From Phormidium tanganyikae FI6-MK23 (GTDB lineage Bacteria > Cyanobacteriota > Cyanobacteriia > Leptolyngbyales > Leptolyngbyaceae): DNA of 64,000 bases. The position numbers were made by a program, and so were the translations under genes. The notes below the pieces were generated by a model. The model worked only from the letters and a program-made list of their open reading frames with translations. It was not told where the DNA came from and did not search any database. How positions within the stretch are numbered: position 1 is the stretch's first letter; each line of letters begins with the position of its first letter. Of the stretch, positions 1-64,000 are shown piece by piece. The DNA lies in assembly GCA_019359175.1 (NCBI GenBank), contig JAHHHU010000008.1, forward strand, positions 1 through 64,000, in the 5' to 3' direction.

Positions 1-119
1 ACCGGTGATTGAAACGGTCGGGAGCACAGGGGAAGCGGGAGAATGTCAATCAGATGCTCAAGTTGCGCTGTGTTTATCTCAATGCAACCTGAGCAGCTTG
101 AGTCTTTTGCACATTTGGG

Positions 120-380
120 TTGCTCCCTTATGTTGAGCGAGTCGATCGAGCAATGAAGAAGATTCTTTCTAGTCGAGCTTGGACACCTCCGCAGCGCCGC
201 TGGCTAGAGCGAATTGGAAAGCAACTGAAAGCGGAAGTGATTGTTGATCGAGAAAGTTTCGATCAAGGTGCATTTAGAACCGATGGCGGGGGCTTTGAGA
301 GATTAAATAAAACATTTGGGGGAGAGTTAGAAGCGATCGTGAGTGAGATTCGCGATCGACTGTGGCAAGACGTGAGCTAA
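120..380 (+). pseudogene. Type I restriction enzyme R subunit, C-terminal remnant
   Basis: About 86 codons that read like the extreme C-terminus of HsdR-type DEAD-box restriction subunits; the stretches RVDRAMKKIL, WTPPQRRWLERIGKQL and FERLNKTFGGEL are typical of that tail. The helicase and nuclease domains are absent. In the same frame a TGA at 99-101 lies just upstream, so there is no intact 5' part within the window. The frame ends with TAA at 378-380 and the next gene fragment continues in the same phase. Remnant of a type I restriction-modification locus; not expected to be functional. Confidence 0.75.
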
Positions 381-884
381 TTGCATCAGCGCTTGCCGAA
401 GGGGATCTTTTACGCGCAAGGGGTGAAGACGAATGTGCTGTTTTTCCAGCGTGGGAAGGCGGAGAAAGGCAACACCCAAACCGTTTGGATCTTCGATATG
501 CGATCGAATATGCCAAGTTTTGGTAAGCGGATTCCGTTGACGCGAGAGCATTTTCGGGAGTTTGAGGCGTGTTATGGGGCTGATCCGAATGGGCAGAGTC
601 AGCGCATGGATCAGGGGGAAATAGGACGGTTTCGGTGTTTTTCACGGGAAGCGATCGCGAAACGGAGCGATAACTTAGATATTTCTTGGCTGCGGGATGA
701 AAGTTTGCAGTCGGATGCGTTGCAAGAACCGGAAGTGATTGCAGCGGAGATTTTGGAGCGATTGCAGGTAGCGACGAAAGAAATGGAAGCGCTGATGGTA
801 CTGCTGGAAGGAGAAGAAGCGGCAGAGGCGGTGCTTCAGTTGGGTTGCCGTAAAATCGAATTGGGTGGAATGGAGGCTTTATGA
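381..884 (+). pseudogene. Type I DNA methyltransferase (HsdM), C-terminal remnant
   Basis: The frame opens directly after the hsdR stub stop and encodes about 167 residues resembling the C-terminal third of HsdM. LPKGIFYAQGVKTNVLFFQRG is the conserved stretch that follows the catalytic domain. The SAM-binding and NPPF catalytic motifs of a full HsdM (about 500 residues) are missing and no good ATG start exists (TTG at 381). The deletion therefore removed the N-terminal methyltransferase half. Its stop overlaps the ATG of mntA (ATGA at 881-884), so the fragment may still be transcribed with the downstream module. Confidence 0.75.
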
Positions 885-1234
885 GTCTTGAGCAAAAGAT
901 CGATTTAAACCAAGTTTTGCGCGATCGCTTAAAGGTGTCAGAGGATGTGATCGCGCAGTTTTGCCAGAAGTGGAAGATTGTTGAGTTTGCCTTGTTTGGG
1001 TCGGTGTTGCGGGATGATTTTCGCTCAGAGGGCGAAGATCCGAGCGATATTGATGTTTTAGTAGTGTTTGCTCAAAATTCAGGCTGGAATTTGTTTGATG
1101 TGATGAATATGCAGCGAGAGCTTGAAGGACTGCTACACCGTAAAGTAGATTTTCTGGAGAAGCAACAGTTAAAAAATCCATATCGCCGTAGCAACATCCT
1201 GAAAACGCATCGGGTGATTTATGCAGGCGAATGA
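881..1234 (+). CDS. mntA: MntA-type nucleotidyltransferase antitoxin
   Basis: 117-residue minimal nucleotidyltransferase. The family motif is visible as FGSVLRDDF followed by PSDIDVLV (GS...DxD), the metal- and nucleotide-binding core, although the spacing between GS and DxD is longer than usual. In MntA-HepT systems the antitoxin AMPylates or otherwise neutralises the HEPN RNase toxin. It starts at ATG 881 with a 4-base overlap on the hsdM remnant and overlaps hepT by 14 bases, typical of these modules. The protein looks intact, but its toxin partner is interrupted, so the pair is probably decaying. Confidence 0.8.
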   Translation: MSLEQKIDLNQVLRDRLKVSEDVIAQFCQKWKIVEFALFGSVLRDDFRSEGEDPSDIDVLVVFAQNSGWNLFDVMNMQRELEGLLHRKVDFLEKQQLKNPYRRSNILKTHRVIYAGE

Positions 1235-1490
1235 GCGTGATAGTGCTTCTTTATGGGATATGGCACAGGCAATCCGAAGGATTCAGGAGTTTAGCGCCGA
1301 TCTCACGTTGCAGGACTATTTGGAGAGTGTTTTTCTACAGAGTGCGATCGAGCGACAGTTTGAGATTTTGGGAGAGGCAGCGCGACGAATTTCGCCGGAT
1401 TTTCAGTAGGCGCATCCAGAGATTGATTGGAGGAATATTATTGGTCTAAGAAATGTGATTGCTCATCGGTATGAACAGGTGAAAGGTTGA
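1221..1490 (+). pseudogene. hepT: HepT-type HEPN RNase toxin, interrupted by in-frame TAG
   Basis: HEPN toxin of the HepT/DUF86 family. The first 62 codons (LWDMAQAIRRIQEF ... IERQFEILGEAARRISPDFQ) end at TAG 1407-1409. Reading through in the same frame continues with AHPEIDWRNIIGLRNVIAHRYEQ, which contains the catalytic RNxxxHxY motif, up to TGA 1488-1490. The active site therefore lies downstream of the stop, and the 62-residue product should be inactive unless TAG is read through. The usual C-terminal helix after the motif is also missing, replaced by remnants of a second mntA copy. Confidence 0.75.
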
Positions 1491-1575
1491 TTTGATTCAA
1501 AAAAAGTTATTGAAGAATCCTTACAGTAGGGCTGAAATTTTGCGAAAGTATCGAGCGATTTATGCAAGCAAATAA
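1489..1575 (+). pseudogene. Second mntA copy, C-terminal scrap
   Basis: Codons 1489-1575 read DLIQKKLLKNPYSRAEILRK and then YRAIYASK, closely parallel to the end of intact mntA (QQLKNPYRRSNILKTH then RVIYAGE). Only about 28 C-terminal residues remain. The 5' end is joined to the hepT remnant at about 1480-1490, where both sequences have a GTGAAAGxTTGAT-like string, suggesting recombination between two tandem MntA-HepT modules with loss of the middle. Not functional. Confidence 0.65.
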
Positions 1576-1636
1576 CCGTAATGCGACATCGCTTTGGGAT
1601 ATGGGGCAAGCGATTCGGAATCTTCAAGCTTCTTCT
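1562..1636 (+). pseudogene. Second hepT copy, N-terminal scrap
   Basis: Starts at ATG 1562 with the same 14-base overlap on the mntA scrap as seen in the upstream pair. MQANNRNATSLWDMGQAIRN matches the start of the upstream hepT (MQANERDSASLWDMAQAIRR). Similarity stops after about 25 codons and the frame then runs into the first 69-bp direct repeat. It is a truncated gene start, probably cut when the repeat-flanked cassette arrived. Confidence 0.65.
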
Positions 1637-1657
1637 GCCTCCGATACCAGAAGAATA

Positions 1658-1726
1658 AGAACGATCGAGCTTCTTTGTTTCTATATTTATTTCGTCGGTT
1701 TAATGGTGAGAATGAGAGGATACAAG
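1658..1726. repeat. Direct repeat, copy 1 (69 bp)
   Basis: From AGAACGATCGAGCTTC to GAGAGGATACAAG. It matches 2419-2486 with one 1-base indel and one C/T change. The two copies bracket the antitoxin/PIN-toxin cassette. The copy begins just after the truncated hepT scrap and ends 22 bases before the antitoxin ATG at 1749, so it may also carry that gene's promoter. Confidence 0.85.
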
Positions 1727-1748
1727 CGATGAGAGCGGGAGAAACAGG

Positions 1749-1874
1749 ATGACGATCGTTAAACTTTCTAAGCAATATCTGATTGCTCAAGATGATGATT
1801 CAATTACGATCAATTTACCAGAGTCGATGGTGAAGAAGTTGCAGAATGGTGAAAGGTCAGATGATTCAAGATGA
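1749..1874 (+). pseudogene. N-terminal part of the antitoxin, frame-broken
   Basis: ATG 1749 opens a 41-codon frame containing SITINLPESMVKKLQ, a stretch like the strand-and-helix start of small VapB/Phd-type antitoxins. It ends at TGA 1872-1874. One extra base between about 1834 and 1874 would join it to the +1 frame that runs on to 2016, giving one antitoxin of about 88 residues, the usual size. Read as the front half of a frameshifted antitoxin; sequencing error is the alternative. Confidence 0.5.
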
Positions 1875-2016
1875 AGGGTCTAAGCCTTCATTGGGAAAGC
1901 GTTTGCGGGCGATTCGGGCGAAGATTGTTGAGTCCGGAGAAGGCTTGATGACGATTGAAGAAATTGAGCAAGAAATAGCAGAACAGCGAGATCGCTTAGG
2001 GTTTGTGGACGAATGA
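1846..2016 (+). CDS. Antitoxin (C-terminal part, toxin-neutralising region)
   Basis: 56-codon frame from ATG 1846 (or ATG 1861), too short for a typical gene caller. It contains LGKRLRAIRAKIVESGEG and EEIEQEIAEQRDR, the charged helical tail common in cyanobacterial antitoxins paired with PIN toxins. Its stop overlaps the toxin start (ATGA at 2013-2016), the translational coupling expected of a toxin-antitoxin pair. The DNA-binding N-terminus lies in another frame at 1749-1874. It may still neutralise the toxin if translated from the internal ATG. Confidence 0.5.
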   Translation: MVKGQMIQDEGSKPSLGKRLRAIRAKIVESGEGLMTIEEIEQEIAEQRDRLGFVDE

Positions 2017-2417
2017 TCCGAACTTATCTTGATTCTGGTGTGCTGTTCTCTGCTGCAAGAGAAACTGATGCTTTTTCCGAGAAAGCCTTGGAAGTTTTAG
2101 AGGATGAGAATCGGAACTTTGCGTCTAGCCTGTTTGTGCGATTGGAAGTGTTACCAAAAGCAATTTGTTATCGCAGGGCAAATGAAGCGCAGTTTTATCA
2201 AGAGTATTTTGAAGCGGTGCAATACTGGGCAAATGATGTGGCAACGCTGATAGAGGATGGTTATCAGATTGCTTGTAAGCATGGATTGTCGTTGATCGAT
2301 GCGCTTCACGTTGCGGCAGCGTTGGCAGTTGGAGCGGATGAGTTAGTCACAACAGAGCGATCGACAAAGCCAATGCACCATGTTCGTAAAATCCGTGTGG
2401 TTTCAATGGTTGGTTAG
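2013..2417 (+). CDS. PIN-domain (VapC-like) ribonuclease toxin
   Basis: 134-residue PIN-domain protein. The four acidic positions of the fold are present: D7 (YLDSGVL), E45 (RLEVLPK), D96 (LIDALHVA) and E115 (VTTERS). PIN toxins of type II systems cleave RNA in a metal-dependent way and are held inactive by the upstream antitoxin. The toxin frame is complete although the antitoxin is broken across two frames, so the neutralising part must still be made or the toxin is not expressed. The stop is immediately followed by the second direct repeat. Confidence 0.8.
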   Translation: MIRTYLDSGVLFSAARETDAFSEKALEVLEDENRNFASSLFVRLEVLPKAICYRRANEAQFYQEYFEAVQYWANDVATLIEDGYQIACKHGLSLIDALHVAAALAVGADELVTTERSTKPMHHVRKIRVVSMVG

Positions 2418-2418
2418 A

Positions 2419-2486
2419 AGAACGATCGAGCTTTTTGTTTCTATATTTATTTTGTCGGTTTAATGGTGAGAATGAGAGGATACAAG
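2419..2486. repeat. Direct repeat, copy 2 (68 bp)
   Basis: Second copy of the repeat at 1658-1726, beginning 2 bases after the toxin stop codon. Repeat plus cassette is about 760 bp. Either a tandem duplication formed it or the cassette moved by homologous exchange between repeats; no transposase or terminal inverted repeat is visible. The remaining 100 bases up to the ABC transporter gene show nothing else recognisable. Confidence 0.85.
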
Positions 2487-2587
2487 GGGTTAGGGGATGA
2501 GGGCGAAGATCTCGGCATCAACTAATTCATATTCCTTGGCCCGTTGTTGATCTTAACTGTCTATCCACCTTACATGTCTTGAAAGCT

Positions 2588-3418
2588 ATGGTTCAGCCTC
2601 GCATCGATTCTCTAGCGATCGGCTCTGACTCAACGGACTCAGAGCCGCTGTTAGAATTTGACAACGTGGGTTTAGAGTATCCGTTTGAAGGTTCAATGCG
2701 TCGGATTATTCAAGAGGTGAGCCTGTCGATTCAACCGGGTGAATTTGTGTCGTTTGTGGGCCCAAGCGGGTGTGGTAAGACTTCGATTTTGCGAATGGTG
2801 TCAGGGTTGAGTCCGGCTCCGATCGGAGAAATTCGCTACCGGGGAACGCCAATCAAAAAGCCGCTTCGCAATACTGGGATCGCGTTTCAGAATCCGGTGA
2901 TGCTGCCGTGGCGCAATACGATCGACAATGTGATGCTGCCGCTAGAGATCGTTGAACCGTACAAGAAGGATTTTCGCCAGCGCAAAAGAGAATATGTCCG
3001 CATGGCGCAGGATCTCTTGTCAACGGTGCGGTTGCAGGACTTTCAGAAGCAGTATCCGTGGCAGTTATCTGGGGGAATGCGGCAGCGGGCATCTTTGTGT
3101 CGATCGCTGATTCATAGTCCAGAGATTCTCTTGCTGGATGAGCCGTTTGGAGCGCTAGATGCTTTTACCCGCGAGGAAATGTGGGGAATGCTGCAAAGTC
3201 TCTGGATGCGCGTGAAGTGCGTGGGAATTTTGATTACGCACGATTTGCGGGAAGCGGTGTTTTTGTCAGACACGGTTTATGTGATGGGTCCGCGTCCAAG
3301 TTCGATCATCTACAAAGTCAAAATTAATCTGCCGCGTCCGAGAACGCTGGAGATGGAATTGAGTGATGAGTTTAATCATTACTTCGCTAGCATTCGCCAA
3401 CACATTCACCACAATTAA
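2588..3418 (+). CDS. ABC transporter ATP-binding protein (nitrate/sulfonate/taurine-type)
   Basis: About 276 residues from ATG 2588 (a TTG at 2579 is in frame but less likely). Walker A is GPSGCGKTS, the signature is LSGGMRQRASL, and Walker B LLLDEPFGALD is followed by the switch histidine in LITHDLREA. The sequence is of the SsuB/TauB/NrtD group that energises uptake of small organic or anionic solutes across the inner membrane. The permease gene follows after 8 bases, so the two form an operon. No substrate-binding protein is adjacent, so the substrate cannot be assigned. Confidence 0.85.
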   Translation: MVQPRIDSLAIGSDSTDSEPLLEFDNVGLEYPFEGSMRRIIQEVSLSIQPGEFVSFVGPSGCGKTSILRMVSGLSPAPIGEIRYRGTPIKKPLRNTGIAFQNPVMLPWRNTIDNVMLPLEIVEPYKKDFRQRKREYVRMAQDLLSTVRLQDFQKQYPWQLSGGMRQRASLCRSLIHSPEILLLDEPFGALDAFTREEMWGMLQSLWMRVKCVGILITHDLREAVFLSDTVYVMGPRPSSIIYKVKINLPRPRTLEMELSDEFNHYFASIRQHIHHN

Positions 3419-3426
3419 TATCAACT

Positions 3427-4188
3427 ATGGAAAAGTTTCTTAAGTCAAAGTCGGCTGGCTTTGTCCTTCCTTTCGCTGCAACAGTTCTACTGTTTGTTGT
3501 GTGGGAATTGGCGGTGATTCTTTTCAAGATTCCAGCGTTCAATTTGCCCGCTCCGACCAATATTCTGAATGCTCTGATCAATTTTGCGCCACAGTTGACC
3601 GCCAATGCACTCCGAACGCTTTGGACAACGATGCTAGGGTTTGCGATCGCGGTTGTCGTGGGCGTGATTTTGGGATTCATTATTGGCTATTCGAGGGTAG
3701 CTTATCTGACGCTGTATCCATTGCTCGTTGCGTTTAATACGATTCCGAAAGCGGCATTGGTTCCGTTGTTAGCAATTTGGTTTGGAGCAAATGCGATTCC
3801 GGCAACGTTAACGGCGTTTTTGCTGGCGTTTTTTCCGATCGCGGTAAACGTCGCACTCGGTTTGGATACGGTTGAACCCGAAATGAAAGATGTGTTGCGG
3901 GCACTGGGCGCAAACCAAGTCGAAACCTTTCAAAAGGTGGGATGGCCGCATACTTTGCCGTATATTTTTGCATCGCTCAAGATTGCTGCATCGTTTGCTT
4001 TTATTGGCACAGTGATCTCTGAATCGGTTGCCTCGAATGCAGGACTGGGATTTTTGATTGTGCAAGCCACAGCGGATTTTAATGTGCCGTTAGCATTCGC
4101 AGCGCTGCTAATTTTGGCATTGATGGGAGTATTGCTCTATTGCTTCTTTATTGTGGTAGAGAAGAAGGTCATTTACTGGGCACGGTAG
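3427..4188 (+). CDS. ABC transporter permease (BPD_transp_1 family)
   Basis: 253-residue integral membrane protein with about six hydrophobic segments. The cytoplasmic EAA-type loop is visible near residues 160-180 (LRALGANQVETFQKVGWPHT), which contacts the ATPase. It belongs to the SsuC/TauC/ThiX-like permeases. It lies 8 bases downstream of the ATPase gene and is followed by a strong terminator at 4201-4236. No TPP riboswitch or other recognisable leader precedes the operon, so thiamine-precursor transport has no support beyond family resemblance. Confidence 0.85.
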   Translation: MEKFLKSKSAGFVLPFAATVLLFVVWELAVILFKIPAFNLPAPTNILNALINFAPQLTANALRTLWTTMLGFAIAVVVGVILGFIIGYSRVAYLTLYPLLVAFNTIPKAALVPLLAIWFGANAIPATLTAFLLAFFPIAVNVALGLDTVEPEMKDVLRALGANQVETFQKVGWPHTLPYIFASLKIAASFAFIGTVISESVASNAGLGFLIVQATADFNVPLAFAALLILALMGVLLYCFFIVVEKKVIYWAR

Positions 4189-4200
4189 AATTTTGCATAG

Positions 4201-4236
4201 AAAAAGCGGTGAGGATCGAATCCTCACCGCTTTTTT
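4201..4236. terminator. Bidirectional intrinsic terminator
   Basis: An A-run, then GCGGTGAGGAT, a short loop, ATCCTCACCGC and a T-run: an 11-bp perfect stem. It lies between the convergent permease (ends 4188, plus) and the binding-protein/DUF4912 gene (ends 4244, minus) and should serve both. Confidence 0.9.
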
Positions 4237-4243
4237 GTTGAGC

Positions 4244-6868
4244 CTAATTTGCTGGAATGTAAGCAGGTGTCGATCGAGCAAGTAGAGTCCATTGATGGTC
4301 GGTATTCACATACCCGACTTCAGCAATGTAAGTTCGATCACTCAAAGAAATCGGCACATCGCAGCTTAACGCCATGTCATCAATATCATGCTGCTCGTAG
4401 CGGGCTGGAATTCGAGTTCCAGCATCCGTGACATCGTATAGCCGCAAGACTAAATTATCGCCAGCGTTGCGATCGATTCGCGATCTGAGCGATCGCGGTA
4501 AATCCCAAGACGCATACGCCCAGCGAGCATTACGCGGCGTGAGCATCAGACGACCTTCACCGCTCCCGGTTGGCAGTGATGACTCGATTGTTTCACTCGT
4601 CAGATAGGGATTGACATCGGTGGTTTCGCCCGTTGCGAATGATGTCGTTTGATAGGCTGCGGTGTCTGATTCCAAGGGACGACTCACACCCGTGGTTTCA
4701 CCTGTCGCGAATGATGCGGTTTCTGTAGGAGTCACTTCGGCGCGGGGATCAGCCGAACTCCGCTGACCGGAGACGAAAGACCAAGCCGCTGCTCCCGCTC
4801 CTGCTGCTGCTGCGGTTCCACCCGCGATTGCTGAACCGCCTGCTTGCGTGACATCGCTTGCTGTATCGGTGACTCGATGCGTAATCCGTTGGAGCCAGTC
4901 GGGAGATTGGGGATCAGTCGCTTGTGTTTCAGTCGGGGGAACGACCGTTGGTTCCACTTCGGCATCTCGATCGCCGGACAAGAACGATTTCGCAGAATCA
5001 ACTCCCCCACCTACGACTGCTGCACCGCCTACGACCGCTGCACCTCCAGCTTTTGCTGTGTTGCCGAGGAAGTTAGAAGCGGCAGGAACGCGCACATGAG
5101 TCGATCTCGCTAAACTCAGCCATTGATTATTGGGAGTAAGATAGCCGATTTCCGCTAGATAGTCGCGATCGGGAAGTGCGATCAGAAGTCGTTGGCGTTG
5201 AGTGAGTTCATCGCAATCGAATTGCTGAACGCTGTGGGCAGGTTGCCGAGAAAGATCGATATCGGTGACATCGTAGAGCCGGAGGGCTAACTTTTCTCCG
5301 CCTTGTTGCCGCATTGCCTGACGTTCTTCAGCCGGGATATCCCAGAATGCCTCAACTTCTTGAGAACTGCGGGACTTTAGTACCACGCGACTTTGTTTCG
5401 CACGATTTCCGTCTAATGCTGACCAAGCCGCTGCTCCGGTTGCTGCTGCGCCGCCTGCTAATGCTGCCCCGCTTAAGTTTCCACTGATCGGACTAAAGCG
5501 ATCGACGCTACCCGTGATGTTTGGGTCAAGGTCGAGATTGCTCGGTTGAGGGGTTCCCGCGTTCCAATCCAAATCGGGTGGAGCATCGACATTGGCAGAG
5601 AAATCGCCCTGCATCGGGTCGTATCCGCCTTCGACATACGGTGCGGCGCGATTGGGAGCGTCGTCATATCCGGGAGCATTAAAGGTTCCGGTTGCGCCGC
5701 GATCGCGACGATTGCGACGACCGCCTGCAAGTGCCCAGAGTAGCGCGGCTCCTGACCCGATCGGGAGTAGCCACCAGAGCCAATTTGGGAGTCCGGTTGT
5801 GGGATCAGCGGTTCCTGTTCCCGCAGTGTTTTCGCCAGGGAAGAGGAAGGCTAACGGGTTGCCGCCACCTGCTTGAGAATTGCCGCCGCCTTGAGAGGTT
5901 GTCACCGTTTGACCGCCTGCGGGTTTTGCGGCTGTGGTTCCGTCTTTTGTCGCAGTCGGTTTCTCAGCGGTTGCGCCCGTAGTGGTCTTTTGAGTCGTCA
6001 CGGGTTTGGCAGCAACAGCATCAGCCGCACCAGATTTCTCGATCGCAGTTTGTCCAACGGGTGCGGTTGCAAGTCCTAGAAATGCTTGAACGGCTGGATT
6101 GGCTCCGTCTTTGTAGACGTAATACAGCGGCTGCGAGAACGGATAGCGGGCATCGCTCGGTCGGGTTCCGTGCATGGTCACAACCTTTGCACCGGATAAC
6201 CCTTTGGTTTGGTTTACGGTGGTGTAGCTGATTCCAGTGTTGCCAAGGCTCGCGACGACAGCTTGGGTGGTGTCCTCGTTGAGCTTGACTGTCGTTGTGC
6301 CTGTCGCGAACTTTGCTTGTTTGAAGACAGGATATTCTCGAAAGGCTTGACGAGTATCGCTGCTGTCGGGTCGATCGACAAATTTGATCGGGGCATTGGT
6401 TCCGCCGACTTCTGACCAGTTTTTGATTTCGCCGCGAAACATTTTGGCGAATTGTTCGATCGTTAAGCTTTTGGCGAATGAGTTATTTGCGCCAACGAGA
6501 ATGGCGATTTTGTCGCGTCCGACTTGAACAGCTTTTAAGCCTTGAGCTTTTTCGGCATCGGTGAGGGGACGACCGATTGCGGCGACATCGACTTGCCCGT
6601 TTGAAACGGCTTGAATTCCGGCGGGTGTGCCGTTGGCGGCGATGTTGACCTGTGTGCCCGGAAATTGCTGTTCAAAGCGCTGTTTGAGAACATCGTTGAC
6701 GGCTGCCATGCTGCTGGAGCCATCGACCCGAACGTTAGTTCCTTGGGGAACAGAAGCGGGGAGTTTGAAAGCGGAGGTCTGCGATCGAACCAATTGCACG
6801 TCTGCGCCAGAAACAGCGGTTAGAAGCAGTGCAAGACCGACTGCGGAGGAGTAATTTTTATGCACCAT
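4244..6868 (-). CDS. Phosphate-binding-like protein fused to two DUF4912 domains
   Basis: 874 residues. An N-terminal signal or anchor segment is followed by a PstS-like periplasmic binding domain (about 35-290; VDGSSSMAAVNDVLKQRFEQ and VDVAAIGRPLTDAEK are typical). A Thr/Lys/Gly linker leads to a hydrophobic segment near 360-383 (LPNWLWWLLPIG) ending in basic residues. Two DUF4912 domains follow (about 495-600 and 770-874), each with a WD(I/L)P motif, LRLYDVTD and a tail ending in LARST. Between them are Ala/Gly-rich hydrophobic patches and a repeated SFATGETT motif. The layout suggests an exported phosphate sensor joined through the membrane to cytoplasmic DUF4912 modules; the topology is inferred. 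Confidence 0.75.
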   Translation of the reverse strand: MVHKNYSSAVGLALLLTAVSGADVQLVRSQTSAFKLPASVPQGTNVRVDGSSSMAAVNDVLKQRFEQQFPGTQVNIAANGTPAGIQAVSNGQVDVAAIGRPLTDAEKAQGLKAVQVGRDKIAILVGANNSFAKSLTIEQFAKMFRGEIKNWSEVGGTNAPIKFVDRPDSSDTRQAFREYPVFKQAKFATGTTTVKLNEDTTQAVVASLGNTGISYTTVNQTKGLSGAKVVTMHGTRPSDARYPFSQPLYYVYKDGANPAVQAFLGLATAPVGQTAIEKSGAADAVAAKPVTTQKTTTGATAEKPTATKDGTTAAKPAGGQTVTTSQGGGNSQAGGGNPLAFLFPGENTAGTGTADPTTGLPNWLWWLLPIGSGAALLWALAGGRRNRRDRGATGTFNAPGYDDAPNRAAPYVEGGYDPMQGDFSANVDAPPDLDWNAGTPQPSNLDLDPNITGSVDRFSPISGNLSGAALAGGAAATGAAAWSALDGNRAKQSRVVLKSRSSQEVEAFWDIPAEERQAMRQQGGEKLALRLYDVTDIDLSRQPAHSVQQFDCDELTQRQRLLIALPDRDYLAEIGYLTPNNQWLSLARSTHVRVPAASNFLGNTAKAGGAAVVGGAAVVGGGVDSAKSFLSGDRDAEVEPTVVPPTETQATDPQSPDWLQRITHRVTDTASDVTQAGGSAIAGGTAAAAGAGAAAWSFVSGQRSSADPRAEVTPTETASFATGETTGVSRPLESDTAAYQTTSFATGETTDVNPYLTSETIESSLPTGSGEGRLMLTPRNARWAYASWDLPRSLRSRIDRNAGDNLVLRLYDVTDAGTRIPARYEQHDIDDMALSCDVPISLSDRTYIAEVGYVNTDHQWTLLARSTPAYIPAN

Positions 6869-7183
6869 ATTTTTGTGCCCGTGGTAGCAAAAACTTTTTT
6901 ACACTGTTGCAGCCTAATAAGGACAAGTGCAACTGAATACAGATAATGAGTAGCCATTGGAACAGCGGTGACAAAGCAACGAACACTCCGTGCAGCAGAG
7001 CTAGCGCACTTATCCCAGAGAACGAGAGCAACTGATGATTACAATACGGTGAATTGTATCGATTTGATCGGTCGTTAAGACTTTATTAATTAATCTGTAG
7101 GAAAAGCAGCGATTTTTAAGCGACGGTCACGAAGAGAGGGAGATCAGGATAATGCCCTTATCTCCCTGGATTTACGATCGAGC
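6869..7183. other. Intergenic region, about 315 bp
   Basis: No open frame with gene-like sequence and no tRNA-like fold was found. It holds the upstream region of the binding-protein/DUF4912 gene. Near its right end GGGAGAT (7138-7144) and ATCTCCC (7160-7166) could pair as a weak terminator for crtO read on the minus strand. Confidence 0.5.
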
Positions 7184-8881
7184 TTATTCCGTCACTCGAA
7201 ACAGAGATTGTGCTGCGGATTTAATCGTGTCACCTGCATCAGATATCGCTTGAGTGATCGGTCTCTGAGATTGCAAAATCACTCGTGCAGCGTTGCGTCC
7301 TGGTAATCCTGAAATTGAGCCGCCTGGGTGCGTTCCTGCTCCGGTGAGATATAAATTCTCGATCGGAGTCTTGTAGTTCGCTAACTCCGGGAGCGGTCGG
7401 AAAAACATCATTTGATCAAATGTCATATCCAAATGATAGTAATTTCCTTTCAGCACACCGATTCGCTCTTCTAACTCTGGTGGACTTTCTATCCGACGCG
7501 CCAGCACTGACGATTTTACGTTCGGCGCATACTCTGCTAGTTTATCGAGAACGCGATCTGCCACTTGATTTTTGAGTTCTTCTGTCCACCCTGTTCCCTT
7601 CAAACCCGTGCCTTCTGCTCCCGCGATTTGATAAGGCACAAAGTACTCAATCCACAAAGTATGCTGACCTTCTGGAGCAAGCGACGGATCACGCATACTC
7701 GGAACCGCCGCATACATCGAGGGATCTTCGAGCGGAATTCTGCCAATGTTTGGATCGGTATGAGCAAGCTCGACCTGCGCTACCGAATCTGCAATTAAAA
7801 CTGAGCCGATCAAATATTCATCCCGATGATTATGATTGACAAACCGAGGAGCCTCGGAGAGCGCACAATCGATTTTTAGAATGGCTTCATTGTGATTCGT
7901 AATCCGTCGAGCAACGCGATCGCGTAATTTCGGATCAGCCGCATCCACATCACTCGGATCAACTAAATGCAAAAATAATCGTTGAGCATCAAGGCTTGAA
8001 ACCACGCCCACTTTTGCCCGGTATTCTTGCCCACTTGTGAGCTGAACGCCCTCTGCGCGACCGTTATCGACCAGCACCGATTTTACTTGCTGATCGGTGC
8101 GAATCTCTCCGCCCAAATCTTTCACACAGCAAACCAGTGCTTCAGTAAGTGCCCCCGTTCCGCCTTTCGGACGAGCCATTCCTGGATTGTGGCGCAGGCA
8201 CATCATGATCGAACCGACTGCCATATTTTTCTGCGAAGGTGGCGTACTCAGTTCCGCTGCCAGTCGCGCTAATGGAGCTTTGAGAAATTCTGAATCAAAA
8301 TACTCGTCGATAATATCCATCGGACTCGTGAACATCGATCGAATAAAGTCGAGGGTTTTGTCTGCTGATCCCATCAAAGAGAACATATCTTTGAGCTTTG
8401 CAATGTCATAGTTGCCCGCCATATCTACAACTGATTTCGGTGGCGCATTAAACATAGGAGTGAGCATTCCGATCACTCGTTGCCAAAAATCATTAAACTC
8501 GGCATATTTCTCAGCATCGCGTGGACTATAACGGGCAATTTCTGCGCAAGTTTTTTCAACCGATCGATGACCCAAAAAGTACTTACCATCAGGATGCGGA
8601 CAGAACACGACTGGATCACAGAACAGATACTCCAGCCCATATTTTTCTAGCTCTAATTCCCGCACGACTGGACCCAAATGGATGAAAAGATGGTCGATCG
8701 CACAAGGATTAAACTTAAATCCAGACACGACATCGGGCAGCAGTGGCTCGGTCGTTGCGGCTCCACCTGGAATTGAGTTCTTTTCTAGCAGTAAAACTTT
8801 GTACCCTGCTTTCAGCAAATAAGCAGCGCACACTAAGCTATTGTGTCCCGCTCCAATCAAAATGAAATCATAGCTATCCAT
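7184..8881 (-). CDS. crtO: Beta-carotene ketolase, CrtO type
   Basis: 565-residue FAD-dependent oxidoreductase of the phytoene-desaturase-like family. The N-terminal dinucleotide-binding motif is IGAGHNSLVCAAYLLKAGY with EKNSIPGGAATTE following. Internal stretches CAIDH, YGLEYLFCDP, YSPRDAEKY, RPKGGTGALTEALV and C-terminal NLYLTGAGTHPGGSISGLPG match cyanobacterial CrtO, which inserts 4-keto groups in beta-carotene to give echinenone or canthaxanthin. It acts at the membrane. Together with crtR at 34957 this supports ketocarotenoid and hydroxycarotenoid synthesis. Full length; ATG 8881. Confidence 0.92.
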   Translation of the reverse strand: MDSYDFILIGAGHNSLVCAAYLLKAGYKVLLLEKNSIPGGAATTEPLLPDVVSGFKFNPCAIDHLFIHLGPVVRELELEKYGLEYLFCDPVVFCPHPDGKYFLGHRSVEKTCAEIARYSPRDAEKYAEFNDFWQRVIGMLTPMFNAPPKSVVDMAGNYDIAKLKDMFSLMGSADKTLDFIRSMFTSPMDIIDEYFDSEFLKAPLARLAAELSTPPSQKNMAVGSIMMCLRHNPGMARPKGGTGALTEALVCCVKDLGGEIRTDQQVKSVLVDNGRAEGVQLTSGQEYRAKVGVVSSLDAQRLFLHLVDPSDVDAADPKLRDRVARRITNHNEAILKIDCALSEAPRFVNHNHRDEYLIGSVLIADSVAQVELAHTDPNIGRIPLEDPSMYAAVPSMRDPSLAPEGQHTLWIEYFVPYQIAGAEGTGLKGTGWTEELKNQVADRVLDKLAEYAPNVKSSVLARRIESPPELEERIGVLKGNYYHLDMTFDQMMFFRPLPELANYKTPIENLYLTGAGTHPGGSISGLPGRNAARVILQSQRPITQAISDAGDTIKSAAQSLFRVTE

Positions 8882-8948
8882 ATCGCATCACTTCTAGAAG
8901 TCACTTTGCGAATTACGATAAGCAAAATCGCGATCGATTGCTTCACCC

Positions 8949-10271
8949 TTAAGTCAGGCATTCTTTCTCGTATGCGAGTTCACCCAGAATATACGTGGCT
9001 TGAATTGCGCGGTCGTCACCCATGATGATCAGGCTGAATAACAGATCGCTTAATGCGTCCAAAGTGGCCGGGGTTTCTGCTTGATTTCGTAATGCCATGA
9101 TCGGAGTCGATCGCGGATCAACCACAATAAAATCCGCTTCTTTACCGACTTCAAAATTTCCAATCTTGTCCTCTAAGCAGAGCGCTCTTGCTCCTCCCAA
9201 TGTTGCTAAGAACATTGCCTGAAACGGTGAAAGCTTTTGTTGTCGAAGTTGTGTGACCTTGTATGCTTCACTTGCCGTTTGGAACATTGAAAAGCTAGTT
9301 CCGCCGCCAACATCGGTTGCAAGTCCAACTTTAATTTGGGCAGAAGTCGCGCGATCGAGGTTAAACAATCCACTGCCGAGAAAGGTATTAGAAGTAGGAC
9401 AAAACGCGATCGTAGATTTCGCTTCAGCTAATCGATCGAACTCACTCTCGGTCAGTTGCACACAATGAGCAAAGATCGATCGCTCTCCGACTAAGCCAAA
9501 TTGATCATAGGCATCGACATAGCCTTTACTATCTGGAAATAGTTCTTTTACCCAAGCCACTTCACTTACATTTTCAGACAAATGAGTATGCAGATAGGTA
9601 TCTGGAAATTCTTGTAAAAGCTTGCCTGCATAAGCTAACTGTTCTGGGGTTGAAGTCGGTGCGAATCGCGGGGTTACAGCATAAAGCGATCGACCTTTTT
9701 TGTGCCACTTTTCGATTAAGGCTTTGCTTTCGTCATACGAGGATTTCGCGGTATCTCTGAGAAAGTCTGGAGCGTTGCGATCCATCATCACCTTGCCTGC
9801 AATCATTCGCATATTTCTGCGATCGCTTTCTTCAAATAAAGCCTCGACCGATTCTGGGAACACAGCCGCAAGCACCAGCGCCGTTGTGGTTCCATTGCGT
9901 AATAGTTGATCAATAAAAATTGGTGCAATCTGATCACAGTACGCTTTATCTCGGAACTTTCGCTCAACTGGAAAGGTGAATTTCTCCAACCATTGCAGCA
10001 ATTGTTCTCCGTAAGCTGCCATCATTTCGGTTTGGGGGAAATGAATGTGCAGATCAATGAATCCGGGCAGAATCAATTGATTGGGGTAAGCTGCGATCGC
10101 AATTTCCGCATACTTTTCTTTTAGTTGTTCATACTCGCCCAGTTCCTTAACCGTTCCGTTCTCAATCACGAGCAATCCATCTGGAATGTATCGCACACTA
10201 TCTGACTCAGAAACATAGAACGGATCAGCAACAAAATCTAAAATCGCACTGTGGAATGCTTTGACGGTCAT
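8949..10271 (-). CDS. guaD: Guanine deaminase
   Basis: 440-residue amidohydrolase converting guanine to xanthine and ammonia (purine salvage, nitrogen recovery). The metal-binding motif is PGFIDLHIHFPQTEMM near residues 69-84. Further ligands lie in HTHLSE, FAHCVQL and the late aspartate ATDVGGGTSFSM. The C-terminal EVGKEADFIVVDP is typical of the family. It starts at ATG 10271 and ends 67 bases before crtO on the same strand, so the two may be co-transcribed. No purine operon surrounds it. Confidence 0.93.
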   Translation of the reverse strand: MTVKAFHSAILDFVADPFYVSESDSVRYIPDGLLVIENGTVKELGEYEQLKEKYAEIAIAAYPNQLILPGFIDLHIHFPQTEMMAAYGEQLLQWLEKFTFPVERKFRDKAYCDQIAPIFIDQLLRNGTTTALVLAAVFPESVEALFEESDRRNMRMIAGKVMMDRNAPDFLRDTAKSSYDESKALIEKWHKKGRSLYAVTPRFAPTSTPEQLAYAGKLLQEFPDTYLHTHLSENVSEVAWVKELFPDSKGYVDAYDQFGLVGERSIFAHCVQLTESEFDRLAEAKSTIAFCPTSNTFLGSGLFNLDRATSAQIKVGLATDVGGGTSFSMFQTASEAYKVTQLRQQKLSPFQAMFLATLGGARALCLEDKIGNFEVGKEADFIVVDPRSTPIMALRNQAETPATLDALSDLLFSLIIMGDDRAIQATYILGELAYEKECLT

Positions 10272-10369
10272 CTGAGAATCTGGGGGCTAGACTTCTGCTT
10301 GATTTTACTCGCTCTCAATCAGAATGCTGGAATCTCGGTAGGATTGAGAAGAAGCTATGACCAAAGTGA

Positions 10370-11782
10370 ATGACTACAAATCCATTACTTGCCTTGAATT
10401 ACGAGCCTGCCTTTGAGCGATTGGGAGATGAGTTTTCCGATCGCGTTTCCGCTGCTCAGTTTCCCCAACACATTCTGCGATTCCGTAATGATGATATTTT
10501 GGCGCAGTTAAGCTTAGAGAACGTGACGGACGATCATTTTATCGAAGCGTTTGGCAAGTTCCAGGGACGAGAGCCTTTCTTAGCGATGCGATATCACGGT
10601 TATCAGTTCGGAACTTACAATTCGGCTTTGGGAGACGGGCGCGGCTTTTTGTATGGGCAAGTTCGCGCGAAGGATGGAGAGCTATACGATTTTGGAACGA
10701 AAGGATCGGGAACGACTCCTTATTCGCGGGGTGGAGATGGTCGATTGACGCTGAAAGGCGGCGTTCGGGAAGTGCTAGCGGCGGAAATGTTGCATCGATT
10801 GAAGGTGAGGACATCGCGCTGTTTGAGCTTGGTTGAAACTGGAGAGGGACTTTGGCGCGGAGATGAACCGTCGCCAACACGATCGTCTGTGATGATTCGA
10901 TTTAGTCGATCGCATATTCGATTCGGTACGTTTGAAAGATTAGACGCGATTAACCGAAAAGATTTGATTGCAATTCTGTTAGATCATGTGATTGAAACTT
11001 ACTATCTGCATTTGGTTAACGAACGCGATCGCTATGCGTTGTTTTATGCGGAATTAGTCGAGAAAGTTGCAGAATTAGTCGCGCAATGGATGGCTGCGGG
11101 CTTTTGTCACGCGGTTTTGAATACTGATAATATGTCGGTCACGGGCGAAAGTTTTGATTACGGCCCGTTCGCGTTTATTCCAACTTATCAACCGGATTTT
11201 ACTGCCGCTTATTTCGATTACTCTGGTCGGTACGCTTATGCGAATCAGCCCGAAATGTGCCGCTGGAATCTAGAAATGTTGCAGGTTCCATTAAAGCGAA
11301 TTATTTCTGCGGATGATCTCAAATCTGGCTTGTCTAAATTTGAATCTCACTATGAAAAAGCGTATCAACAAAGAATGCTTTATCGATTGGGACTTGATCA
11401 ATTAGAAGACTCGATCGCAAGAGATCTAGTCTATCGAACCGTTCAGTTTTTGCAATCGGCTCAAATCGATTATCACGATTTCTTCTGGGAAATTACCAAA
11501 CAGTTCGATCTCAGTTGGAGCGAGAACGCGAGTAATATTTTCTCTCAACACGAAACATCGAATACGGAGTTGGCACAATCGTTTGAGAACTGGCGACAGA
11601 GTTATTGTCAGGCTTTGGGAACGTTAAGCAGTTTTGAGATTGATCAAATTCCAGCCAGACTCAAGGCGTATAACTCCGAAGTGGAATTAGTACGACCGGA
11701 GATTGAAGCCGTTTGGAACTCGATCGCAGATGACGACAACTGGCAATCGTTCTACGATTTACTCACCCGAATTCGCAACTAA
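10370..11782 (+). CDS. selO: SelO-family protein adenylyltransferase (UPF0061/YdiU)
   Basis: 470-residue pseudokinase-fold enzyme that transfers AMP to protein hydroxyl side chains (established for E. coli and yeast SelO). Family blocks visible: [20 protein letters not shown], the [12 protein letters not shown] helix, [12 protein letters not shown], and the metal/catalytic block [20 protein letters not shown]. No selenocysteine is evident at the C-terminus, which is usual in bacteria. Transcribed divergently from guaD; the GNAT gene starts 17 bases after its stop. Confidence 0.92.
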
Positions 11783-11799
11783 TTTTTTTGACTAAGGCA

Positions 11800-12366
11800 A
11801 TGCTGCAAACTCCCGTCCTGTTGACCTCGCGACTCATCGTTCGATTGCTTCAGCAAAATGATACAAATGCGATCGTCAATTACTATATAGAAAACCAATC
11901 GTTTCTAGAACCGTTCGAGCCATTTCGTCCTGCCAATTTCTACACTCGTGATTTCTGGTCGCAGCAAATTGAGAGAAGCATTATTGAATTTGGCTATGAT
12001 CGATCGCTGAGATTATTTCTATTTAAGAAAGACGAACCTCGAAAAATTATTGGTGCAGTGAATTTCACAAATATCAGTCAAGGAATCTTACATTCATGCA
12101 GCTTAGGATATAGCCTTGCTGAAAAAGAACAAGGACATGGCTATATGAATGAAGCTCTACAAGCTGCGATTCAATATGTATTTAATGACCTCAATTTACA
12201 TCGAATTACAGCAAACTATATGCCGCATAATCGAAGAAGCGCAAATGTTTTAAAAAAGTTAGGATTTGTAATCGAAGGCTATGCCAGAGATTACTTATTA
12301 ATTAATGGAAAGTGGGAAGACCACATTCGATCGAGTCTTGTCAACGAACGCTGGAAACCGCTATGA
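11800..12366 (+). CDS. GNAT N-acetyltransferase, RimJ-like
   Basis: 188 residues from ATG 11800 (an upstream TTG at 11788 is possible). The order of motifs fits the RimJ/RimL ribosomal-protein alanine acetyltransferase branch: [13 protein letters not shown] at the start, GAVNFTNI, the acetyl-CoA segment [18 protein letters not shown], and [20 protein letters not shown] near the end. The likely role is N-terminal acetylation of a protein, but the substrate is not shown by sequence. Its stop overlaps the mnmE start by 4 bases (12363-12366), suggesting translational coupling. It is more AT-rich than its neighbours. Confidence 0.85.
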
Positions 12367-13721
12367 GTGAAACGATTGCCGCGATCGCGACTGCCATTGT
12401 TCCCGAACAAGGAAGCGTCGGCATCGTCAGATTGTCCGGCTCCGAATCAGTTGCGATCGCCAAAAAACTTTTTCACTTTCCCGGTCGTCAAACTTGGGAA
12501 AGCCACCGCATCTTATACGGCTTTATTCGCCATCCTGAAACTCAACAAACGATCGATGAAGCTTTGCTGCTCGTGATGTTGGCTCCTCGATCGTACACGC
12601 GCGAAGATGTGGTCGAATTCCACTGTCACGGTGGCATCATTGCTGTTCAACAAGTGCTGCAACTCTGCATCGAACAAGGTGCAAGACTGGCGCAACCCGG
12701 AGAATTCACGCTAAGAGCCTTTCTGAATGGACGATTAGACCTAACACAAGCCGAGAGCATTTCGGATCTCGTCGGAGCGAGATCGCCGCAAGCCGCTCAA
12801 ACCGCTCTCGCCGGACTCCAAGGCAAACTCGCGCATCCGATTCGCCAGCTCCGCACCACTTGCCTCGATATTTTGGCAGAAGTCGAAGCCCGAATCGATT
12901 TTGAAGACGACTTACCGCCGCTCGATGAAGCCGAAATTCAAGCGCAATTTCATCAGGTTCTAGCTGAAGTGACTCGAATTTTAGCGACTGCTGATCGCGG
13001 TGAACTGCTCAGAACTGGATTGAAAGTCGCGATCGTGGGTCGTCCTAATGTCGGAAAATCTAGCTTGCTCAACGCTTGGAGCCGTAGTGATCGAGCAATT
13101 GTTACGGATCTTCCTGGCACAACTCGCGATGTGGTTGAATCCCAGCTTGTCGTCGGTGGCATTCCGATCCAAGTTCTCGACACGGCAGGCATCCGCGAAA
13201 CCGAAGATCAAGTCGAAAAAATTGGCGTTGAACGATCGCGATTAGCGGCTCAATCTGCCGATTTAGTTTTGTTTACGATCGAGGCTCAATCTGGTTTTAC
13301 AAAAAGAGATCGCGAAATTTACGATCGAGTCAACGATCGACCTTTGATTCTCGTCATCAACAAAATCGATTTATCCGAAGTCACTGGAGAACTTCCCAAA
13401 GCGCTGCAAATCGTAAAAACTGCGGCATCACTAAACCAAGGAATTGACACATTAGAAACAGCAATTCTAAACACTGTAAAAGCTGGAAAAATTCAAGCTG
13501 CAAATTTAGATTTAGCGATCAATCAACGTCAAGCCGCAGCATTAACCAGAGCGAAAATAGCATTAGAACAAGTGCAAAATACGATCGCTGATCAACTCCC
13601 GCTCGACTTTTGGACGATCGATTTACGTAGCGCGATTCAGGCTTTAGGTGAAATTCTCGGTGAAGATGTAACGGAATCAGTTCTCGATCGTATTTTCAGT
13701 CGATTCTGTATCGGAAAGTAG
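12363..13721 (+). CDS. mnmE: tRNA uridine-5-carboxymethylaminomethyl modification GTPase MnmE
   Basis: 452 residues from ATG 12363 ([11 protein letters not shown]). The N-terminal formyl-THF-binding domain is followed by a helical domain with an inserted G domain: [31 protein letters not shown]. It ends in the hallmark FCIGK with its catalytic cysteine. With MnmG it installs cmnm5U at wobble position 34 of tRNAs in the cytoplasm. No mnmG is nearby. A start further upstream at 12312 would overlap the acetyltransferase extensively and is unlikely. Confidence 0.97.
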
Positions 13722-13781
13722 TAGAACAAATATCCTACCGTGATACACTAAATTCAACTTCTTGTGATGCGAGGTAAGGGG

Positions 13782-14504
13782 ATGGCAACCACTCAAGACG
13801 CTTATGAAGTAGCACGCCTACTTGCAGAAGTTCAATATCCAGATTCAGATGGCAGACCGATAGCAGAGACCGATTTTCAGCGCGTGTATTTGATTTACTC
13901 GGTGAGCGTTTTGGATCTCTACTTTCAAAATCAATCGGATGTCTATGTGTCTGGAAACATCCTGATCTATTACGAAGAAGGCAATTCAAAAGCTTGTATC
14001 TCGCCGGATGTTTTTGTCATTCGTAATCAGGAGAAGCGAAAACGTCGATCGTACAAAGTTTGGGAAGAAGGCGAAAAATATCCGAATTTCGTTCTAGAAA
14101 TCACCTCAAAATCGACCGTCAACGAAGACCAAGGCTCAAAGAAAGGACTCTACGCTTTTTGGGGCGTTGAAGAGTATTTTCAATACGATCCTACAGGTGA
14201 CTATCTCAAACCACAGTTTCAAGGATTTCGCCTAATCGAAGGCAACTACTTCCCGATTCCCCAAGTTTCACTCAACGAACCGAATGATTTTTTACTGCGA
14301 AGCGAAGTTTTAGGAATCGATTTGTGTCTAAAAAATCAGGATCTCAAATTCTTTGAAGCAAGTTCTGGGGTTCAACTGCTTGGACTCGAAGAAACTGAAT
14401 CGGCTCGTCGTGCCGCAGAACTTCGCGCCGAACAGGAAGCCCAAAGAGCGGATCGTTTAGCGGCAAAATTACGAGAATTAGGAATTGATCCCGATCGTCT
14501 TTGA
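13782..14504 (+). CDS. Uma2-family (DUF820) putative endonuclease
   Basis: 240 residues from ATG 13782, chosen because GAGG at 13771-13774 sits 7 bases upstream; GTG 13764 and ATG 13767 are alternatives. The PD-(D/E)XK-like fold signals are CISPDVFVI, NFVLEITSKST and KKGLYAFWGVEEYFQYDP. The C-terminus is a charged helix rich in Ala, Arg and Glu (ARRAAELRAEQEAQRADRLA), typical of the long Uma2 proteins that are highly expanded in filamentous cyanobacteria. The biological role of the family is unknown. Confidence 0.85.
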   Translation: MATTQDAYEVARLLAEVQYPDSDGRPIAETDFQRVYLIYSVSVLDLYFQNQSDVYVSGNILIYYEEGNSKACISPDVFVIRNQEKRKRRSYKVWEEGEKYPNFVLEITSKSTVNEDQGSKKGLYAFWGVEEYFQYDPTGDYLKPQFQGFRLIEGNYFPIPQVSLNEPNDFLLRSEVLGIDLCLKNQDLKFFEASSGVQLLGLEETESARRAAELRAEQEAQRADRLAAKLRELGIDPDRL

Positions 14505-14567
14505 TGCCGATCGTATGCGGGTACACGCTCGCTCTAAGATAAAAGATTGTTGTGTAAGAGCGATCGT

Positions 14568-15494
14568 ATGCGAATTCTGATCATGGGCGGGACTCGATTC
14601 ATCGGAGTCTATCTCACTCAGCTTTTGGTGTCTCAAGGGCATGAGGTTATGTTATTCAACCGAGGCAATAAGCCTGCTCCCACGGAAGGCGTGAAACAAA
14701 TTAAAGGCGATCGTACAAGTTCCACCGATCTGCAACAGCTAGCCGACCTCGATTTTGATGCAGTCTTCGACAACAACGGGCGCGAACTGAGTGACACCCA
14801 ACCTTTAGCGGAACTGTTCAAAAATCGAATTCAGCATTTTGTCTACATGAGTTCGGCAGGGGTGTATCTCAAATCTGATCAAATGCCGCACGTCGAAGGT
14901 GATGCCGTTGATCCGAAAAGTCGGCACAAAGGCAAACACGATACGGAATCTTATCTCGCTGAATCGGGAATTCCGTTTACCTCGATTCGTCCGACTTACA
15001 TCTATGGCGCACAGAACTACAACGACTTAGAAGCTTGGTTCTTCGATCGCATTTCCCGAGATCGACCCGTTCCCATTCCTGGACATGGACAGCACTTCAC
15101 CCAATTCGGGCACGTCAAAGATCTCGCAGCAGCAATGGCGAAAGTCTTGGAAAATCAGAAAGCGATCGGGCAAATTTACAATGTTTCTGGAGATCGAGCG
15201 GTGACATTCGATGGATTAGCGCGTGCTTGTGCAGAAGCGGCAGGAAAAGATCCAAGTGCGCTCAAAATTGTGCATTACGATCCGAAAAAATTCGACTTCG
15301 GCAAAAAGAAAGCCTTTCCGATGCGAACCCAACACTTTTTTGCCGAGGTTCACAAGGCGATAACCGAACTCGATTGGAAACCCGAATTCGACCTGGTTTC
15401 TGGGCTGAAAGATTCCTACGAGAACGACTACCTAAAGACTAGACGCGACCAAGCTGAAATCGATTTCTCCTTGGACGATCAGATTTTGGCTTAG
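14568..15494 (+). CDS. NAD-dependent epimerase/dehydratase, CSP41-like
   Basis: 308 residues from ATG 14568. The Rossmann motif is a variant, MGGTRFIGVYLTQLL. The YxxxK catalytic pattern is degenerate: SSAGVYLKSDQMPH is followed by GKHDTESYLAE. Overall it matches cyanobacterial homologues of the chloroplast stem-loop-binding proteins CSP41a/b, which bind RNA and associate with ribosomes and the transcription machinery in plastids. A sugar-nucleotide epimerase activity is doubtful. Monocistronic, with ycf66 82 bases downstream. Confidence 0.82.
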   Translation: MRILIMGGTRFIGVYLTQLLVSQGHEVMLFNRGNKPAPTEGVKQIKGDRTSSTDLQQLADLDFDAVFDNNGRELSDTQPLAELFKNRIQHFVYMSSAGVYLKSDQMPHVEGDAVDPKSRHKGKHDTESYLAESGIPFTSIRPTYIYGAQNYNDLEAWFFDRISRDRPVPIPGHGQHFTQFGHVKDLAAAMAKVLENQKAIGQIYNVSGDRAVTFDGLARACAEAAGKDPSALKIVHYDPKKFDFGKKKAFPMRTQHFFAEVHKAITELDWKPEFDLVSGLKDSYENDYLKTRRDQAEIDFSLDDQILA

Positions 15495-15576
15495 TACAGT
15501 TCTGTAAACCCTACCTTCGCAGATCGAAGCTTCGCAGTACAGTAAATGTAGTTTTTCCGAGTTGGGGGCAGCAAAG

Positions 15577-16410
15577 ATGCTGACATATCTTTTAGCATTG
15601 ACGATCGCATTAGGAAGTTTCGGGCTGTATATGTCCGCCTTCTTCTATCCAGAAATTTATCGCAAAGGCGATCTGACCCTTTCGGGTGTGGGATTGTTTT
15701 ATGCGCTGGTGCTTTGGATTTGTGCCGATCGAATTACAGGCGCAGTTCTGCTGGGACAAATCGCAAGTGTTTCGCTGATTGGTTGGTTTGGATATCAGGC
15801 GCTAACTTCCAGACTGGGGTACACCCCTTCAACCGCCGAGCTTCAATCGAAGTTTAACGAAGTCGTCAACTCGGAAAATACTGCAAAAGTTTTAGAACAA
15901 GGGAAGCGAACGTTTGCAACGGTGAAAGACCGCGCTCAATCTTTGTTAAACAAAACACCTTCGACTCCTCCCGTTGAACCTTACCAGCCTTTGAAGCGAG
16001 AGGATTTCGGTAATCCAACCCCTGAAGCTTCTAAACCAGATGTCATGGACACGATCGGAGCCGTTGGAAGTGCGATCGGTGGAATGTTCAAAAAGCCCGA
16101 AAAGAACACCACGACTTATGTCCGCAAAGACTTCCGCAAGGAGTCGATCGAAACCGATGAAGCGTTCGATTTTGAAGAAGATATCATCGCCTCTGAGGAA
16201 GCCGTAGAGTCCAAATCTGTGCCCGTTGATCAAGATGGGGCATCGGAATCAACCTATGATGCGGATGAGATCATGCAAGAGGAAGTCGCTTTTGAAGCGA
16301 GTCATCCGCAAGCCGTTCCGCCGCATCCTCCGACTCCAGAACAGGTTGAAGCCGCGATCGTAGATGCTGAAGAGAAAAATCTTCCCGCCGATCCCCCTGA
16401 AGCTGAATAA
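15577..16410 (+). CDS. ycf66: Ycf66 family protein
   Basis: 277 residues from ATG 15577. The N-terminal membrane part (MLTYLLALTIALGSFGLYMS, FFYPEIYRKGD, then two more hydrophobic segments) matches Ycf66, a protein shared by cyanobacteria and some plastid genomes with no established function. The C-terminal 170 residues are acidic, Pro/Glu-rich and probably disordered, as in other cyanobacterial members. A terminator follows at 16418-16448. Confidence 0.87.
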   Translation: MLTYLLALTIALGSFGLYMSAFFYPEIYRKGDLTLSGVGLFYALVLWICADRITGAVLLGQIASVSLIGWFGYQALTSRLGYTPSTAELQSKFNEVVNSENTAKVLEQGKRTFATVKDRAQSLLNKTPSTPPVEPYQPLKREDFGNPTPEASKPDVMDTIGAVGSAIGGMFKKPEKNTTTYVRKDFRKESIETDEAFDFEEDIIASEEAVESKSVPVDQDGASESTYDADEIMQEEVAFEASHPQAVPPHPPTPEQVEAAIVDAEEKNLPADPPEAE

Positions 16411-16417
16411 AAATCAG

Positions 16418-16448
16418 AAAAGGGCTTGAGATCATCAAGCCCTTTTTT
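16418..16448. terminator. Bidirectional intrinsic terminator
   Basis: A-run, AGGGCTTGA stem, short GATCA loop, TCAAGCCCT and a T-run. It lies between convergent ycf66 (plus) and the acetoacetate-decarboxylase-fold gene (minus). Confidence 0.9.
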
Positions 16449-16457
16449 ATTGGAACC

Positions 16458-17102
16458 CTAAACAGTCATTGGAACTTTGGCATTTACAGAAAGTGGAGCC
16501 GCGATCGTAATTTCGAGCGCTTCAGCTTTCAGTGCCATCCAAGGCTGAGAATCAATCAGCGTTGCAAACGGGCTAGACCGTGGAACCTCAAGCTGCGAAC
16601 TTACCAGTGACACATTGCCGATCGCCGAACTCTCAAACCGCATCAGTTCCGCTGCAAGCTTTGTATAAGTATCAAACTGTCCGCTCAGTCGCCACAGCTT
16701 AAACTGCCAAGCCTGTGTGAAGTTGCACAAAATTTGATCGCCTTGTTTCACAGTAGCACCGCCCTCTGGCTGCCAGAGAAACTGGGCATCTTCTTTCGGT
16801 AAGCCCCAAATTTCTCGACCTCCCGCGATCGAACTCGAATCATCTACGTAGATGTGAGAAATCCAACTTCCAATCTTGTCGCCGTACCGAACTAAACCCG
16901 CAACCGCAATCAGTTCTCCGTAGGTCAATATTGACCCCGATTCATATTTACCAAGCACTAAACCGCCGATTGTTTTTCCAGGCAAGACTTGAACAATTTC
17001 GAGATCTTTTGGAATCACTTTTGCAGCATCAGAGAAATCAATCAGATGCAATGTCAAAAAGCCGTGTCCTTTCAATATCCAAGGCGCAGGTGGGTAATTC
17101 AT
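16458..17102 (-). CDS. Acetoacetate decarboxylase-fold protein
   Basis: 214 residues. YPPAPWILKGHGFLTLHLID at the start, LVLGKYESGSILTYGEL and GGREIWGLPKEDAQFLW match the ADC family, which binds small keto acids or related ligands in a barrel. True decarboxylases use a lysine in a KE-type context; here WGLPKE keeps a lysine, but an enzymatic role in a cyanobacterium is not established. It starts at ATG 17102 and is transcribed away from the LmeA-like gene. Confidence 0.75.
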   Translation of the reverse strand: MNYPPAPWILKGHGFLTLHLIDFSDAAKVIPKDLEIVQVLPGKTIGGLVLGKYESGSILTYGELIAVAGLVRYGDKIGSWISHIYVDDSSSIAGGREIWGLPKEDAQFLWQPEGGATVKQGDQILCNFTQAWQFKLWRLSGQFDTYTKLAAELMRFESSAIGNVSLVSSQLEVPRSSPFATLIDSQPWMALKAEALEITIAAPLSVNAKVPMTV

Positions 17103-17274
17103 GGCTGTGAATAAGGGATCGTAATTGTACCCTAAGCAAGTTTTATAAACTTTACCTCTATCTTTAGTAGCAGAGTTGCGCGAATAAAGTACGATCGTAG
17201 AAGTTCCTTCAATATGTAGAGATACTCTCTGAAAAGCTGCCTTACATTAAGACATATTCCTGATTCCTAAACGT

Positions 17275-18015
17275 ATGTCTGAGCCATCCCGTCCTGAAGA
17301 GAATGTCTTTTCCGAATTTGCCAAAGTCGTTCTAGGAACCCAACTCGACGAGTTTAGAAAGGTTGCTGTGTCCGCTAGAACCAACCTGATTAAGTTGTTC
17401 CAGGGAGAGGTTGAAGATATCTCGTTTCAGGGGCGCAACATTGTTAAAGACGAAATCCAAATCCAGGAAGTAGAAGTTCAAACAGATCAAATCTCGATCG
17501 ACCCACTGAGCATTCTGTTAGGAAAAGTCCGATTGAGTGAGCCGATCGATAGTCATATGCGGCTTGTCTTGTCTGAGGACAATCTGAATCAGAATATGAA
17601 TTCAGATTATATTCAAGGCTTTCTTAAACCGATTCAACTAAACGTTGAAGGTGAGACTGTATCGTTAGAATTAAAGCCACCATTTAGCATTCGATTGCTC
17701 AACAATAACAAGATGCGTTTTACAGGAAATGCGACAATTCGGACTACAAAAGATGCAGAAAATATGGCATTCACTTCTGTCATTTGTCCGCGCACAGATA
17801 CCAAGCCTGTTCGATTAGAAACATTCTGCTGTACTCCGAATGATGGTCGATCGATTCCGTTCATGATTTCGTTGATGCAATGGATGCAAAGCCTTGTGAG
17901 TCAACCTTATCAGGAATTTGAAGGAATTGCTTTTCAAGTGAAATCGCTCTTGATTGAGAACAAAGAATTGATCACTGAAGTTGAAATTCACGCGGCTCAA
18001 ATTCCTGATTTATAA
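17275..18015 (+). CDS. LmeA-like phospholipid-binding protein (DUF2993)
   Basis: 246 residues without an obvious signal peptide. VEVQTDQISIDPLSILLGKV and the repeated beta-strand pattern match the cyanobacterial DUF2993 family. The family is named after mycobacterial LmeA, which binds phospholipids and acts in lipomannan biosynthesis; cyanobacterial members may handle lipids but have no proven role. It begins at ATG 17275 and stands alone. Confidence 0.72.
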   Translation: MSEPSRPEENVFSEFAKVVLGTQLDEFRKVAVSARTNLIKLFQGEVEDISFQGRNIVKDEIQIQEVEVQTDQISIDPLSILLGKVRLSEPIDSHMRLVLSEDNLNQNMNSDYIQGFLKPIQLNVEGETVSLELKPPFSIRLLNNNKMRFTGNATIRTTKDAENMAFTSVICPRTDTKPVRLETFCCTPNDGRSIPFMISLMQWMQSLVSQPYQEFEGIAFQVKSLLIENKELITEVEIHAAQIPDL

Positions 18016-18068
18016 CTTACTCTAGCTCGACTTTTCTTTCGTTCGCTCTTATAAACTTTCATTTCATC

Positions 18069-18084
18069 TGTGATTTGTCGCACA
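18069..18084. promoter_or_regulatory. CRP-type palindrome candidate
   Basis: TGTGA-N6-GCACA, one base from the CRP consensus TGTGA-N6-TCACA, lying 54 bases before the start of the first TPR gene. A Crp/Fnr regulator is encoded at 25651 in this window. A chance match is quite possible. Confidence 0.3.
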
Positions 18085-18137
18085 TCATCTGGGAACCTTA
18101 GCAAAGACAGTGATGTGTAAGACGGAACTATTAGGTG

Positions 18138-18974
18138 ATGAGCCAAGCTCAAGATGTTGAAATAACGCTTTTCTTCCAGAAGGGGTTATACCTCAATAAA
18201 ACGAAAGCCTACGAAGCGGCAATTTCGAGCTACGAAGCTGCGTTGAATTTGAAACCCGACTATCCCGATGCTTGGTATAACCGAGGCAACTCGCTTTACC
18301 ACTTGGGGCGCTACGAACACGCGATCGAGAGCTATACCCAAGCGATCGAATATCAACCCGGTTTCCCCGAAGCCTGGAACAATCGCGGCAATGCACTTGA
18401 TGAATTAGGACGCTATCAAGAAGCTGTCCTAAGCTACGACCAAGCGATCAAATATCGCTCTGATTACCATTGGGCGTGGTACAACCGTGGCATCTCGCTA
18501 CGGAATTTAGAGCGCTACGAAGATGCTGTAAATAGCTACGACCGAGCAATCGAATTCAAGCCAGATTACTATTGGGCCTGGTACAGTCGTGGATTAGCTT
18601 TGCGAAAATTGGGACGGTTAGAACGAGTCGTTGCGAGTTACGATCGCGCTCTTGAACTAAAGCCCGACTTTGAAGAATCCTGGACGAATCGCGGCAATGC
18701 GCTCTATCACATGGGCAACATTAATGCCGCGATCGAAAGCTACGATCGAGCGCTCGCACTCCGACCGGATGCGGCAACGGTATGGTACAACAAAGCCTGC
18801 TGTTATGCGCTTCAGGGCAGAGCAGATCTCGCCTACGAGCATTTGCAACGAGCGATCGAGCTTAGCCCAGAGGAATATCGCGAAATCGCTCAGAGCAATG
18901 CGGACTTTGCCGCATTGCGACGAGACAATCGATTTTTGTCGCTCCTCAGTGTCCGCCCACCTCGCGAGACATGA
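18138..18974 (+). CDS. Tetratricopeptide repeat protein
   Basis: 278 residues from ATG 18138, with TTAGG at 18131-18135 as possible ribosome-binding site (GTG 18135 is also in frame). About seven consecutive 34-residue TPR units run from residue 8 to 245, with the typical AWYNRGNSLYHLGRYEHAIE pattern. The last unit is degenerate (WYNKACCYALQGRADLAYEH). No signal peptide or enzyme domain is seen, so it is a protein-interaction scaffold of unknown partner. A second TPR gene of the same design follows after 9 bases. Confidence 0.85.
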   Translation: MSQAQDVEITLFFQKGLYLNKTKAYEAAISSYEAALNLKPDYPDAWYNRGNSLYHLGRYEHAIESYTQAIEYQPGFPEAWNNRGNALDELGRYQEAVLSYDQAIKYRSDYHWAWYNRGISLRNLERYEDAVNSYDRAIEFKPDYYWAWYSRGLALRKLGRLERVVASYDRALELKPDFEESWTNRGNALYHMGNINAAIESYDRALALRPDAATVWYNKACCYALQGRADLAYEHLQRAIELSPEEYREIAQSNADFAALRRDNRFLSLLSVRPPRET

Positions 18975-18983
18975 TCGCTTGCT

Positions 18984-19814
18984 ATGACTCCCTCTGATGA
19001 AACTCGGTATCGCAATGTCGGACGATCGCTTTCTTTGCTCGGTCGGTATGGTCAACAATATGCCAAATTTGAGCAGATTCTAGCGATCGATCCGGCTCAC
19101 CCGAATGCTTTGTTGTGTCGTGGGTACGCCTCAGAGAAATTGGGGCGTTACGAAGAAGCGATCTCAACATTCGAGCGGGTGATCTCACTGCGTCCACGGC
19201 TGAGTTTGGCTTGGCAGGGTCGAGGGATCGCACTCGGTCGATCGGGGCACTACGAAGAAGCGCTAACCAGTTTTAATCAAGCCTTAAAGTTTGAGTCAGA
19301 AGATTATCGTAGCTGGCAAAATCACGGCAAAACGTTGATCAATTTGTATCGCTATCGGGATGCGATCGCATCGTTTGATCGCGTGATTGAGCTTAAGCCG
19401 GAAAACTATAAGGCTTGGTACAATCGAGCGATCGCGCTGGCATCACTCAACGACAATCAAACTGCACTAACGAGCTTAAATATCGCGCTTAAAATTAAGC
19501 CAACTTCCGATTACCTCTGGAACTATCGCGGACAGGTTTTAGGCAAATTGCATCAAGTTTCTGAAGCGATCGTGAGTTTTGAAAATGCAATTAGAATCAA
19601 TGCTCGAAGCGCTAGTGCTTGGTATGGAAAGGCTTGCTGCTATGCGATCGAACAAAATGTAGAAAGCGCGATCGGATGTTTAGAGCAAGCGATAGCACTT
19701 TCACCTTCTGTCTATCGAAATCTTGCCAGCACTGACATAATCTTCAGTTTTCTGCATACCGACGAACGATTTCAAGCTCTGATTCACAGTCCAGCCGTTA
19801 CCAGTGCTTCTTGA
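18984..19814 (+). CDS. Tetratricopeptide repeat protein, paralogue of the upstream gene
   Basis: 276 residues, about seven TPR units (ALLCRGYASEKLGRYEEAIS and later copies). It shares with its neighbour an identical closing pattern: a WYxKACCYA unit, then a helix ending LSPxxYR and a short tail with FxxLxxDxRF. The pair is probably a tandem duplication expressed as one unit. Its 3' end overlaps the convergent universal stress gene by 31 bases. Confidence 0.85.
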   Translation: MTPSDETRYRNVGRSLSLLGRYGQQYAKFEQILAIDPAHPNALLCRGYASEKLGRYEEAISTFERVISLRPRLSLAWQGRGIALGRSGHYEEALTSFNQALKFESEDYRSWQNHGKTLINLYRYRDAIASFDRVIELKPENYKAWYNRAIALASLNDNQTALTSLNIALKIKPTSDYLWNYRGQVLGKLHQVSEAIVSFENAIRINARSASAWYGKACCYAIEQNVESAIGCLEQAIALSPSVYRNLASTDIIFSFLHTDERFQALIHSPAVTSAS

Positions 19815-20281
19815 ACAATCAGCACCGAACACTGAGCGTGGTGCATAACGTAATTACTAACGCTACCTAAAAAGAATTCGCTAATTCTTGATCGACCTCT
19901 GCGTCCCATGATGATGAGATCTGCGTTCCAAGTTCGTGCGATCGTGCAGATTGTTTCACCTGGATCGCCAATATGCTGAGTAAATTCGCATCGAACTCCC
20001 ATCGCTGTTGCCTTCGCATCTCGCGCTCTCAGCATTTCTAACCCTGCCCCTTCCGCTTGCGAAAACAACTGAGCCGTAGAGCGAATCAAGGCTTCGTGCT
20101 GCATTGGGTAAAGGCTATCAGGCATCGGATACATCGGAGGCGGTATCCCTTCATTGATCGCGCTGATAACGTGCAACAACATCACTTGTGCTTTGTTTGC
20201 CGCTGCAAGTTCGATCGACTTTGCAAATACGCTATGACTACTTTCAGAATGATCAAGCGCCACTAAAATTCTTTGAAACAT
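19784..20281 (-). CDS. Universal stress protein UspA family
   Basis: 165 residues. The Usp fold begins FQRILVALDHSESSHSVF. The ATP-binding loop is GRRGRSRISEFFLGSVSNYV (GxxGx9GS pattern) and the last strand is CSVLIV. An insertion of about 20 residues after the second strand (GIPPPMYPMPDSLYPMQHEA) is common in cyanobacterial members. Probably an ATP-binding Usp involved in stress adaptation. Starts at ATG 20281. Confidence 0.9.
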   Translation of the reverse strand: MFQRILVALDHSESSHSVFAKSIELAAANKAQVMLLHVISAINEGIPPPMYPMPDSLYPMQHEALIRSTAQLFSQAEGAGLEMLRARDAKATAMGVRCEFTQHIGDPGETICTIARTWNADLIIMGRRGRSRISEFFLGSVSNYVMHHAQCSVLIVQEALVTAGL

Positions 20282-20381
20282 ACCGATTCTCCTAATGGTT
20301 CAATCGAATGCTTATTACTACTTTGAAGCGAGGTTTATCAGACCTGATATTTAGAGTATAAAGCTGTAATTTCCTAACTTC

Positions 20382-20422
20382 GTTTGAATTTTTCGCTTCT
20401 TAACACTTCGGGAAATTCAAAC
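20382..20422. promoter_or_regulatory. Inverted repeat just upstream of the PAP2 gene
   Basis: GTTTGAATTT (20382-20391) pairs perfectly with AAATTCAAAC (20413-20422) across a 21-base loop, ending 9 bases before the ATG at 20432. It could be an operator or an mRNA hairpin that masks the translation start; no clear Shine-Dalgarno is present. Confidence 0.35.
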
Positions 20423-20431
20423 TTTGGCTAG

Positions 20432-21217
20432 ATGAATTTCTACACTCATTTTCGAGAAACTAGACTCTTTGCATTAAAGCAAATGTTGATTGAAGCCATT
20501 CGACGATCGAGCCGGAGAATTCTAACGTTTTGGCGGCGGAAAGTTGGAAATCAAGTCACACCGCTGCTTAGTGCGGTTCGTTTAGCCGGATTGGTGACGG
20601 CTACGATCGCGCTTTGGGGATTCGCAGAACTTGCGGAAACTGTAATGCGTGATCAAACTCAAGCCTTTGATACTAACATTTTGCTAGCGGTTCAAAAACT
20701 GCAAGCTCCATGGTTAACACCGATTATGTTGTTTATTACTGACATCGGTGATCCAACGGTGCTGCTTGTGGTTGGAACCATCATGAGTGTGGTCTTACTG
20801 CTGCGACACCAAAAATCGGAGGCAATGACGATCGCGCTCGGTGGGTTTGGAGCGCTGGGGCTAAATCTATTACTCAAGCGATTGTTTGAACGATCTCGAC
20901 CTGCGCTGTGGTCGAGAGTCGTGGAAGTGAAGTTTTATAGTTTTCCGAGTGGGCACGCGATGTTATCGATCGTGATGTACGGATTGTTAGGGTATTTATT
21001 AGCGACTCGTTATCCGAAATATCGCAATCTTATTATTTTGTTCATGTCACTTGTGATCGGGTTAATTGGCTTTAGTCGTATGTATTTAGGAGTTCATTGG
21101 CCAACAGACATTATTGCTGGATATGCAGCAGGATTTGTATGGTTAATGACTTGTGTTCTAAGTTTAGAAATCTGGCGATATCGAAAAGATTTATCTAAAT
21201 CAGAGCCTGGAATTTAA
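20432..21217 (+). CDS. PAP2-family phosphatase (membrane lipid phosphatase)
   Basis: 261 residues with about six transmembrane segments. The three phosphatase motifs are intact: KRLFERSRP, FPSGHAM and SRMYLGVHWPTDIIAG. Such enzymes dephosphorylate phosphatidate, undecaprenyl diphosphate or similar lipid phosphates on the periplasmic side. A basic N-terminus of about 45 residues precedes the first membrane segment. Separate transcription unit; substrate not determinable from sequence. Confidence 0.88.
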   Translation: MNFYTHFRETRLFALKQMLIEAIRRSSRRILTFWRRKVGNQVTPLLSAVRLAGLVTATIALWGFAELAETVMRDQTQAFDTNILLAVQKLQAPWLTPIMLFITDIGDPTVLLVVGTIMSVVLLLRHQKSEAMTIALGGFGALGLNLLLKRLFERSRPALWSRVVEVKFYSFPSGHAMLSIVMYGLLGYLLATRYPKYRNLIILFMSLVIGLIGFSRMYLGVHWPTDIIAGYAAGFVWLMTCVLSLEIWRYRKDLSKSEPGI

Positions 21218-21306
21218 ATTTCACAATTTTTCTTACAAGACAAGATATGCAGGGTTTTGCGATTACACTATTACTTCTCCAGAAAAACGTTTAGGAAGGA
21301 AAAGTA

Positions 21307-21876
21307 ATGAGTAGTACCCCGCTTCATTCGACTCGAATTGATCTTCCAGTAAATGTACGATCGAAGATTATCGAAACCCTAAATCAAACGCTTGCTACAA
21401 CGCTAGATCTCAAAACTCAAGTGAAGCAAGCCCCTTGGAACGTGAAGGGAATGGATTTTTATCAGCTTCACGAGTTGTTTGATGAACTGGCATCGGAGTT
21501 AGAAGAGTATGTCGATTTGTTTGCTGAACGCATCACGGCATTAGGTGGAACCGCTTTAGGAACGGCGAGAATTGCGGCGGCAGTGTCAGAGATTCCGGAG
21601 TACCCGATCGACATTTTTGACGGCAAATCTCATGTGACTGCATTAACCGATCGATATGCTCCTTACGCGAAATTGTTGCGCGATGGAATTGCAGAAACGG
21701 ATGATCTCGGTGATGCGGATACGGCTGATTTGTATACCGAAGTATCGAGAGGAATTGATAAGCGGCTGTGGTTCCTCGAAGCCCATTTGCAAACCGATAC
21801 GATCCCTGCTTCAAGCAATGGCGCATTTCCAGAAACAAAATTGACAAACGGCAAAAAAGCGAAATCGAAGAAGTAG
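21307..21876 (+). CDS. dps: Dps-family ferritin-like protein with altered ferroxidase residue
   Basis: 189 residues, preceded by a strong AGGAAGGA ribosome-binding site. The Dps four-helix signature is clear (QLHELFDELASELEEYVDLF, AERITALGG). By alignment with E. coli Dps the ferroxidase ligands H63, D67, D78 and E82 correspond to H55, D59, D70 and E74 here, but the position of H51 is proline 43 (QAPWNVKG, codon CCT, where the family has a His codon CAT/CAC). The C-terminus ends in a lysine-rich tail that may bind DNA. Role: oxidative-stress protection, iron storage; iron oxidation may be altered. Confidence 0.9.
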   Translation: MSSTPLHSTRIDLPVNVRSKIIETLNQTLATTLDLKTQVKQAPWNVKGMDFYQLHELFDELASELEEYVDLFAERITALGGTALGTARIAAAVSEIPEYPIDIFDGKSHVTALTDRYAPYAKLLRDGIAETDDLGDADTADLYTEVSRGIDKRLWFLEAHLQTDTIPASSNGAFPETKLTNGKKAKSKK

Positions 21877-21877
21877 T

Positions 21878-23044
21878 TTAATCTTCGTCAAATCGCGCAA
21901 ATAGCTTTGTCAAAATCACATTAGAAAATAAGAAGCCTTCTGGATCGGTTAGCCTAATTCTGTCTGGCCTAATCTCAACCCAGGCGCCTTTTTCGTAGGG
22001 CTGTAAGCAGTCGAGAATTTGAGCGATCGCACTTTCTCCAAATCGCTCTGTTAAATCTTTCAAACGAATTCCTTCTCGCAATCGCAATCCGACCATCAAG
22101 CTATCTAATAAATATTCGATTTGCGATGTTTCACTCGCTGAATGTGGCGCTTCAATCCAACCGTAATACTCCCGAAGTTTTCGAGGTCGAGAAACACGAT
22201 CGCCTTTTAAGTAACTGGTCGCCCCCATGCCAAATCCATAGAATGATCGATTCTCCCAATACACTCGATTGTGTTGACATTGATAGCCTGATTTTGCATA
22301 GTTTGAAATTTCATAATGCTCGAATCCAGCATGGGTTAATTTCTGTTGAGCAATTCGATAAAGATCTGCGGTTAACTCATCCGAAGGCAAAGGTTTCTCA
22401 CCAGGTTGAAATTGCTTACCAAAAGGCGTTTGAGGTTCGATCGTTAAATCGTAAATTGACAAGTGAGTTGGAGAAAGCGCGATTGCACGATCTAGAGAAT
22501 CTTGCCAAATCTCGATCGTTTGATGCGGTAATCCTGAAATTAAATCTAAGCTGAAATTCTCAATACCAGATTGATGAATTAGCTCGATCGAACTATAAAT
22601 ATCTTCAACGACATGAGTTCTTCCACACGCTTTGAGTAATTCAGATTGAAAGGCTTGTACTCCTAAACTGATGCGATTTGCGCCCGCTGATTTGAATCCT
22701 TTAATTTGTGTCAGGTCAAACGTACCGGGATCGATCTCCATCGAAATTTCAGCATCTGAGGCAATTCCAAATTGTCGATCGAGTCGTTCTAAAATCTGAT
22801 GAAATTGTGAAACTGATAAAAGCGAAGGCGTTCCTCCACCAAAAAATATAGTTCTTAACGATTCACCAAAATTATTCGCACGATCGATCTCTTCACAAAG
22901 TTTTTCAACGTATTGCACGATCGTTCCAGAATTGCTGCCGTTACGTTGATCCCCGACGACAGAAATCGGAAAATCGCAGTAAAAACAGCGTCTACGACAA
23001 AACGGAATATGTACATACGCTGAACTCGGAATATTAAATTCCAT
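21878..23044 (-). CDS. hemW: Radical SAM heme chaperone HemW (coproporphyrinogen oxidase-like)
   Basis: 388 residues from ATG 23044; a TTG at 23071 would add 9 residues. The radical SAM cluster motif is CRRRCFYCDF, preceded by AYVHIPFC. FFGGGTPSLL, DPGTFDL, RISLGVQAFQ and the HemW-type C-terminal HTH-like domain (VGLRLREGI) follow. Members lacking the extra HemN N-terminus act as heme chaperones rather than coproporphyrinogen dehydrogenases. Its stop is directly adjacent to the convergent dps stop. Confidence 0.9.
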   Translation of the reverse strand: MEFNIPSSAYVHIPFCRRRCFYCDFPISVVGDQRNGSNSGTIVQYVEKLCEEIDRANNFGESLRTIFFGGGTPSLLSVSQFHQILERLDRQFGIASDAEISMEIDPGTFDLTQIKGFKSAGANRISLGVQAFQSELLKACGRTHVVEDIYSSIELIHQSGIENFSLDLISGLPHQTIEIWQDSLDRAIALSPTHLSIYDLTIEPQTPFGKQFQPGEKPLPSDELTADLYRIAQQKLTHAGFEHYEISNYAKSGYQCQHNRVYWENRSFYGFGMGATSYLKGDRVSRPRKLREYYGWIEAPHSASETSQIEYLLDSLMVGLRLREGIRLKDLTERFGESAIAQILDCLQPYEKGAWVEIRPDRIRLTDPEGFLFSNVILTKLFARFDED

Positions 23045-23398
23045 AACTGGTAACTTATTTTTCAAACTCAATTCAGTGCTTTGAACGACGAAAAGCGCGA
23101 TCGCTTCTCAGAAATCGATAAACTTTGTATCACAAATTACGAGCAGGGTGAGGTAAACTCCCCATCGGATAAGCATTTGGGCGCAGGAATCCACAGACAA
23201 GCAGGATATAATAAGGCCAAGTCAAGCGGTTCGCCAAGCCTGACACTCTCACACCAATTTGACAGGATTTTTATCCAAATCAAATTCGCCACAGTCACTT
23301 TTAGTCACTTCTTCTAGTCGTGTGGCGCAGTGCTTCACCGTCTTGCTTGACTTGCAATCTTCCCGTACAGACGCTCCCAATGCGTCTCCATCTCCATT
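23045..23398. other. Intergenic region, about 354 bp, long leader of the PIN/TRAM gene
   Basis: No convincing gene. It separates divergent hemW and the PIN/TRAM gene. A perfect TATAAT lies at 23207-23212, about 190 bases before the ATG at 23399, without a good -35 at 16-18 bases. If it is a promoter, the transcript has a long 5' leader with several short GC-rich hairpins (for example around 23219-23245), or encodes a small RNA. I do not recognise a known RNA family. Confidence 0.4.
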
Positions 23399-24478
23399 AT
23401 GATTGACGCAATTATCATCATCTCATTCATCCTAGCAGGGGCGGGAACTGGCTTCCGAGGCATCGAAGCATTGCCTGGAAGTGTGCTGCAACAAGTCTCA
23501 AATCCAGATGCACTGCGCTGGGTTTGCGGCGGATTCGGCGCGATTTTCGGTTTAGCGATCGGTCTTGCCGCTCAAACTGGTTTTCGTCGGCTCGAACGCC
23601 AAATTCGGCAGCTTCCAGCGTATACCTTGCTCAGTCGCGCGATCGGTCTGGTCATGGGGCTATTGGTTGCTAACTTGCTCCTCGCGCCGACGTTCCTACT
23701 GCCGATCCCACCCGAATTCTCGTTTCTCAAACCGCTTACTGCTGTGGTGGGTAGCATTATGTTTGCGGCTTCAGGAATGTCACTTGCCGATGTGCATGGT
23801 CGATCGCTGTTGCGCTTGCTCAATCCTAGTAGTGCTGAGACGCTTTTGCTCTCAGAAGGAACAATTAAAGCCGCAGCGACCAAAGTTCTCGATACAAGCT
23901 GCATTATCGATGGTCGGATTGCCGATCTGCTGGATACTGGATTTCTTGAAGGACAGTTACTTGTACCGCAGTTTATTCTGCAAGAACTTCAGCAAGTTGC
24001 GGATGCTTCTAATGATCAAAAACGAGTCCGGGGACGACGGGGACTTGATATTCTCACTCGCATTCGGGAAAGTTATCCCGATCGCGTTGTGATTCACCCC
24101 GCAGATTACGAGGATATCCCGACAGTCGATGCAAAACTGGTTCGACTCGTTCAAGAAATTAATGGCACATTGTTGACCACCGATTACAACCTGAATAAAG
24201 TTGCAACCGTTCAGAAAGTTCCTGTTCTAAATGTTAACGATTTGACTCAGGCGATTCGTCCGTCTTACCTACCCGGAGACAGCATCGATCTGAAGATTCT
24301 GCGAGAAGGAAAAGAACCCACTCAAGGAATTGGCTATCTCGATGATGGAACCATGGTCGTGGTTGAGGATGGTCGCAATCATGTTGGTGGAGAACTACAA
24401 GTTACTGTTACCAGCTCTCTGCAAACGTCCGCAGGTCGAATGATTTTTGCCAAACTGAAAGCTTCAGCTTTAGCGTAA
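23399..24478 (+). CDS. PIN/TRAM domain membrane protein (YacL-like)
   Basis: 359 residues. Four hydrophobic segments occupy the first 130 residues, then a PIN domain (KVLDTSCIIDGRIADLLDTG, later LLTTDYNLNKVA) with conserved acidic residues, and a C-terminal TRAM domain (GKEPTQGIGYLDDGTMVVVE). This is the YacL-type architecture: a membrane-anchored putative ribonuclease with an RNA-binding domain. Widespread in cyanobacteria; the substrate is unknown. A zinc-ribbon micro-gene begins 4 bases after its stop. Confidence 0.9.
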   Translation: MIDAIIIISFILAGAGTGFRGIEALPGSVLQQVSNPDALRWVCGGFGAIFGLAIGLAAQTGFRRLERQIRQLPAYTLLSRAIGLVMGLLVANLLLAPTFLLPIPPEFSFLKPLTAVVGSIMFAASGMSLADVHGRSLLRLLNPSSAETLLLSEGTIKAAATKVLDTSCIIDGRIADLLDTGFLEGQLLVPQFILQELQQVADASNDQKRVRGRRGLDILTRIRESYPDRVVIHPADYEDIPTVDAKLVRLVQEINGTLLTTDYNLNKVATVQKVPVLNVNDLTQAIRPSYLPGDSIDLKILREGKEPTQGIGYLDDGTMVVVEDGRNHVGGELQVTVTSSLQTSAGRMIFAKLKASALA

Positions 24479-24482
24479 AACC

Positions 24483-24662
24483 ATGAGCCGCGATCGAGAA
24501 AAAATTTGTTCTCTGTGTGCAAAATCCGCTCCCGTTCTCTACCGTATTCAATACGATGAGTCCGCTGAGTGGATTTTTGTTTGTCGAGACTGTTAGGAGC
24601 GTGTGAGCCAAAACAACCCGTTCTATGTTTACGGCGGCACTTGGAAAGCGCACAAACGATAA
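24483..24662 (+). pseudogene. Small zinc-ribbon protein gene interrupted by in-frame TAG
   Basis: ATG 24483 opens a frame with two CxxC pairs (EKICSLCAKSAP and FVCRDC). It stops at TAG 24594-24596 after 37 codons. In the same frame the sequence continues ERVSQNNPFYVYGGTWKAHK to TAA 24660-24662, giving 59 codons in total. Related short cyanobacterial proteins, as I recall them, keep this C-terminal FYVYGGTWKA motif and usually have Trp where the TAG is (TGG to TAG). Either a recent nonsense mutation, a sequencing error, or amber readthrough. Confidence 0.6.
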
Positions 24663-24737
24663 AATCTCCACAGTATTGGTTGTGCTTTGAGAATCTGTCT
24701 TCTACGATCGCACTGATCATCCTTCACCGATTTGTCC

Positions 24738-25589
24738 ATGATTTTGACTCCCGCCCACCTGACCGAGATCCGGCACATTGTTCGATCGTGTGGACAACAA
24801 GCCAAAACCCTTTCCGTTCAGAACTACGAAATTTTTCAGAAAGAACCCGGCGATTTTGTTACGACAGTGGATCAGACGCTCGATCGACAACTTTCCGAAT
24901 TCTTCGCAAACCTCTTTCCCGATGATGGCGTGATCACTGAAGAGAATGCTGCTTCTCGAAAACACTATCAAGTTGATTACCCTCGATTTTGGTGTATTGA
25001 TCCGCTTGATGGCACACAGGACTTTATTCATGGTGATCCCGATTACGCGGTGATGGTGGGATTATTGGAGAATCAGATTCCGATCGCAGGTTGGATCTAT
25101 GCGCCTGAAAAAGATGCACTGTATTACGGCGGAAAAGCATTAGGAGTCTGGCAAGCATTGGGAGATGGAGCGCCAGAACTTTGTGAAATTCCAGCAGCGC
25201 GGGTGAATTCGTTTCGCGTGATTATTGGCGATAAGGATTTCAAAAATACTGCTGCGAAAATTTCTGCTTCGATTCCTGAAATTGATTTTTTGCGATCGCC
25301 CGGTAGTTTCGGACTGAAAGTGATGAACGTAGTGCTGGGAAAAGCCGAGGTGTATTTGTATCTCAATCGGCGGGTTAAGCTTTGGGATACGGTGTCCCCG
25401 ATCGCGATCGCGCAAGCAGCAGGGTTGATGTGTTGCGATTTGGAAGGCAATCAGATTCAGTTCACACCGGAGGTCTTAGATCTCGAAAGTTTGGCGCATC
25501 GGCAAGCGATCGTCATTGGGCAAGCGGATGTAGTCGAAGCCCTTTTACCGCGTTTGAGAGCGGTGCTCGATCCCCAACTTTCGCTGTGA
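24738..25589 (+). CDS. 3'(2'),5'-bisphosphate nucleotidase / inositol monophosphatase family enzyme
   Basis: 283 residues from ATG 24738 (TTG 24732 is also in frame). The lithium-sensitive phosphatase motifs are present: VITEENAAS, CIDPLDGTQDFIHG and LWDTVSPIAIAQAAG, which supply the Mg ligands. In cyanobacteria such proteins act as CysQ-like PAP phosphatases, inositol phosphatases or sugar bisphosphatases; DGTQDF rather than DGTxNF favours the CysQ/SAL1-like side. Its stop codon lies inside a CRP-type palindrome preceding the Crp-family gene. Confidence 0.82.
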   Translation: MILTPAHLTEIRHIVRSCGQQAKTLSVQNYEIFQKEPGDFVTTVDQTLDRQLSEFFANLFPDDGVITEENAASRKHYQVDYPRFWCIDPLDGTQDFIHGDPDYAVMVGLLENQIPIAGWIYAPEKDALYYGGKALGVWQALGDGAPELCEIPAARVNSFRVIIGDKDFKNTAAKISASIPEIDFLRSPGSFGLKVMNVVLGKAEVYLYLNRRVKLWDTVSPIAIAQAAGLMCCDLEGNQIQFTPEVLDLESLAHRQAIVIGQADVVEALLPRLRAVLDPQLSL

Positions 25590-25600
25590 TGTGTGTCACG
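25585..25600. promoter_or_regulatory. CRP-type operator upstream of the Crp-family gene
   Basis: TGTGA-N6-TCACG, one base off the CRP consensus TGTGA-N6-TCACA also used by cyanobacterial SyCRP1. It lies 50 bases before ATG 25651 and overlaps the stop codon of the preceding gene. It suggests autoregulation or cAMP control of the regulator; not proven. Confidence 0.5.
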
Positions 25601-25650
25601 CTTGGAAATGGGGAACGATAATACCGACCCTTTTCCCCGTGGATCGTTCA

Positions 25651-26343
25651 ATGCAGACTGAAGTTTTCAGTGAGCTATTTCCGTTACTGGCGGCGGCAAA
25701 TCCGGAAACCCTCGATTGGTTACTCTCCGTCGCCACTGAACATGAGTACCCGACTGGCAGAGCCGTTTTGATGGAAGATGCCTGGGGAAATGCTGTGTAT
25801 TTCGTCGTTTCGGGTTGGGTCAAAGTGCGGCGGCACTCTGGTACAGGCGAAGATGTCGCAACTTTGGCGATTCTGGGTCGCGGCGACTTTTTTGGTGAGA
25901 TGGCGATTTTAGACGAATCTCCGAGATCGACGGATGTCATTGCTTTATCGAATGTCCGCCTGATGAGCATTTCGGCTCAACGTTTTATCCAGACCCTTTT
26001 CAAAGATCCGCAACTCCATCATCGAATGCTGCAATTGATGGTGAGACGGTTGCGGCAAACGAATTTTAGATTCCAGTTGCGTCATCAGCCCGCAGCGATT
26101 AAGTTAGTCAACACGCTGGTTGGACTTGCTGAAAACTATGGGCAACCGTCTGGATCAGGTGTTGACATTTTCAATATTCCAGCGAAAGACTTGGCGGATG
26201 TCACGGATATTACGGTTGAGGAGACGAGCAAAATTCTTGAAAAGCTCGATAACAAAGGCTGGATTCAGGTGAATCCGAGTCAACAAGTGATTCATCTCGT
26301 CAATCTGAAACAGTTGACGCAGTTGGCAACTAAAAAGGGGTGA
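25651..26343 (+). CDS. Crp/Fnr-family transcription regulator
   Basis: 230 residues from ATG 25651. The cyclic-nucleotide-binding beta roll (about 15-130) has a phosphate-binding cassette FFGEMAILDESPRSTDV that keeps the Glu and Arg-Ser expected for cAMP/cGMP binding. A long dimer helix follows, then a winged HTH near 175-215 (LADVTDITVEETSKILEKLD). The recognition helix lacks the first Arg of the E. coli CRP R-E-T-x-x-R pattern (here V-E-E-T-S-K), so its DNA site may differ. A CRP-type palindrome lies just upstream. Confidence 0.88.
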   Translation: MQTEVFSELFPLLAAANPETLDWLLSVATEHEYPTGRAVLMEDAWGNAVYFVVSGWVKVRRHSGTGEDVATLAILGRGDFFGEMAILDESPRSTDVIALSNVRLMSISAQRFIQTLFKDPQLHHRMLQLMVRRLRQTNFRFQLRHQPAAIKLVNTLVGLAENYGQPSGSGVDIFNIPAKDLADVTDITVEETSKILEKLDNKGWIQVNPSQQVIHLVNLKQLTQLATKKG

Positions 26344-26403
26344 GCGCGATTCTGAATTGCGGCATGATGGAAAGATGAATTCTTTCTGCCGGAGTTGAGC
26401 GCT

Positions 26404-28200
26404 ATGAATCACGAAGAGTTTGACGTGTCCCGATCGCTACATCCAGAAGCCGAAACCTCAAACTCTTCTACGCCTTTGTTGCTTGATTATTCTGTGGCGA
26501 TGCCTGAACCGGAGTCGCACTTGTTTGAAGTGACTTTGCAGATTCAGGGCTGGAAATCGTCAACGATCGAGCTAAAAATGCCAGTTTGGACACCGGGATC
26601 GTACTTGGTGCGGGAGTATTCGCGGCATTTACAGAATTTCAAGTCTTCGTCGCCTTGGCAAAAGTTGGCGAAGAATCATTATCAAATTGAGACTCAAGGA
26701 AAAGATTCGATCGAGGTTCGGTATCAAATTTTTGCCAATGAATTAACCGTTCGGACAAATCATCTCGACGAAAATCACGGCTACTTTAACGGGGCTGCTC
26801 TGTTCTTCTACGTGCCTGAATTTCAACAGCAGCCAATTCGAGTCACGATCGTTCCGCCTCGTTCGGATTGGCAGGTGGTGACGGCGCTTCCAAAGGTTGC
26901 ACCGAATACATTCGAGGCGAAAGATTTTGATACGTTGGTGGATAGTCCATTTGAGATTGGACAGCATCAAGTTTATGAGTTTGAAGTATTAGAAAAACCG
27001 CATCAGTTTGTGTTTTGGGGAGAAGGAAAGCTGGATGTCGATCGCATTATTCAAGACACTCAGAAAGTGATTCAAGTCGAAGCTGAGATGTTTGGAGGAT
27101 TGCCCTACGATCGCTATTTCTTCTTGTTACATTTGACTGCAAATTCGTTCGGTGGATTAGAACATAAAGATTGTTGCTCACTAATTTACTCACGGCTCGG
27201 ATTTCGGGCGAAAGAAAAGTACGATCGCTTTATTCAACTCGTTGCTCATGAATTCTTTCATTTATGGAACGTAAAGCGCATTCGTCCAAAGGCACTTGAA
27301 GTTTTCGATTACGATCGCGAAAATTACACTCCATCGCTCTGGTTTAGTGAAGGCACAACGAGCTTTTACGATTTGATCTTCCCGTATCGTGCAGGAATTT
27401 ACGATACGAAGACTTATCTGAATGCTTTAGGCCAAGAAATTTCGCGCTACTTGACGACACCGGGACGTTTAGTACAGCCATTGAGCGAATCGAGTTTTGA
27501 TGCTTGGATTAAGCTATATCGCCCCGATGCGAACAGCGCGAATTCTCAAATTTCCTACTATCTTAAAGGGGAAATGGTAACGCTCTTATTAGATTTAGCG
27601 ATTCGGATCAAACATCAAAATCAGCGATCGTTTGATGATGTGATGCGATCGATGTGGCAGCAATTTGGCAAAGACGAAATTGGCTTCACGCCTGAACAAT
27701 TGAAAACCACGATCAAATCAATCGCTGGATTTGATTTGACGAATTTCTTCGATCGCTATCTTCACGGCACAGAAGAACTTCCATTCGATGAGTATTTAGC
27801 AGGTTTTGGATTGCGACTGCGATCGAATGGAGAAGCTCCGAACTTGCCGCCGTTTACAGGAATGACTGTGAAATCTGAGGGCGGAAGAGAAATGATCAAA
27901 TTTGTCGAAGCAGGTTCGCCCGCTCAGAAAGCCGCGATCGATCCAGGGGATGAGTTGGTCGCGATCGATGGATTACGGGTAGGTTCTGGACAATTTGACG
28001 AGCGACTGAAAGACTATCAGCCTGGAGATACGATCAATCTTACTGTGTTTCATGGCGATGAATTGAAACAGCGATCGCTGATTTTAGCCCCACCACGCGC
28101 GACGAGTTATTCGATCGACTTCATCGAAAATCCGTCCGATCTTCAGCAGCAGAACTTTGAGCAGTGGCTCGGTGTTTCGTTCGCTTCCATCTCCCGCTAA
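26404..28200 (+). CDS. M61-family metallopeptidase with PDZ domain
   Basis: 598 residues from ATG 26404. An N-terminal beta domain (about 25-200) is followed by the gluzincin catalytic domain with zinc motif VAHEFFHLWNVKRIRP (HExxH) and the downstream Glu in LWFSEGTTSFYD. A C-terminal PDZ domain begins near 500 (FVEAGSPAQKAAIDPGDELV). M61 enzymes such as glycyl aminopeptidase cleave N-terminal residues. No signal peptide is apparent, suggesting cytoplasmic action. Starts 60 bases after the Crp-family gene, possibly co-transcribed. Confidence 0.9.
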   Translation: MNHEEFDVSRSLHPEAETSNSSTPLLLDYSVAMPEPESHLFEVTLQIQGWKSSTIELKMPVWTPGSYLVREYSRHLQNFKSSSPWQKLAKNHYQIETQGKDSIEVRYQIFANELTVRTNHLDENHGYFNGAALFFYVPEFQQQPIRVTIVPPRSDWQVVTALPKVAPNTFEAKDFDTLVDSPFEIGQHQVYEFEVLEKPHQFVFWGEGKLDVDRIIQDTQKVIQVEAEMFGGLPYDRYFFLLHLTANSFGGLEHKDCCSLIYSRLGFRAKEKYDRFIQLVAHEFFHLWNVKRIRPKALEVFDYDRENYTPSLWFSEGTTSFYDLIFPYRAGIYDTKTYLNALGQEISRYLTTPGRLVQPLSESSFDAWIKLYRPDANSANSQISYYLKGEMVTLLLDLAIRIKHQNQRSFDDVMRSMWQQFGKDEIGFTPEQLKTTIKSIAGFDLTNFFDRYLHGTEELPFDEYLAGFGLRLRSNGEAPNLPPFTGMTVKSEGGREMIKFVEAGSPAQKAAIDPGDELVAIDGLRVGSGQFDERLKDYQPGDTINLTVFHGDELKQRSLILAPPRATSYSIDFIENPSDLQQQNFEQWLGVSFASISR

Positions 28201-28224
28201 AATTAGAACTTAAAGAGAAAAATC

Positions 28225-28797
28225 ATGATTGCAATTGCACCCCAAGAAACCTCAGCCCCATCTGAAGAATTGCCCTCTAAGCCATTCACATTAGAGGATT
28301 TCGTAGAGCAGTCTCCTCAAGACATGGAATGGGTAGACGGAAAATTAGTTGAGAAGACAGGAATGACAGTTCAGCACGCATTAGCTCAAAGTAAACTTGT
28401 CACTCACTGGAACAATTATAGTGCTACGCATGAGCCAGGAGGAGAAGCTCTAACCGAAGCACCTTGTAGAACGCTGAAGCAGGGAAGAAGACCTGATATT
28501 GCTTATTTGCCACCCAGTGTTTTTGCTCAAGTTAGACAGCTTAAAACTGCACCGCAAAGCTACCCTTTGATCGCGGAAGTTGCTTCACCAACAGATTATG
28601 CAGAAGAACTATTTGCGAAAGCAATCGAGTATTTAGAATCTGGTTGCGAAGAAGTTTGGCTCGTCTTTCCTGAAGCAAAGCTGATCATGGTGAAAACGAT
28701 CGAGCAATCTTGGCAAGTTTTCAGCGCAGGACAAACGATCGCAACTCAGAAAGTTCTCAGCGGCTTTAGTATTGCTGTTGATCAAGTTTTTGCTTAG
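28225..28797 (+). CDS. Uma2-family (DUF820) putative endonuclease
   Basis: 190 residues. The PD-(D/E)XK-like core shows RRPDIAYLPPSVF, YPLIAEVASPTDYAEELFAK and YLESGCEEVWLVFPE. This is the shorter Uma2 form, without the charged C-terminal helix of the copy at 13782, so the two are not recent duplicates. Located 24 bases after the M61 gene on the same strand; its stop overlaps the convergent S66 peptidase stop by 4 bases. Function of the family unknown. Confidence 0.85.
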   Translation: MIAIAPQETSAPSEELPSKPFTLEDFVEQSPQDMEWVDGKLVEKTGMTVQHALAQSKLVTHWNNYSATHEPGGEALTEAPCRTLKQGRRPDIAYLPPSVFAQVRQLKTAPQSYPLIAEVASPTDYAEELFAKAIEYLESGCEEVWLVFPEAKLIMVKTIEQSWQVFSAGQTIATQKVLSGFSIAVDQVFA

Positions 28798-29681
28798 AAG
28801 CTCAAAACGCCTCGAGCGCCATCTAGCTCGACTGGAATTCCCACAGGTAAAGCGGCATTTTCGCCATCGTGACCAAAAGGTAACTCAGACACGATCGGAA
28901 TTCCCAGATCAGACAGTCGATCGCGTAATACTTCTTCGATACTGAAACTTGGAACATTCGCAGGCGGATCACATTGACTAAATCGCCCGATCGCAATTCC
29001 TCGAATGTGCTGAAATTCTCCACACAAACGCCATTGAGTCAACATTCGATCGATACGATACGGGGCTTCGGTGACATCTTCGATCGCTAAAATTACGCCC
29101 GAAAAATCCGGTTGCCAAGGTGTCCCTAGTAGGTGTGTTGCAACTGTGAAATTTGCCGGAAGTAACAATCCAGAAGCTTGACCATTTCCCCAGCCTGAAC
29201 CTTGAAGCGGAGACAGAGAGCGACCTTCTACCCAATCAAATAAGCGCTCTCTTGACCAATCTGGCTCAGAAGCGATCGTGGTTAACAATGGAGCATGAAC
29301 GCTCGAAATTCCTTCTTCAGCGTATGCCCAGAGCAAACTGGTGATATCTGAAAATCCGATTAGCCACTTTGGTTCAACGGCTGGAAATCGCCATTTTTCT
29401 AACAATCTTGCGCCGCCCCAGCCGCCACGAGCGCAAAGAATTCCGCGACAGTTCGGATCTTTCAGTGCAGTTAAAAATTGAGCACGGCGGTTTTCATCGG
29501 TTCCGGCAAGATAGCCATGTCGATCGTCAAATCCAGGAATCAATTCAACCTGATATCCTCGCTGTCTCCACACTTCAACGCCTTGATTAAATGCGGTGAA
29601 TTCGCGCAATGTGCCGCTTGGAGCAATCACGCGCAGAAGATCACCAGGTTGAAGTGGAGCGGGCGATTGACAGCGTTTCAT
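28794..29681 (-). CDS. S66-family LD-carboxypeptidase
   Basis: 295 residues from ATG 29681 (a start at 29726 would overlap the upstream glycosyltransferase gene). The catalytic Ser is in LIGFSDITSLLWA, the Glu in LAIEDVTEAPYRIDR and the His in PFGHDGENAALPVG, as in LdcA/MccF enzymes. LdcA releases the terminal D-Ala from murein tetrapeptides during peptidoglycan recycling; some members hydrolyse microcin-type conjugates. The cytoplasmic location fits the absence of a signal peptide. Lies 25 bases downstream of the glycosyltransferase. Confidence 0.9.
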   Translation of the reverse strand: MKRCQSPAPLQPGDLLRVIAPSGTLREFTAFNQGVEVWRQRGYQVELIPGFDDRHGYLAGTDENRRAQFLTALKDPNCRGILCARGGWGGARLLEKWRFPAVEPKWLIGFSDITSLLWAYAEEGISSVHAPLLTTIASEPDWSRERLFDWVEGRSLSPLQGSGWGNGQASGLLLPANFTVATHLLGTPWQPDFSGVILAIEDVTEAPYRIDRMLTQWRLCGEFQHIRGIAIGRFSQCDPPANVPSFSIEEVLRDRLSDLGIPIVSELPFGHDGENAALPVGIPVELDGARGVLSF

Positions 29682-29706
29682 AGAACTTACAAATTTTGCG
29701 ATTGTA

Positions 29707-30789
29707 TCAAGTTTGGGATAGCACAATGCGATCGAGCCAGATTTCCAAGCGCTCGCCCATTGCTTCTAGAGAATATTCGCGTTCGGCATCAAGGCGGCAA
29801 TTTGTTCGATCGATTTGGTCTAATTTGGAAATCGCTTCTGCTAATCCATCCACGCGATCGGGTTCAACCAGCCATCCCGTTTTGCCATCCTGCACGATCT
29901 CAGCAGGGCCGCCCCGACGATAAGCAATCACCGGAACACCGCAGGCTAAAGCTTCGATCGCAACATTCCCAAATGCTTCGAGCCAGTGAGGTGTCATTAA
30001 CAATGCGCGGGACTCTCCTAAAGCTTGCTGTAAGTCCTGAGTGGAGAGGAAGCCACAGTATTCGATCGGGGCATTCGGATAGTTCGTTTGAATGTGATTC
30101 CAGTAAGATTCGTCTTGAATTACACCCCAGATTTTTAACGGGATTCCAACCTTTTGAACGGCTGCCACTGCGTCTTCTAACCCTTTTTCGGGCGCAATTC
30201 GACCGACCCAAGCTAAGTGATTTTTAGAAGTTGGATTGAATTGGTATTGAGAGAGATCAAAGCCATTTTTGAGATTGAAACAGCGATCACGAAATGAAAA
30301 CGTTTCTGCTTGAGCCAAACTATGAACCGCAATCGTCGTTGGAAACTGTTCGGCAACTTCTGCGATCGCTTGATCCATTGCATCGGTCAGCGATCCCATG
30401 CTGACTAAATGTGCGATCGGGCGTTCAAAAAATGGAGTCAAATAAAACGGCAGCCAATCATAAGCAAAGTTGATCAACACATCGTAATCGTGCTGAACTT
30501 GACGCGCATAGTTCCAGAAATTGCCCAACACCGAGTTTGCAGGCAGCGTGATCAAAGTCTCGCGTCCTTGAGATTGAGCCGTGACTTGAAGATTTCCCGC
30601 GATCGACACCAAAGGAATTCCATCCAGCACAGACCCTTCAGGAGCGACGACTGTGACCGAATGATTCAGAGCAATCAGCGATCGAGCAATATTTGTTAGC
30701 GTCAGTTCAACACCGCCACCCCGTCCTGAACCGATCGCACCAACCGGAGTCGAAATCAGCAATAATTTGAGCGAAGACGATCGAGACAC
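29707..30789 (-). CDS. Glycosyltransferase family 4 (GT-B fold)
   Basis: 360 residues. N-terminal loop GSGRGGGVELTLTNIARSLI, then the donor-binding C-terminal half with WVGRIAPEKGLEDAV, LLMTPHWLEAFGNVAIEALA and the glutamate-rich EALACGVPVIAYRRGGPAEI. It transfers a sugar from a nucleotide donor, probably in cell-wall or exopolysaccharide synthesis; acceptor unknown. It precedes the S66 gene and is itself preceded by a tandem repeat array at 30805-30872. Confidence 0.88.
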   Translation of the reverse strand: MSRSSSLKLLLISTPVGAIGSGRGGGVELTLTNIARSLIALNHSVTVVAPEGSVLDGIPLVSIAGNLQVTAQSQGRETLITLPANSVLGNFWNYARQVQHDYDVLINFAYDWLPFYLTPFFERPIAHLVSMGSLTDAMDQAIAEVAEQFPTTIAVHSLAQAETFSFRDRCFNLKNGFDLSQYQFNPTSKNHLAWVGRIAPEKGLEDAVAAVQKVGIPLKIWGVIQDESYWNHIQTNYPNAPIEYCGFLSTQDLQQALGESRALLMTPHWLEAFGNVAIEALACGVPVIAYRRGGPAEIVQDGKTGWLVEPDRVDGLAEAISKLDQIDRTNCRLDAEREYSLEAMGERLEIWLDRIVLSQT

Positions 30790-30804
30790 AAGATTTCATC
30801 GTGG

Positions 30805-30872
30805 AGTGCTTTTTCACTCTAGTGCTTTTTCACTCTCTAGTGCTTTTTCACTCTCTAGTGCTTTTTCACTCT
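30805..30872. repeat. Short tandem repeat, four units
   Basis: Four units of AGTGCTTTTTCACTCT(CT), of 16, 18, 18 and 16 bases. Each unit contains AGTG and CACT around a T-run and can form a tiny hairpin. The array lies between the glycosyltransferase start (30789, minus) and the stop codon of the HEAT-repeat gene (30871, minus). It may vary in copy number and could affect expression of the glycosyltransferase. Confidence 0.85.
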
Positions 30873-31860
30873 ATGGCAAACTCTCCGGTGGACTCACAGA
30901 ATTTTTGAGCGCAGGTAACGAATCTGCGGGAGTCGATCGAATTCGGTTCAACTGTCCTAACGCCCATTTCGCCGTTTCTTGCACATCTTGATCCGAATCC
31001 TCGGTCGCTTTGTGCAGCAAATTACTAATCTGCGAAACCATGTCGTACACACGGGTTAAATCCCGAATCGCATTTTTTCGCACCTCTGAATTCTCATCCT
31101 GTAGCGAAATCGCTAACGCTCTTGTCATCGGCTTCAGCGTCCGAGTTCCAATCTCTGAAAGCGCCGATAGAATTAAGCTGCGCTGTTTAGAATCCGAATC
31201 GATTAGCAGATCTACCAATGGCTGAACGGCGCGGGTATCGCCTCGCTGTCCCAATTCCCAAATCACTTTCCGCCGCTTGACCGGATCAGGAGCGCAGAGA
31301 TCCTGAATCAATTCATCGACGATATTGACTTTTGCGAGGCGAGTCGTTTCTTCAAGCTTTGGTTGGGGGGTCGGTTTTGGCGGCTCGACGACTTGCAGCA
31401 GAGTTTCTAGGGCTTCAGCTTGCGAAAGGGTCTCGGTTTGCGTATGTCCGTTGCGAATCGAAGAATCGGGTTTTGGGGCAGAATGGCTTGTGCCGTTCAC
31501 GATCGATAGCTTTGGCGGTGGAACGGGTTGGGAGTCGGGGAGGCTTATGCTGTGCTTTGCGATCGATTCTAAGATTTCATTCGACTCTAAAATTTCAGGA
31601 GTTGGGCGAACGTTTCGCTTCAGGATGAAAACGGTGACGGCTCCGACCAAACTCGTTGCGCCAAGTCCGCCCAGAAATAAAGGCGATGCCCAAAATGGCG
31701 GTTTTGCTTGCTGTCCGCTTTTTGCCAGGAGAGGCGTGACGAATTGGGGCTGGGCTGCTTGAACTGAGCGCGTAGACAGGCTGAGACAAGCCGCACAAGT
31801 GACAATCAGGAGTTGAGGGCGAATCATAGCTGAATCCAGAACGGGAAGTGACATCGCCAT
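30871..31860 (-). CDS. HEAT-repeat protein with N-terminal membrane region
   Basis: 329 residues from ATG 31860; an internal ATG at 31827 (MIRPQLLIVTCAACLSLS) would begin directly with a signal-like segment. A second hydrophobic stretch near 57-80 (FLGGLGATSLVGAVTVFIL) probably anchors it. A Pro/Ser/Thr linker follows, then HEAT-like repeats from about 180 to 310 (KRRKVIWELGQRGDTRAVQP). Likely an anchored protein-interaction module. Starts 13 bases after the DMT transporter stop, so probably co-transcribed with it. Confidence 0.78.
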   Translation of the reverse strand: MAMSLPVLDSAMIRPQLLIVTCAACLSLSTRSVQAAQPQFVTPLLAKSGQQAKPPFWASPLFLGGLGATSLVGAVTVFILKRNVRPTPEILESNEILESIAKHSISLPDSQPVPPPKLSIVNGTSHSAPKPDSSIRNGHTQTETLSQAEALETLLQVVEPPKPTPQPKLEETTRLAKVNIVDELIQDLCAPDPVKRRKVIWELGQRGDTRAVQPLVDLLIDSDSKQRSLILSALSEIGTRTLKPMTRALAISLQDENSEVRKNAIRDLTRVYDMVSQISNLLHKATEDSDQDVQETAKWALGQLNRIRSTPADSLPALKNSVSPPESLP

Positions 31861-31873
31861 CCGGCTCCGTTGC

Positions 31874-32950
31874 CTAACGCTGAGAGTCGGAATCGGTTAA
31901 GGTCGTAATCTCACTGAGATTTGATTCGGCTTGCGGTAGCAATTGCCTATTCTCGGCTATGTTACCCTGAACTTCTCCGATCGACTCAGAAATTGATCCG
32001 CTGAGTTTCTCACCTAAGACATCCCGCTGATTGATGAGGTAGATGCTCACGAGCGTTAGCCCAACACCAAACCACTGAATCGGACTCAAGACTTCAGCTA
32101 AGAACAGATTCCCAAACAGCAGCGCGAATACGGGTGTCAAAAATGTTAGCGAACTCAAACTTGTCAAACTTCCACTCGCGGCAAAGTAGAAAAATAACCC
32201 GTAAGCGATCGCACTTCCAAAAATTGTTGAATACGAAAGCGATGCCCAATTCGCCGCAGTCAAATCGCTCCATTGCCCGCTTTCCAACTGATTCGACAAT
32301 CCAAACAGCGGCAGTCCTCCCAAAATCATGTGCCATCCGGTCGCCGAAATCGGATCAGCATACTGGCATACATAGCGCGAAATAATCGTTCCTACTGCCA
32401 TCGACAACGCCGCCAACAGCATCAACCACTGTCCGTTATCAAATAAACCTGCAAGCAGATCAGTGAACGAATTGACATCGACCAAGGCATCTCCGAGTTG
32501 CGATCCAGCCGAGAGAAGCAATTCTTCGGGCAATCCGAGCAAGCTGATTCCGCCAACGCCGATCGCTAATCCCAACCAGCCCCAAACCCCAATCTTCTCC
32601 CCAAATAACCACAACGCCATCAACGCCACCGCTAACGGCTGCGAATCGATCATTACCGATCCCAATCCTGCACCCGTTCTCATTAATCCTTGTGCTAGAA
32701 AGCCCTGAAACATTGCCCCATCGACTAGCGCAAACAAACTAATCCAGAGCCATGCCGCCCATCCTTTCGGCTGCGATCGACCCATCCACATCGCCGCTAT
32801 CAGCACCAAAACGCCCGCAGGCAGTAAGCGCACCCCTGCCAAAAAAAACGGGGTCGTATTGGGGATCACGCCTTTCATTGCCACCATTGCGGTTCCCCAG
32901 AGGAAAAACGGTGCAATTAACAAAAGCGGAGAGCGAGATTTCGTCTGCAT
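31874..32950 (-). CDS. EamA/DMT-family transporter
   Basis: 358 residues with about ten transmembrane segments in two EamA halves (FFLWGTAMVAMKGVIP at the start; ALSMAVGTIISRYVC opening the second half). The C-terminal 45 residues are a polar extension after the last helix. The family exports metabolites or amino acids; substrate unknown. First gene of a minus-strand pair with the HEAT-repeat gene. Confidence 0.87.
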   Translation of the reverse strand: MQTKSRSPLLLIAPFFLWGTAMVAMKGVIPNTTPFFLAGVRLLPAGVLVLIAAMWMGRSQPKGWAAWLWISLFALVDGAMFQGFLAQGLMRTGAGLGSVMIDSQPLAVALMALWLFGEKIGVWGWLGLAIGVGGISLLGLPEELLLSAGSQLGDALVDVNSFTDLLAGLFDNGQWLMLLAALSMAVGTIISRYVCQYADPISATGWHMILGGLPLFGLSNQLESGQWSDLTAANWASLSYSTIFGSAIAYGLFFYFAASGSLTSLSSLTFLTPVFALLFGNLFLAEVLSPIQWFGVGLTLVSIYLINQRDVLGEKLSGSISESIGEVQGNIAENRQLLPQAESNLSEITTLTDSDSQR

Positions 32951-33085
32951 AAGGATTTGGGAATGCGGTTCTTCTCATCTTAGTAAATTATGTAGATCTG
33001 TTAAGTATTCTTTGTGGCGATGTCGATCGCATGGATTGCAGAAGGAAACGTTAAAATCGGTTTAACTTGTGATGGTTAAAGCATT

Positions 33086-33922
33086 ATGGTTCGGTTGTTT
33101 AAGCGTGGGTTGCGGAAACAGATTGCTCGGATCGAAGTCAAAGGCGCGATCGCGGGCGCAACTCGAAATCGAGTGTTAGCAAATCTCAAAACGGTGGAAG
33201 AACGAGAATTTCCAGCGTTGCTGCTGAGAATCGATAGTCCTGGTGGAACCGTGGGCGACTCGCAAGAGATTTATGAAGCGTTAAAGCGATTGAAACAAAA
33301 GATCAAAATCGTTGCGAGTTACGGCAATATTTCCGCATCGGGTGGCGTTTATATCGGTATGGGCGCACAGCACATTATGGCGAACCCTGGCACGATTACC
33401 GGAAGCATCGGCGTGATTTTGCGTGGAAATAACATCGAACGTTTGTTAGAAAAAGTCGGCGTTTCGTTCAAAGTGATCAAATCCGGCCCTTACAAAGATA
33501 TCTTGTCGTTCGATCGAGAACTAACGGAGCCAGAACAAAAAATCCTGCAAGAACTGATTGATATTAGCTATTCCCAGTTCGTTCAAACGGTTGCAGAATC
33601 GCGCAATCTTTCTGATGAAACGGTGCGAACCTTTGCAGATGGGCGAATTTTTACAGGGCAGCAAGCCGTCGGATTAGGAGTCGTCGATCGTTTAGGAACC
33701 GAGGAAGATGCGCGACGTTGGGCGTGTGAACTAGTGAATTTAGATCCAGAGAAAACCAAAACGTACAGTTTCGAGGAGAAGAAATCTCTGGTGAATCGGT
33801 TTACGTCAAACGATCGCTTAGATGGATTGATTGGAGCCTTACCGCCGCTGATTATTGGCATGGACTGGCTGGAGTTTGAACTAGAAACTTGTGGCTTGCC
33901 TCTGTGGTTATACCGTCCCTAA
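33086..33922 (+). CDS. sppA: Signal peptide peptidase SppA (short form)
   Basis: 278 residues. The catalytic serine is in YGNISASGGVYIGMGA and the general-base lysine in IKSGPYKDILS, the Ser/Lys dyad of S49 peptidases. RIDSPGGTVGDSQEIYEAL precedes it. This short single-domain form without a clear membrane anchor is common in cyanobacteria. It degrades cleaved signal peptides or acts in thylakoid protein turnover. Followed 90 bases later by aroH on the same strand. Confidence 0.92.
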   Translation: MVRLFKRGLRKQIARIEVKGAIAGATRNRVLANLKTVEEREFPALLLRIDSPGGTVGDSQEIYEALKRLKQKIKIVASYGNISASGGVYIGMGAQHIMANPGTITGSIGVILRGNNIERLLEKVGVSFKVIKSGPYKDILSFDRELTEPEQKILQELIDISYSQFVQTVAESRNLSDETVRTFADGRIFTGQQAVGLGVVDRLGTEEDARRWACELVNLDPEKTKTYSFEEKKSLVNRFTSNDRLDGLIGALPPLIIGMDWLEFELETCGLPLWLYRP

Positions 33923-34012
33923 GCGTAAAGAATGCGGCATTGATCCGGATTCAACGATTCTCCGTTCGTTGATAAGCTAGGTACGGACTAGCAAGATTAG
34001 GAGGACAGGAAC

Positions 34013-34408
34013 GTGCATTGGCGAGTACGAGCAATTCGGGGAGCGACTACCGCTTCAGACAATACGATCGAGGCAATTCGTGAAGCGGTTACGGAGTTAT
34101 TAGACGAGTTGGAAGCATATAACCAACTAGACCCTGATGAAATCGTCAGCGCAACGTTTACTGTGACTCAGGATCTTGATGCAACTTTTCCCGCTGCGAT
34201 TGCGCGTGAACGTTCTCACTGGGAAAATGTGCCGCTGATTGATGTGCAGCAAATGTACGTCAAAGGCAGTTTAGAGCGCTGCATCCGGTTTTTGATTCAT
34301 TTCAATACGCCTGACCCAAATGTAAAGGTTCACCATCCCTATTTGAGACACGCGAAAAACCTGCGTCCCGACTGGTCATTAACCTCGATCGCAGGTTCAC
34401 AAAATTAA
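34013..34408 (+). CDS. aroH: Chorismate mutase, AroH type
   Basis: 131 residues from GTG 34013, chosen because an AGGAGG box lies about 10 bases upstream (TTAGGAGGACAGGAAC). It belongs to the monofunctional AroH family: WRVRAIRGATTASDNT at the N-terminus, then SATFTVTQDLDATFPAAIAR and VPLIDVQQMYVKGSLERCIR with the active-site Arg and Glu. It converts chorismate to prephenate for Phe and Tyr synthesis. A strong terminator follows at 34411-34441. Confidence 0.94.
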   Translation: MHWRVRAIRGATTASDNTIEAIREAVTELLDELEAYNQLDPDEIVSATFTVTQDLDATFPAAIARERSHWENVPLIDVQQMYVKGSLERCIRFLIHFNTPDPNVKVHHPYLRHAKNLRPDWSLTSIAGSQN

Positions 34409-34410
34409 TT

Positions 34411-34441
34411 AAAAAGGGCGGTAATCGTACCGCCCTTTTTC
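34411..34441. terminator. Bidirectional intrinsic terminator
   Basis: A-run, GGGCGGTA, short loop, TACCGCCC and T-run, a perfect 8-bp GC-rich stem extended by A-T pairs. It lies between convergent aroH and the holin-like gene. Confidence 0.9.
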
Positions 34442-34462
34442 GTATCAGAATTTTGCTGCTAA

Positions 34463-34828
34463 TTACACATTCGTTTTGAAATCAGCACTGCGTTCAGCAA
34501 AGTACTTATTCAAAAAGGTGCTTGCCAGTGACAGAATGAACGGCGCAACCAAGAACGAAATCAAACCGTGAGCTTGGAAGCCTGGAACTAATGCGGCAGC
34601 CAGCGTAAAACAGATGCCGTTAATCACAATCGAGAACAATCCCAACGTCAGCAAATTAATCGGCAACGTCAACAGCGACAAAAGAGGTTTCACAAACGTA
34701 TTGACCAAACCGATCGCGATACCCGCAATCAGGGCAACTGCAAAGCTTTCAATATTCACACCCGGCAATACAATGTCGACCACTAGCAAGCTCAGTGCAG
34801 TCACCAAAGTAGTTAGAAAATATCCCAT
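34463..34828 (-). CDS. Small membrane protein of the phage-holin family 4 / YvlD type
   Basis: 121 residues, four transmembrane segments covering nearly the whole chain (TTLVTALSLLVVDIVLPGV; ALIAGIAIGLVNTFVKPLL; LTLGLFSIVINGICFTLAAA; ISFLVAPFILSLASTFLNKY). LVNTFVKPLLSLLTLPIN is the family core. Despite the holin name these are chromosomal membrane proteins of unknown function; no phage genes are nearby. Starts at ATG 34828. Confidence 0.85.
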   Translation of the reverse strand: MGYFLTTLVTALSLLVVDIVLPGVNIESFAVALIAGIAIGLVNTFVKPLLSLLTLPINLLTLGLFSIVINGICFTLAAALVPGFQAHGLISFLVAPFILSLASTFLNKYFAERSADFKTNV

Positions 34829-34918
34829 TTCCTTTTCCTCAGATTAATAACATTTCTTCTAATAACGATTCTGACGCAGCGATCGGGGTTGCATCCTCTC
34901 CATCCAGGCAGATATTTC

Positions 34919-34952
34919 AAAGCCCAAATCTCTGGTCGAAATTTGGGGCTTT
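34919..34952 (-). terminator. Hairpin downstream of crtR
   Basis: AAAGCCCAAAT and ATTTGGGGCTTT pair with one bulged G. It ends 5 bases from the crtR stop, in the position of a terminator, but no T-run follows on the minus strand. Confidence 0.5.
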
Positions 34953-34956
34953 AGAG

Positions 34957-35874
34957 TTATTTGGCGATCGTACTTTCGGGAATTTCTTCCAGTGGCTTCG
35001 GTTTGGGATGAATCCGAATGCCTAAGAAAATGTCATAAACGAATCCAAGGAAATCTTCTTTGAGTAGCCCGATCGATTGAGGCGATCCTTTTTCGTCCAA
35101 AATCGGCTTCGCAGCGTAGTAGGCTGCCTCATACTTGTACCAAGGCACAGCGGGCCAAAGATGATGCACCAAATGATAGTTCTGCCCCAAAATCAGCCAG
35201 TTGAGAATCCGACTGGGGTAAACTCTGGCATTTTTCCAGCGATCTCGTTCCTTAAACGGACGATGCGGCAGGTAATCGAAAAATAGCCCTAAAACCAATC
35301 CTACGATCGCCAACGGCACAAACCAGAAATTGAACACATAGCCCAAAAAATCATATCGACAAGCGACGTAAACCACCGCAGCCAAGGACAAACGCGCCAA
35401 AAACCACTCAAACAGTTCATTCTTACGCCACAGCTTGCGCTGGAAGAAAAAGAACTCGTGGTACATAAATCGTGCATTGATAAACCACAGTGGACCGAAG
35501 GTCGAAACCACATGATCGGGGTCGTTCTCTGGATCATTGACATTGCCGTGATGCTGAATATGTACCCGCGTGAACACCGGATACGAAAAGCAGAGAAAAA
35601 ACGCGCTTCCATGTCCAAGCACAGCATTCATCACTTTATTACGGTGAGCGACTCCATGACAGGCATCATGAATCACCGTTCCCACCATATGAAGTGCCAC
35701 CGTGTTTAGACAAAAACACACCCAATCGACCCATCCCCAACACCAGTAACCCAATGTCGTGATAATGGCGATCGCGATCGACAACAAAAATATCAATAAC
35801 GTTGGATTAAAATCACCGGGCGCTCCCAGCAACTCTCTTGGAATCGTCAGGGGCTTTGTTGCCGCCTCCGACAT
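34957..35874 (-). CDS. crtR: Beta-carotene hydroxylase CrtR
   Basis: 305 residues from ATG 35874, with AAGGAGAG 8 bases upstream (GTG 35877 is also in frame). It is a membrane di-iron desaturase/hydroxylase: histidine boxes HDACHGVAH, HIQHHGNVNDPENDPDH and NYHLVHHLWP, with PRELLGAPGDFNPTLL at the N-terminus, as in cyanobacterial CrtR. It hydroxylates the beta-ionone rings to give zeaxanthin and is also needed for myxoxanthophyll. Functionally linked with crtO elsewhere in the window. Confidence 0.93.
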   Translation of the reverse strand: MSEAATKPLTIPRELLGAPGDFNPTLLIFLLSIAIAIITTLGYWCWGWVDWVCFCLNTVALHMVGTVIHDACHGVAHRNKVMNAVLGHGSAFFLCFSYPVFTRVHIQHHGNVNDPENDPDHVVSTFGPLWFINARFMYHEFFFFQRKLWRKNELFEWFLARLSLAAVVYVACRYDFLGYVFNFWFVPLAIVGLVLGLFFDYLPHRPFKERDRWKNARVYPSRILNWLILGQNYHLVHHLWPAVPWYKYEAAYYAAKPILDEKGSPQSIGLLKEDFLGFVYDIFLGIRIHPKPKPLEEIPESTIAK

Positions 35875-35973
35875 CACGCCATCTCTCCTTGCGAATACTT
35901 TGCGTAGTATACGATACGCAACGTGATTAAGTTAAGTAAAGCCATTTTAAGGATTTATGATCGATCGTAATTC

Positions 35974-36810
35974 CTAGAGTTGAATCGTCTGTCCGACTTT
36001 CAGGACTTGCAGTTTAGTTTTTACTTTTTGTCGATCGAGTTCGGCTTGAAAGGCTTGAGGCGTTCCAGTCAGCGCGGGAAATGTTCCGAAGTGCATCGGA
36101 ATCACAACATCAGGTTTGACAAACTTCACCGCTGTCGCCGCGCGTTTTGGCCCCATGGTGAAATGATCGCCAATGCAAGCCAGCATGACAGAAACTTTGC
36201 GGAATTCAGGAATTAGAGCCATGTCAGCAAATACATCTGTATCGCCCGTGTGATAAATCACTGGGCCATTTTGCACTGTGATCAAAAATCCGCCTGGATT
36301 TCCGGCAAACTGTGCAGGACTGCCATCCGATGCCACAGTCGAGCTATGAATCGCAGGAATGAAAGCAACCTTCACTTCATTGTTTAATAGCGTCAGTTCG
36401 CCGCCAAAATTGCCCTGAGTGTCAAGGCTGACCAATTTTTTGGGATAGCCTGTCGTGATTAATGTTTGTCCTAAATCAGCAGTGCTGACCAAGGGAGCAT
36501 TTGTTTTTTTAGCGATCGCGACTGCATCCCCAACGTGATCAAAGTGTCCATGTGTCACCAAGATTAAATCCGCTCGATTCAGATTCGCGAGGTCTGTTTT
36601 GCCGTTTGGGTTGATCGGGTTGGTGAGCCAAGGATCGATGAGTAGAACTTTGCCAGAAGGTGTCGTGAGTTTGAAGGCGGATTGTCCGTACCATTGCAGT
36701 TGAGTTTTGCCAGCGGGTGCGCTCGATCCTTGCGTGGTTGTACTGAAGATGAGAACTGCGATCGCAAACACAGCGGGAATTGTGACCTGAAGGAAGCGTT
36801 TGAAATTCAT
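35974..36810 (-). CDS. Exported UPF0173-type metal-dependent hydrolase
   Basis: 278 residues from ATG 36810, chosen because it starts directly with a signal peptide (MNFKRFLQVTIPAVFAIAVL). The metallo-beta-lactamase fold has an intact metal site: LVTHGHFDHVGD, later HSSTV and HTGDTDVF, and PMHFGTFP. UPF0173 hydrolases have no defined substrate. The predicted export to the periplasm or thylakoid lumen is an addition compared with the usual cytoplasmic members. Divergent from the small gene at 37041. Confidence 0.85.
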   Translation of the reverse strand: MNFKRFLQVTIPAVFAIAVLIFSTTTQGSSAPAGKTQLQWYGQSAFKLTTPSGKVLLIDPWLTNPINPNGKTDLANLNRADLILVTHGHFDHVGDAVAIAKKTNAPLVSTADLGQTLITTGYPKKLVSLDTQGNFGGELTLLNNEVKVAFIPAIHSSTVASDGSPAQFAGNPGGFLITVQNGPVIYHTGDTDVFADMALIPEFRKVSVMLACIGDHFTMGPKRAATAVKFVKPDVVIPMHFGTFPALTGTPQAFQAELDRQKVKTKLQVLKVGQTIQL

Positions 36811-36928
36811 AACCGAATCCAATGACCAAAGGATATTTTTCTCGATTTGAGACACCGGATTTTAATCGAAATTCCGAGGGATTACGGAGAATTTTGCCAA
36901 ACTTTACGGTTGACAACGGAACGAAACC

Positions 36929-36957
36929 TTGGATCTTTTCGTCAATCGGTCTATAAT
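36929..36957 (+). promoter_or_regulatory. Sigma70-type promoter for the 37041 gene
   Basis: TTGGAT (36929-36934), a 17-base spacer and a perfect TATAAT (36952-36957). Transcription would start near 36964, giving a leader of about 77 bases before ATG 37041. Confidence 0.65.
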
Positions 36958-37040
36958 CGAGGAGAGTTAAACGCCTCTGATGCCCAGTTAAGTCTGGTCT
37001 GCTACGTGAGTTCCTGATTAGTGGTTTGCGGAGTCGAGGG

Positions 37041-37373
37041 ATGAATCAGACGGTCGAAAAATGGTTAACAATCGGGGCGCTCGTGGGCTGGGTGGCTTCG
37101 ATCGGGAGTTTGGTCGGGTTGGTGCTTCGGGCTGCCTCTCCTGCGATCGCATCTCGTCCAGTTCAGGCTTCTCGCTTGCACTCACCCAGCCGCAATTTAG
37201 AAATGTACAGTTTCAAGACGCAAGTGAATCAGCCTCCGTCGGATCTGTTCGCGATTCAGCAAGAGATTGTAGCGCCTCAGATTCCGATCGATACCTCAAA
37301 AGGCTTTTGGGCAGAATCGCTGAAGGAACGATCGAACAGTTCCTTCAAGTGGATGAGTCAGCGATCACAGTAG
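37041..37373 (+). CDS. Small membrane-anchored hypothetical protein
   Basis: 110 residues from ATG 37041, with GAGGG just upstream. One hydrophobic N-terminal segment (WLTIGALVGWVASIGSLVGL) is followed by a polar, Ser/Pro-rich region without recognisable motifs. I do not recognise a family. It is first in a run with the Rrf2 regulator, cobD and the DciA-like gene on the same strand, behind a good promoter, so it is probably expressed with them. Confidence 0.6.
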   Translation: MNQTVEKWLTIGALVGWVASIGSLVGLVLRAASPAIASRPVQASRLHSPSRNLEMYSFKTQVNQPPSDLFAIQQEIVAPQIPIDTSKGFWAESLKERSNSSFKWMSQRSQ

Positions 37374-37419
37374 GTTTGTTGATAGGCTATTCGGATTGCA
37401 GGTCTGTGTCATTCCTATC

Positions 37420-37866
37420 ATGATGAAGCTGACGACGCGCGGACATTACAGCGTGAAAGCCTTACTTGACTTGTGTTTTCAGCCAGAATACGGGCCTGCC
37501 TCGGTGAAAGCAATCGCCGATCGACAAGATCTTCCTGCTCCCTATTTGGAAAAGCTTCTGATCGAAATGCGTCGCGCTGAACTGGTTCAATCCATTCGGG
37601 GCGCACAGGGCGGCTACCAACTGGCGCGGCATCCTGCGAAAATTTCGCTTGGACAGATTCTCGCGGCGGTTGGTGAAAACGTGGAGCCTTTGTCGCGTCA
37701 TACGCCCGATGATGCTCAGGCAGAAGATTGGGTGGCGTTTAGCGTGTGGAATCGGTTGTATAAGAAGTTGCAGGATGCGCTGTACAGCATTTCGCTAGAA
37801 GACTTATACTACGATGCACGCAGTTGGCAGGCATCCCAGGGAGAAGAGGCGAGCTTTGTGGTTTGA
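37420..37866 (+). CDS. Rrf2-family transcription regulator without Fe-S cysteines
   Basis: 148 residues from ATG 37420 (ATG 37423 is an alternative). The winged HTH is clear: MKLTTRGHYSVKALLDLCFQ, IADRQDLPAPYLEKLLIEMR and the wing IRGAQGGYQLARHP. The three cysteines that hold the [2Fe-2S] cluster in IscR-type members are absent (the only Cys is in DLCFQP), so it must sense something else or act constitutively. Its 3' end overlaps cobD by 11 bases. Confidence 0.9.
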   Translation: MMKLTTRGHYSVKALLDLCFQPEYGPASVKAIADRQDLPAPYLEKLLIEMRRAELVQSIRGAQGGYQLARHPAKISLGQILAAVGENVEPLSRHTPDDAQAEDWVAFSVWNRLYKKLQDALYSISLEDLYYDARSWQASQGEEASFVV

Positions 37867-38827
37867 GGCAGGCTGGATTTTAATCGGAGCGGCAGGGCTG
37901 GATTTTTGCATCGGTGATCCCTGGGGATGGATTCATCCGGTACAGGTGATGGGATGGTCGATCGAGCAGTTCAAAACGATCGCGTTTCGGATGACAAAAA
38001 ATCCTGCTGGGCTTCGAGTGGCGGGAATGGTGTTGACGATCGGGTTAATTCTCGGCAGCGGTGCGATCGCTTCGGGTGGGATTGCGATCGCGAAATCGAT
38101 TCATCCGCTGTTAGGAAATGCGATCGCGATTGTTCTTCTCGCAAGTTGTTTTGCGGGGCGAAGTTTGAGGACTGCCGCAGACAATGTTTTGGGATCGCTT
38201 TCGGATTTGGAAAAAGCGCGATCGCAGTTGCGGTTATACGTGGGGCGGGATACTGAAAATTTATCGGAGCCAGAGATTCTCAGAGCTGTTCTAGAAACTG
38301 TGACCGAAAATGCTGTCGATGGTGTGCTAGCTCCGTTGTTTTATGCGTTGATTGGCACATTTACACCCGTGGGAAGTGTTGGATTTGCGATCGCGTATAA
38401 GGCTGCGAGTACGCTCGATTCGATGATCGGATATCGAGACGCGCCCTTTACGGATTTCGGTTGGTTTAGTGCCAAAACGGATGATGTCCTGACTTGGCTT
38501 CCCTGCCGTTTAACGGTGTTTACGTTAGGTTTGGTGTCGGGGAAGCCGCTTAAGGTATGGAGACTCTGCCGACGAGATGCGCCAAAGGATTCGAGTCCCA
38601 ATTCGGGTTGGAGTGAGTGCGTGTATGCAGCGAGTTTAGGTGTCCAGGTGGGCGGGGTGAATTATTATCGTGGAGTTGAGAAGCAGAAACCGCTACTAGG
38701 GGAGCCGTTGCAGCCAATTACGATCGAGATTATTCACCAAGCAACGAGGAAGACGCGATCGTGCTTTTTAATTTGGTTAGCGATAGTTCTGTTGATTTTG
38801 ATGGCTCAACGATTTTTAGATGGATGA
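37856..38827 (+). CDS. cobD: Adenosylcobinamide-phosphate synthase CobD/CbiB
   Basis: 323 residues from TTG 37856, chosen because AGAAGAGG lies about 6 bases upstream and the protein then starts at the family beginning (WFEAGWILIGAAGLDFCIGD). It is a multi-spanning membrane protein with DPWGWIHPVQVMG, ETVTENAVDGVLAPLFYALI, AYKAASTLDSMIGYRDAPFT and the C-terminal GVNYYRG. It joins aminopropanol phosphate to cobyric acid in (pseudo)cobalamin synthesis. Overlaps the Rrf2 gene; no cobalamin riboswitch is seen. Confidence 0.9.
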   Translation: MWFEAGWILIGAAGLDFCIGDPWGWIHPVQVMGWSIEQFKTIAFRMTKNPAGLRVAGMVLTIGLILGSGAIASGGIAIAKSIHPLLGNAIAIVLLASCFAGRSLRTAADNVLGSLSDLEKARSQLRLYVGRDTENLSEPEILRAVLETVTENAVDGVLAPLFYALIGTFTPVGSVGFAIAYKAASTLDSMIGYRDAPFTDFGWFSAKTDDVLTWLPCRLTVFTLGLVSGKPLKVWRLCRRDAPKDSSPNSGWSECVYAASLGVQVGGVNYYRGVEKQKPLLGEPLQPITIEIIHQATRKTRSCFLIWLAIVLLILMAQRFLDG

Positions 38828-38833
38828 GTAGTT

Positions 38834-39376
38834 ATGCCGTTTCAAGAGCTAGAGTCGATTTTGGGTGCGATCGAGCCGCATTATCAGTCTTCAGAACGCC
38901 GACAGCTACAGCGCATTTTGGAGATTTGGACAACCTTGGTGACTGACGCGATCGCAGCTCATACCCAACCGATTGCGATTCAGCGCAACATTCTAGAAGT
39001 CGCAACTGCTAGCCCTGTTTGGACACAAACGCTGGTGTTTGAGCGCCCGGTAATTTTGAGAAAGATTCGCGATCTGTTGTCGATCGAGTTGAGCGACATT
39101 CGATTTTCCACGGTTCAATGGCGACCTCCACAGGCTGAGGCTCCGATAGAGGCTGACCCGTGGCAAAGTCATCCGAGTCGTTTGCCAGATGAGACACCAG
39201 AAGTTGAGACGCAATTAGCGCTGTTTAGCAATGCGAAAACGGCGTTCGATCGTTGGTCATTGATCATTCAAAGTCGCGCTCAACATTTACCGCTCTGTCC
39301 AGAATGCGGCAGTCCAACGCCACCGGGAGAACTTCAGCGCTGGTCTGTTTGTGCGATTTGTGCGGCACAACGTTAG
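38834..39376 (+). CDS. DUF721 (DciA-like) protein with C-terminal zinc ribbon
   Basis: 180 residues. The DUF721 domain spans about 1-95 (LQRILEIWTTLVTDAIAAHT, ILEVATASPVWTQTL, LRKIRDLLS). This domain defines DciA, the helicase-loading partner of DnaB in bacteria without DnaC/DnaI. After a polar linker the C-terminus carries two CxxC pairs (LCPECGSPTPPGEL and VCAICAAQR), a probable zinc ribbon common in cyanobacterial members. Starts 6 bases after the cobD stop. Confidence 0.82.
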   Translation: MPFQELESILGAIEPHYQSSERRQLQRILEIWTTLVTDAIAAHTQPIAIQRNILEVATASPVWTQTLVFERPVILRKIRDLLSIELSDIRFSTVQWRPPQAEAPIEADPWQSHPSRLPDETPEVETQLALFSNAKTAFDRWSLIIQSRAQHLPLCPECGSPTPPGELQRWSVCAICAAQR

Positions 39377-39462
39377 AGAGAAGTTTGGAGCGAGAGAGTC
39401 GATCGAATTCACGCTAAACTAACGTCAGTTCGGCAAGCTGCTCACTCCAATGCTGAGATCTT

Positions 39463-39490
39463 CGCCCCCAAAATGGGGGATCTAGGGGGC
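39463..39490. repeat. G/C-run element, short copy
   Basis: GCCCCC then AAAATGGGGGATCTAGGGGG: an imperfect palindrome resembling one arm of the long inverted repeat at 46321-46401 (ATGGGGGATTTAGGGGGC). It lies in the 270-bp gap before the UPF0182 gene, which holds no other recognisable feature except a loosely repeated GCTAAACTAAC at about 39413 and 39593. Confidence 0.6.
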
Positions 39491-39646
39491 AGAAGCCGAC
39501 CCAAACGGAGCGATGAACAACTTGTGTGTAAATGGTAGAAATGGAATTCGGGGCGGATGAGTAACGCAGTCAGTCGATTCATCGAACTGAAGCTAAACTA
39601 ACACCCAACTCGATAAGTACTCTCGCGATCGACTCTCTTCAATCCT

Positions 39647-42520
39647 GTGTTTCAAAACGCTCTCTTGAAATTTCTTACTTTCTGTTTGGGTGGGTGGATT
39701 CTACTCAATGTGCTTGCTCATCTGGGAGCAGAGATTTTCTGGTTTCAGGAAGTTGGCTATTTGCCTGTTTTCTTGCTGAGAATAGCAACTCAGGGAATGT
39801 TGTGGCTGATTGTTACAGGAAGTACGATCGCATATTTTCTACTGAACTTAAAGACCGTCGATCGATTAAAATGCGAGCCGCCCACTGAAGAACTTGAACC
39901 GAAATCGACTCGTCCCGACTCTATTCTTTCTCTACGATTGAGAACACTACTGCCGCTGACATTCGGATTGAGTTCATTGATCGGGTTAATGCTTTTTCAC
40001 TATGGTCAGCTAGCTTGGCGCTACTGGCAAACCAGTGATACACCCACGGTTTCATTGTTCAATCTGAGCGCGATCGAACAAATCATTCAGCAACTCAGCA
40101 CCCAAATTTGGTATTCAGCGATCGGGATTTCTGCTGCAATTGCAATTTTGATTTATCCTCAGTTTTTTCTAAGCGCGATCGCAATTGGATTAAGTCTATT
40201 ACTGGGTTTTTTACTATCACAGCATTGGATCGATGGATTGCAGTCTCTTTATCCGACTGCTTTTAATGCGACAGAGCCTTTATTCGATCGTGATATTAGC
40301 TTTTATATTTTTACGCTTCCTGTTGCAGAGTTACTTTCGCTTTGGTTCGTTGGATTGTCGCTGTATGGTCTGATCTCTGTGAGTCTGAGCTATTTACTAT
40401 CAGGAAATAGCTTAAGTGAAGGACGATTTCCAGGATTTTCACCCGCACAACAACGGCATCTATTCGGCGTGGGTAGTCTGTTCATGTTTTCATTGGCGTT
40501 TAGCTATTGGCTGAGTCGCTATGAACTGTTGTACTCAACGCGCGGTGTGACTTATGGTGCAGGTTATACCGATATCCATGTGCAGTTACCTGCTTACATT
40601 GCATTAGGACTAACTGCATTTGCGATCGGGCTTTACCTCCTCTATCGCTGGATCTTTTGGAGATCACGATCGAAACGCCGTCGATGGGTTGGTGTTGGAT
40701 TGATCGTTTATGGTGTTGTTTCAATCATTGGGATTGTTCTACCCGTTGTGATTCAATATGTGATTGTGCAGCCGAATGAACTGGTACGAGAGCAACCTTA
40801 CATCGAAAGAGCGATCGCGCTGACTCGTCAAGCCTTTGGTCTCAATCAGATTGATGCACAAACTTTTAATCCACAAGGAAAGCTAAGTGAAGCAGATCTA
40901 AAAGCAAATGATCTGACAATTCGCAACATTCGATTGTGGGATCAGCGACCCTTGCTTGATACCAATCGACAACTACAACAAATCCGACTGTACTATCAAT
41001 TCCCGGATGCAGATATCGATCGCTATACGCTGCGAACTGGAGAGGCAAAAAGTTCAGAGATCGAACGCCGACAAGTTTTGATTGCTGCACGCGAATTAGA
41101 TTACAGCGCAGTTCCAGAACAAGCACAAACTTGGGTGAACCGTCACTTAGTTTATACACATGGATATGGATTCACGCTCAGTCCGGTGAATGTGGTCGGT
41201 GCGGGTGGACTACCTGAATATTTTGTCAGAGACATTGGCGATACAAACGGTGGAGCGCTGGTCACATCAAGTGAAGCAATTCGCGACAGCATTCCGATTG
41301 GGCGACCTCGGATCTACTACGGCGAAGTCACCGACACGCACATCATGACGGGCACTCGGCAGCGTGAACTAGACTATCCGAGCGGCAGCGATAATTCCTA
41401 CAACACTTACGACGGACAAGGCGGGATTTCGATCGGCTCATGGTGGCGACGGGGACTGTTCGCGCTGTATTTGAAAGATTGGCGATTGCTAGTCACGCGA
41501 GAATTTTTACCAGAAACGAAAGTCCTGTTTCGACGCAATGTAAAGCAGCGAATTCAAGCGATCGCACCTTTTCTAAAATACGATAGCAATCCTTATCTCG
41601 TGGCTGCGGAGGGCAAATCGAATTCAGCCACTCAGAACTATCTGTATTGGATTGTGGATGCTTATGCAACTAGCGATCGCTATCCTTACTCTGAGCCAAC
41701 CCAGGACAATATCAACTACATTCGCAATTCTGTGAAAGTGGTGATTGATGCTTACAATGGCTCAGTCAGTTTCTATGTTGCTGATCCCAGCGATCCGATG
41801 ATTACAACTTGGTCTAAGATTTTTCCAAGCTTGTTTAAACCTCTGAGCGCAATGCCCGAAACGCTTCGCCAGCATACCCGCTACCCTGTAGACTTTTTCA
41901 AAATTCAGTCCGATCGACTCATGGCCTATCACATGACCGATCCGCAAGTGTTCTACAACCGCGAGGATCAATGGAAGATTGCAAGTGAGGTCTATGGAAA
42001 TGAGTCTCGACTGGTAGAGCCTTATTATCTCATCACAAGCTTACCGACCGTTCCGTTTGAAGAATTTATTCTGCTGTTGCCTTACACGCCGCAAGCCCGC
42101 ACAAATTTAATTGCTTGGTTAGCAGCGCGATCGGATGGTGAGAACTATGGACGATTGTTGCTGTATACGTTTCCGAAAGAGCGCTTGGTTTATGGGCCGG
42201 AACAGATCGAAGCGCGAATCAATCAAGATCCGGTGATTTCGCAACAAATCTCGCTGTGGAATCGCCAGGGGTCGAGAGCGATTCAAGGAAACTTGCTCGT
42301 TGTCCCGATCGAACAATCGCTGCTCTACGTCGAACCCATTTACCTAGAAGCAGAGCAAAACAGTTTACCGACTTTAGTCCGAGTTGTGGTGGCTTACGAA
42401 AATCGTATTGTCATGACTCCAACGCTGGAAGAGTCTCTCAGAGCCATCTTTCGCCCAGAAGTGACTCCTGCCCCTGTGATTATTCGCCCCGTCGAAGAAC
42501 CCGCAACCGGAACTCGATAA
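39647..42520 (+). CDS. UPF0182 family large membrane protein
   Basis: 957 residues from GTG 39647. The N-terminal 370 residues contain about seven transmembrane segments ([39 protein letters not shown]). A large extracytoplasmic domain follows with family blocks such as [48 protein letters not shown] and [19 protein letters not shown]0182 has no established function. It is monocistronic and full length. Confidence 0.93.
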
Positions 42521-42672
42521 ATACCGGATAAATCTACTATCTAGCCTTGATGAAGTTTACGTATTTTCCGTAAATCAGAAAAACCGCATTGGTAAAATTG
42601 TGTTCGCTCGATCAGGGAATTCGACGCAGGCTACCAAGTTCGTTTTGGCAGAAATCTCTTTAGCGTCGTTGT

Positions 42673-43281
42673 ATGACTTTTACTTCTAAAAAAACCGTGA
42701 GTTCCTCAGGTATGGAGACTTCACGCGCGAAAAAGCTTTGTCGAATTGTAGGATTCGCTTGTTTGATTGCGTTTGCAGTCGATTTTCTAGTGGTCGTGTT
42801 TCCGATTAACTTCGCAGAAGCGAGTTGGCGACTGGGAACGCTGCAACAAATCGGCGATCGCAGTATTGTCGCGTTGTTCGGGTTGGCATTGTTAATTTAC
42901 GGAGTTGAGCAGCGGAAACTTCTGAGATCGCTCTCATTGCTCTGTTTTACGATCGGAATTGCATTTCTATTGTTCTGTGTGGTGGTGGCGCAAGATAGTT
43001 TGGCTTTGCGGCGGCAAGCGGTCGATCGGATTAGCGCCCAGTCCTCGCAGTTAAGTTCGCGCATCCAAGCGATTCAAGGAGATTCCAACGCCGCTGCAAG
43101 AGTTACCCCAGAGCGATTAGAGCAAGCGACTCAGCAACTCACGACGCGGACAGAAACCGCAAAGCAATCGGCAAACAACAGCATTCTCAAAAGTGGCTTT
43201 CTGAGTATTGGAAATCTTGCAGTGGCGGGAGTTTCCCTACTCATTCTGGGACGCTACGGGCTGTACTTCCTAAAACACTAG
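42673..43281 (+). CDS. HpsJ-like, cyanoexosortase-associated membrane protein
   Basis: 202 residues; ATG 42673 or 42712 could be the start. Three or four transmembrane segments (IVGFACLIAFAVDFLVVVF; SIVALFGLALLIYGVEQRK; IGIAFLLFCVVVAQDSLAL; LAVAGVSLLILGRYGLYFL) flank a coiled, Gln/Ser-rich loop. The layout matches HpsJ-type proteins found beside cyanoexosortases; HpsJ was named from hormogonium polysaccharide secretion. The adjacent exosortase 13 bases downstream supports the assignment. Subtype not resolved. Confidence 0.72.
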   Translation: MTFTSKKTVSSSGMETSRAKKLCRIVGFACLIAFAVDFLVVVFPINFAEASWRLGTLQQIGDRSIVALFGLALLIYGVEQRKLLRSLSLLCFTIGIAFLLFCVVVAQDSLALRRQAVDRISAQSSQLSSRIQAIQGDSNAAARVTPERLEQATQQLTTRTETAKQSANNSILKSGFLSIGNLAVAGVSLLILGRYGLYFLKH

Positions 43282-43294
43282 ACTTCTTGCACAA

Positions 43295-44176
43295 ATGCGT
43301 AGAGAAATTTCTGATTTTAGATCGAGTCTGAAATCCATTCACAGTTGGATTCTTTTGCTCGGTGCAGCATTTGGACTAGGGGCTTACTTTCCCACCTGGC
43401 TCTCACTGACCGCATCCGTTCGGGTCAGCGGTATTCCGCATTTGGTTCTCAATGTCCTGTTCATCGGTTTAGCAGTTCGGCAGTTGAAGCACGATCGCAC
43501 TTCTTCGACCGAACCTGCGATCGAAGATCAATGGCTCGGAAGTGGTTTAGTGCTGGGAGGACTTGCGATTTTTTATTCGTACCACCCAGCCGTGACCCCG
43601 CAAGCATTTAGCTGCATGATCATTCTGGTTGGCGGTGTGCTGAGTTACCAAAGCTTGCAATTTCTGCGGCGACAGTGGTTCGCGATCGCGTTACTCGCGG
43701 TGAGCCTACACCCGAATTTGGAACGAGTCGCGCGACATCTTTGGAGTCTTTTTGTGCCGCCGCAAGCACTATCAGAATTTATGGCTTGGGGCGGCAGTTG
43801 GCTATTAAGAGCGATCGGGCAACCTGCTTCTTCGGAGAGTCAGTTTGTGGTTTTACCCACTGGGAGCGTTAAGGTTGCGCCAGGATGTGATGGGTTTGAA
43901 ATGACGTTTGTGATTGCGATCGCGGCAGTAATTATTGGGATCGCGTTTCGAGTGCGATCTCGCTGGACGATTCAGCTCATCGCGATCGGAATCATGCTGG
44001 CACTGACGCTAAATATTTTTCGCATTGCGGTGATGGTTCTCGCTGTGGTGTATTGGGGGAAAGATTCGTTTGAGTTTTGGCATGGTGCGATCGGCGGGCA
44101 GGTCTTTTCTGGAATTCTATTTACCATCTACTACTATGCGATTCAGCCGATTTTGAATCTGAAAACTAAAGAATGA
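43295..44176 (+). CDS. Cyanoexosortase (membrane transpeptidase-like sorting enzyme)
   Basis: 293 residues with about eight transmembrane segments. The exosortase catalytic triad is visible: Cys in VKVAPGCDGFEMTFV, Arg in LNIFRIAVMVLAVVYWG, His in FEFWHGAIGGQVFSG. Exosortases process PEP-CTERM-type C-terminal tails of exported proteins during envelope or polysaccharide assembly. No PEP-CTERM substrate gene is seen nearby, which is common because targets are scattered. Pairs with the HpsJ-like gene. Confidence 0.88.
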   Translation: MRREISDFRSSLKSIHSWILLLGAAFGLGAYFPTWLSLTASVRVSGIPHLVLNVLFIGLAVRQLKHDRTSSTEPAIEDQWLGSGLVLGGLAIFYSYHPAVTPQAFSCMIILVGGVLSYQSLQFLRRQWFAIALLAVSLHPNLERVARHLWSLFVPPQALSEFMAWGGSWLLRAIGQPASSESQFVVLPTGSVKVAPGCDGFEMTFVIAIAAVIIGIAFRVRSRWTIQLIAIGIMLALTLNIFRIAVMVLAVVYWGKDSFEFWHGAIGGQVFSGILFTIYYYAIQPILNLKTKE

Positions 44177-44209
44177 AGGCATTGAGAAAATCATTGCCTT
44201 CATCGTTTT

Positions 44210-45016
44210 TCACAGTCTTTCTGGGGCTGAAATTTGCATATTTGCACTCATGTTTACAGTCGGTTGAGCTTCTGAGTGAGCAGCCGGGGCAACTTGGGGC
44301 GCATTCGGGTTGATCGATGTATTCGGCGTGGATTGATGTGAAAGCCAAACTAATCCACCACTCAACACCGCTGCATATCCGAGATACAAATGTACAGGTT
44401 TCAAAGCCATTCCACCAAGTTCGATCGAGCGTTTCTGAGGATGATACCAAGTCGGCAGGACAGCTTTCACCGGATCGACCGCTGGCAGCAGATCGAGGAG
44501 TCGAACGCTATCAAGGTTTAGGACTTTGGCAATTCGTTGGATGAAGCCGCGCAGGTAGACATCTTCGGGCAAGTGTGCGCCGTGGCCTGCTTCGATCGCT
44601 TGGATTTGGTGAACTGGCACGAGGGTTTTGCTGTGCAGTTCTGCGATCGACATGGCTCGAACTTGCCGCGCGGTGCGAATTTGTGCGCCCAGTCGTGCTA
44701 AACCTTCTCGGCGATGCTGCTCCGCTTCGGGCACTGCCTTCTTCGGGCGAATGGGTTCTGTCAGTTTTGGGTTTGGGGCGGTTTGGGGCATCATTTCCCG
44801 GAGCGCCAACCGAATCGCTTCTCGTCCAATGGATTTGAGACAAAACTGTGCAGATGTGCCTTCAGGGGCACTTTGTTCTAAGCTTTCCAAAGCGCGACGA
44901 TATACTTCGCTACGATAGAGTTCTGCTTCGATTTGAGAGAGCAGGGCGCGGAATCCGTCTGAAAATTCCTCTCCTGTTCCCGTTACGCTGACCATGATCG
45001 AATCTTGCGCTAGCAT
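44210..45016 (-). CDS. RodZ-like HTH protein with a C-terminal membrane segment
   Basis: 268 residues from ATG 45016 (ATG 44995 also possible). A helical N-terminal region (about 15-75) is followed by a Cro/RodZ-type HTH near 105-170 (RTARQVRAMSIAELHSKTLV, IEAGHGAHLPEDVYLRGFIQ) and one transmembrane segment near 212-230 (LYLGYAAVLSGGLVWLS). The HTH-basic-TM order is that of RodZ, which couples MreB to the membrane; the extra N-terminal region is atypical. Convergent with the exosortase. Confidence 0.75.
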   Translation of the reverse strand: MLAQDSIMVSVTGTGEEFSDGFRALLSQIEAELYRSEVYRRALESLEQSAPEGTSAQFCLKSIGREAIRLALREMMPQTAPNPKLTEPIRPKKAVPEAEQHRREGLARLGAQIRTARQVRAMSIAELHSKTLVPVHQIQAIEAGHGAHLPEDVYLRGFIQRIAKVLNLDSVRLLDLLPAVDPVKAVLPTWYHPQKRSIELGGMALKPVHLYLGYAAVLSGGLVWLSHQSTPNTSINPNAPQVAPAAHSEAQPTVNMSANMQISAPERL

Positions 45017-45158
45017 TTCCAGTCCTCGTCAAAATCAAAAATTGCGATCGACTCCGTAAAAGGTTCGGGCAATGTTTTCTTAAATACCTAGAAACTTTTA
45101 CGCGCGATTGTTTCGTTCTTCCGGATTGGCGTGAAGAATCTGGATGATTTTACTGGAT

Positions 45159-45437
45159 TTACGCGAATTGATTTGCTTTACGTGCCCACTCAACGTCTTT
45201 TGAGGTAATGCCTCCCGCATCATGGGTCGTTAAGTCGATCGTGACACGATTGTATACGTTGAACCATTCAGGGTGATGTCCGAGCGCTTCGGAGACAAGT
45301 GCCAAACTTGACATGAATCCGAAGGCTTCGACAAATGAGGGAAATTTGTATTCGCGGTGAAGTTTGCCGTTGGAGATCGTCCATCCGTCGAGTTGTTGCA
45401 GTTCGGTTTCGAGTTCTTGCAGGGAAAGGGGGGACAT
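45159..45437 (-). CDS. Pterin-4a-carbinolamine dehydratase
   Basis: 92 residues. The active-site motif is EALGHHPEWFNVYNRVTIDL (HHPxxxxxYxxV), with THDAGGITSKD following. It dehydrates 4a-hydroxytetrahydrobiopterin-type compounds; in bacteria without pterin-dependent hydroxylases it may aid folate or molybdopterin metabolism. It starts 13 bases after the stop of the MBL-fold gene, suggesting co-transcription. Confidence 0.92.
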   Translation of the reverse strand: MSPLSLQELETELQQLDGWTISNGKLHREYKFPSFVEAFGFMSSLALVSEALGHHPEWFNVYNRVTIDLTTHDAGGITSKDVEWARKANQFA

Positions 45438-45450
45438 GATGACACCTCAA

Positions 45451-46230
45451 TTAGAGTGAGTTCGCGATCGCGGAAGCTTGCACTGCGATTTCAACACGAT
45501 CGCCAGGTTTGGGTTCGATCACTTGTATGTTTAAGTTCGCTTGGGCAAGTTTCGATCGAAAATCGTCGGTCGTTCCAACGGCTTTGAGCAATGAGATCAA
45601 AATGCCTTCAAATTGAATGTCTCCACCTGCTGCGGTTGGGAGAATAATTTGTGGTTTGACTTGTTGGGCGAGGTCGATCGCGCTTTGAGTGCCTTTGATG
45701 ATCGAACCGACGAGCGGTAAGGCTAGGTCAATGAGCGGCGTAATCACCACATCGATCGAAGAAGGCAAGGCTGAAGGATGATTCCCGTGGGGTTCGTAAT
45801 AAAGCGTGACCCCTGTGGGCAATTCGGTGAATAAATAGCCGTTTTCTTGCACTCCAGGACCTAACGATGATCCAGGTGTGGCTTGAATTTCGATCGATTG
45901 AGCGATCGTAAAAGATTCGCCATGCTTCAAAACGGTGATCGATGAAAAACCGATCGCTTGTGCGACTTTTGCGGCACTTGGAGAAGCCACGATTGGAATC
46001 GAGCGATCGAGCTTTTTCAGAGTTTCAGGATGGGCGTGGTCTTCGATGCCTTGAGAAAGCACAATCAGATCGAGATTTTCGGGAATGGCTCGATCGCTCG
46101 ATCTCATTCCCTTAAACAACCATCCAACATTTCCAAAGGTTAGATCCCCGACTAGCCACGGATCAAGCAAAATCCGTTTGTCTGCCAATTCGATCAGCCA
46201 AGAATTACTGTCGAGCCAAGTGAGATACAT
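45451..46230 (-). CDS. MBL-fold protein with a degenerate metal motif
   Basis: 259 residues from ATG 46230 (MYLTWLDSNSWLIELADKRI); a longer frame to 46338 would run into the inverted repeat and is unlikely. The fold is that of UPF0173-like hydrolases (LLDPWLVGDLTFG, later VITPLIDLALPLVG). The HxHxDH signature is replaced by SQGIEDHAHPE, keeping only the DH part and a shifted His. It may bind one metal ion, use another chemistry, or be non-catalytic. Confidence 0.75.
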   Translation of the reverse strand: MYLTWLDSNSWLIELADKRILLDPWLVGDLTFGNVGWLFKGMRSSDRAIPENLDLIVLSQGIEDHAHPETLKKLDRSIPIVASPSAAKVAQAIGFSSITVLKHGESFTIAQSIEIQATPGSSLGPGVQENGYLFTELPTGVTLYYEPHGNHPSALPSSIDVVITPLIDLALPLVGSIIKGTQSAIDLAQQVKPQIILPTAAGGDIQFEGILISLLKAVGTTDDFRSKLAQANLNIQVIEPKPGDRVEIAVQASAIANSL

Positions 46231-46320
46231 TGTTGCTGACCAAAACGCTACTTGATTCGATTTTACGCTTGTATCAACGCTCGTTCGACGGGTTCTCTCG
46301 CTCCGTTGTTGACGGCTTCT

Positions 46321-46401
46321 GCCCCCTAAATCCCCCATGCTGGGGGACTTTGAATCGGAATCTTTGGCTTGAAGTCCCCCAGCATGGGGGATTTAGGGGG
46401 C
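46321..46401. repeat. Long perfect inverted repeat (30-bp arms)
   Basis: Left arm 46321-46350 begins GCCCCCTAAATCCCCCATGC; right arm 46372-46401 ends GGGGGATTTAGGGGGC; the arms are exact reverse complements with a 21-base loop. Such G-run/C-run palindromes with TAAATCCCCC recur in intergenic DNA of filamentous cyanobacteria and look like MITE or REP-type elements. It lies upstream of the MBL-fold gene and downstream of the S4 gene. A shorter relative is at 39463-39490. Confidence 0.9.
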
Positions 46402-46451
46402 TTCCCGAAGTCACAACCGAAGCGAACTACTTCTATCAAACTCACGTTGTA

Positions 46452-46640
46452 TTAGACCTGGATCGTTTCTCCCAGTGTCGTAACGCGATCGCCTTTAAGT
46501 AATTTGCGTCCGCGTCGGGTTTCTATGGTTCCATTCACCCGCACTTCTCCAGACTGAATCAACAGTTTCGCTTGTCCGCCCGTTTGCACCACTCCTTGAA
46601 ACTTGAGAAACTGATCTAATTTAATTGTGTCGTCCTGCAT
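46452..46640 (-). CDS. S4-domain RNA-binding protein (YbcJ-like)
   Basis: 62 residues. A single S4 domain: IKLDQFLKFQGVVQTGGQAK, then LIQSGEVRVNGTIETRRGRK and LLKGDRVTT. Small stand-alone S4 proteins such as YbcJ bind structured RNA, and some are linked to ribosome quality control. The stop is 51 bases from the right arm of the inverted repeat. Confidence 0.9.
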   Translation of the reverse strand: MQDDTIKLDQFLKFQGVVQTGGQAKLLIQSGEVRVNGTIETRRGRKLLKGDRVTTLGETIQV

Positions 46641-46770
46641 TGTTTTATCTTTGATCTTCTACTGCGATCGTATCGAATTGTGGAAAAAATCGCAGGTTAA
46701 GCAATAAAATAGCGCAGAGCCAGATCGCTCTACGCCGCTGAGAATTTGAGCCTTGAATGTCTAATAGCGT

Positions 46771-47022
46771 CTAATAGCGATCGACGCTGCCTGCAAAGAC
46801 TGGCTCCACTCGTAAACCAATCACTCGCGCGGGTCGCACGACCATGTATTCGCCCTGAACATTCTTAATCGGGACGCTGATAAAATCTTCCGAAGCTGCT
46901 TTCGGCATCAGTTCGCCACTGTACCATTTTTGAAATTCTTGAATCGTGGGAAATCGCACTTCCTCGCGATGTCCACCTTCCATCATGATGTGGACTGAAA
47001 ATTCGGTCGGCGTTCTAGGCAT
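46771..47022 (-). CDS. Conserved cyanobacterial hypothetical protein, 83 aa
   Basis: 83 residues starting MPRTPTEFSVHIMMEGGHRE, with VRFPTIQEFQKWYSGEL and a basic middle (VVRPARVIGLRVEPV). I recall similar short proteins across cyanobacteria but no function. Acidic and basic residues are balanced and no membrane segment is present. A tandem GTCTAATAGC duplication covers its 3' end. Confidence 0.7.
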   Translation of the reverse strand: MPRTPTEFSVHIMMEGGHREEVRFPTIQEFQKWYSGELMPKAASEDFISVPIKNVQGEYMVVRPARVIGLRVEPVFAGSVDRY

Positions 47023-47148
47023 CTGAGTTTACCCCCAAACAGGACAGATTCAGTATGGGCGAACCGATGAAAGAACTATCAAGTGAGGCTTTAGATCGCA
47101 CGAATTATCGAACGCAAGCCTTTTTTACCAACCAATCAGACCGTTTTG

Positions 47149-47195
47149 GTCACAAACGAGATCGTATTTGTCACAAATACGATCTCGTTTGTGAC
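47149..47195. repeat. Near-perfect 47-base palindrome
   Basis: The 23-base arms are exact reverse complements around a single central C (GTCACAAACGAGATCG ... CGATCTCGTTTGTGAC). It lies 126 bases upstream of the 47022 gene and 100 bases downstream of the AI-2E transporter stop, both on the minus strand. A related string GTTTTGGT(C/T)ACAAA occurs at about 47143 and again at about 47269. No T-run follows either side, so a simple terminator is not the best explanation. Confidence 0.9.
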
Positions 47196-47295
47196 TAATC
47201 GACTCGAATTCACCACGTAATCAAACGCTGAACTAACAAATAGATCGCCGTTCGTTACCACTCAGCTCGTTTTGGTTACAAATTCAAACAACTCC

Positions 47296-48441
47296 TCAAC
47301 TCTCCGCCGCTTTTGACAACTCCGCCGTTTCCGATCGTGAAACCGCCACTGAACGAGCATCAGTCGCCACCAAAATCGTTGAACTTGGCGATCGCAAAGA
47401 CACCAAAATGCTCTTAATCACAACCGCGATCGGAACTGCTACGACCACGCCGAGCAATCCGCCCACTCGTGCCCCCATCAAAATCGAGATAAATACCCAC
47501 ACCGGGTTCAATCCCGTGAAGCTACCCAAAACACGCGGCATGATTAGATTCTCGATGATCTGCTGCACAATCAAAGACGCGATCAACACCTCAACGCCCA
47601 AACCAATATCCCGCAGCGCCACCAGCAACGTAACCAAAGCAATCCCCACAGAGCCACCAAAGGGAATCAGCGCCATTGTGCCGATCGTCAATCCAAACAA
47701 CAACCCAAATGGAACTCGCAGCGTCAGAAAAATCACCGTCAGCACAAAGCCCATTGAGGTAGACGAAATCAACTGACTAAAGAAGAAATTCTGAAAACTC
47801 AGGCGCAACGTCTCACTAAACGAGTCCCGAATCTTTTGCGGCAACCATTCCACCAAACTTTGCCACAGTCCATCGCTATGTTGCAGTAGATAAAATGTCA
47901 ACACCAACGTCAATAGAAAATCGAGCAAACTCGTCACCGTAATCACGGCTAAACCAAGAATGTCGCCCGCTAAACGTTGCAGTTGATTTTTCAATGGCGC
48001 AGTGATTTGATCCGCCAACACATCAAGGCTAATCGGAAATCCCGCTTTCTCGATTTGATCATTGAGCAGAATCACTTGTCGCTGTCCTGAATCGATCCAA
48101 TCCGGCAATCGAACCACCAATTGTTGCGCCTGTTGGAGTGCCAGCGGAACGAGTGTGACCCCGATCGCTAACAATACCGAAATCGTAAATAGAAAGACAA
48201 TGATTGCAGCACGTCCTCTGGTCGTACCGTGTTGCTGCATATAGCTGACCGGATAATTCAGCAGAAAAGTCAGCAACGATGCGCCAATGACGATCGCTAA
48301 TAAAGAATGAAAATAATTAAAAATAGACGAAATCGCCAGAGCATTGAGTACCAGGAGCGGCATAAAAGCAGCAACGGAGATCGCTCTTGATAAGGGAGAC
48401 AGGGACTCCCACCAAATCCACAACTTATTGCGATGAGGCAT
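47296..48441 (-). CDS. AI-2E family transporter
   Basis: 381 residues, about eight transmembrane segments in the family pattern: two N-terminal helices, a periplasmic coiled region (LAIGVTLVPLALQQAQQLVV ... LPDWIDSGQRQ), then PFGLLFGLTIGTMALIPFGG and QQIIENLIMPRVLGSFTGLN. The name comes from TqsA, but most members are exporters or Na+/H+ antiporters of varied substrates. The C-terminus is a polar tail. Monocistronic. Confidence 0.88.
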   Translation of the reverse strand: MPHRNKLWIWWESLSPLSRAISVAAFMPLLVLNALAISSIFNYFHSLLAIVIGASLLTFLLNYPVSYMQQHGTTRGRAAIIVFLFTISVLLAIGVTLVPLALQQAQQLVVRLPDWIDSGQRQVILLNDQIEKAGFPISLDVLADQITAPLKNQLQRLAGDILGLAVITVTSLLDFLLTLVLTFYLLQHSDGLWQSLVEWLPQKIRDSFSETLRLSFQNFFFSQLISSTSMGFVLTVIFLTLRVPFGLLFGLTIGTMALIPFGGSVGIALVTLLVALRDIGLGVEVLIASLIVQQIIENLIMPRVLGSFTGLNPVWVFISILMGARVGGLLGVVVAVPIAVVIKSILVSLRSPSSTILVATDARSVAVSRSETAELSKAAES

Positions 48442-48551
48442 GATGCAACAACTAACGACAGTAACTCAAGAGAGCATTTTGGGCAGTCTCTAGTTATTAT
48501 TATCGCGCTTTGGTTTCGGTTCATCCTCCTTCCTTGTGATTCCTTGAGTTT

Positions 48552-48908
48552 ATGAATGACTTCGATCGCTTAGAACCTGATGCAGTTCGGCATCTTCGGC
48601 TATTTTTCTATCTGTTGCCGATTTTTGGATTTTTCCCCGCAATTTGGACGCTGTATCGTCGATCAGGCGGGCGGCAAGAGCGGGCATTGAGTCGATTTGT
48701 GGTGAAGTTTGCGCTCGGTTGGCTTGTCCTGTATGGATTAATGGGCACGAGTGCCTTCACGTCCGAATCCGCTCAACTGCCGTTGTTATTAACGGCGAGC
48801 TTTATGACTTCGGGCTACTTTGTGCTGAATCTGTTCCTCATGGTGCGTCTGTGGCAGCGAAAAGCGATCGCACTTCCGCTTATCGGGAAAGTTGGGCGAT
48901 TGCTTTAA
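48552..48908 (+). CDS. Conserved cyanobacterial small membrane protein
   Basis: 118 residues, ATG 48552. Three hydrophobic segments (LFFYLLPIFGFFPAIWTLYR; KFALGWLVLYGLMGTSAF; LLTASFMTSGYFVLNLFLM). LEPDAVRHLRLFFYLLPIFG is a pattern I associate with cyanobacterial conserved proteins of unknown function. The last 29 bases overlap the convergent AAA gene. No motif suggests an enzyme. Confidence 0.75.
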   Translation: MNDFDRLEPDAVRHLRLFFYLLPIFGFFPAIWTLYRRSGGRQERALSRFVVKFALGWLVLYGLMGTSAFTSESAQLPLLLTASFMTSGYFVLNLFLMVRLWQRKAIALPLIGKVGRLL

Positions 48909-50247
48909 GAATGTGACGCAGTTCGATCTCTGAATTATTTTGTGAAAGTGCTGCAATCGCGGCGAGTTCTGCAATCTTCTGAATCTCCCCGCCTGTCAAA
49001 ATGTGCTTCTTGGCTAACGTTTGCCAGTCAATTTTTGTGATCGGCGTTTCCATCGGAAAGGCTTGTTTCCACAGTTGCACACGAGCAGCGATATCGGGTT
49101 TGGGAAACTCGATCGTGAAGTCAATCCGCGATCGGAGCGCTGCTGGAATCGCAAGCCGATGTTGCACGCTGAAACAGGTTAAACCGTTTCGAGAATCCAT
49201 CAATTCAATCACTTGCGAAATCGGGGCTGATCGCTTTAACCACCGTTCAGCCGATTTGATTAAGAGCAACATCGGCGGCTGATCGATCAAGTCTTCGATC
49301 AAATCGGTTAAATCATGAACGATCGCTAAATCAATTTCGATCAGCGGCGTTGCCAACTTTTGCGCGATCGATTGAACGGCGATCGTCTTTCCGGTTCCAC
49401 TTGCTCCAATCAGTAACGCTGTCACACCCGTCGCCTCTCCAAATCCCCACGCTCGTAACTGTGGCACGAACCGGATTTGTTCATACACCTGCTCTAATTG
49501 CGCCTGAACCGTCTCCGGCAGCACGAGATCAATCGATTGCACTTTCGATCGCGTCATTGCGACTTGAACAGGCATTTCTGACGCGATCAACTCTTCCAAC
49601 ACCGCTAATTCTGCTGGTTCACTCAGCAAAAAATTGACGCATTCCGCCGAAAGCTTCAGCGATCGCGCTAAAAACGACGATCGATCATTCTCCTCCACCT
49701 CGATCAGTCCTGATTGCATCAACCGACTCGAATCAATCAAGCTCGATCGCACAGTTCGCCATTCTGCATCCGTTCGACAAAGCAACCGCAAGATTAAATC
49801 GATCGTCGGTCGTTCTGAAATATCCTCGCCGCTTTGCAAATAACCAAACAGTTGAGCATACCGACGATGGACTTCAGGCGCAAGCGCAATCAAAATCACA
49901 TTCTTCTCAAACGTCGTGAGATTCAAGCGATCGCACAATATCGGCAACGCTAACCCAATTCCTCGTTGCCCACTCGCTTCAATCCGCGCCTCCAATTGCT
50001 GCTGATAACTTGCCACAGGTGCAGCTTTACGTCGCTCCACTGGAGAATCCGACGAGATCGGTTCTTCTAAACTAATTAACCCTTTCCACCAGTGACTCGT
50101 CGCGCGATCGGCTTTCGTTTGCGCCACTCGTTCGATCGTCTTCGTTTCCTTTCGCTGACGTGCCACTGCGTTTAATAACAGCCGTTCCAGCCAATTAAAT
50201 TCAACCTTGAGATACGTCCAATTATCGAGAAAGGGTTCCGCGCGCAT
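48880..50247 (-). CDS. AAA+ ATPase-like protein with atypical Walker B
   Basis: 455 residues. An N-terminal helical/winged region (about 90-220, with LALPILCDRLNLTTFEKNVI and RPTIDLILRLLCRTD) resembles the AAA proteins of the Afp15/Pvc15 type and their stand-alone relatives. The AAA core has Walker A LIGASGTGKTIAV, but the Walker B position reads PPMLLLIKSAERW, without the Asp-Glu pair. C-terminal lid: LAKKHILTGGEIQKIAELAA. It may bind ATP without efficient hydrolysis. No contractile-injection genes are nearby. Confidence 0.75.
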   Translation of the reverse strand: MRAEPFLDNWTYLKVEFNWLERLLLNAVARQRKETKTIERVAQTKADRATSHWWKGLISLEEPISSDSPVERRKAAPVASYQQQLEARIEASGQRGIGLALPILCDRLNLTTFEKNVILIALAPEVHRRYAQLFGYLQSGEDISERPTIDLILRLLCRTDAEWRTVRSSLIDSSRLMQSGLIEVEENDRSSFLARSLKLSAECVNFLLSEPAELAVLEELIASEMPVQVAMTRSKVQSIDLVLPETVQAQLEQVYEQIRFVPQLRAWGFGEATGVTALLIGASGTGKTIAVQSIAQKLATPLIEIDLAIVHDLTDLIEDLIDQPPMLLLIKSAERWLKRSAPISQVIELMDSRNGLTCFSVQHRLAIPAALRSRIDFTIEFPKPDIAARVQLWKQAFPMETPITKIDWQTLAKKHILTGGEIQKIAELAAIAALSQNNSEIELRHILKAIAQLSR

Positions 50248-50285
50248 ACCATACCGAATCGATCGAGAAGTGAGAGGATCGTACT

Positions 50286-50699
50286 CTACTTCAGCCGATT
50301 CAGAAATTCGATCGGTAATCCATCCGCATCGGCAATAAACGCCACTTCATAGACGCGATCGCCAATCATCTGCTGCGTCGGCTCTAACAGTACTTTCAAC
50401 GCCTGATCTTGCTCGCTTAATTTCGTTTTCAGCGACTCAATCCACTGCGGTAATTCGTCCGCTAACTCCGTCACATCGAACGACAGATGGTAATACCCCG
50501 TGTAGTGTTCGTCATTGAACGCATCGGGCGCAGGTTTCGGTTCTGGAATCTGCAAGAGTTCAATCCGACCGCCCAAACCTTCCATCCAACACGCCAGCGT
50601 ATAGCCCGTCTGGAAGCGTTCGCAGACTTGAAAGCCTAACTGCTCATAAAATGCGATCGCTCTGAAAATATCAGCCGTTCGGATCGAAACGTGGTGCAT
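50286..50699 (-). CDS. VOC-family (glyoxalase-like) protein
   Basis: 137 residues with the paired beta-alpha-beta-beta-beta modules of the VOC fold. MHHVSIRTADIFRAIAFYEQ begins with a metal-ligand His, GYYHLSFDVTE carries a second, and YEVAFIADADGLPIEFLNR a terminal Glu. It is probably a metal-dependent lyase or dioxygenase; the substrate is not evident. It follows the BrnA gene after 8 bases on the same strand. Confidence 0.82.
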   Translation of the reverse strand: MHHVSIRTADIFRAIAFYEQLGFQVCERFQTGYTLACWMEGLGGRIELLQIPEPKPAPDAFNDEHYTGYYHLSFDVTELADELPQWIESLKTKLSEQDQALKVLLEPTQQMIGDRVYEVAFIADADGLPIEFLNRLK

Positions 50700-50707
50700 A
50701 AAACTTT

Positions 50708-50983
50708 TTAAACTGAGCGTTGGTCACTCGCCTGAATATATCTGCGCAACACCGAATTAATTTCAGCTTTGTATTCGCTGCTTTGATCCTGAAACCATTT
50801 CAAGACATCTGGATCAATCTGCACCAATCGACGAGCCTGAGATGCAGGAATTCTCAGCGTTGCTTTCTCAAAAAATTCCTCACTCAAGGGTGGAATATCA
50901 GAGTAGTCGATCGTCTCATCTTCCATCGCTTCAAGTGCTTCCCAATTCGTTCGAGAGGTACTGCGCGAATTTTTGTCGCTCAT
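50708..50983 (-). CDS. brnA: BrnA-type antitoxin
   Basis: 91 residues. The N-terminus is acidic (MEDETIDYSDIPPLSEEFF). A ribbon-helix-helix-like C-terminus follows (KATLRIPASQARRLVQIDPD, VLKWFQDQSSEYKAEINSVL, RRYIQAS), the pattern of BrnA/DUF4415 antitoxins, which bind BrnT and repress the operon. Its start lies inside the 3' end of the brnT gene (53-base overlap). Confidence 0.85.
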   Translation of the reverse strand: MSDKNSRSTSRTNWEALEAMEDETIDYSDIPPLSEEFFEKATLRIPASQARRLVQIDPDVLKWFQDQSSEYKAEINSVLRRYIQASDQRSV

Positions 50984-51230
50984 ATCGGTTTGCCCTTGGT
51001 GCTGAAATGATACGAATTACATTGTCTTGTCGCTCTGTCCAGACGATCGCTACGACACCAGGATCAAGAAATCCAATTCCAAACCATCGATCCTCGCCAT
51101 AATCAAACCGCTCATCGAGTTCAACTAGCATTTCACCGTCAAACATCCCGAAAATATCTGCAAAGTCGATCCCATGTTTGCGAACATTCTCTGAATTCTT
51201 TGCTTCGTCCCACTCAAATTGAAGGGTCAC
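50931..51230 (-). CDS. brnT: BrnT-type ribonuclease toxin
   Basis: 99 residues. FEWDEAKNSENVRKHGIDFAD is the family signature (WDxxKxxxNxxKHGxxF), with RWFGIGFLDPGVVAIVWTER and IRIISAPRANRYERQKF later. BrnT is a RelE-fold toxin that cleaves RNA and is neutralised by BrnA. Its start overlaps the TIGR02652 stop by 4 bases, so the three genes are probably one transcript. Both toxin and antitoxin look intact. Confidence 0.9.
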   Translation of the reverse strand: MTLQFEWDEAKNSENVRKHGIDFADIFGMFDGEMLVELDERFDYGEDRWFGIGFLDPGVVAIVWTERQDNVIRIISAPRANRYERQKFAQYLSNELGST

Positions 51231-51736
51231 TCAAACAAGCGGAAATAGGGATACCGAACAGGTGCGCCAGGTTCTTTTTCGAGATCAAAATTAATCACAT
51301 CCCAGCAGGGATCATCTTTTGGATCAGGACTGAACTCGACGGGAAGCCCATAAAGTCGAGGCTTTGGAGAATCAGACTGTCCGCGCCAAGGCGTACTCCG
51401 CTCCAAATACGTACTAATCAAATCCTTATACCGTTGAGCAATAATCACACGAGTCGCGCGATAGCCCTGCGTATAAAGTCGATCGAGCGCTTCATGAATC
51501 TCAAACCGAATCCCATCCGGATGAGTATGTTGGCGATACCATTCGTCATTCCACAGCCGCCAATGCCGCGCCGACTGAAGATGAACCAATTCGCCCGTCT
51601 TCGGATTCGCCTCGAATGCACCATGACGCGGACACAAATAAGTATCCGTCAATGTCAACGCTGGAATCGTTTGGCGACAGTGCGGACACTGGATTTCGGG
51701 GCCAAAAATTGGATACTGAAAACTAGGATTAATCAT
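51227..51736 (-). CDS. TIGR02652-family cyanobacterial protein with zinc-ribbon-like start
   Basis: 169 residues. The N-terminus has CPHCRQTIPALTLTDTYLCP with a CxxC pair and a later CPRHG, suggesting metal binding. The body contains HLQSARHWRLWNDEWYRQHT and RVIIAQRYKDLISTYLERS, which I recognise as the TIGR02652 family confined to cyanobacteria. Function unknown. The stop overlaps the brnT start by 4 bases. Confidence 0.82.
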   Translation of the reverse strand: MINPSFQYPIFGPEIQCPHCRQTIPALTLTDTYLCPRHGAFEANPKTGELVHLQSARHWRLWNDEWYRQHTHPDGIRFEIHEALDRLYTQGYRATRVIIAQRYKDLISTYLERSTPWRGQSDSPKPRLYGLPVEFSPDPKDDPCWDVINFDLEKEPGAPVRYPYFRLFE

Positions 51737-51827
51737 GAAGTACGGGCACTCAAATCATTAATGTGAAGCGCGATCGTGAAATTATTATAACGGTCAACTT
51801 TTGCGCGTTTCTAAACTCATTATCACC

Positions 51828-52382
51828 GTGAATCCTTCTGAATTTCCAACTCTTTTTACTCCTTCCTACTGGAATCCCCCAAATTTGTCGATCGCTGCCT
51901 TCGTCGCTCCCAATGCCACCGTCATCGGTGACATCGAAATCGCATCGGGGGTAAGCATTTGGTATAACGCGATCGTTCGTGCTGATGTCGAACGAATCAT
52001 TCTCGGAGCCAGCACAAATATTCAAGACGGAGCCATTCTCCATGGTGATCCTGGTCAACCGACGGTTCTCGAAGAATTCGTGACGGTCGGACATCGCGCC
52101 GTGATTCATAGTGCTCACATTGAGCGAGGCTGTCTGATCGGAATTGGGGCAATCGTGCTTGACGGGGTTCGAGTCGGAACAGGCAGCATTATCGGCGCGG
52201 GATCAGTCGTGACTAAAGATGTCCCGCCCCGATCGCTCGTTGTCGGCGTTCCTGGCAAACCGATCCGCACCCTTTCAGACTCCGAAGTCGAGCATTTGAT
52301 CGAACACGCACAGCGTTACGAAAAACTCGCACTCGTTCATGCTAACAAAGGAACCGATCTCGGTTTCCATGTACAAATGTGA
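51828..52382 (+). CDS. Gamma-class carbonic anhydrase family protein
   Basis: 184 residues from GTG 51828 (the frame is open to 51801). A left-handed beta-helix built of hexapeptide repeats: FVAPNATVIGDIEIASGVSI, ADVERIILGASTNIQDGA. The metal ligands fit the gamma-CA set, with ILHGD and GHRAVIHSAHIERGC. RSLVVGVPGKPIRTLSDSE closes the helix. Cyanobacterial members resemble CcmM-like or mitochondrial complex I gamma-CA proteins; activity may require partners. Confidence 0.88.
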   Translation: MNPSEFPTLFTPSYWNPPNLSIAAFVAPNATVIGDIEIASGVSIWYNAIVRADVERIILGASTNIQDGAILHGDPGQPTVLEEFVTVGHRAVIHSAHIERGCLIGIGAIVLDGVRVGTGSIIGAGSVVTKDVPPRSLVVGVPGKPIRTLSDSEVEHLIEHAQRYEKLALVHANKGTDLGFHVQM

Positions 52383-52401
52383 ATTGCCTGAGAGAATTGC
52401 T

Positions 52402-52429
52402 TTGAAACCCACACAAAGTACGGTACAAA
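52402..52429 (+). promoter_or_regulatory. Candidate promoter for psbY
   Basis: TTGAAA (52402-52407), a 16-base spacer and TACAAA (52424-52429), ending 40 bases before the psbY ATG. Confidence 0.4.
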
Positions 52430-52469
52430 TTTAAATAATTGAAACGTCTGATTAAACAAGAGAACTGGT

Positions 52470-52589
52470 ATGGATTTCGACTTCCGCATCCTAATCGTGT
52501 TATTTCCAATCATTCTGGCGGGTGGTTGGGCAGTTTCCCGTATTCTTCCTTACGCATTGCAACAAGTTAAGAGCTTCTTGGCGAAATAA
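52470..52589 (+). CDS. psbY: Photosystem II protein Y (PsbY)
   Basis: 39-residue single-helix thylakoid membrane protein, MDFDFRILIVLFPIILAGGW at the start and AVSRILPYALQQVKSFLAK at the end, matching PsbY (RxxxVLxPxxxAxGWAV...NILPY pattern). PsbY sits at the edge of photosystem II near cytochrome b559 and helps protect it against photoinhibition. It is too short for default gene callers. Followed by a terminator hairpin at 52612-52647. Confidence 0.93.
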   Translation: MDFDFRILIVLFPIILAGGWAVSRILPYALQQVKSFLAK

Positions 52590-52611
52590 TCGTCGATCGA
52601 GCCTTTGTAAG

Positions 52612-52647
52612 CCGACTTTTCTAGCAATGGAGAGGTCGGTTTTGTTT
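52612..52647 (+). terminator. Intrinsic terminator after psbY
   Basis: CCGAC at 52612-52616 pairs with GTCGG at 52635-52639 with additional A/T and G/T pairs inside, followed by TTTTGTTT. Confidence 0.65.
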
Positions 52648-52695
52648 AGAAATCTTGCTAAACTTATCGATCGATAGTGATTCTAGGTAGCTGCG

Positions 52696-53175
52696 ATGCT
52701 CGACGAACAGGCAAAGAAAGCAATGTTGCTCAAAATCCCTCACGGTTTATACATCTGCGGGGTGAAAGATGGCGAAGACGTAAACGGCTTTACTGCAAGT
52801 TGGGTGATGCAAGGCTCGTTTAAACCGCCGATCGTCGTTAACTGCGTCAAAAGCGACTCTGGCTCCAATCAGATGATCCGCAAAAGTGGCGTATTTGCCA
52901 TCAGCTTTCTTGAAGCCGGACAGAAAGAACTCGCCCAAAAGTTTTTCAAACCTCAACGTCGCGTTGGCAATAAATTCGAGGATGTGGAATTCTATTTAGG
53001 CGAAACCGGATGCCCGATTATTTCCGACGCGCTCGGCTATGTCGAATGTCAAGTCGTCGGAACCGTTGATCATGGGGATCACACAGTCTTTGTCGGTGAA
53101 GTGATTGCCGCTGGGGTGCATCGCGAAGGCGATCCATTGCGGCTTGAAAGTACAGGCTGGCAGTACGGCGGCTAA
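52696..53175 (+). CDS. Flavin reductase family protein (FMN-binding split barrel)
   Basis: 159 residues. IPHGLYICGVKDGEDVNGFT, ASWVMQGSFKPPIVVNCVKS and ALGYVECQVVGTVDHGDHTV are characteristic of the NAD(P)H:FMN reductase / flavoredoxin-like family (DIM6/NTAB). The domain also occurs as the C-terminus of cyanobacterial flavodiiron proteins; here it stands alone. It probably binds FMN and provides reduced flavin, but the partner oxygenase is not evident. Confidence 0.88.
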   Translation: MLDEQAKKAMLLKIPHGLYICGVKDGEDVNGFTASWVMQGSFKPPIVVNCVKSDSGSNQMIRKSGVFAISFLEAGQKELAQKFFKPQRRVGNKFEDVEFYLGETGCPIISDALGYVECQVVGTVDHGDHTVFVGEVIAAGVHREGDPLRLESTGWQYGG

Positions 53176-53242
53176 TTTACGAAATTGCGATCGCGCGATT
53201 TGAAGCTTATCTTGGACGAAATCCCGGTACTTCAGAAATTCT

Positions 53243-53917
53243 ATGAATCGTGCAATCTTGAGCTTAGCTGTGGCGATGTTTTCAATCTCGCCTCTAATCT
53301 CTGCGATCGATCTGCCCAGTAAAGCGATCGCAGAAACTCCCAAACAAACCAACTCAAATAGTTTCCCCACTCAAGGCGCAAGCATCCAAGCGTTTGTCCC
53401 AAAAGGCTGGAAAGTCGAGTCAAAAGTTGAAGGCGACTTAAATGCAGATAGAAGACCCGATGTGGTTTTGAGGCTGATTGATAACTCAAAAGGTGATCAC
53501 GATCGCGTTCTCTTAGTGTTGCAGAAGCAATCGAATGGTCAATGGCAGCGAATCGGCTTCGCTCCAAAGGTGTTGCTTTGTTCGACCTGTGGCGGAATGC
53601 TGGGATCGATTCAGCTCAAAATCGAGAACGGTGTGATCTTAGTGGATCAGTTGCGGGGTTCTCGTGAGGCGGTAAACACCTTACATCGCTTCTGGATCGA
53701 TAAAACTTCTAAGAAAGTTGTGCTAATCGGACTAGACGTAGATATTCGCGATCGTGCAACCGGAGACGAAATCCGCGAAAGCAGAAATTTTCTATCAGGT
53801 CAAAAGATCACAGAGAAATATCGTGCAAATCGGCAGCAAGATGGGATCGAACTCGTTTCACGTCAACGATCGACCATTCCAAAAACAACAAGCGCGATCG
53901 AAACGGTTGATTATTGA
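53243..53917 (+). CDS. Secreted protein of unknown function
   Basis: 224 residues with a signal peptide (MNRAILSLAVAMFSISPLIS ... SKAIAE). The mature part contains a segment like the calcium-binding FG-GAP/VCBS type, VEGDLNADRRPDVVLRLID, and a short CSTC motif. The last 60 residues are basic and polar. I do not recognise a named family; similar secreted proteins occur in other filamentous cyanobacteria. It is convergent with the PRC-barrel gene. Confidence 0.65.
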   Translation: MNRAILSLAVAMFSISPLISAIDLPSKAIAETPKQTNSNSFPTQGASIQAFVPKGWKVESKVEGDLNADRRPDVVLRLIDNSKGDHDRVLLVLQKQSNGQWQRIGFAPKVLLCSTCGGMLGSIQLKIENGVILVDQLRGSREAVNTLHRFWIDKTSKKVVLIGLDVDIRDRATGDEIRESRNFLSGQKITEKYRANRQQDGIELVSRQRSTIPKTTSAIETVDY

Positions 53918-53929
53918 AGCGATTAGCCT

Positions 53930-54757
53930 CTAAGTCCAATCGTCGTCATCGTCCCAAACATCAGAAGCCGGAGTCTTCGATCTCTGAGGTTCAGGCGGCT
54001 TAAATTCCTGCTTCTTGGGCGGTTCGACTTCCCAATCGTCCCACGGTGCAGGCTCAGAAGGCGGGGAAACATACGGCTCCGTTTCATCAAGCGCAATTTC
54101 TTCGACAAATTCGTAAGCCTGTTCGGTAAACGATCGAGCTTTTTCTTTCAGTCGACGGGCTTTTTCTTTTGCAACTTCAGCTAGAGATCGAACTTCTTGC
54201 GTCACCTGCGTTTTCTCATCGTTCAGCAGATCTTTCACTTTCGAGAATTTCTCCTGAACTCCGCCCCGATACACCGCAAAGGATTCCACCGATTCTTTGG
54301 GAACCATCACGCGCCGATTTCCATATCTCAAAATATAGTTCGGCGGCAGAAGATAAACGCTTCCGACAATACCGCCCCAACCATCCGAGACATACAAATA
54401 GTGTTGAATTTCACCCGTTTGCAAATCAAATAAGTAATCCACAACTTTACCGACTTGATCACCCGCATCCGTCCAGACCTCACAGCCCACCAGCGATTCG
54501 AGCTGCTTTACCTTCTCGGCATCAGTCTCCACAGGCTGCGAATTCACCAAAACGCCATTGCTCCCGATCGTTTCTAGCTGATTCAAGTTGAACGCCGTTT
54601 TCTTTTTGCCAAGCCAGCCCGACTTGCAAATAAAGCCCAGCACCCGATGCACTTTGGGATACATCCACAGCACTTCCACGTGTCCGACCTCTTGCATCGA
54701 ACCTTGGTCAAGGACAGTCTGATTTAGAACTTCGCTCTGCTTGACAATCTCTGACAT
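53930..54757 (-). CDS. PRC-barrel domain protein
   Basis: 275 residues. Two PRC-barrel-like modules: residues about 1-75 (VGHVEVLWMYPKVHRVLGFI) and 85-165 (LVGCEVWTDAGDQVGKVVDY). An amphipathic coiled region rich in Lys/Glu (AEVAKEKARRLKEKARSF) and an acidic, Pro- and Trp-containing tail ending DVWDDDDDWT follow. PRC barrels of this kind occur in photosynthetic reaction-centre H subunits and in RimM; cyanobacterial versions may associate with the photosystems or envelope. Confidence 0.8.
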   Translation of the reverse strand: MSEIVKQSEVLNQTVLDQGSMQEVGHVEVLWMYPKVHRVLGFICKSGWLGKKKTAFNLNQLETIGSNGVLVNSQPVETDAEKVKQLESLVGCEVWTDAGDQVGKVVDYLFDLQTGEIQHYLYVSDGWGGIVGSVYLLPPNYILRYGNRRVMVPKESVESFAVYRGGVQEKFSKVKDLLNDEKTQVTQEVRSLAEVAKEKARRLKEKARSFTEQAYEFVEEIALDETEPYVSPPSEPAPWDDWEVEPPKKQEFKPPEPQRSKTPASDVWDDDDDWT

Positions 54758-54814
54758 AACATCTCAAATGCTCTCCTTCTCTCAAGTGTATCTTGCACCC
54801 GCAGAAAATGTGAC

Positions 54815-54844
54815 TTGACATCCTTGCATTTCATTTTGCATACT
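54815..54844 (+). promoter_or_regulatory. Candidate promoter of the rplU-rpmA operon
   Basis: Perfect TTGACA (54815-54820), an 18-base spacer and CATACT (54839-54844). It leaves a leader of about 115 bases before ATG 54966, which contains a GCACACAAGTGTG hairpin around 54903 and could hold a ribosomal-protein control element. Confidence 0.6.
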
Positions 54845-54965
54845 AGATAACTGGCTAACCATTCAGGCTCGGATCAGGTATTTGTCAACTGCGATGTTTT
54901 CGACGCACACAAGTGTGTTCGCAATTCACGATCGCGACCTGTACGGCAATTACTAGGAAAAACTC

Positions 54966-55319
54966 ATGGCTTACGCAATTATCGAGATCGCAGGGCAGCA
55001 AATTCGGGTCGAACCGAGTCGCTTTTATGACGTGAATCGCCTTGTGGGAGATGTAGACTCGCAGCTTGATATCGATCGCGTTTTATATGTCAACAACGCA
55101 GGCGAAATCAGTATCGGCGCACCCGTTGTAGATGGTGCAACCGTTCAAGCAACCGTGTTGCGGCATATGCGTGGACGAAAAGTGATCGTTTACAAGATGC
55201 AGCCGAAAAAGAAAACCCGCAAAAAACGCGGTCATCGTCAAGAACTCACCCGGATCATGATTGATTCGATCAGCTTGGGTGGAAGTACGATCGACACGAA
55301 AGATCAGCCGCGCGGTTAA
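54966..55319 (+). CDS. rplU: Ribosomal protein L21
   Basis: 117 residues. MAYAIIEIAGQQIRVEPSRF at the start and MQPKKKTRKKRGHRQELTRI in the basic RNA-binding part are diagnostic of bL21. It binds 23S rRNA in the large subunit. The gene is followed 36 bases later by rpmA, the standard pairing. Confidence 0.98.
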   Translation: MAYAIIEIAGQQIRVEPSRFYDVNRLVGDVDSQLDIDRVLYVNNAGEISIGAPVVDGATVQATVLRHMRGRKVIVYKMQPKKKTRKKRGHRQELTRIMIDSISLGGSTIDTKDQPRG

Positions 55320-55355
55320 TCTAGAGAATACGAGAACACAATTTCAGAGGGAATC

Positions 55356-55625
55356 ATGGCTCATAAGAAAGGGACAGGTAGTACTCGGAACGGACGCGAT
55401 TCTAACGCTCAACGTTTGGGCGTAAAGCGTTTCGGCGGTCAAGCGGTCAAAGCAGGCAATATCTTGGTGCGTCAACGCGGCACCAAGGTGCATCCGGGAA
55501 ATAACGTCGGTCGTGGCAGCGATGATACGCTGTTTGCGCTGATTGCGGGTGAAGTGAAGTTTGAGCGGGTAGGCAAAGACCGTCAGAGAGTCAGCGTTTA
55601 TCCGATCGCAGAAGTTGCGGCTTAG
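55356..55625 (+). CDS. rpmA: Ribosomal protein L27
   Basis: 89 residues. [20 protein letters not shown] is the conserved N-terminal arm that reaches the peptidyl-transferase centre, and [20 protein letters not shown] follows. A GAGGGA ribosome-binding site precedes the ATG. Second gene of the rplU operon, closed by the terminator at 55643-55675. Confidence 0.98.
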
Positions 55626-55642
55626 GTCGAACTTGAACGATT

Positions 55643-55675
55643 AAAAAGGCCGCCCAGAATTGGGCGGCCTTTTTA
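55643..55675. terminator. Bidirectional intrinsic terminator
   Basis: A-run, GGCCGCCCA, loop GAAT, TGGGCGGCC, T-run. Serves the ribosomal operon and the convergent DUF2854 gene. Confidence 0.93.
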
Positions 55676-55697
55676 GTTGAGATTAGATTGATTGTGG

Positions 55698-56273
55698 TCA
55701 AACAGTTGCAGCGACTGCCGGTGTTGCAATGATGAATAAATCGATGGTTTCGGCGGCGGGCTGAGTCACTTGAACGCGCACACCCGGCCCAAAAAAGGTA
55801 GTCATTTTCTCGATCTTGTTTTGCCAGGTTTGAAGCGTGATAAATGGCGAATCGAATTCGAGAATCATCGCGTAGGCTCCGTCGATATTCTCTTCGCGGA
55901 TACCCACGATCGTGGGTCGATCGTCATCGCTCGGAGCAAGTCCCAAGAATTTCAATGCGCTATCTAAATGAGCATCTTGCCCATAGCGATATCGGGTCAA
56001 GTCATCGAAGATTTGCTTCTGGGGATCAGTGGCTTGGGTGGCTCTGAGTGCTTCTACTTCGGACGTTGTGGGGATAGTGAGGGGAACAGGACGGAGTTCG
56101 GTAATTTTGAGAGCAACGCCGCCTAAAAGTAGAGGAATTCCGTAGAAGAAGCCAATCATGTTGAGCGCCGCGTAGTTGAGCGCGTAGGCTGTAAATCCGA
56201 TGATAGTGATAATGGCTCCTCCACCGAGGCATAACGTACCCAAAGGAGGCAATCGACGAAGTAGCGATGACAT
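55698..56273 (-). CDS. DUF2854 family membrane protein
   Basis: 191 residues from ATG 56273 (an upstream start at 56291 would add 6). Two N-terminal hydrophobic hairpins (TLCLGGGAIITIIGFTAYAL; IGFFYGIPLLLGGVALKITE) are followed by a soluble domain with QKQIFDDLTRYRYGQDAHLD and LKFLGLAPSDDDRP. This matches DUF2854, present in cyanobacteria and chloroplast-bearing plants, without a defined function. Convergent with rpmA. Confidence 0.83.
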   Translation of the reverse strand: MSSLLRRLPPLGTLCLGGGAIITIIGFTAYALNYAALNMIGFFYGIPLLLGGVALKITELRPVPLTIPTTSEVEALRATQATDPQKQIFDDLTRYRYGQDAHLDSALKFLGLAPSDDDRPTIVGIREENIDGAYAMILEFDSPFITLQTWQNKIEKMTTFFGPGVRVQVTQPAAETIDLFIIATPAVAATV

Positions 56274-56409
56274 AGGACTGACTCTTTGCAAGATTTGTTA
56301 ATTTTTATTATCGCTGCTTTGGGTGCAGCCGCGCTTGTTCACAGAGTTTTACGCAAGTTGTGTGCTGAATCTTTTACCCTGGAGACAGCATTCAAATCTA
56401 GATTTCAGT

Positions 56410-56724
56410 ATGACTCGTGCAGTGATTAAGTTTTCGTCTGAAGATTGTGGGATTTGTCACAAGATGGCGTTCTACGATCGAAAAGTGACTGAAGAATTGG
56501 GTTTACAGTTTGTGGATGTGAAAATGCAGGACACCGCAACCTATCGCAAGTACCGCAAGATTTTGTTGAGCCAGTATCCTGATAAGACAGAGATGGGATG
56601 GCCCACTTATATTATTTGTGACTCGCCGGAAGAGGATTTTAAGATTTTGGGCGAGGTGAAAGGCGGACACCCGAAAGGAGAGTTTCGCAGTCGATTACAA
56701 GCGGTGCTAGCAGAATCGAATTGA
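56410..56724 (+). CDS. Thioredoxin-fold protein with CxxC
   Basis: 104 residues from ATG 56410, preferred over the longer frame because the fold starts at once (RAVIKFSSEDCGICHKM). The redox motif is CGIC. The cis-proline is in MGWPTYIICD. GEVKGGHPKGEFRSRLQ ends the chain. This is a small cyanobacterial thioredoxin-like protein; the altered CGIC pair suggests a redox potential different from classic CGPC thioredoxin. No partner gene adjacent. Confidence 0.85.
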   Translation: MTRAVIKFSSEDCGICHKMAFYDRKVTEELGLQFVDVKMQDTATYRKYRKILLSQYPDKTEMGWPTYIICDSPEEDFKILGEVKGGHPKGEFRSRLQAVLAESN

Positions 56725-56742
56725 GTAGCATAGCAGTGGCGT

Positions 56743-56812
56743 GAATGCGATGTCTTTCAATTCGTTTCTCATTCACGGACGGATGGGAAACGAATTGAAA
56801 GACATCGCATTC
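56743..56812. repeat. Large inverted repeat (30-base arms, one mismatch)
   Basis: Left arm 56743-56772 (GAATGCGATGTCTTTCAATT onwards), 10-base loop, right arm 56783-56812 (AATTGAAAGACATCGCATTC at its end). One A/G mismatch. It lies between the convergent thioredoxin-fold gene (ends 56724) and glmM (ends 56856). It may act as a terminator for both, although T-runs are weak, or be a mobile palindromic element. Confidence 0.9.
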
Positions 56813-56855
56813 ATTTTGGGTTTAGGTCGCTCTACCAACGTCATAAATGTTGGTA

Positions 56856-58316
56856 TCAACTCAAATGTTTCTCCACGGTCAAATGCTGCTGCACGGTCGA
56901 AACCAACTGCTCTGTCCAGTGCGTTGCTAACTCCGCACTTTCCGCCTCAACCATCACCCGAATCACAGGTTCCGTCCCCGATGCCCGCACTAGGATTCGT
57001 CCTTGATTGCCCATTGCAGATTTAGCTTGCTCGATCGCAGTTTGTACCGCATGATTTCGATGCCAATTCATTCGCAGCGCCCGATCTTCAACGCGGACAT
57101 TTCGCAGCAGTTGAGGATAGGTTTTGAAACTCTGATCGACAAGTTCCGACAGCGAAGACCCCGATCGCTGAATCAAACTGGCTAAATGCAGCGCGGTTAA
57201 CAATCCATCGCCGCTCACACTATGTTGGGGGCAAAGAATGTGACCGGACTGTTCGCCGCCCAAAGCCGCCCCGTGTTTCACCATCTCCGCATGGACATAC
57301 TGATCGCCCACTGCCGCACGAATCAGTCGTCCGCCCAATTTTTCCCAAGCTCTTTCAAAACCGAGATTTGACATCACCGTTGCCACGATCGTCGCTCCTG
57401 GAAGCTGACCCGCTGCGAGTAGCTCCTGCCCCCACAAATACAGAATATAATCGCCATCGACCGTTCGACCTTGAGCATCGACCGCCAAAACGCGATCAGC
57501 ATCGCCATCAAATGCAAATCCCACATCCGCAGAATGCTCTTTCACCGCAGCTTTAAGCAAACTCAGGTGAGTTGAGCCGCAGTTGACATTAATCTGATCG
57601 CCATCGGGCGTTTCATGGAGTGCAATGACTTCCGCACCCAAGGATTGGAAAACCTCGATCGCCGATCGAGTTGCTGCCCCCCAAGCCAGATCCAAGACCA
57701 CTCGCAATTCTGCTAAAGGTCGCTCAGATTCAGCCATCAACGGTTTTTGAATCGCTTGAATGTAATCATTCACTAACTCTGAGCGATAAAAATGCTGCCC
57801 CCACTGATGAGAAATCGTTGCAATCTTTCCTTCGCCTCGCAATCCTGCTTCGATCTGCTGTTGAAGTTCCAGTGCTAGTTTCGAGCCGTCGGAATTGAAG
57901 AATTTAATTCCATTATCTTCGGGTGGATTGTGGCTCGCAGAAACCATCACACCTCCGATCGCTTCACTGTGATGCGTCAAATGTGCCACTGCTGGAGTTG
58001 GACACAAGCCCAAATCCCAGACCTCGATTCCGGCTGCGGTCAGCCCTGCCGAAAGCGCCATCGCCAGCATATTACTCGAATTGCGCGAATCTTGGCCGAT
58101 CACCACAGGCGCACGAGTTCCAGAGCCTAAAACCTGTCCTGCCCAATAGCCGATCTGCATCGCCAGCGGAGCCGTTAACAGTTCTCCAGCTTTTCCCCGA
58201 ATGCCATCGGTTCCAAACAGTGCAGACTCTGGCAGAGGGAGCGCATCCCAGTGATGGATTTGCGGACGAGACGAAAAGCGGCTGAACAATTCAGCTTTGG
58301 TTGGCAATGACACCAT
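56856..58316 (-). CDS. glmM: Phosphoglucosamine mutase GlmM
   Basis: 486 residues. The catalytic serine is in [20 protein letters not shown], the metal site in [14 protein letters not shown], the sugar-binding loop in [11 protein letters not shown] and the phosphate loop in [19 protein letters not shown]. It starts [12 protein letters not shown] after a 34-residue extension. It interconverts glucosamine-6-P and -1-P for UDP-GlcNAc and peptidoglycan synthesis. Stand-alone gene. Confidence 0.95.
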
Positions 58317-58400
58317 AAATTCACATCCTCACACAGTTGACACATTCGATCACACCCTTGCAGTCTACCTTGGTAACCCAATTTCCTCTAGATGCTTGAG

Positions 58401-58700
58401 TTACACTCCGACCGCATTCAGTAGACGCTGAAACGCTTCCCAACTCAGTCCCTTCTCCACATAGCGCGGCGCATTCGGGTTATACGGGCTTTCGAGTCGA
58501 TCAACAGACTGCACGATCGCAGAATCCGGTAAGACTGGGACATCCGGATCGAATGAGGTCGGATTCATCAGCGAACTGGAAAATCCCTTAAAAATCGCGA
58601 CTTGATCTGGTTGTCCATCAATCTCGATCGACAACAGCAAAACCTCACTCGGACACTTAATCGTGTATTGCTCTAAGCGATGCCCAATTGAATTGCTCAT
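58401..58700 (-). CDS. Conserved hypothetical protein (possibly DUF7734-like)
   Basis: 99 residues from ATG 58700 (the frame is open to 58718). It contains HRLEQYTIKCPSEVLLLSIE, a middle strand QVAIFKGFSSSLMNPTSFDP and a C-terminal LSWEAFQRLLNAVGV. I think it belongs to a small family shared by cyanobacteria and plant plastids (DUF7734), but this is from memory of the pattern. Co-oriented with the DUF3177 gene 22 bases upstream. Confidence 0.65.
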   Translation of the reverse strand: MSNSIGHRLEQYTIKCPSEVLLLSIEIDGQPDQVAIFKGFSSSLMNPTSFDPDVPVLPDSAIVQSVDRLESPYNPNAPRYVEKGLSWEAFQRLLNAVGV

Positions 58701-58721
58701 GAAAGTCTGTGGTAACAAGGG

Positions 58722-59327
58722 TTAATTTTCCATCGCAGAACGCTTACGCTTGCCCAATCGAAAGAAGACAAAGTAGCCTAAATAAAGCACGTAAATCGCT
58801 AGTCCTAGAATGCCAAAAAATCCGAGAACAAAGGGTCTGACTCCAGAGTGAAAATATTCACGAAACAGGAAGGGCGGATCAAGCCAAACGCGACACTGAG
58901 CATCGGTAAGAATTTGCTGACTGGCAAGCGTGGCACAGCGCAACACGGGAATTTGTCCGATCGCACCGAGAACGCAGTACAGCGAAACCGCCCAACGCCA
59001 AGAAACTAGCGATAATTTCAGCAAGTTCGCGGGCGAATCGCGGATTTCTTCATTTAAGTCCACCCAGTACCACAGTCCAAGCGGAATTAAAATCCGCGCC
59101 AACCAACCGGAAACAAACCCGATCGGCAAAACTCCAATCAGTAGATACACCGTGATCGCGAGCAAACTCGCGACGCGCCAGTAAATCAGCAGCAATTTTT
59201 GAATGGCTTCTGCACGTTGAACGATCGCCCAAATCAGCAACCCTAGCGGCAGGATGACAGTAAACAGAACTGCCAATCGGTAATCTGTCCAAACGATTGA
59301 AGATAACCAGGCGGGAACATCTTGCAT
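58722..59327 (-). CDS. DUF3177 family membrane protein
   Basis: 201 residues, five or six transmembrane segments (AVLFTVILPLGLLIWAIVQR; VASLLAITVYLLIGVLPIGF; FVLGFFGILGLAIYVLYLG). SSIVWTDYRLAVL and CATLASQQILTDAQC fit DUF3177, a cyanobacterial family of unknown function. Lies upstream of the 99-residue gene in a likely two-gene operon. Confidence 0.8.
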   Translation of the reverse strand: MQDVPAWLSSIVWTDYRLAVLFTVILPLGLLIWAIVQRAEAIQKLLLIYWRVASLLAITVYLLIGVLPIGFVSGWLARILIPLGLWYWVDLNEEIRDSPANLLKLSLVSWRWAVSLYCVLGAIGQIPVLRCATLASQQILTDAQCRVWLDPPFLFREYFHSGVRPFVLGFFGILGLAIYVLYLGYFVFFRLGKRKRSAMEN

Positions 59328-59329
59328 AG

Positions 59330-59358
59330 CTCAAAAAGTAAAACGGGGTTTAGCCCCA
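59330..59358 (-). terminator. Weak terminator downstream of the histidine kinase gene
   Basis: On the minus strand GGGG-CTAAA-CCCC is followed by GTTTTACTTTTT. The 4-bp stem is short but the T-rich tail fits a rho-independent terminator. Confidence 0.4.
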
Positions 59359-59384
59359 TCAGTATATAAAGGAAATCCGGAGTT

Positions 59385-61178
59385 TCAGCGTTTTTGACTG
59401 TACTTTGCGACGGTTTGTGCCAGTGCAGTGAGGTCGATCGGTTTAGAAACGTAGTCGGCGGCTCCCGCTGCGAGACACTTTTCGCGATCGCCTTTCATTG
59501 CCATCGCCGTTTGCACGATGACGGGAATTGAGCGATAGCGTTTTCGCGATCGAAGCTGTTGCGTCAACGTTAAGCCGTTGACATCGGGTAGGTGGATATC
59601 CATCAAAATCACAGCGGGGACAGATTGTTTGAGCGATTGCCACATTTCTTCACTGTTTTTTGACCAGGTGACTTCATAGCCGAGTTTGCAGAGGTAGGTG
59701 ATGACGAGGCGGGCGTTGTGGGCGTTGTCTTCGACGAGGAGAATGTGGTTGGAGCGGGTGGGATTGAGGCGGGAAGAGTTGGAGAGTGGAGGAGTGGAGG
59801 AGTTGGGGGATTGAGGAGAAAGGCAGAGTTCGGTAGAGGTGAGAGCGGGAGAAACGGGAGCGGTGCGAGGAAGCGCGATCGTAAACCGGGAGCCGCAGTC
59901 GGGTTCGGATTCGAGTCGCACCCAGCCGCCGTGTAGTTCAGCGAGTTTTTGGGTCAGCGCGAGTCCGAGTCCGGTTCCTTCACCGGGGGTTGCATTTTGT
60001 AGCTGCGTGTAGGGACGGAATAGAATTTGCTGCTGTTCGGGAGAAATACCAGTTCCAGTGTCCCAGACGGTGAATTCGATGAAGTCTTCGACGGCTTTGA
60101 CTTCGAGACCGACGGAACCTCGATCGGTAAATTTCAGCGCGTTAGAAAGCAGATTGAATAACATTTGCTTGAGTCGCAGCGGGTCAGCAACGACGATCGA
60201 GACATCGGGCGTGACGACCAGTTTTAGAGACAGCCCTTTATCGCTGGCTTTTTCTTGAACCAGTTTGAGCGCGAGTTTGCAGACTTCGATTACGTCGATC
60301 GATTCTTGCTGCAAGGTCAACTGATCCGCTTCGATTTTCGACAAGTCTAGAATGTCGTTGATCAAAGCAAGGAGGTGCTGACCGCTGCTGAGAATGATTT
60401 TGAGATATTCTTGGTGGCGCAGGTTAGAGGGGGTGTAGCCTTGTTCTCGGAGCAGATGCGTAAAGCCGAGAATCGAGCTTAGAGGTGTGCGGATCTCGTG
60501 GCTGGTGTTGGCGAGAAATTCACTCTTGAGTTTGCTGGTTTGAGCCAGTTCGCGATTGGTTGCCGCCAGCGTTTGACATTTTTCGATTAGGGTTTCGGTC
60601 TTTTTCCCGTGGCGAATGACCTGAACGGTTTGAGTGATCGCGCGACTCACACATTGATCACGCAGTTGAATCAGTGCTGCATCGATCGGGGTGGTTGAGA
60701 TCGGAGAAGAAGCGGTGACGAGCCAGCCGTATGTGGTTTTGCGACCGCACAGTTCCCAGGCGTTTTGCCATTCCGTTTGGCGCAATTGCCGTAGTTCTGC
60801 AAGCGTGAAGGTGTTGCCTACTTCGAGTTCGGTGGCATGACGGGCGGTGCAAATCGAGGGGTTAAGCTGCATCATCGAACCCGCCAAGTGCTGAACTTCA
60901 AACTGTTCGGCATCGACTGGAAGCGCAATCGCGATAACTTCGCCTACTAACACTTGTCCCAGTTCATCAGCTAACGTTTGCCAGAGCCGCGCTTCGGTCG
61001 GTGCAGAATTGAGACCGTCTAGGAGACGGGCATTGAGATGATTGAGAAATCGTTCGATCCAAAGCTCAACAGCGAGTTGATTGGTCGTGCAAGAGTCCGA
61101 TTGCGTAAAGACTTGACGCAAAGAAGCACTAATCGAATTTCCTCGGATCGTCTGATGTAAATGCAATTGCAGAGTCAT
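59385..61178 (-). CDS. Hybrid histidine kinase with N-terminal GAF-like region and C-terminal receiver
   Basis: 597 residues. The N-terminal sensory part (about 40-205) looks GAF-like and has no membrane segment, so it is cytoplasmic. A HisKA H-box follows (FLANTSHEIRTPLSSILGFT), then the ATPase boxes NLLSNALKFTDRG, WDTGTGISPEQ and EGTGLGLALTQKLAELHGG. A Ser/Thr/Pro linker leads to a receiver domain with ILLVEDN, phosphoacceptor VILMDIHLPDVNGL and YVSKPIDL. It probably senses an internal signal and phosphotransfers to a separate partner; none is adjacent. Confidence 0.9.
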   Translation of the reverse strand: MTLQLHLHQTIRGNSISASLRQVFTQSDSCTTNQLAVELWIERFLNHLNARLLDGLNSAPTEARLWQTLADELGQVLVGEVIAIALPVDAEQFEVQHLAGSMMQLNPSICTARHATELEVGNTFTLAELRQLRQTEWQNAWELCGRKTTYGWLVTASSPISTTPIDAALIQLRDQCVSRAITQTVQVIRHGKKTETLIEKCQTLAATNRELAQTSKLKSEFLANTSHEIRTPLSSILGFTHLLREQGYTPSNLRHQEYLKIILSSGQHLLALINDILDLSKIEADQLTLQQESIDVIEVCKLALKLVQEKASDKGLSLKLVVTPDVSIVVADPLRLKQMLFNLLSNALKFTDRGSVGLEVKAVEDFIEFTVWDTGTGISPEQQQILFRPYTQLQNATPGEGTGLGLALTQKLAELHGGWVRLESEPDCGSRFTIALPRTAPVSPALTSTELCLSPQSPNSSTPPLSNSSRLNPTRSNHILLVEDNAHNARLVITYLCKLGYEVTWSKNSEEMWQSLKQSVPAVILMDIHLPDVNGLTLTQQLRSRKRYRSIPVIVQTAMAMKGDREKCLAAGAADYVSKPIDLTALAQTVAKYSQKR

Positions 61179-61238
61179 GCAGCATTCTCGATCGGTATGA
61201 CATCACGGAATCGGGCAGGTAGGGGGTTTTCTGGGCTT

Positions 61239-61291
61239 GCTCACTATCCTACTGAGATCTCCGTAGATCTCAGTACGGCAGGACGGTGAGC
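61239..61291. repeat. Interrupted long palindrome
   Basis: Core TACTGAGATCT-CCGT-AGATCTCAGTA (61250-61275) with 11-bp arms, and outer pairing TCCT/AGGA and GCTCAC/GTGAGC out to 61239 and 61291. It lies between the histidine kinase start and the fraE stop (both minus) and could form a cruciform or a stable RNA hairpin. Confidence 0.8.
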
Positions 61292-61330
61292 TTAACCAAA
61301 GCCTTAATAAATCCCACGCGAGTATGAAGC

Positions 61331-62131
61331 TTAGAATTCCCGCCGCGAGAAAATCAGCGACGCGATCGACAACGTAAATGCAATGTAAAACAGCGCATAC
61401 AGCACGCTACTGAGTAAAATTTGCGATGATGGAATCAAGTTGTAGACGGCCTGATTTTTTAGATCCAACCGCGCTAGATCCGGTAGAACCAAATACAGCC
61501 CTTGCGTAGCGGCTTCGATCGGGGGATTTTTAGTCAGTCTACCAAATTTCACAATATCTTGACTAAGTTGCCCCATCAGATAAACGCCGAATGTTAGCGA
61601 CATGGCTAGTAGAGAGCTTGTGAAAACGCTAAATAGAATCGCGATCGCACTCACAAGCGATAATTGCAGCAGCAGAAATCCAGACGAAATTAGAAGATTT
61701 GGCAGCGAGAATGGAATCTTGAGAGCGAATAGAAGTGCGATCGCAATTGCAGTCATTGCTGTAACCAAAACTGCCAATACTGCTGACAACCCCCAATGCT
61801 TACCAATAATGAACTCTGCGCGAGTGACAGGTTTTGCTATCAGAACAAAAACGGTGCGCTTTTCGATCTCCTTGTTGACCAAACTTGTACCGATAAAGAT
61901 CGAAATGATTAAACCCAATACAGGCATCGCAGCCAATGCAAGATCAAGCAGAATTTTATTCTCTGTTGCCGCTGCAATTTCGGGTAAAAGGCGACTTGCT
62001 AACATCAGTACGCCTGCGTAAAGTCCGATTAGGTACAGAATACGATCGCGAATCACTTCTCGAAACACATTCGACGCGATCGCCAAAATTCGCGTCACCG
62101 TTCCACCCATGGTATAAATCGCTTCACTCAT
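61331..62131 (-). CDS. fraE: ABC-2-type permease, filament integrity protein FraE
   Basis: 266 residues from ATG 62131, chosen because it starts at MSEAIYTMGGTVTRILAIAS. About six transmembrane segments in the ABC-2 arrangement (FREVIRDRILYLIGLYAGVL; FIGTSLVNKEIEKRTVFVLI; SLPNLLISSGFLLLQLSLV). In Anabaena fraE is third in the fraC-fraD-fraE operon and is needed for filament integrity and heterocyst maturation. The gene order fraC-fraD-fraE is kept here, which supports the name. Confidence 0.78.
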   Translation of the reverse strand: MSEAIYTMGGTVTRILAIASNVFREVIRDRILYLIGLYAGVLMLASRLLPEIAAATENKILLDLALAAMPVLGLIISIFIGTSLVNKEIEKRTVFVLIAKPVTRAEFIIGKHWGLSAVLAVLVTAMTAIAIALLFALKIPFSLPNLLISSGFLLLQLSLVSAIAILFSVFTSSLLAMSLTFGVYLMGQLSQDIVKFGRLTKNPPIEAATQGLYLVLPDLARLDLKNQAVYNLIPSSQILLSSVLYALFYIAFTLSIASLIFSRREF

Positions 62132-62185
62132 CGCTGTTGCTCCTTTGGGAAAACGCACTTTGGATTCCCCATTTTGCCCGAAGAA

Positions 62186-63229
62186 TTACGATCGAGTCGG
62201 TTCAATTTGTCTCGGTGGATCGATCGCGCCGCATTGCACGGTTCCGACGATTTGCGGACGGGCAGGAGCCGTTGCGGGGGGAGCCGGGGAATTGAAATTA
62301 AACTCCGAAGGCGTACCGGGTTTACGAGTTTGAGTAATGCGACAAGTGCGAGTGAGTTCGTAACCTTGCCGACGCGAATTGGGGCGATTCCAAAGGGCTT
62401 GAAGCTGCAAATCATAAGCTGAGGAAATGACCCGACCATTCAGCGTCCACAAATCTGCTTCTGTCGATCGCGGTAATTGATCTCGAACTTGCTGTCTTAA
62501 GCGCGGAACTTGCTGATCGAGTTGTTGGAGCCAGCGTTCTACTTGTCCCCAAGGTTTGCCTTCAAGTTCGGTACGGACATTCTGCGCGGCAAGGTTGAGA
62601 ATATCAGCTCCGCGTGATAAAGCTGCGGCTCGATCGAATCGCTGCGGCTGCCAAACAAAGGCACTGCGCGAGAAGTCTTCTGCCCGAAGCGCCGGATTTT
62701 GCGCGATCCAATCTTGAATCTGAAAGTAAAACTGAAACCAGCAGCTAATCACCAAATTGGCGAGCAGCACCAAAATAATATCTTGGCGTTTTGGCTTTGT
62801 GGGATTGCTATAAATGGGGCTTTTCGTATTTGGGTCAGATTTCACAAATTTTGGAGATGCCCAGATCAGCGCTGAGATCGGCGGCCAACTGATGAAAGCG
62901 GTTTGGGTCGGAACGGTTCTTCCTTCGATCGTGCCAAAGAGATAAACACACACTAGAGCACCAACGATCCAAGGGCCAAGAAATAATCCATAAGCAGTCA
63001 ATTTCTTTTTCACTGGCGGTTCGTAGACAAACCACCACACGCTTAGAATTAAAAATATCCAACCGAACGATGAAATAATCCGTTGAGCAACCTGCGGCGG
63101 CGGCGAGGTCGTCAGCGCTGCCACGATCACACTAAAAATACTGAGAAACAATAGAGTCTGCCAAGAGGCCCACTGCGGCGGCTTGACGCGATCTCGAACT
63201 TGCTTAAAAACTTGATTCATGAATGCCAT
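62186..63229 (-). CDS. fraD: Septal junction protein FraD
   Basis: 347 residues from ATG 63229 (ATG 63220 is an alternative). Five hydrophobic segments in the first 175 residues (TLLFLSIFSVIVAALTTSP; IISSFGWIFLILSVWWFVYE; FLGPWIVGALVCVYLFGTIE; LVLLANLVISCWFQFYFQI) precede an extracytoplasmic C-terminal half with helical QVERWLQQLDQQVPRLRQQV. Anabaena FraD (about 343 residues) has this topology and forms septal junctions for cell-cell exchange. It sits between fraC (12 bases) and fraE. Confidence 0.8.
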   Translation of the reverse strand: MAFMNQVFKQVRDRVKPPQWASWQTLLFLSIFSVIVAALTTSPPPQVAQRIISSFGWIFLILSVWWFVYEPPVKKKLTAYGLFLGPWIVGALVCVYLFGTIEGRTVPTQTAFISWPPISALIWASPKFVKSDPNTKSPIYSNPTKPKRQDIILVLLANLVISCWFQFYFQIQDWIAQNPALRAEDFSRSAFVWQPQRFDRAAALSRGADILNLAAQNVRTELEGKPWGQVERWLQQLDQQVPRLRQQVRDQLPRSTEADLWTLNGRVISSAYDLQLQALWNRPNSRRQGYELTRTCRITQTRKPGTPSEFNFNSPAPPATAPARPQIVGTVQCGAIDPPRQIEPTRS

Positions 63230-63241
63230 CGCTCGTGCCCC

Positions 63242-63775
63242 CTAAAACGTAACGGGCGGTTCTGAGAACGTCCGAATTGCAATAATTAATGTGATCGCGC
63301 TGAAACTCGCTGCATTTGCCAAAAGCACAGCCAATGCTCGGCTTGGCACATTTGAAAAGGGTTGTCGCTGTGCGTTTCTGCCTTGAAATTTAGTGCGATC
63401 GCGAACTTCGATCGTGGTTGGCTGCTTACCTTCGAGAATTAAATCCAGCCAGTTAAGGCTTTGAACCTTCACGATAAACGTTCCTAGAAATGTGAGAAAA
63501 GCTAATCCCACCAGCATCGGTGGATTGCTCGGCTCATCAAAGAAAATATAATTCGTTAATTGTTGCTGCCAAGGTTGAGGAAGCCAGGGTTCACTGACAA
63601 AAAACACAAACCAGCCAATCACCGTTGAGAGCAGATTTGCTGTAGACGCATATTGAATACTTGATTTTCGACCAATGAGCAAATATTTTTGCAGCACGAG
63701 CGATTCAACTGCGATCGCCAAAACAATAAACAGAAGCTGATATAAAATCGCACGCAGGGGCAACACATCCGACAT
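63242..63775 (-). CDS. fraC: Filament integrity protein FraC
   Basis: 177 residues, close to the 179 of Anabaena FraC. Three or four transmembrane segments (LYQLLFIVLAIAVESLVLQK; LLSTVIGWFVFFVSEPWLP; LVGLAFLTFLGTFIVKVQSL; SFSAITLIIAIRTFSEPPV) with the loop RTKFQGRNAQRQPFSNVP. FraC localises to septa and, with FraD and FraE, maintains filaments. It is the first gene of the operon, with ATG 63775 diverging from mtnP. Confidence 0.82.
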   Translation of the reverse strand: MSDVLPLRAILYQLLFIVLAIAVESLVLQKYLLIGRKSSIQYASTANLLSTVIGWFVFFVSEPWLPQPWQQQLTNYIFFDEPSNPPMLVGLAFLTFLGTFIVKVQSLNWLDLILEGKQPTTIEVRDRTKFQGRNAQRQPFSNVPSRALAVLLANAASFSAITLIIAIRTFSEPPVTF

Positions 63776-63928
63776 AATTCGATCTGCACCAATTCACACC
63801 CAAGATTGTAAGTGCAGTTGTTCGGGTTTGCATCAAAAAGATGTAGAGAAACTGAAGAAAAAGCAAACATTCCGCAGCGCAACCCAGAATAAAGAGCAAA
63901 ATGCGCCCAAGTTAGTTCTACAGTGCTT

Positions 63929-64000
63929 ATGTCTCAAATTAAAATCGGCATCATTGGCGGCAGCGGTCTTTACAAAATGGAAGCGCTCAAAGATGTAGAA
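63929..64000 (+). CDS. mtnP: S-methyl-5'-thioadenosine phosphorylase, 5' end only
   Basis: ATG 63929 begins MSQIKIGIIGGSGLYKMEAL, the N-terminal phosphate-binding strand and GGSGLY motif of MTA/purine phosphorylases. Only 24 codons fall inside the window, so the product is identified from the N-terminus alone. MtnP cleaves methylthioadenosine in methionine salvage. Divergent from the fraC operon. Confidence 0.75.
   Translation, partial: MSQIKIGIIGGSGLYKMEALKDVE

Follow-up and report, generated by a model that had tools for sequence, protein, structure and literature searches.

A recent nonsense mutation has most likely ended a small uncharacterised gene of Phormidium tanganyikae FI6-MK23, converting TGG to TAG at codon 38 of 59. 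We regard the gene as dispensable and its interrupted copy as an early stage of a decay that has recurred in the family. The copy lies in the window, by which we mean the whole 64,000-nucleotide stretch analyzed here. The window forms the start of contig C4 in a genome of 5.74 Mb (77 contigs, 96.3% complete), and a search of this genome gave no clear second copy of the small gene, the best match having 29% identity at E 0.87. The reading frame opens with ATG at 24483, runs through codons 1–37, meets TAG as codon 38 through an altered base at position 24595, and then continues through codons 39–59 to a TAA. Codons 39–59 encode ERVSQNNPFYVYGGTWKAHKR, which includes FYVYGGTWKA, and the 21 sense codons after TAG close with ...NPFYVYGGTWKAHKR before the TAA. 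Only 4 bases separate the stop of the upstream PIN/TRAM gene from the ATG of the small gene. The features of the locus are as follows.

23399..24478, + strand: PIN + TRAM domain gene, upstream neighbor (from domain matches)
24483..24662, + strand: small gene, entire frame; 59 codons and a closing TAA, with the premature stop at codon 38
24483..24593, + strand: head; 37 codons, covering the two CxxC pairs as well as invariant R21 and W30
24594..24596, + strand: in-frame TAG; TGG in seven other genomes of the genus
24595..24605, + strand: candidate restart site, badly spaced; AGGAG, 3 bases, then GTG in the tail frame, with a putative function at most
24597..24659, + strand: preserved tail; 21 codons, six of them for residues invariant in the family
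24660..24662, + strand: original TAA stop (from the sequence)
24732..25589, + strand: inositol monophosphatase family gene, downstream neighbor (ORF as listed; ATG at 24738)

The first-pass annotation of this DNA had proposed that the frame belongs to a real family, that the tail beyond the stop is undamaged, and that the usual residue at the stop is tryptophan. All three proposals held when we examined the relatives. A DNA search located the small gene in all eight genomes of the genus, and in the seven other than the window's the frame is open across both sides of codon 38, with 81–92% amino acid identity to the window frame over residues 1–59 (5–59 in G004). The nearest named relative found was cyanobacterium LEGE 13415, at 92% amino acid identity. 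Codon 38 is TGG in each of the seven, and a relative that also stops here and lacks the tail motif was not found among them. More widely, the codon could be read in 58 loci, where it was TGG in 55, GGG in one, TTA in one, and TAG in the window alone; the pattern used for this tally allowed stops and fitted 58 of 85 loci, leaving out 27, and one genome may be counted twice. Among 113 distinct open copies, a set built with a pattern that excludes stops so that stops are not countable in it, residue 38 was Trp in 98 (95 by script and 3 by eye), with Gln in four, Cys in three, Gly, Leu, and Arg in two each, and Thr and Tyr in one each. Tryptophan is thus usual at this position, and other residues are tolerated. 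No other relative whose codon was read had a stop at codon 38. We also note a copy with an FYVYGGTWKG end (L055, 2495–2656) in a contig labeled as a Flavobacteriales MAG, which may reflect transfer or a mis-binned contig.

Next, we considered what the tail contributes to the protein. In an alignment of 63 relatives, C9, C12, R21, W30, C34, C37, Y48, Y50, G51, G52, T53, and K55 are invariant and W54 is nearly so. All 12 invariant residues are present in the window frame if the TAG is passed over. Searches of curated families with this frame returned four Pfam rows, all below cut-off, and no NCBIfam row, and the 63 members searched against curated families at E 0.01 yielded scattered weak names, each in at most five members. 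For the intact protein of LEGE 13415, AlphaFold2 with the 63-sequence alignment gave a model (mean pLDDT 84.8) that has strands at residues 18–23 and 30–33, a helix at 35–42, and a strand at 49–55, giving the order CxxC, β-hairpin, second CxxC at the helix start, and third strand. One CxxC before a hairpin and another at a helix start resemble the layout of a treble clef. From the four invariant cysteines and the predicted model, we conclude that the uninterrupted gene probably encodes a zinc finger of treble-clef-like form. The first-pass label of "zinc ribbon" was loose, as the predicted order is more treble-clef-like. Foldseek found no match to the predicted model in the PDB at E 0.001 or better. 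In a second look, the best PDB entry reached Z 4.7 (8ro0_q, rmsd 2.2, 47 aligned residues) and B-box and ZZ domains reached Z 4.4–4.5, where a Z below 8 can reflect no more than a widespread arrangement of elements. A PDB sequence search with the family profile gave a best E of 0.051, to RPB9 zinc ribbons. The protein could serve as a zinc-stabilized module that binds a partner, perhaps RNA or another protein.

The stop falls inside the predicted helix, and the fourth cysteine is the final residue of the head. A product cut here would lack the greater part of the helix beyond the second CxxC and also the last strand, which carries YGGTWK. With these elements cut off, the model implies that the 37-residue product is probably inactive. 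Folded without an alignment, the head alone was modeled poorly (mean pLDDT 59.7), which proves little.

The domain was also seen outside the small gene. Four cyanobacteria of a single genus with small genomes (G188, G235, G421, and G266; L228–L231) carry a YGGTRK form of it at the C-terminal end of a longer open frame. In G188 the small domain follows an N-terminal DUF924 (PF06041, E 8.7e-49), and the frames of G235, G421, and G266 resemble this fusion by eye. Our literature search found nothing on the YGGTWK small gene, on DUF924, or on DUF924 in cyanobacteria, and one motif pattern of the family had no matches in viral contigs.

The state of the tail then allowed us to constrain the age of the stop. 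Half of the invariant family residues lie here (Y48, Y50, G51, G52, T53, and K55) and all six are kept, as is the proper TAA. The only window-specific amino acid change in the tail is at codon 39, by eye, with Asp or Asn in relatives and Glu here. The window's terminal branch measures 0.34 substitutions per fourfold site, based on the fourfold sites of two neighboring genes (231 columns, eight genomes). Without selection over the entire branch, about 16 tail changes would be expected against the one observed, and the probability of at most one change under neutrality is about 1e-6. At the 5% level, selection on the tail can have been absent for at most 0.27–0.30 of the branch, an estimate that treats the fourfold rate as neutral, ignores the error of that rate, and comes out the same for a young stop, an error, or readthrough. 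One tail change against about 16 expected, together with the open frames of the relatives, indicates that the stop is young or is an error. If it is young, the tail would be intact because there has been little time for decay.

The wider distribution of the small gene is patchy. At E 0.001, it matched in 31 of 58 relatives. In a phylum-wide sample at the same threshold, 67 of 386 genomes had a match and 319 had none, and the gene is therefore dispensable at large. By family, matches were found in 29 of 42 genomes of the window's family (f1), 86 of 217 in f28, 32 of 61 in f29, and 6 of 6 in f32. Dispensability extends to the window's own family, where 13 of 42 genomes had no match and 3 of the 29 matched copies are damaged. 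Among members of the genus it looks like a useful gene, as an open copy persists in all seven other genomes.

Where the gene persists, it is often broken. Across f1, f28, and f29, 31 of 147 matched genomes carry a damaged copy (3 of 29, 15 of 86, and 13 of 32, respectively), although these are not all independent events, as some stubs may descend from one ancestral event. Damage in these three families was read by eye in partial or stop-bearing copies, and full-length, stop-free rows were counted as intact unread. One further damaged copy comes from f32 (1 of 6, G110). The three in f1 are the window copy, G010, in which the tail is broken, and G019, in which the head is lost. Elsewhere, the invariant Trp30 is replaced by TGA in a Nodularia MAG (by coordinates G515) and in G110 (L171, 1501–1677), a nearly complete genome whose frame is otherwise open, and stops at W30 are present in G617 and G626 too. 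The stops at tryptophans other than the window's (L052, L171, G617, and G626) were all at W30, with no recurrent stop seen at codon 38. G115 has a stop within the head. Frameshifts interrupt the copies in G248, G379, G497, G623, and G630, and extra DNA splits the gene in G503 (~1.45 kb), G631 (1.7 kb), and, with shorter stretches, G475, G595, and G640. The second Cys pair is lost in G178, G475, and G624, and tails are lost in G600 and G638. N-terminal stubs include those of G440, G456, G469, G510, G516, G526, G536, G559, and G621. The inserts in L219 (G503) and L270 (G631) are perhaps transposons. G615, a candidate for this list, was rejected and counted as intact, its stop being its normal end.

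The upstream neighbor provided an internal comparison. In f1, f28, and f29, all 31 damaged copies sit immediately downstream of a PIN/TRAM gene end. The PIN/TRAM protein is practically complete and in one piece in 18 of these (the window, G010, G019, G178, and 14 in f28), and in the other 13 the fetched piece holds only its end. Among the 113 open copies, a PIN/TRAM end was found within 600 nt upstream in 62 and not within that distance in 51, the latter partly through short loci or a gene located elsewhere. As a control run in f1 and f29, we searched with a 60-residue piece of PIN/TRAM, which matched in 40 of 42 and 58 of 61 genomes, respectively, with no stops in 98 matches; the sole partial match begins 51 bases into its contig. 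Because this control is intact in the same genomes, the damage is a feature of the small gene and not of poor assemblies.

Taken together, damage has repeatedly destroyed this gene in other cyanobacteria while the neighbor stayed whole, and the window copy would represent an early stage of that process. Repeated loss with remnants left in place makes plain pseudogenization the expected reading. It is tempered by the open copies in the seven other genus members, by the tolerance of other residues at position 38, and by the fact that the damaged copies elsewhere are not all independent.

We then weighed the possibility that one base of the assembly is wrong, with the strain truly carrying TGG and the gene being intact. 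A single substitution in one genome, followed by a perfectly kept tail, is the expected look of an error, and an assembly of 77 contigs at 96.3% completeness leaves room for one. Other established genes of the window, however, had no clear internal break in 82 comparisons covering 22,528 aligned residues, drawn from the longest non-overlapping ORFs compared with the ORFs of three relatives, with genes repeated between these. The non-overlap filter also dropped the small gene itself, likely through a longer overlapping ORF, so other small genes may be missed in this comparison. Eight rows flagged as possible damage were set aside as gene ends, sequence upstream of the window gene's start, an antisense shadow frame, or a short weak ORF. 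Separately, at 28785–28796 on the − strand, a window gene is four codons shorter at its end than the matching genes of two relatives, which carry Gln where it has a stop. The ORF comparisons speak for a sound sequence and do not prove the single base. The frequency of damage to the small gene beside an intact neighbor also makes a real mutation unsurprising a priori. Overall, we consider an error unlikely.

Under readthrough, Trp or some other residue would be inserted at TAG with enough frequency to give a working full-length protein, and selection would keep the tail. The purifying selection on the tail along the window's branch fits this reading. So does the argument of Belinky et al. 2021 (PMC7918605) that many bacterial in-frame stops are short-lived, keep a dN/dS below 1, and may be partly and briefly read through. 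Against it, none of the 46 ARAGORN-typed tRNAs among 47 tRNA matches in the own genome had a CUA anticodon; the search scored 150 of 348 candidates in a 96.3%-complete genome, and a CUA tRNA could be missed. Release factor gene prfA is present (515.8 bits against a cut-off of 423.25), and TAG is an ordinary stop, ending 14 of 52 matched window ORFs alongside 21 with TAA and 17 with TGA, a few of these ORFs probably being shadow frames. A structured readthrough element was rejected, since the predicted RNA fold around TAG does not improve on that of shuffled sequences (z 0.73), and no relative read has a stop at codon 38. Of the options first offered for this stop, which were that it is recent, an error, or read through, the first two agree with the tail count, while the last has neither a CUA tRNA among the matches found nor an RNA structure in its favor, and we judge it very improbable. 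A reassigned TAG or a suppressor tRNA was rejected on the same grounds, with no CUA found, prfA present, and TAG ending 14 of 52 ORFs. During the tRNA search, we observed a tight nine-tRNA array near one contig end (L126, contig C40, 189–946) and two further tRNA genes near another (L124, contig C37, 132–294). Many of their anticodons repeat others in the genome, and the arrangement resembles a tRNA array carried by a plasmid or mobile element.

A related and similarly remote idea is that Trp codons of the small zinc-finger gene acquire transient stops that turn its protein down reversibly, leaving a trickle of full-length product by readthrough, and that the frequent damage reflects on-off selection and not simple loss. 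The window TAG at W38 and the TGA at W30 in both G110 and the Nodularia MAG all have intact tails.

Least probable of all is that the split gene still works in two parts, with a 37-residue Cys4 peptide from the head and, after a restart at GTG 24603, a tail peptide of 19 residues. None of the four cysteines is missing from the head and AGGAG at 24595–24599 precedes this GTG in the tail frame, but the two are 3 bases apart, a short spacing for a Shine-Dalgarno site, the fourth Cys is the head's last residue, the stop cuts the predicted helix, and the head alone has no confident fold, this last being weak evidence from a prediction made without an alignment.

With a young nonsense mutation as the preferred reading, the window gene in itself is one more young pseudogene with an ordinary mechanism. 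Of wider interest is a small family, matched by none of the curated Pfam or NCBIfam models searched and joined to DUF924 in some small-genome cyanobacteria, that is strongly conserved where it survives and repeatedly destroyed beside an intact neighbor. What favors keeping or losing the small gene across lineages is a testable question.

Several known systems provide context. In its predicted element order, the protein is like the treble-clef, ZZ, and B-box-like zinc folds of the PDB, with weak matches (Z ≤4.7). It is also like the one-domain zinc-finger micro-proteins of prokaryotes (Haloferax, PMC6562870) in being small, single-domain, and zinc-finger-like, a likeness of description. As an in-frame TAG amid purifying selection, the stop is like those of Belinky et al. 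2021 (PMC7918605), which are said there to be short-lived. It is unlike the stops common to at least two species on which that work focuses, as it occurs in one genome and had no readthrough feature found. The closest parallel is with recent bacterial premature-stop pseudogenes, which share one substitution, an otherwise intact frame, open close relatives, and further-decayed copies elsewhere. From these the window gene differs in nothing essential, though it is unusually small and its family is unusually often damaged in place.
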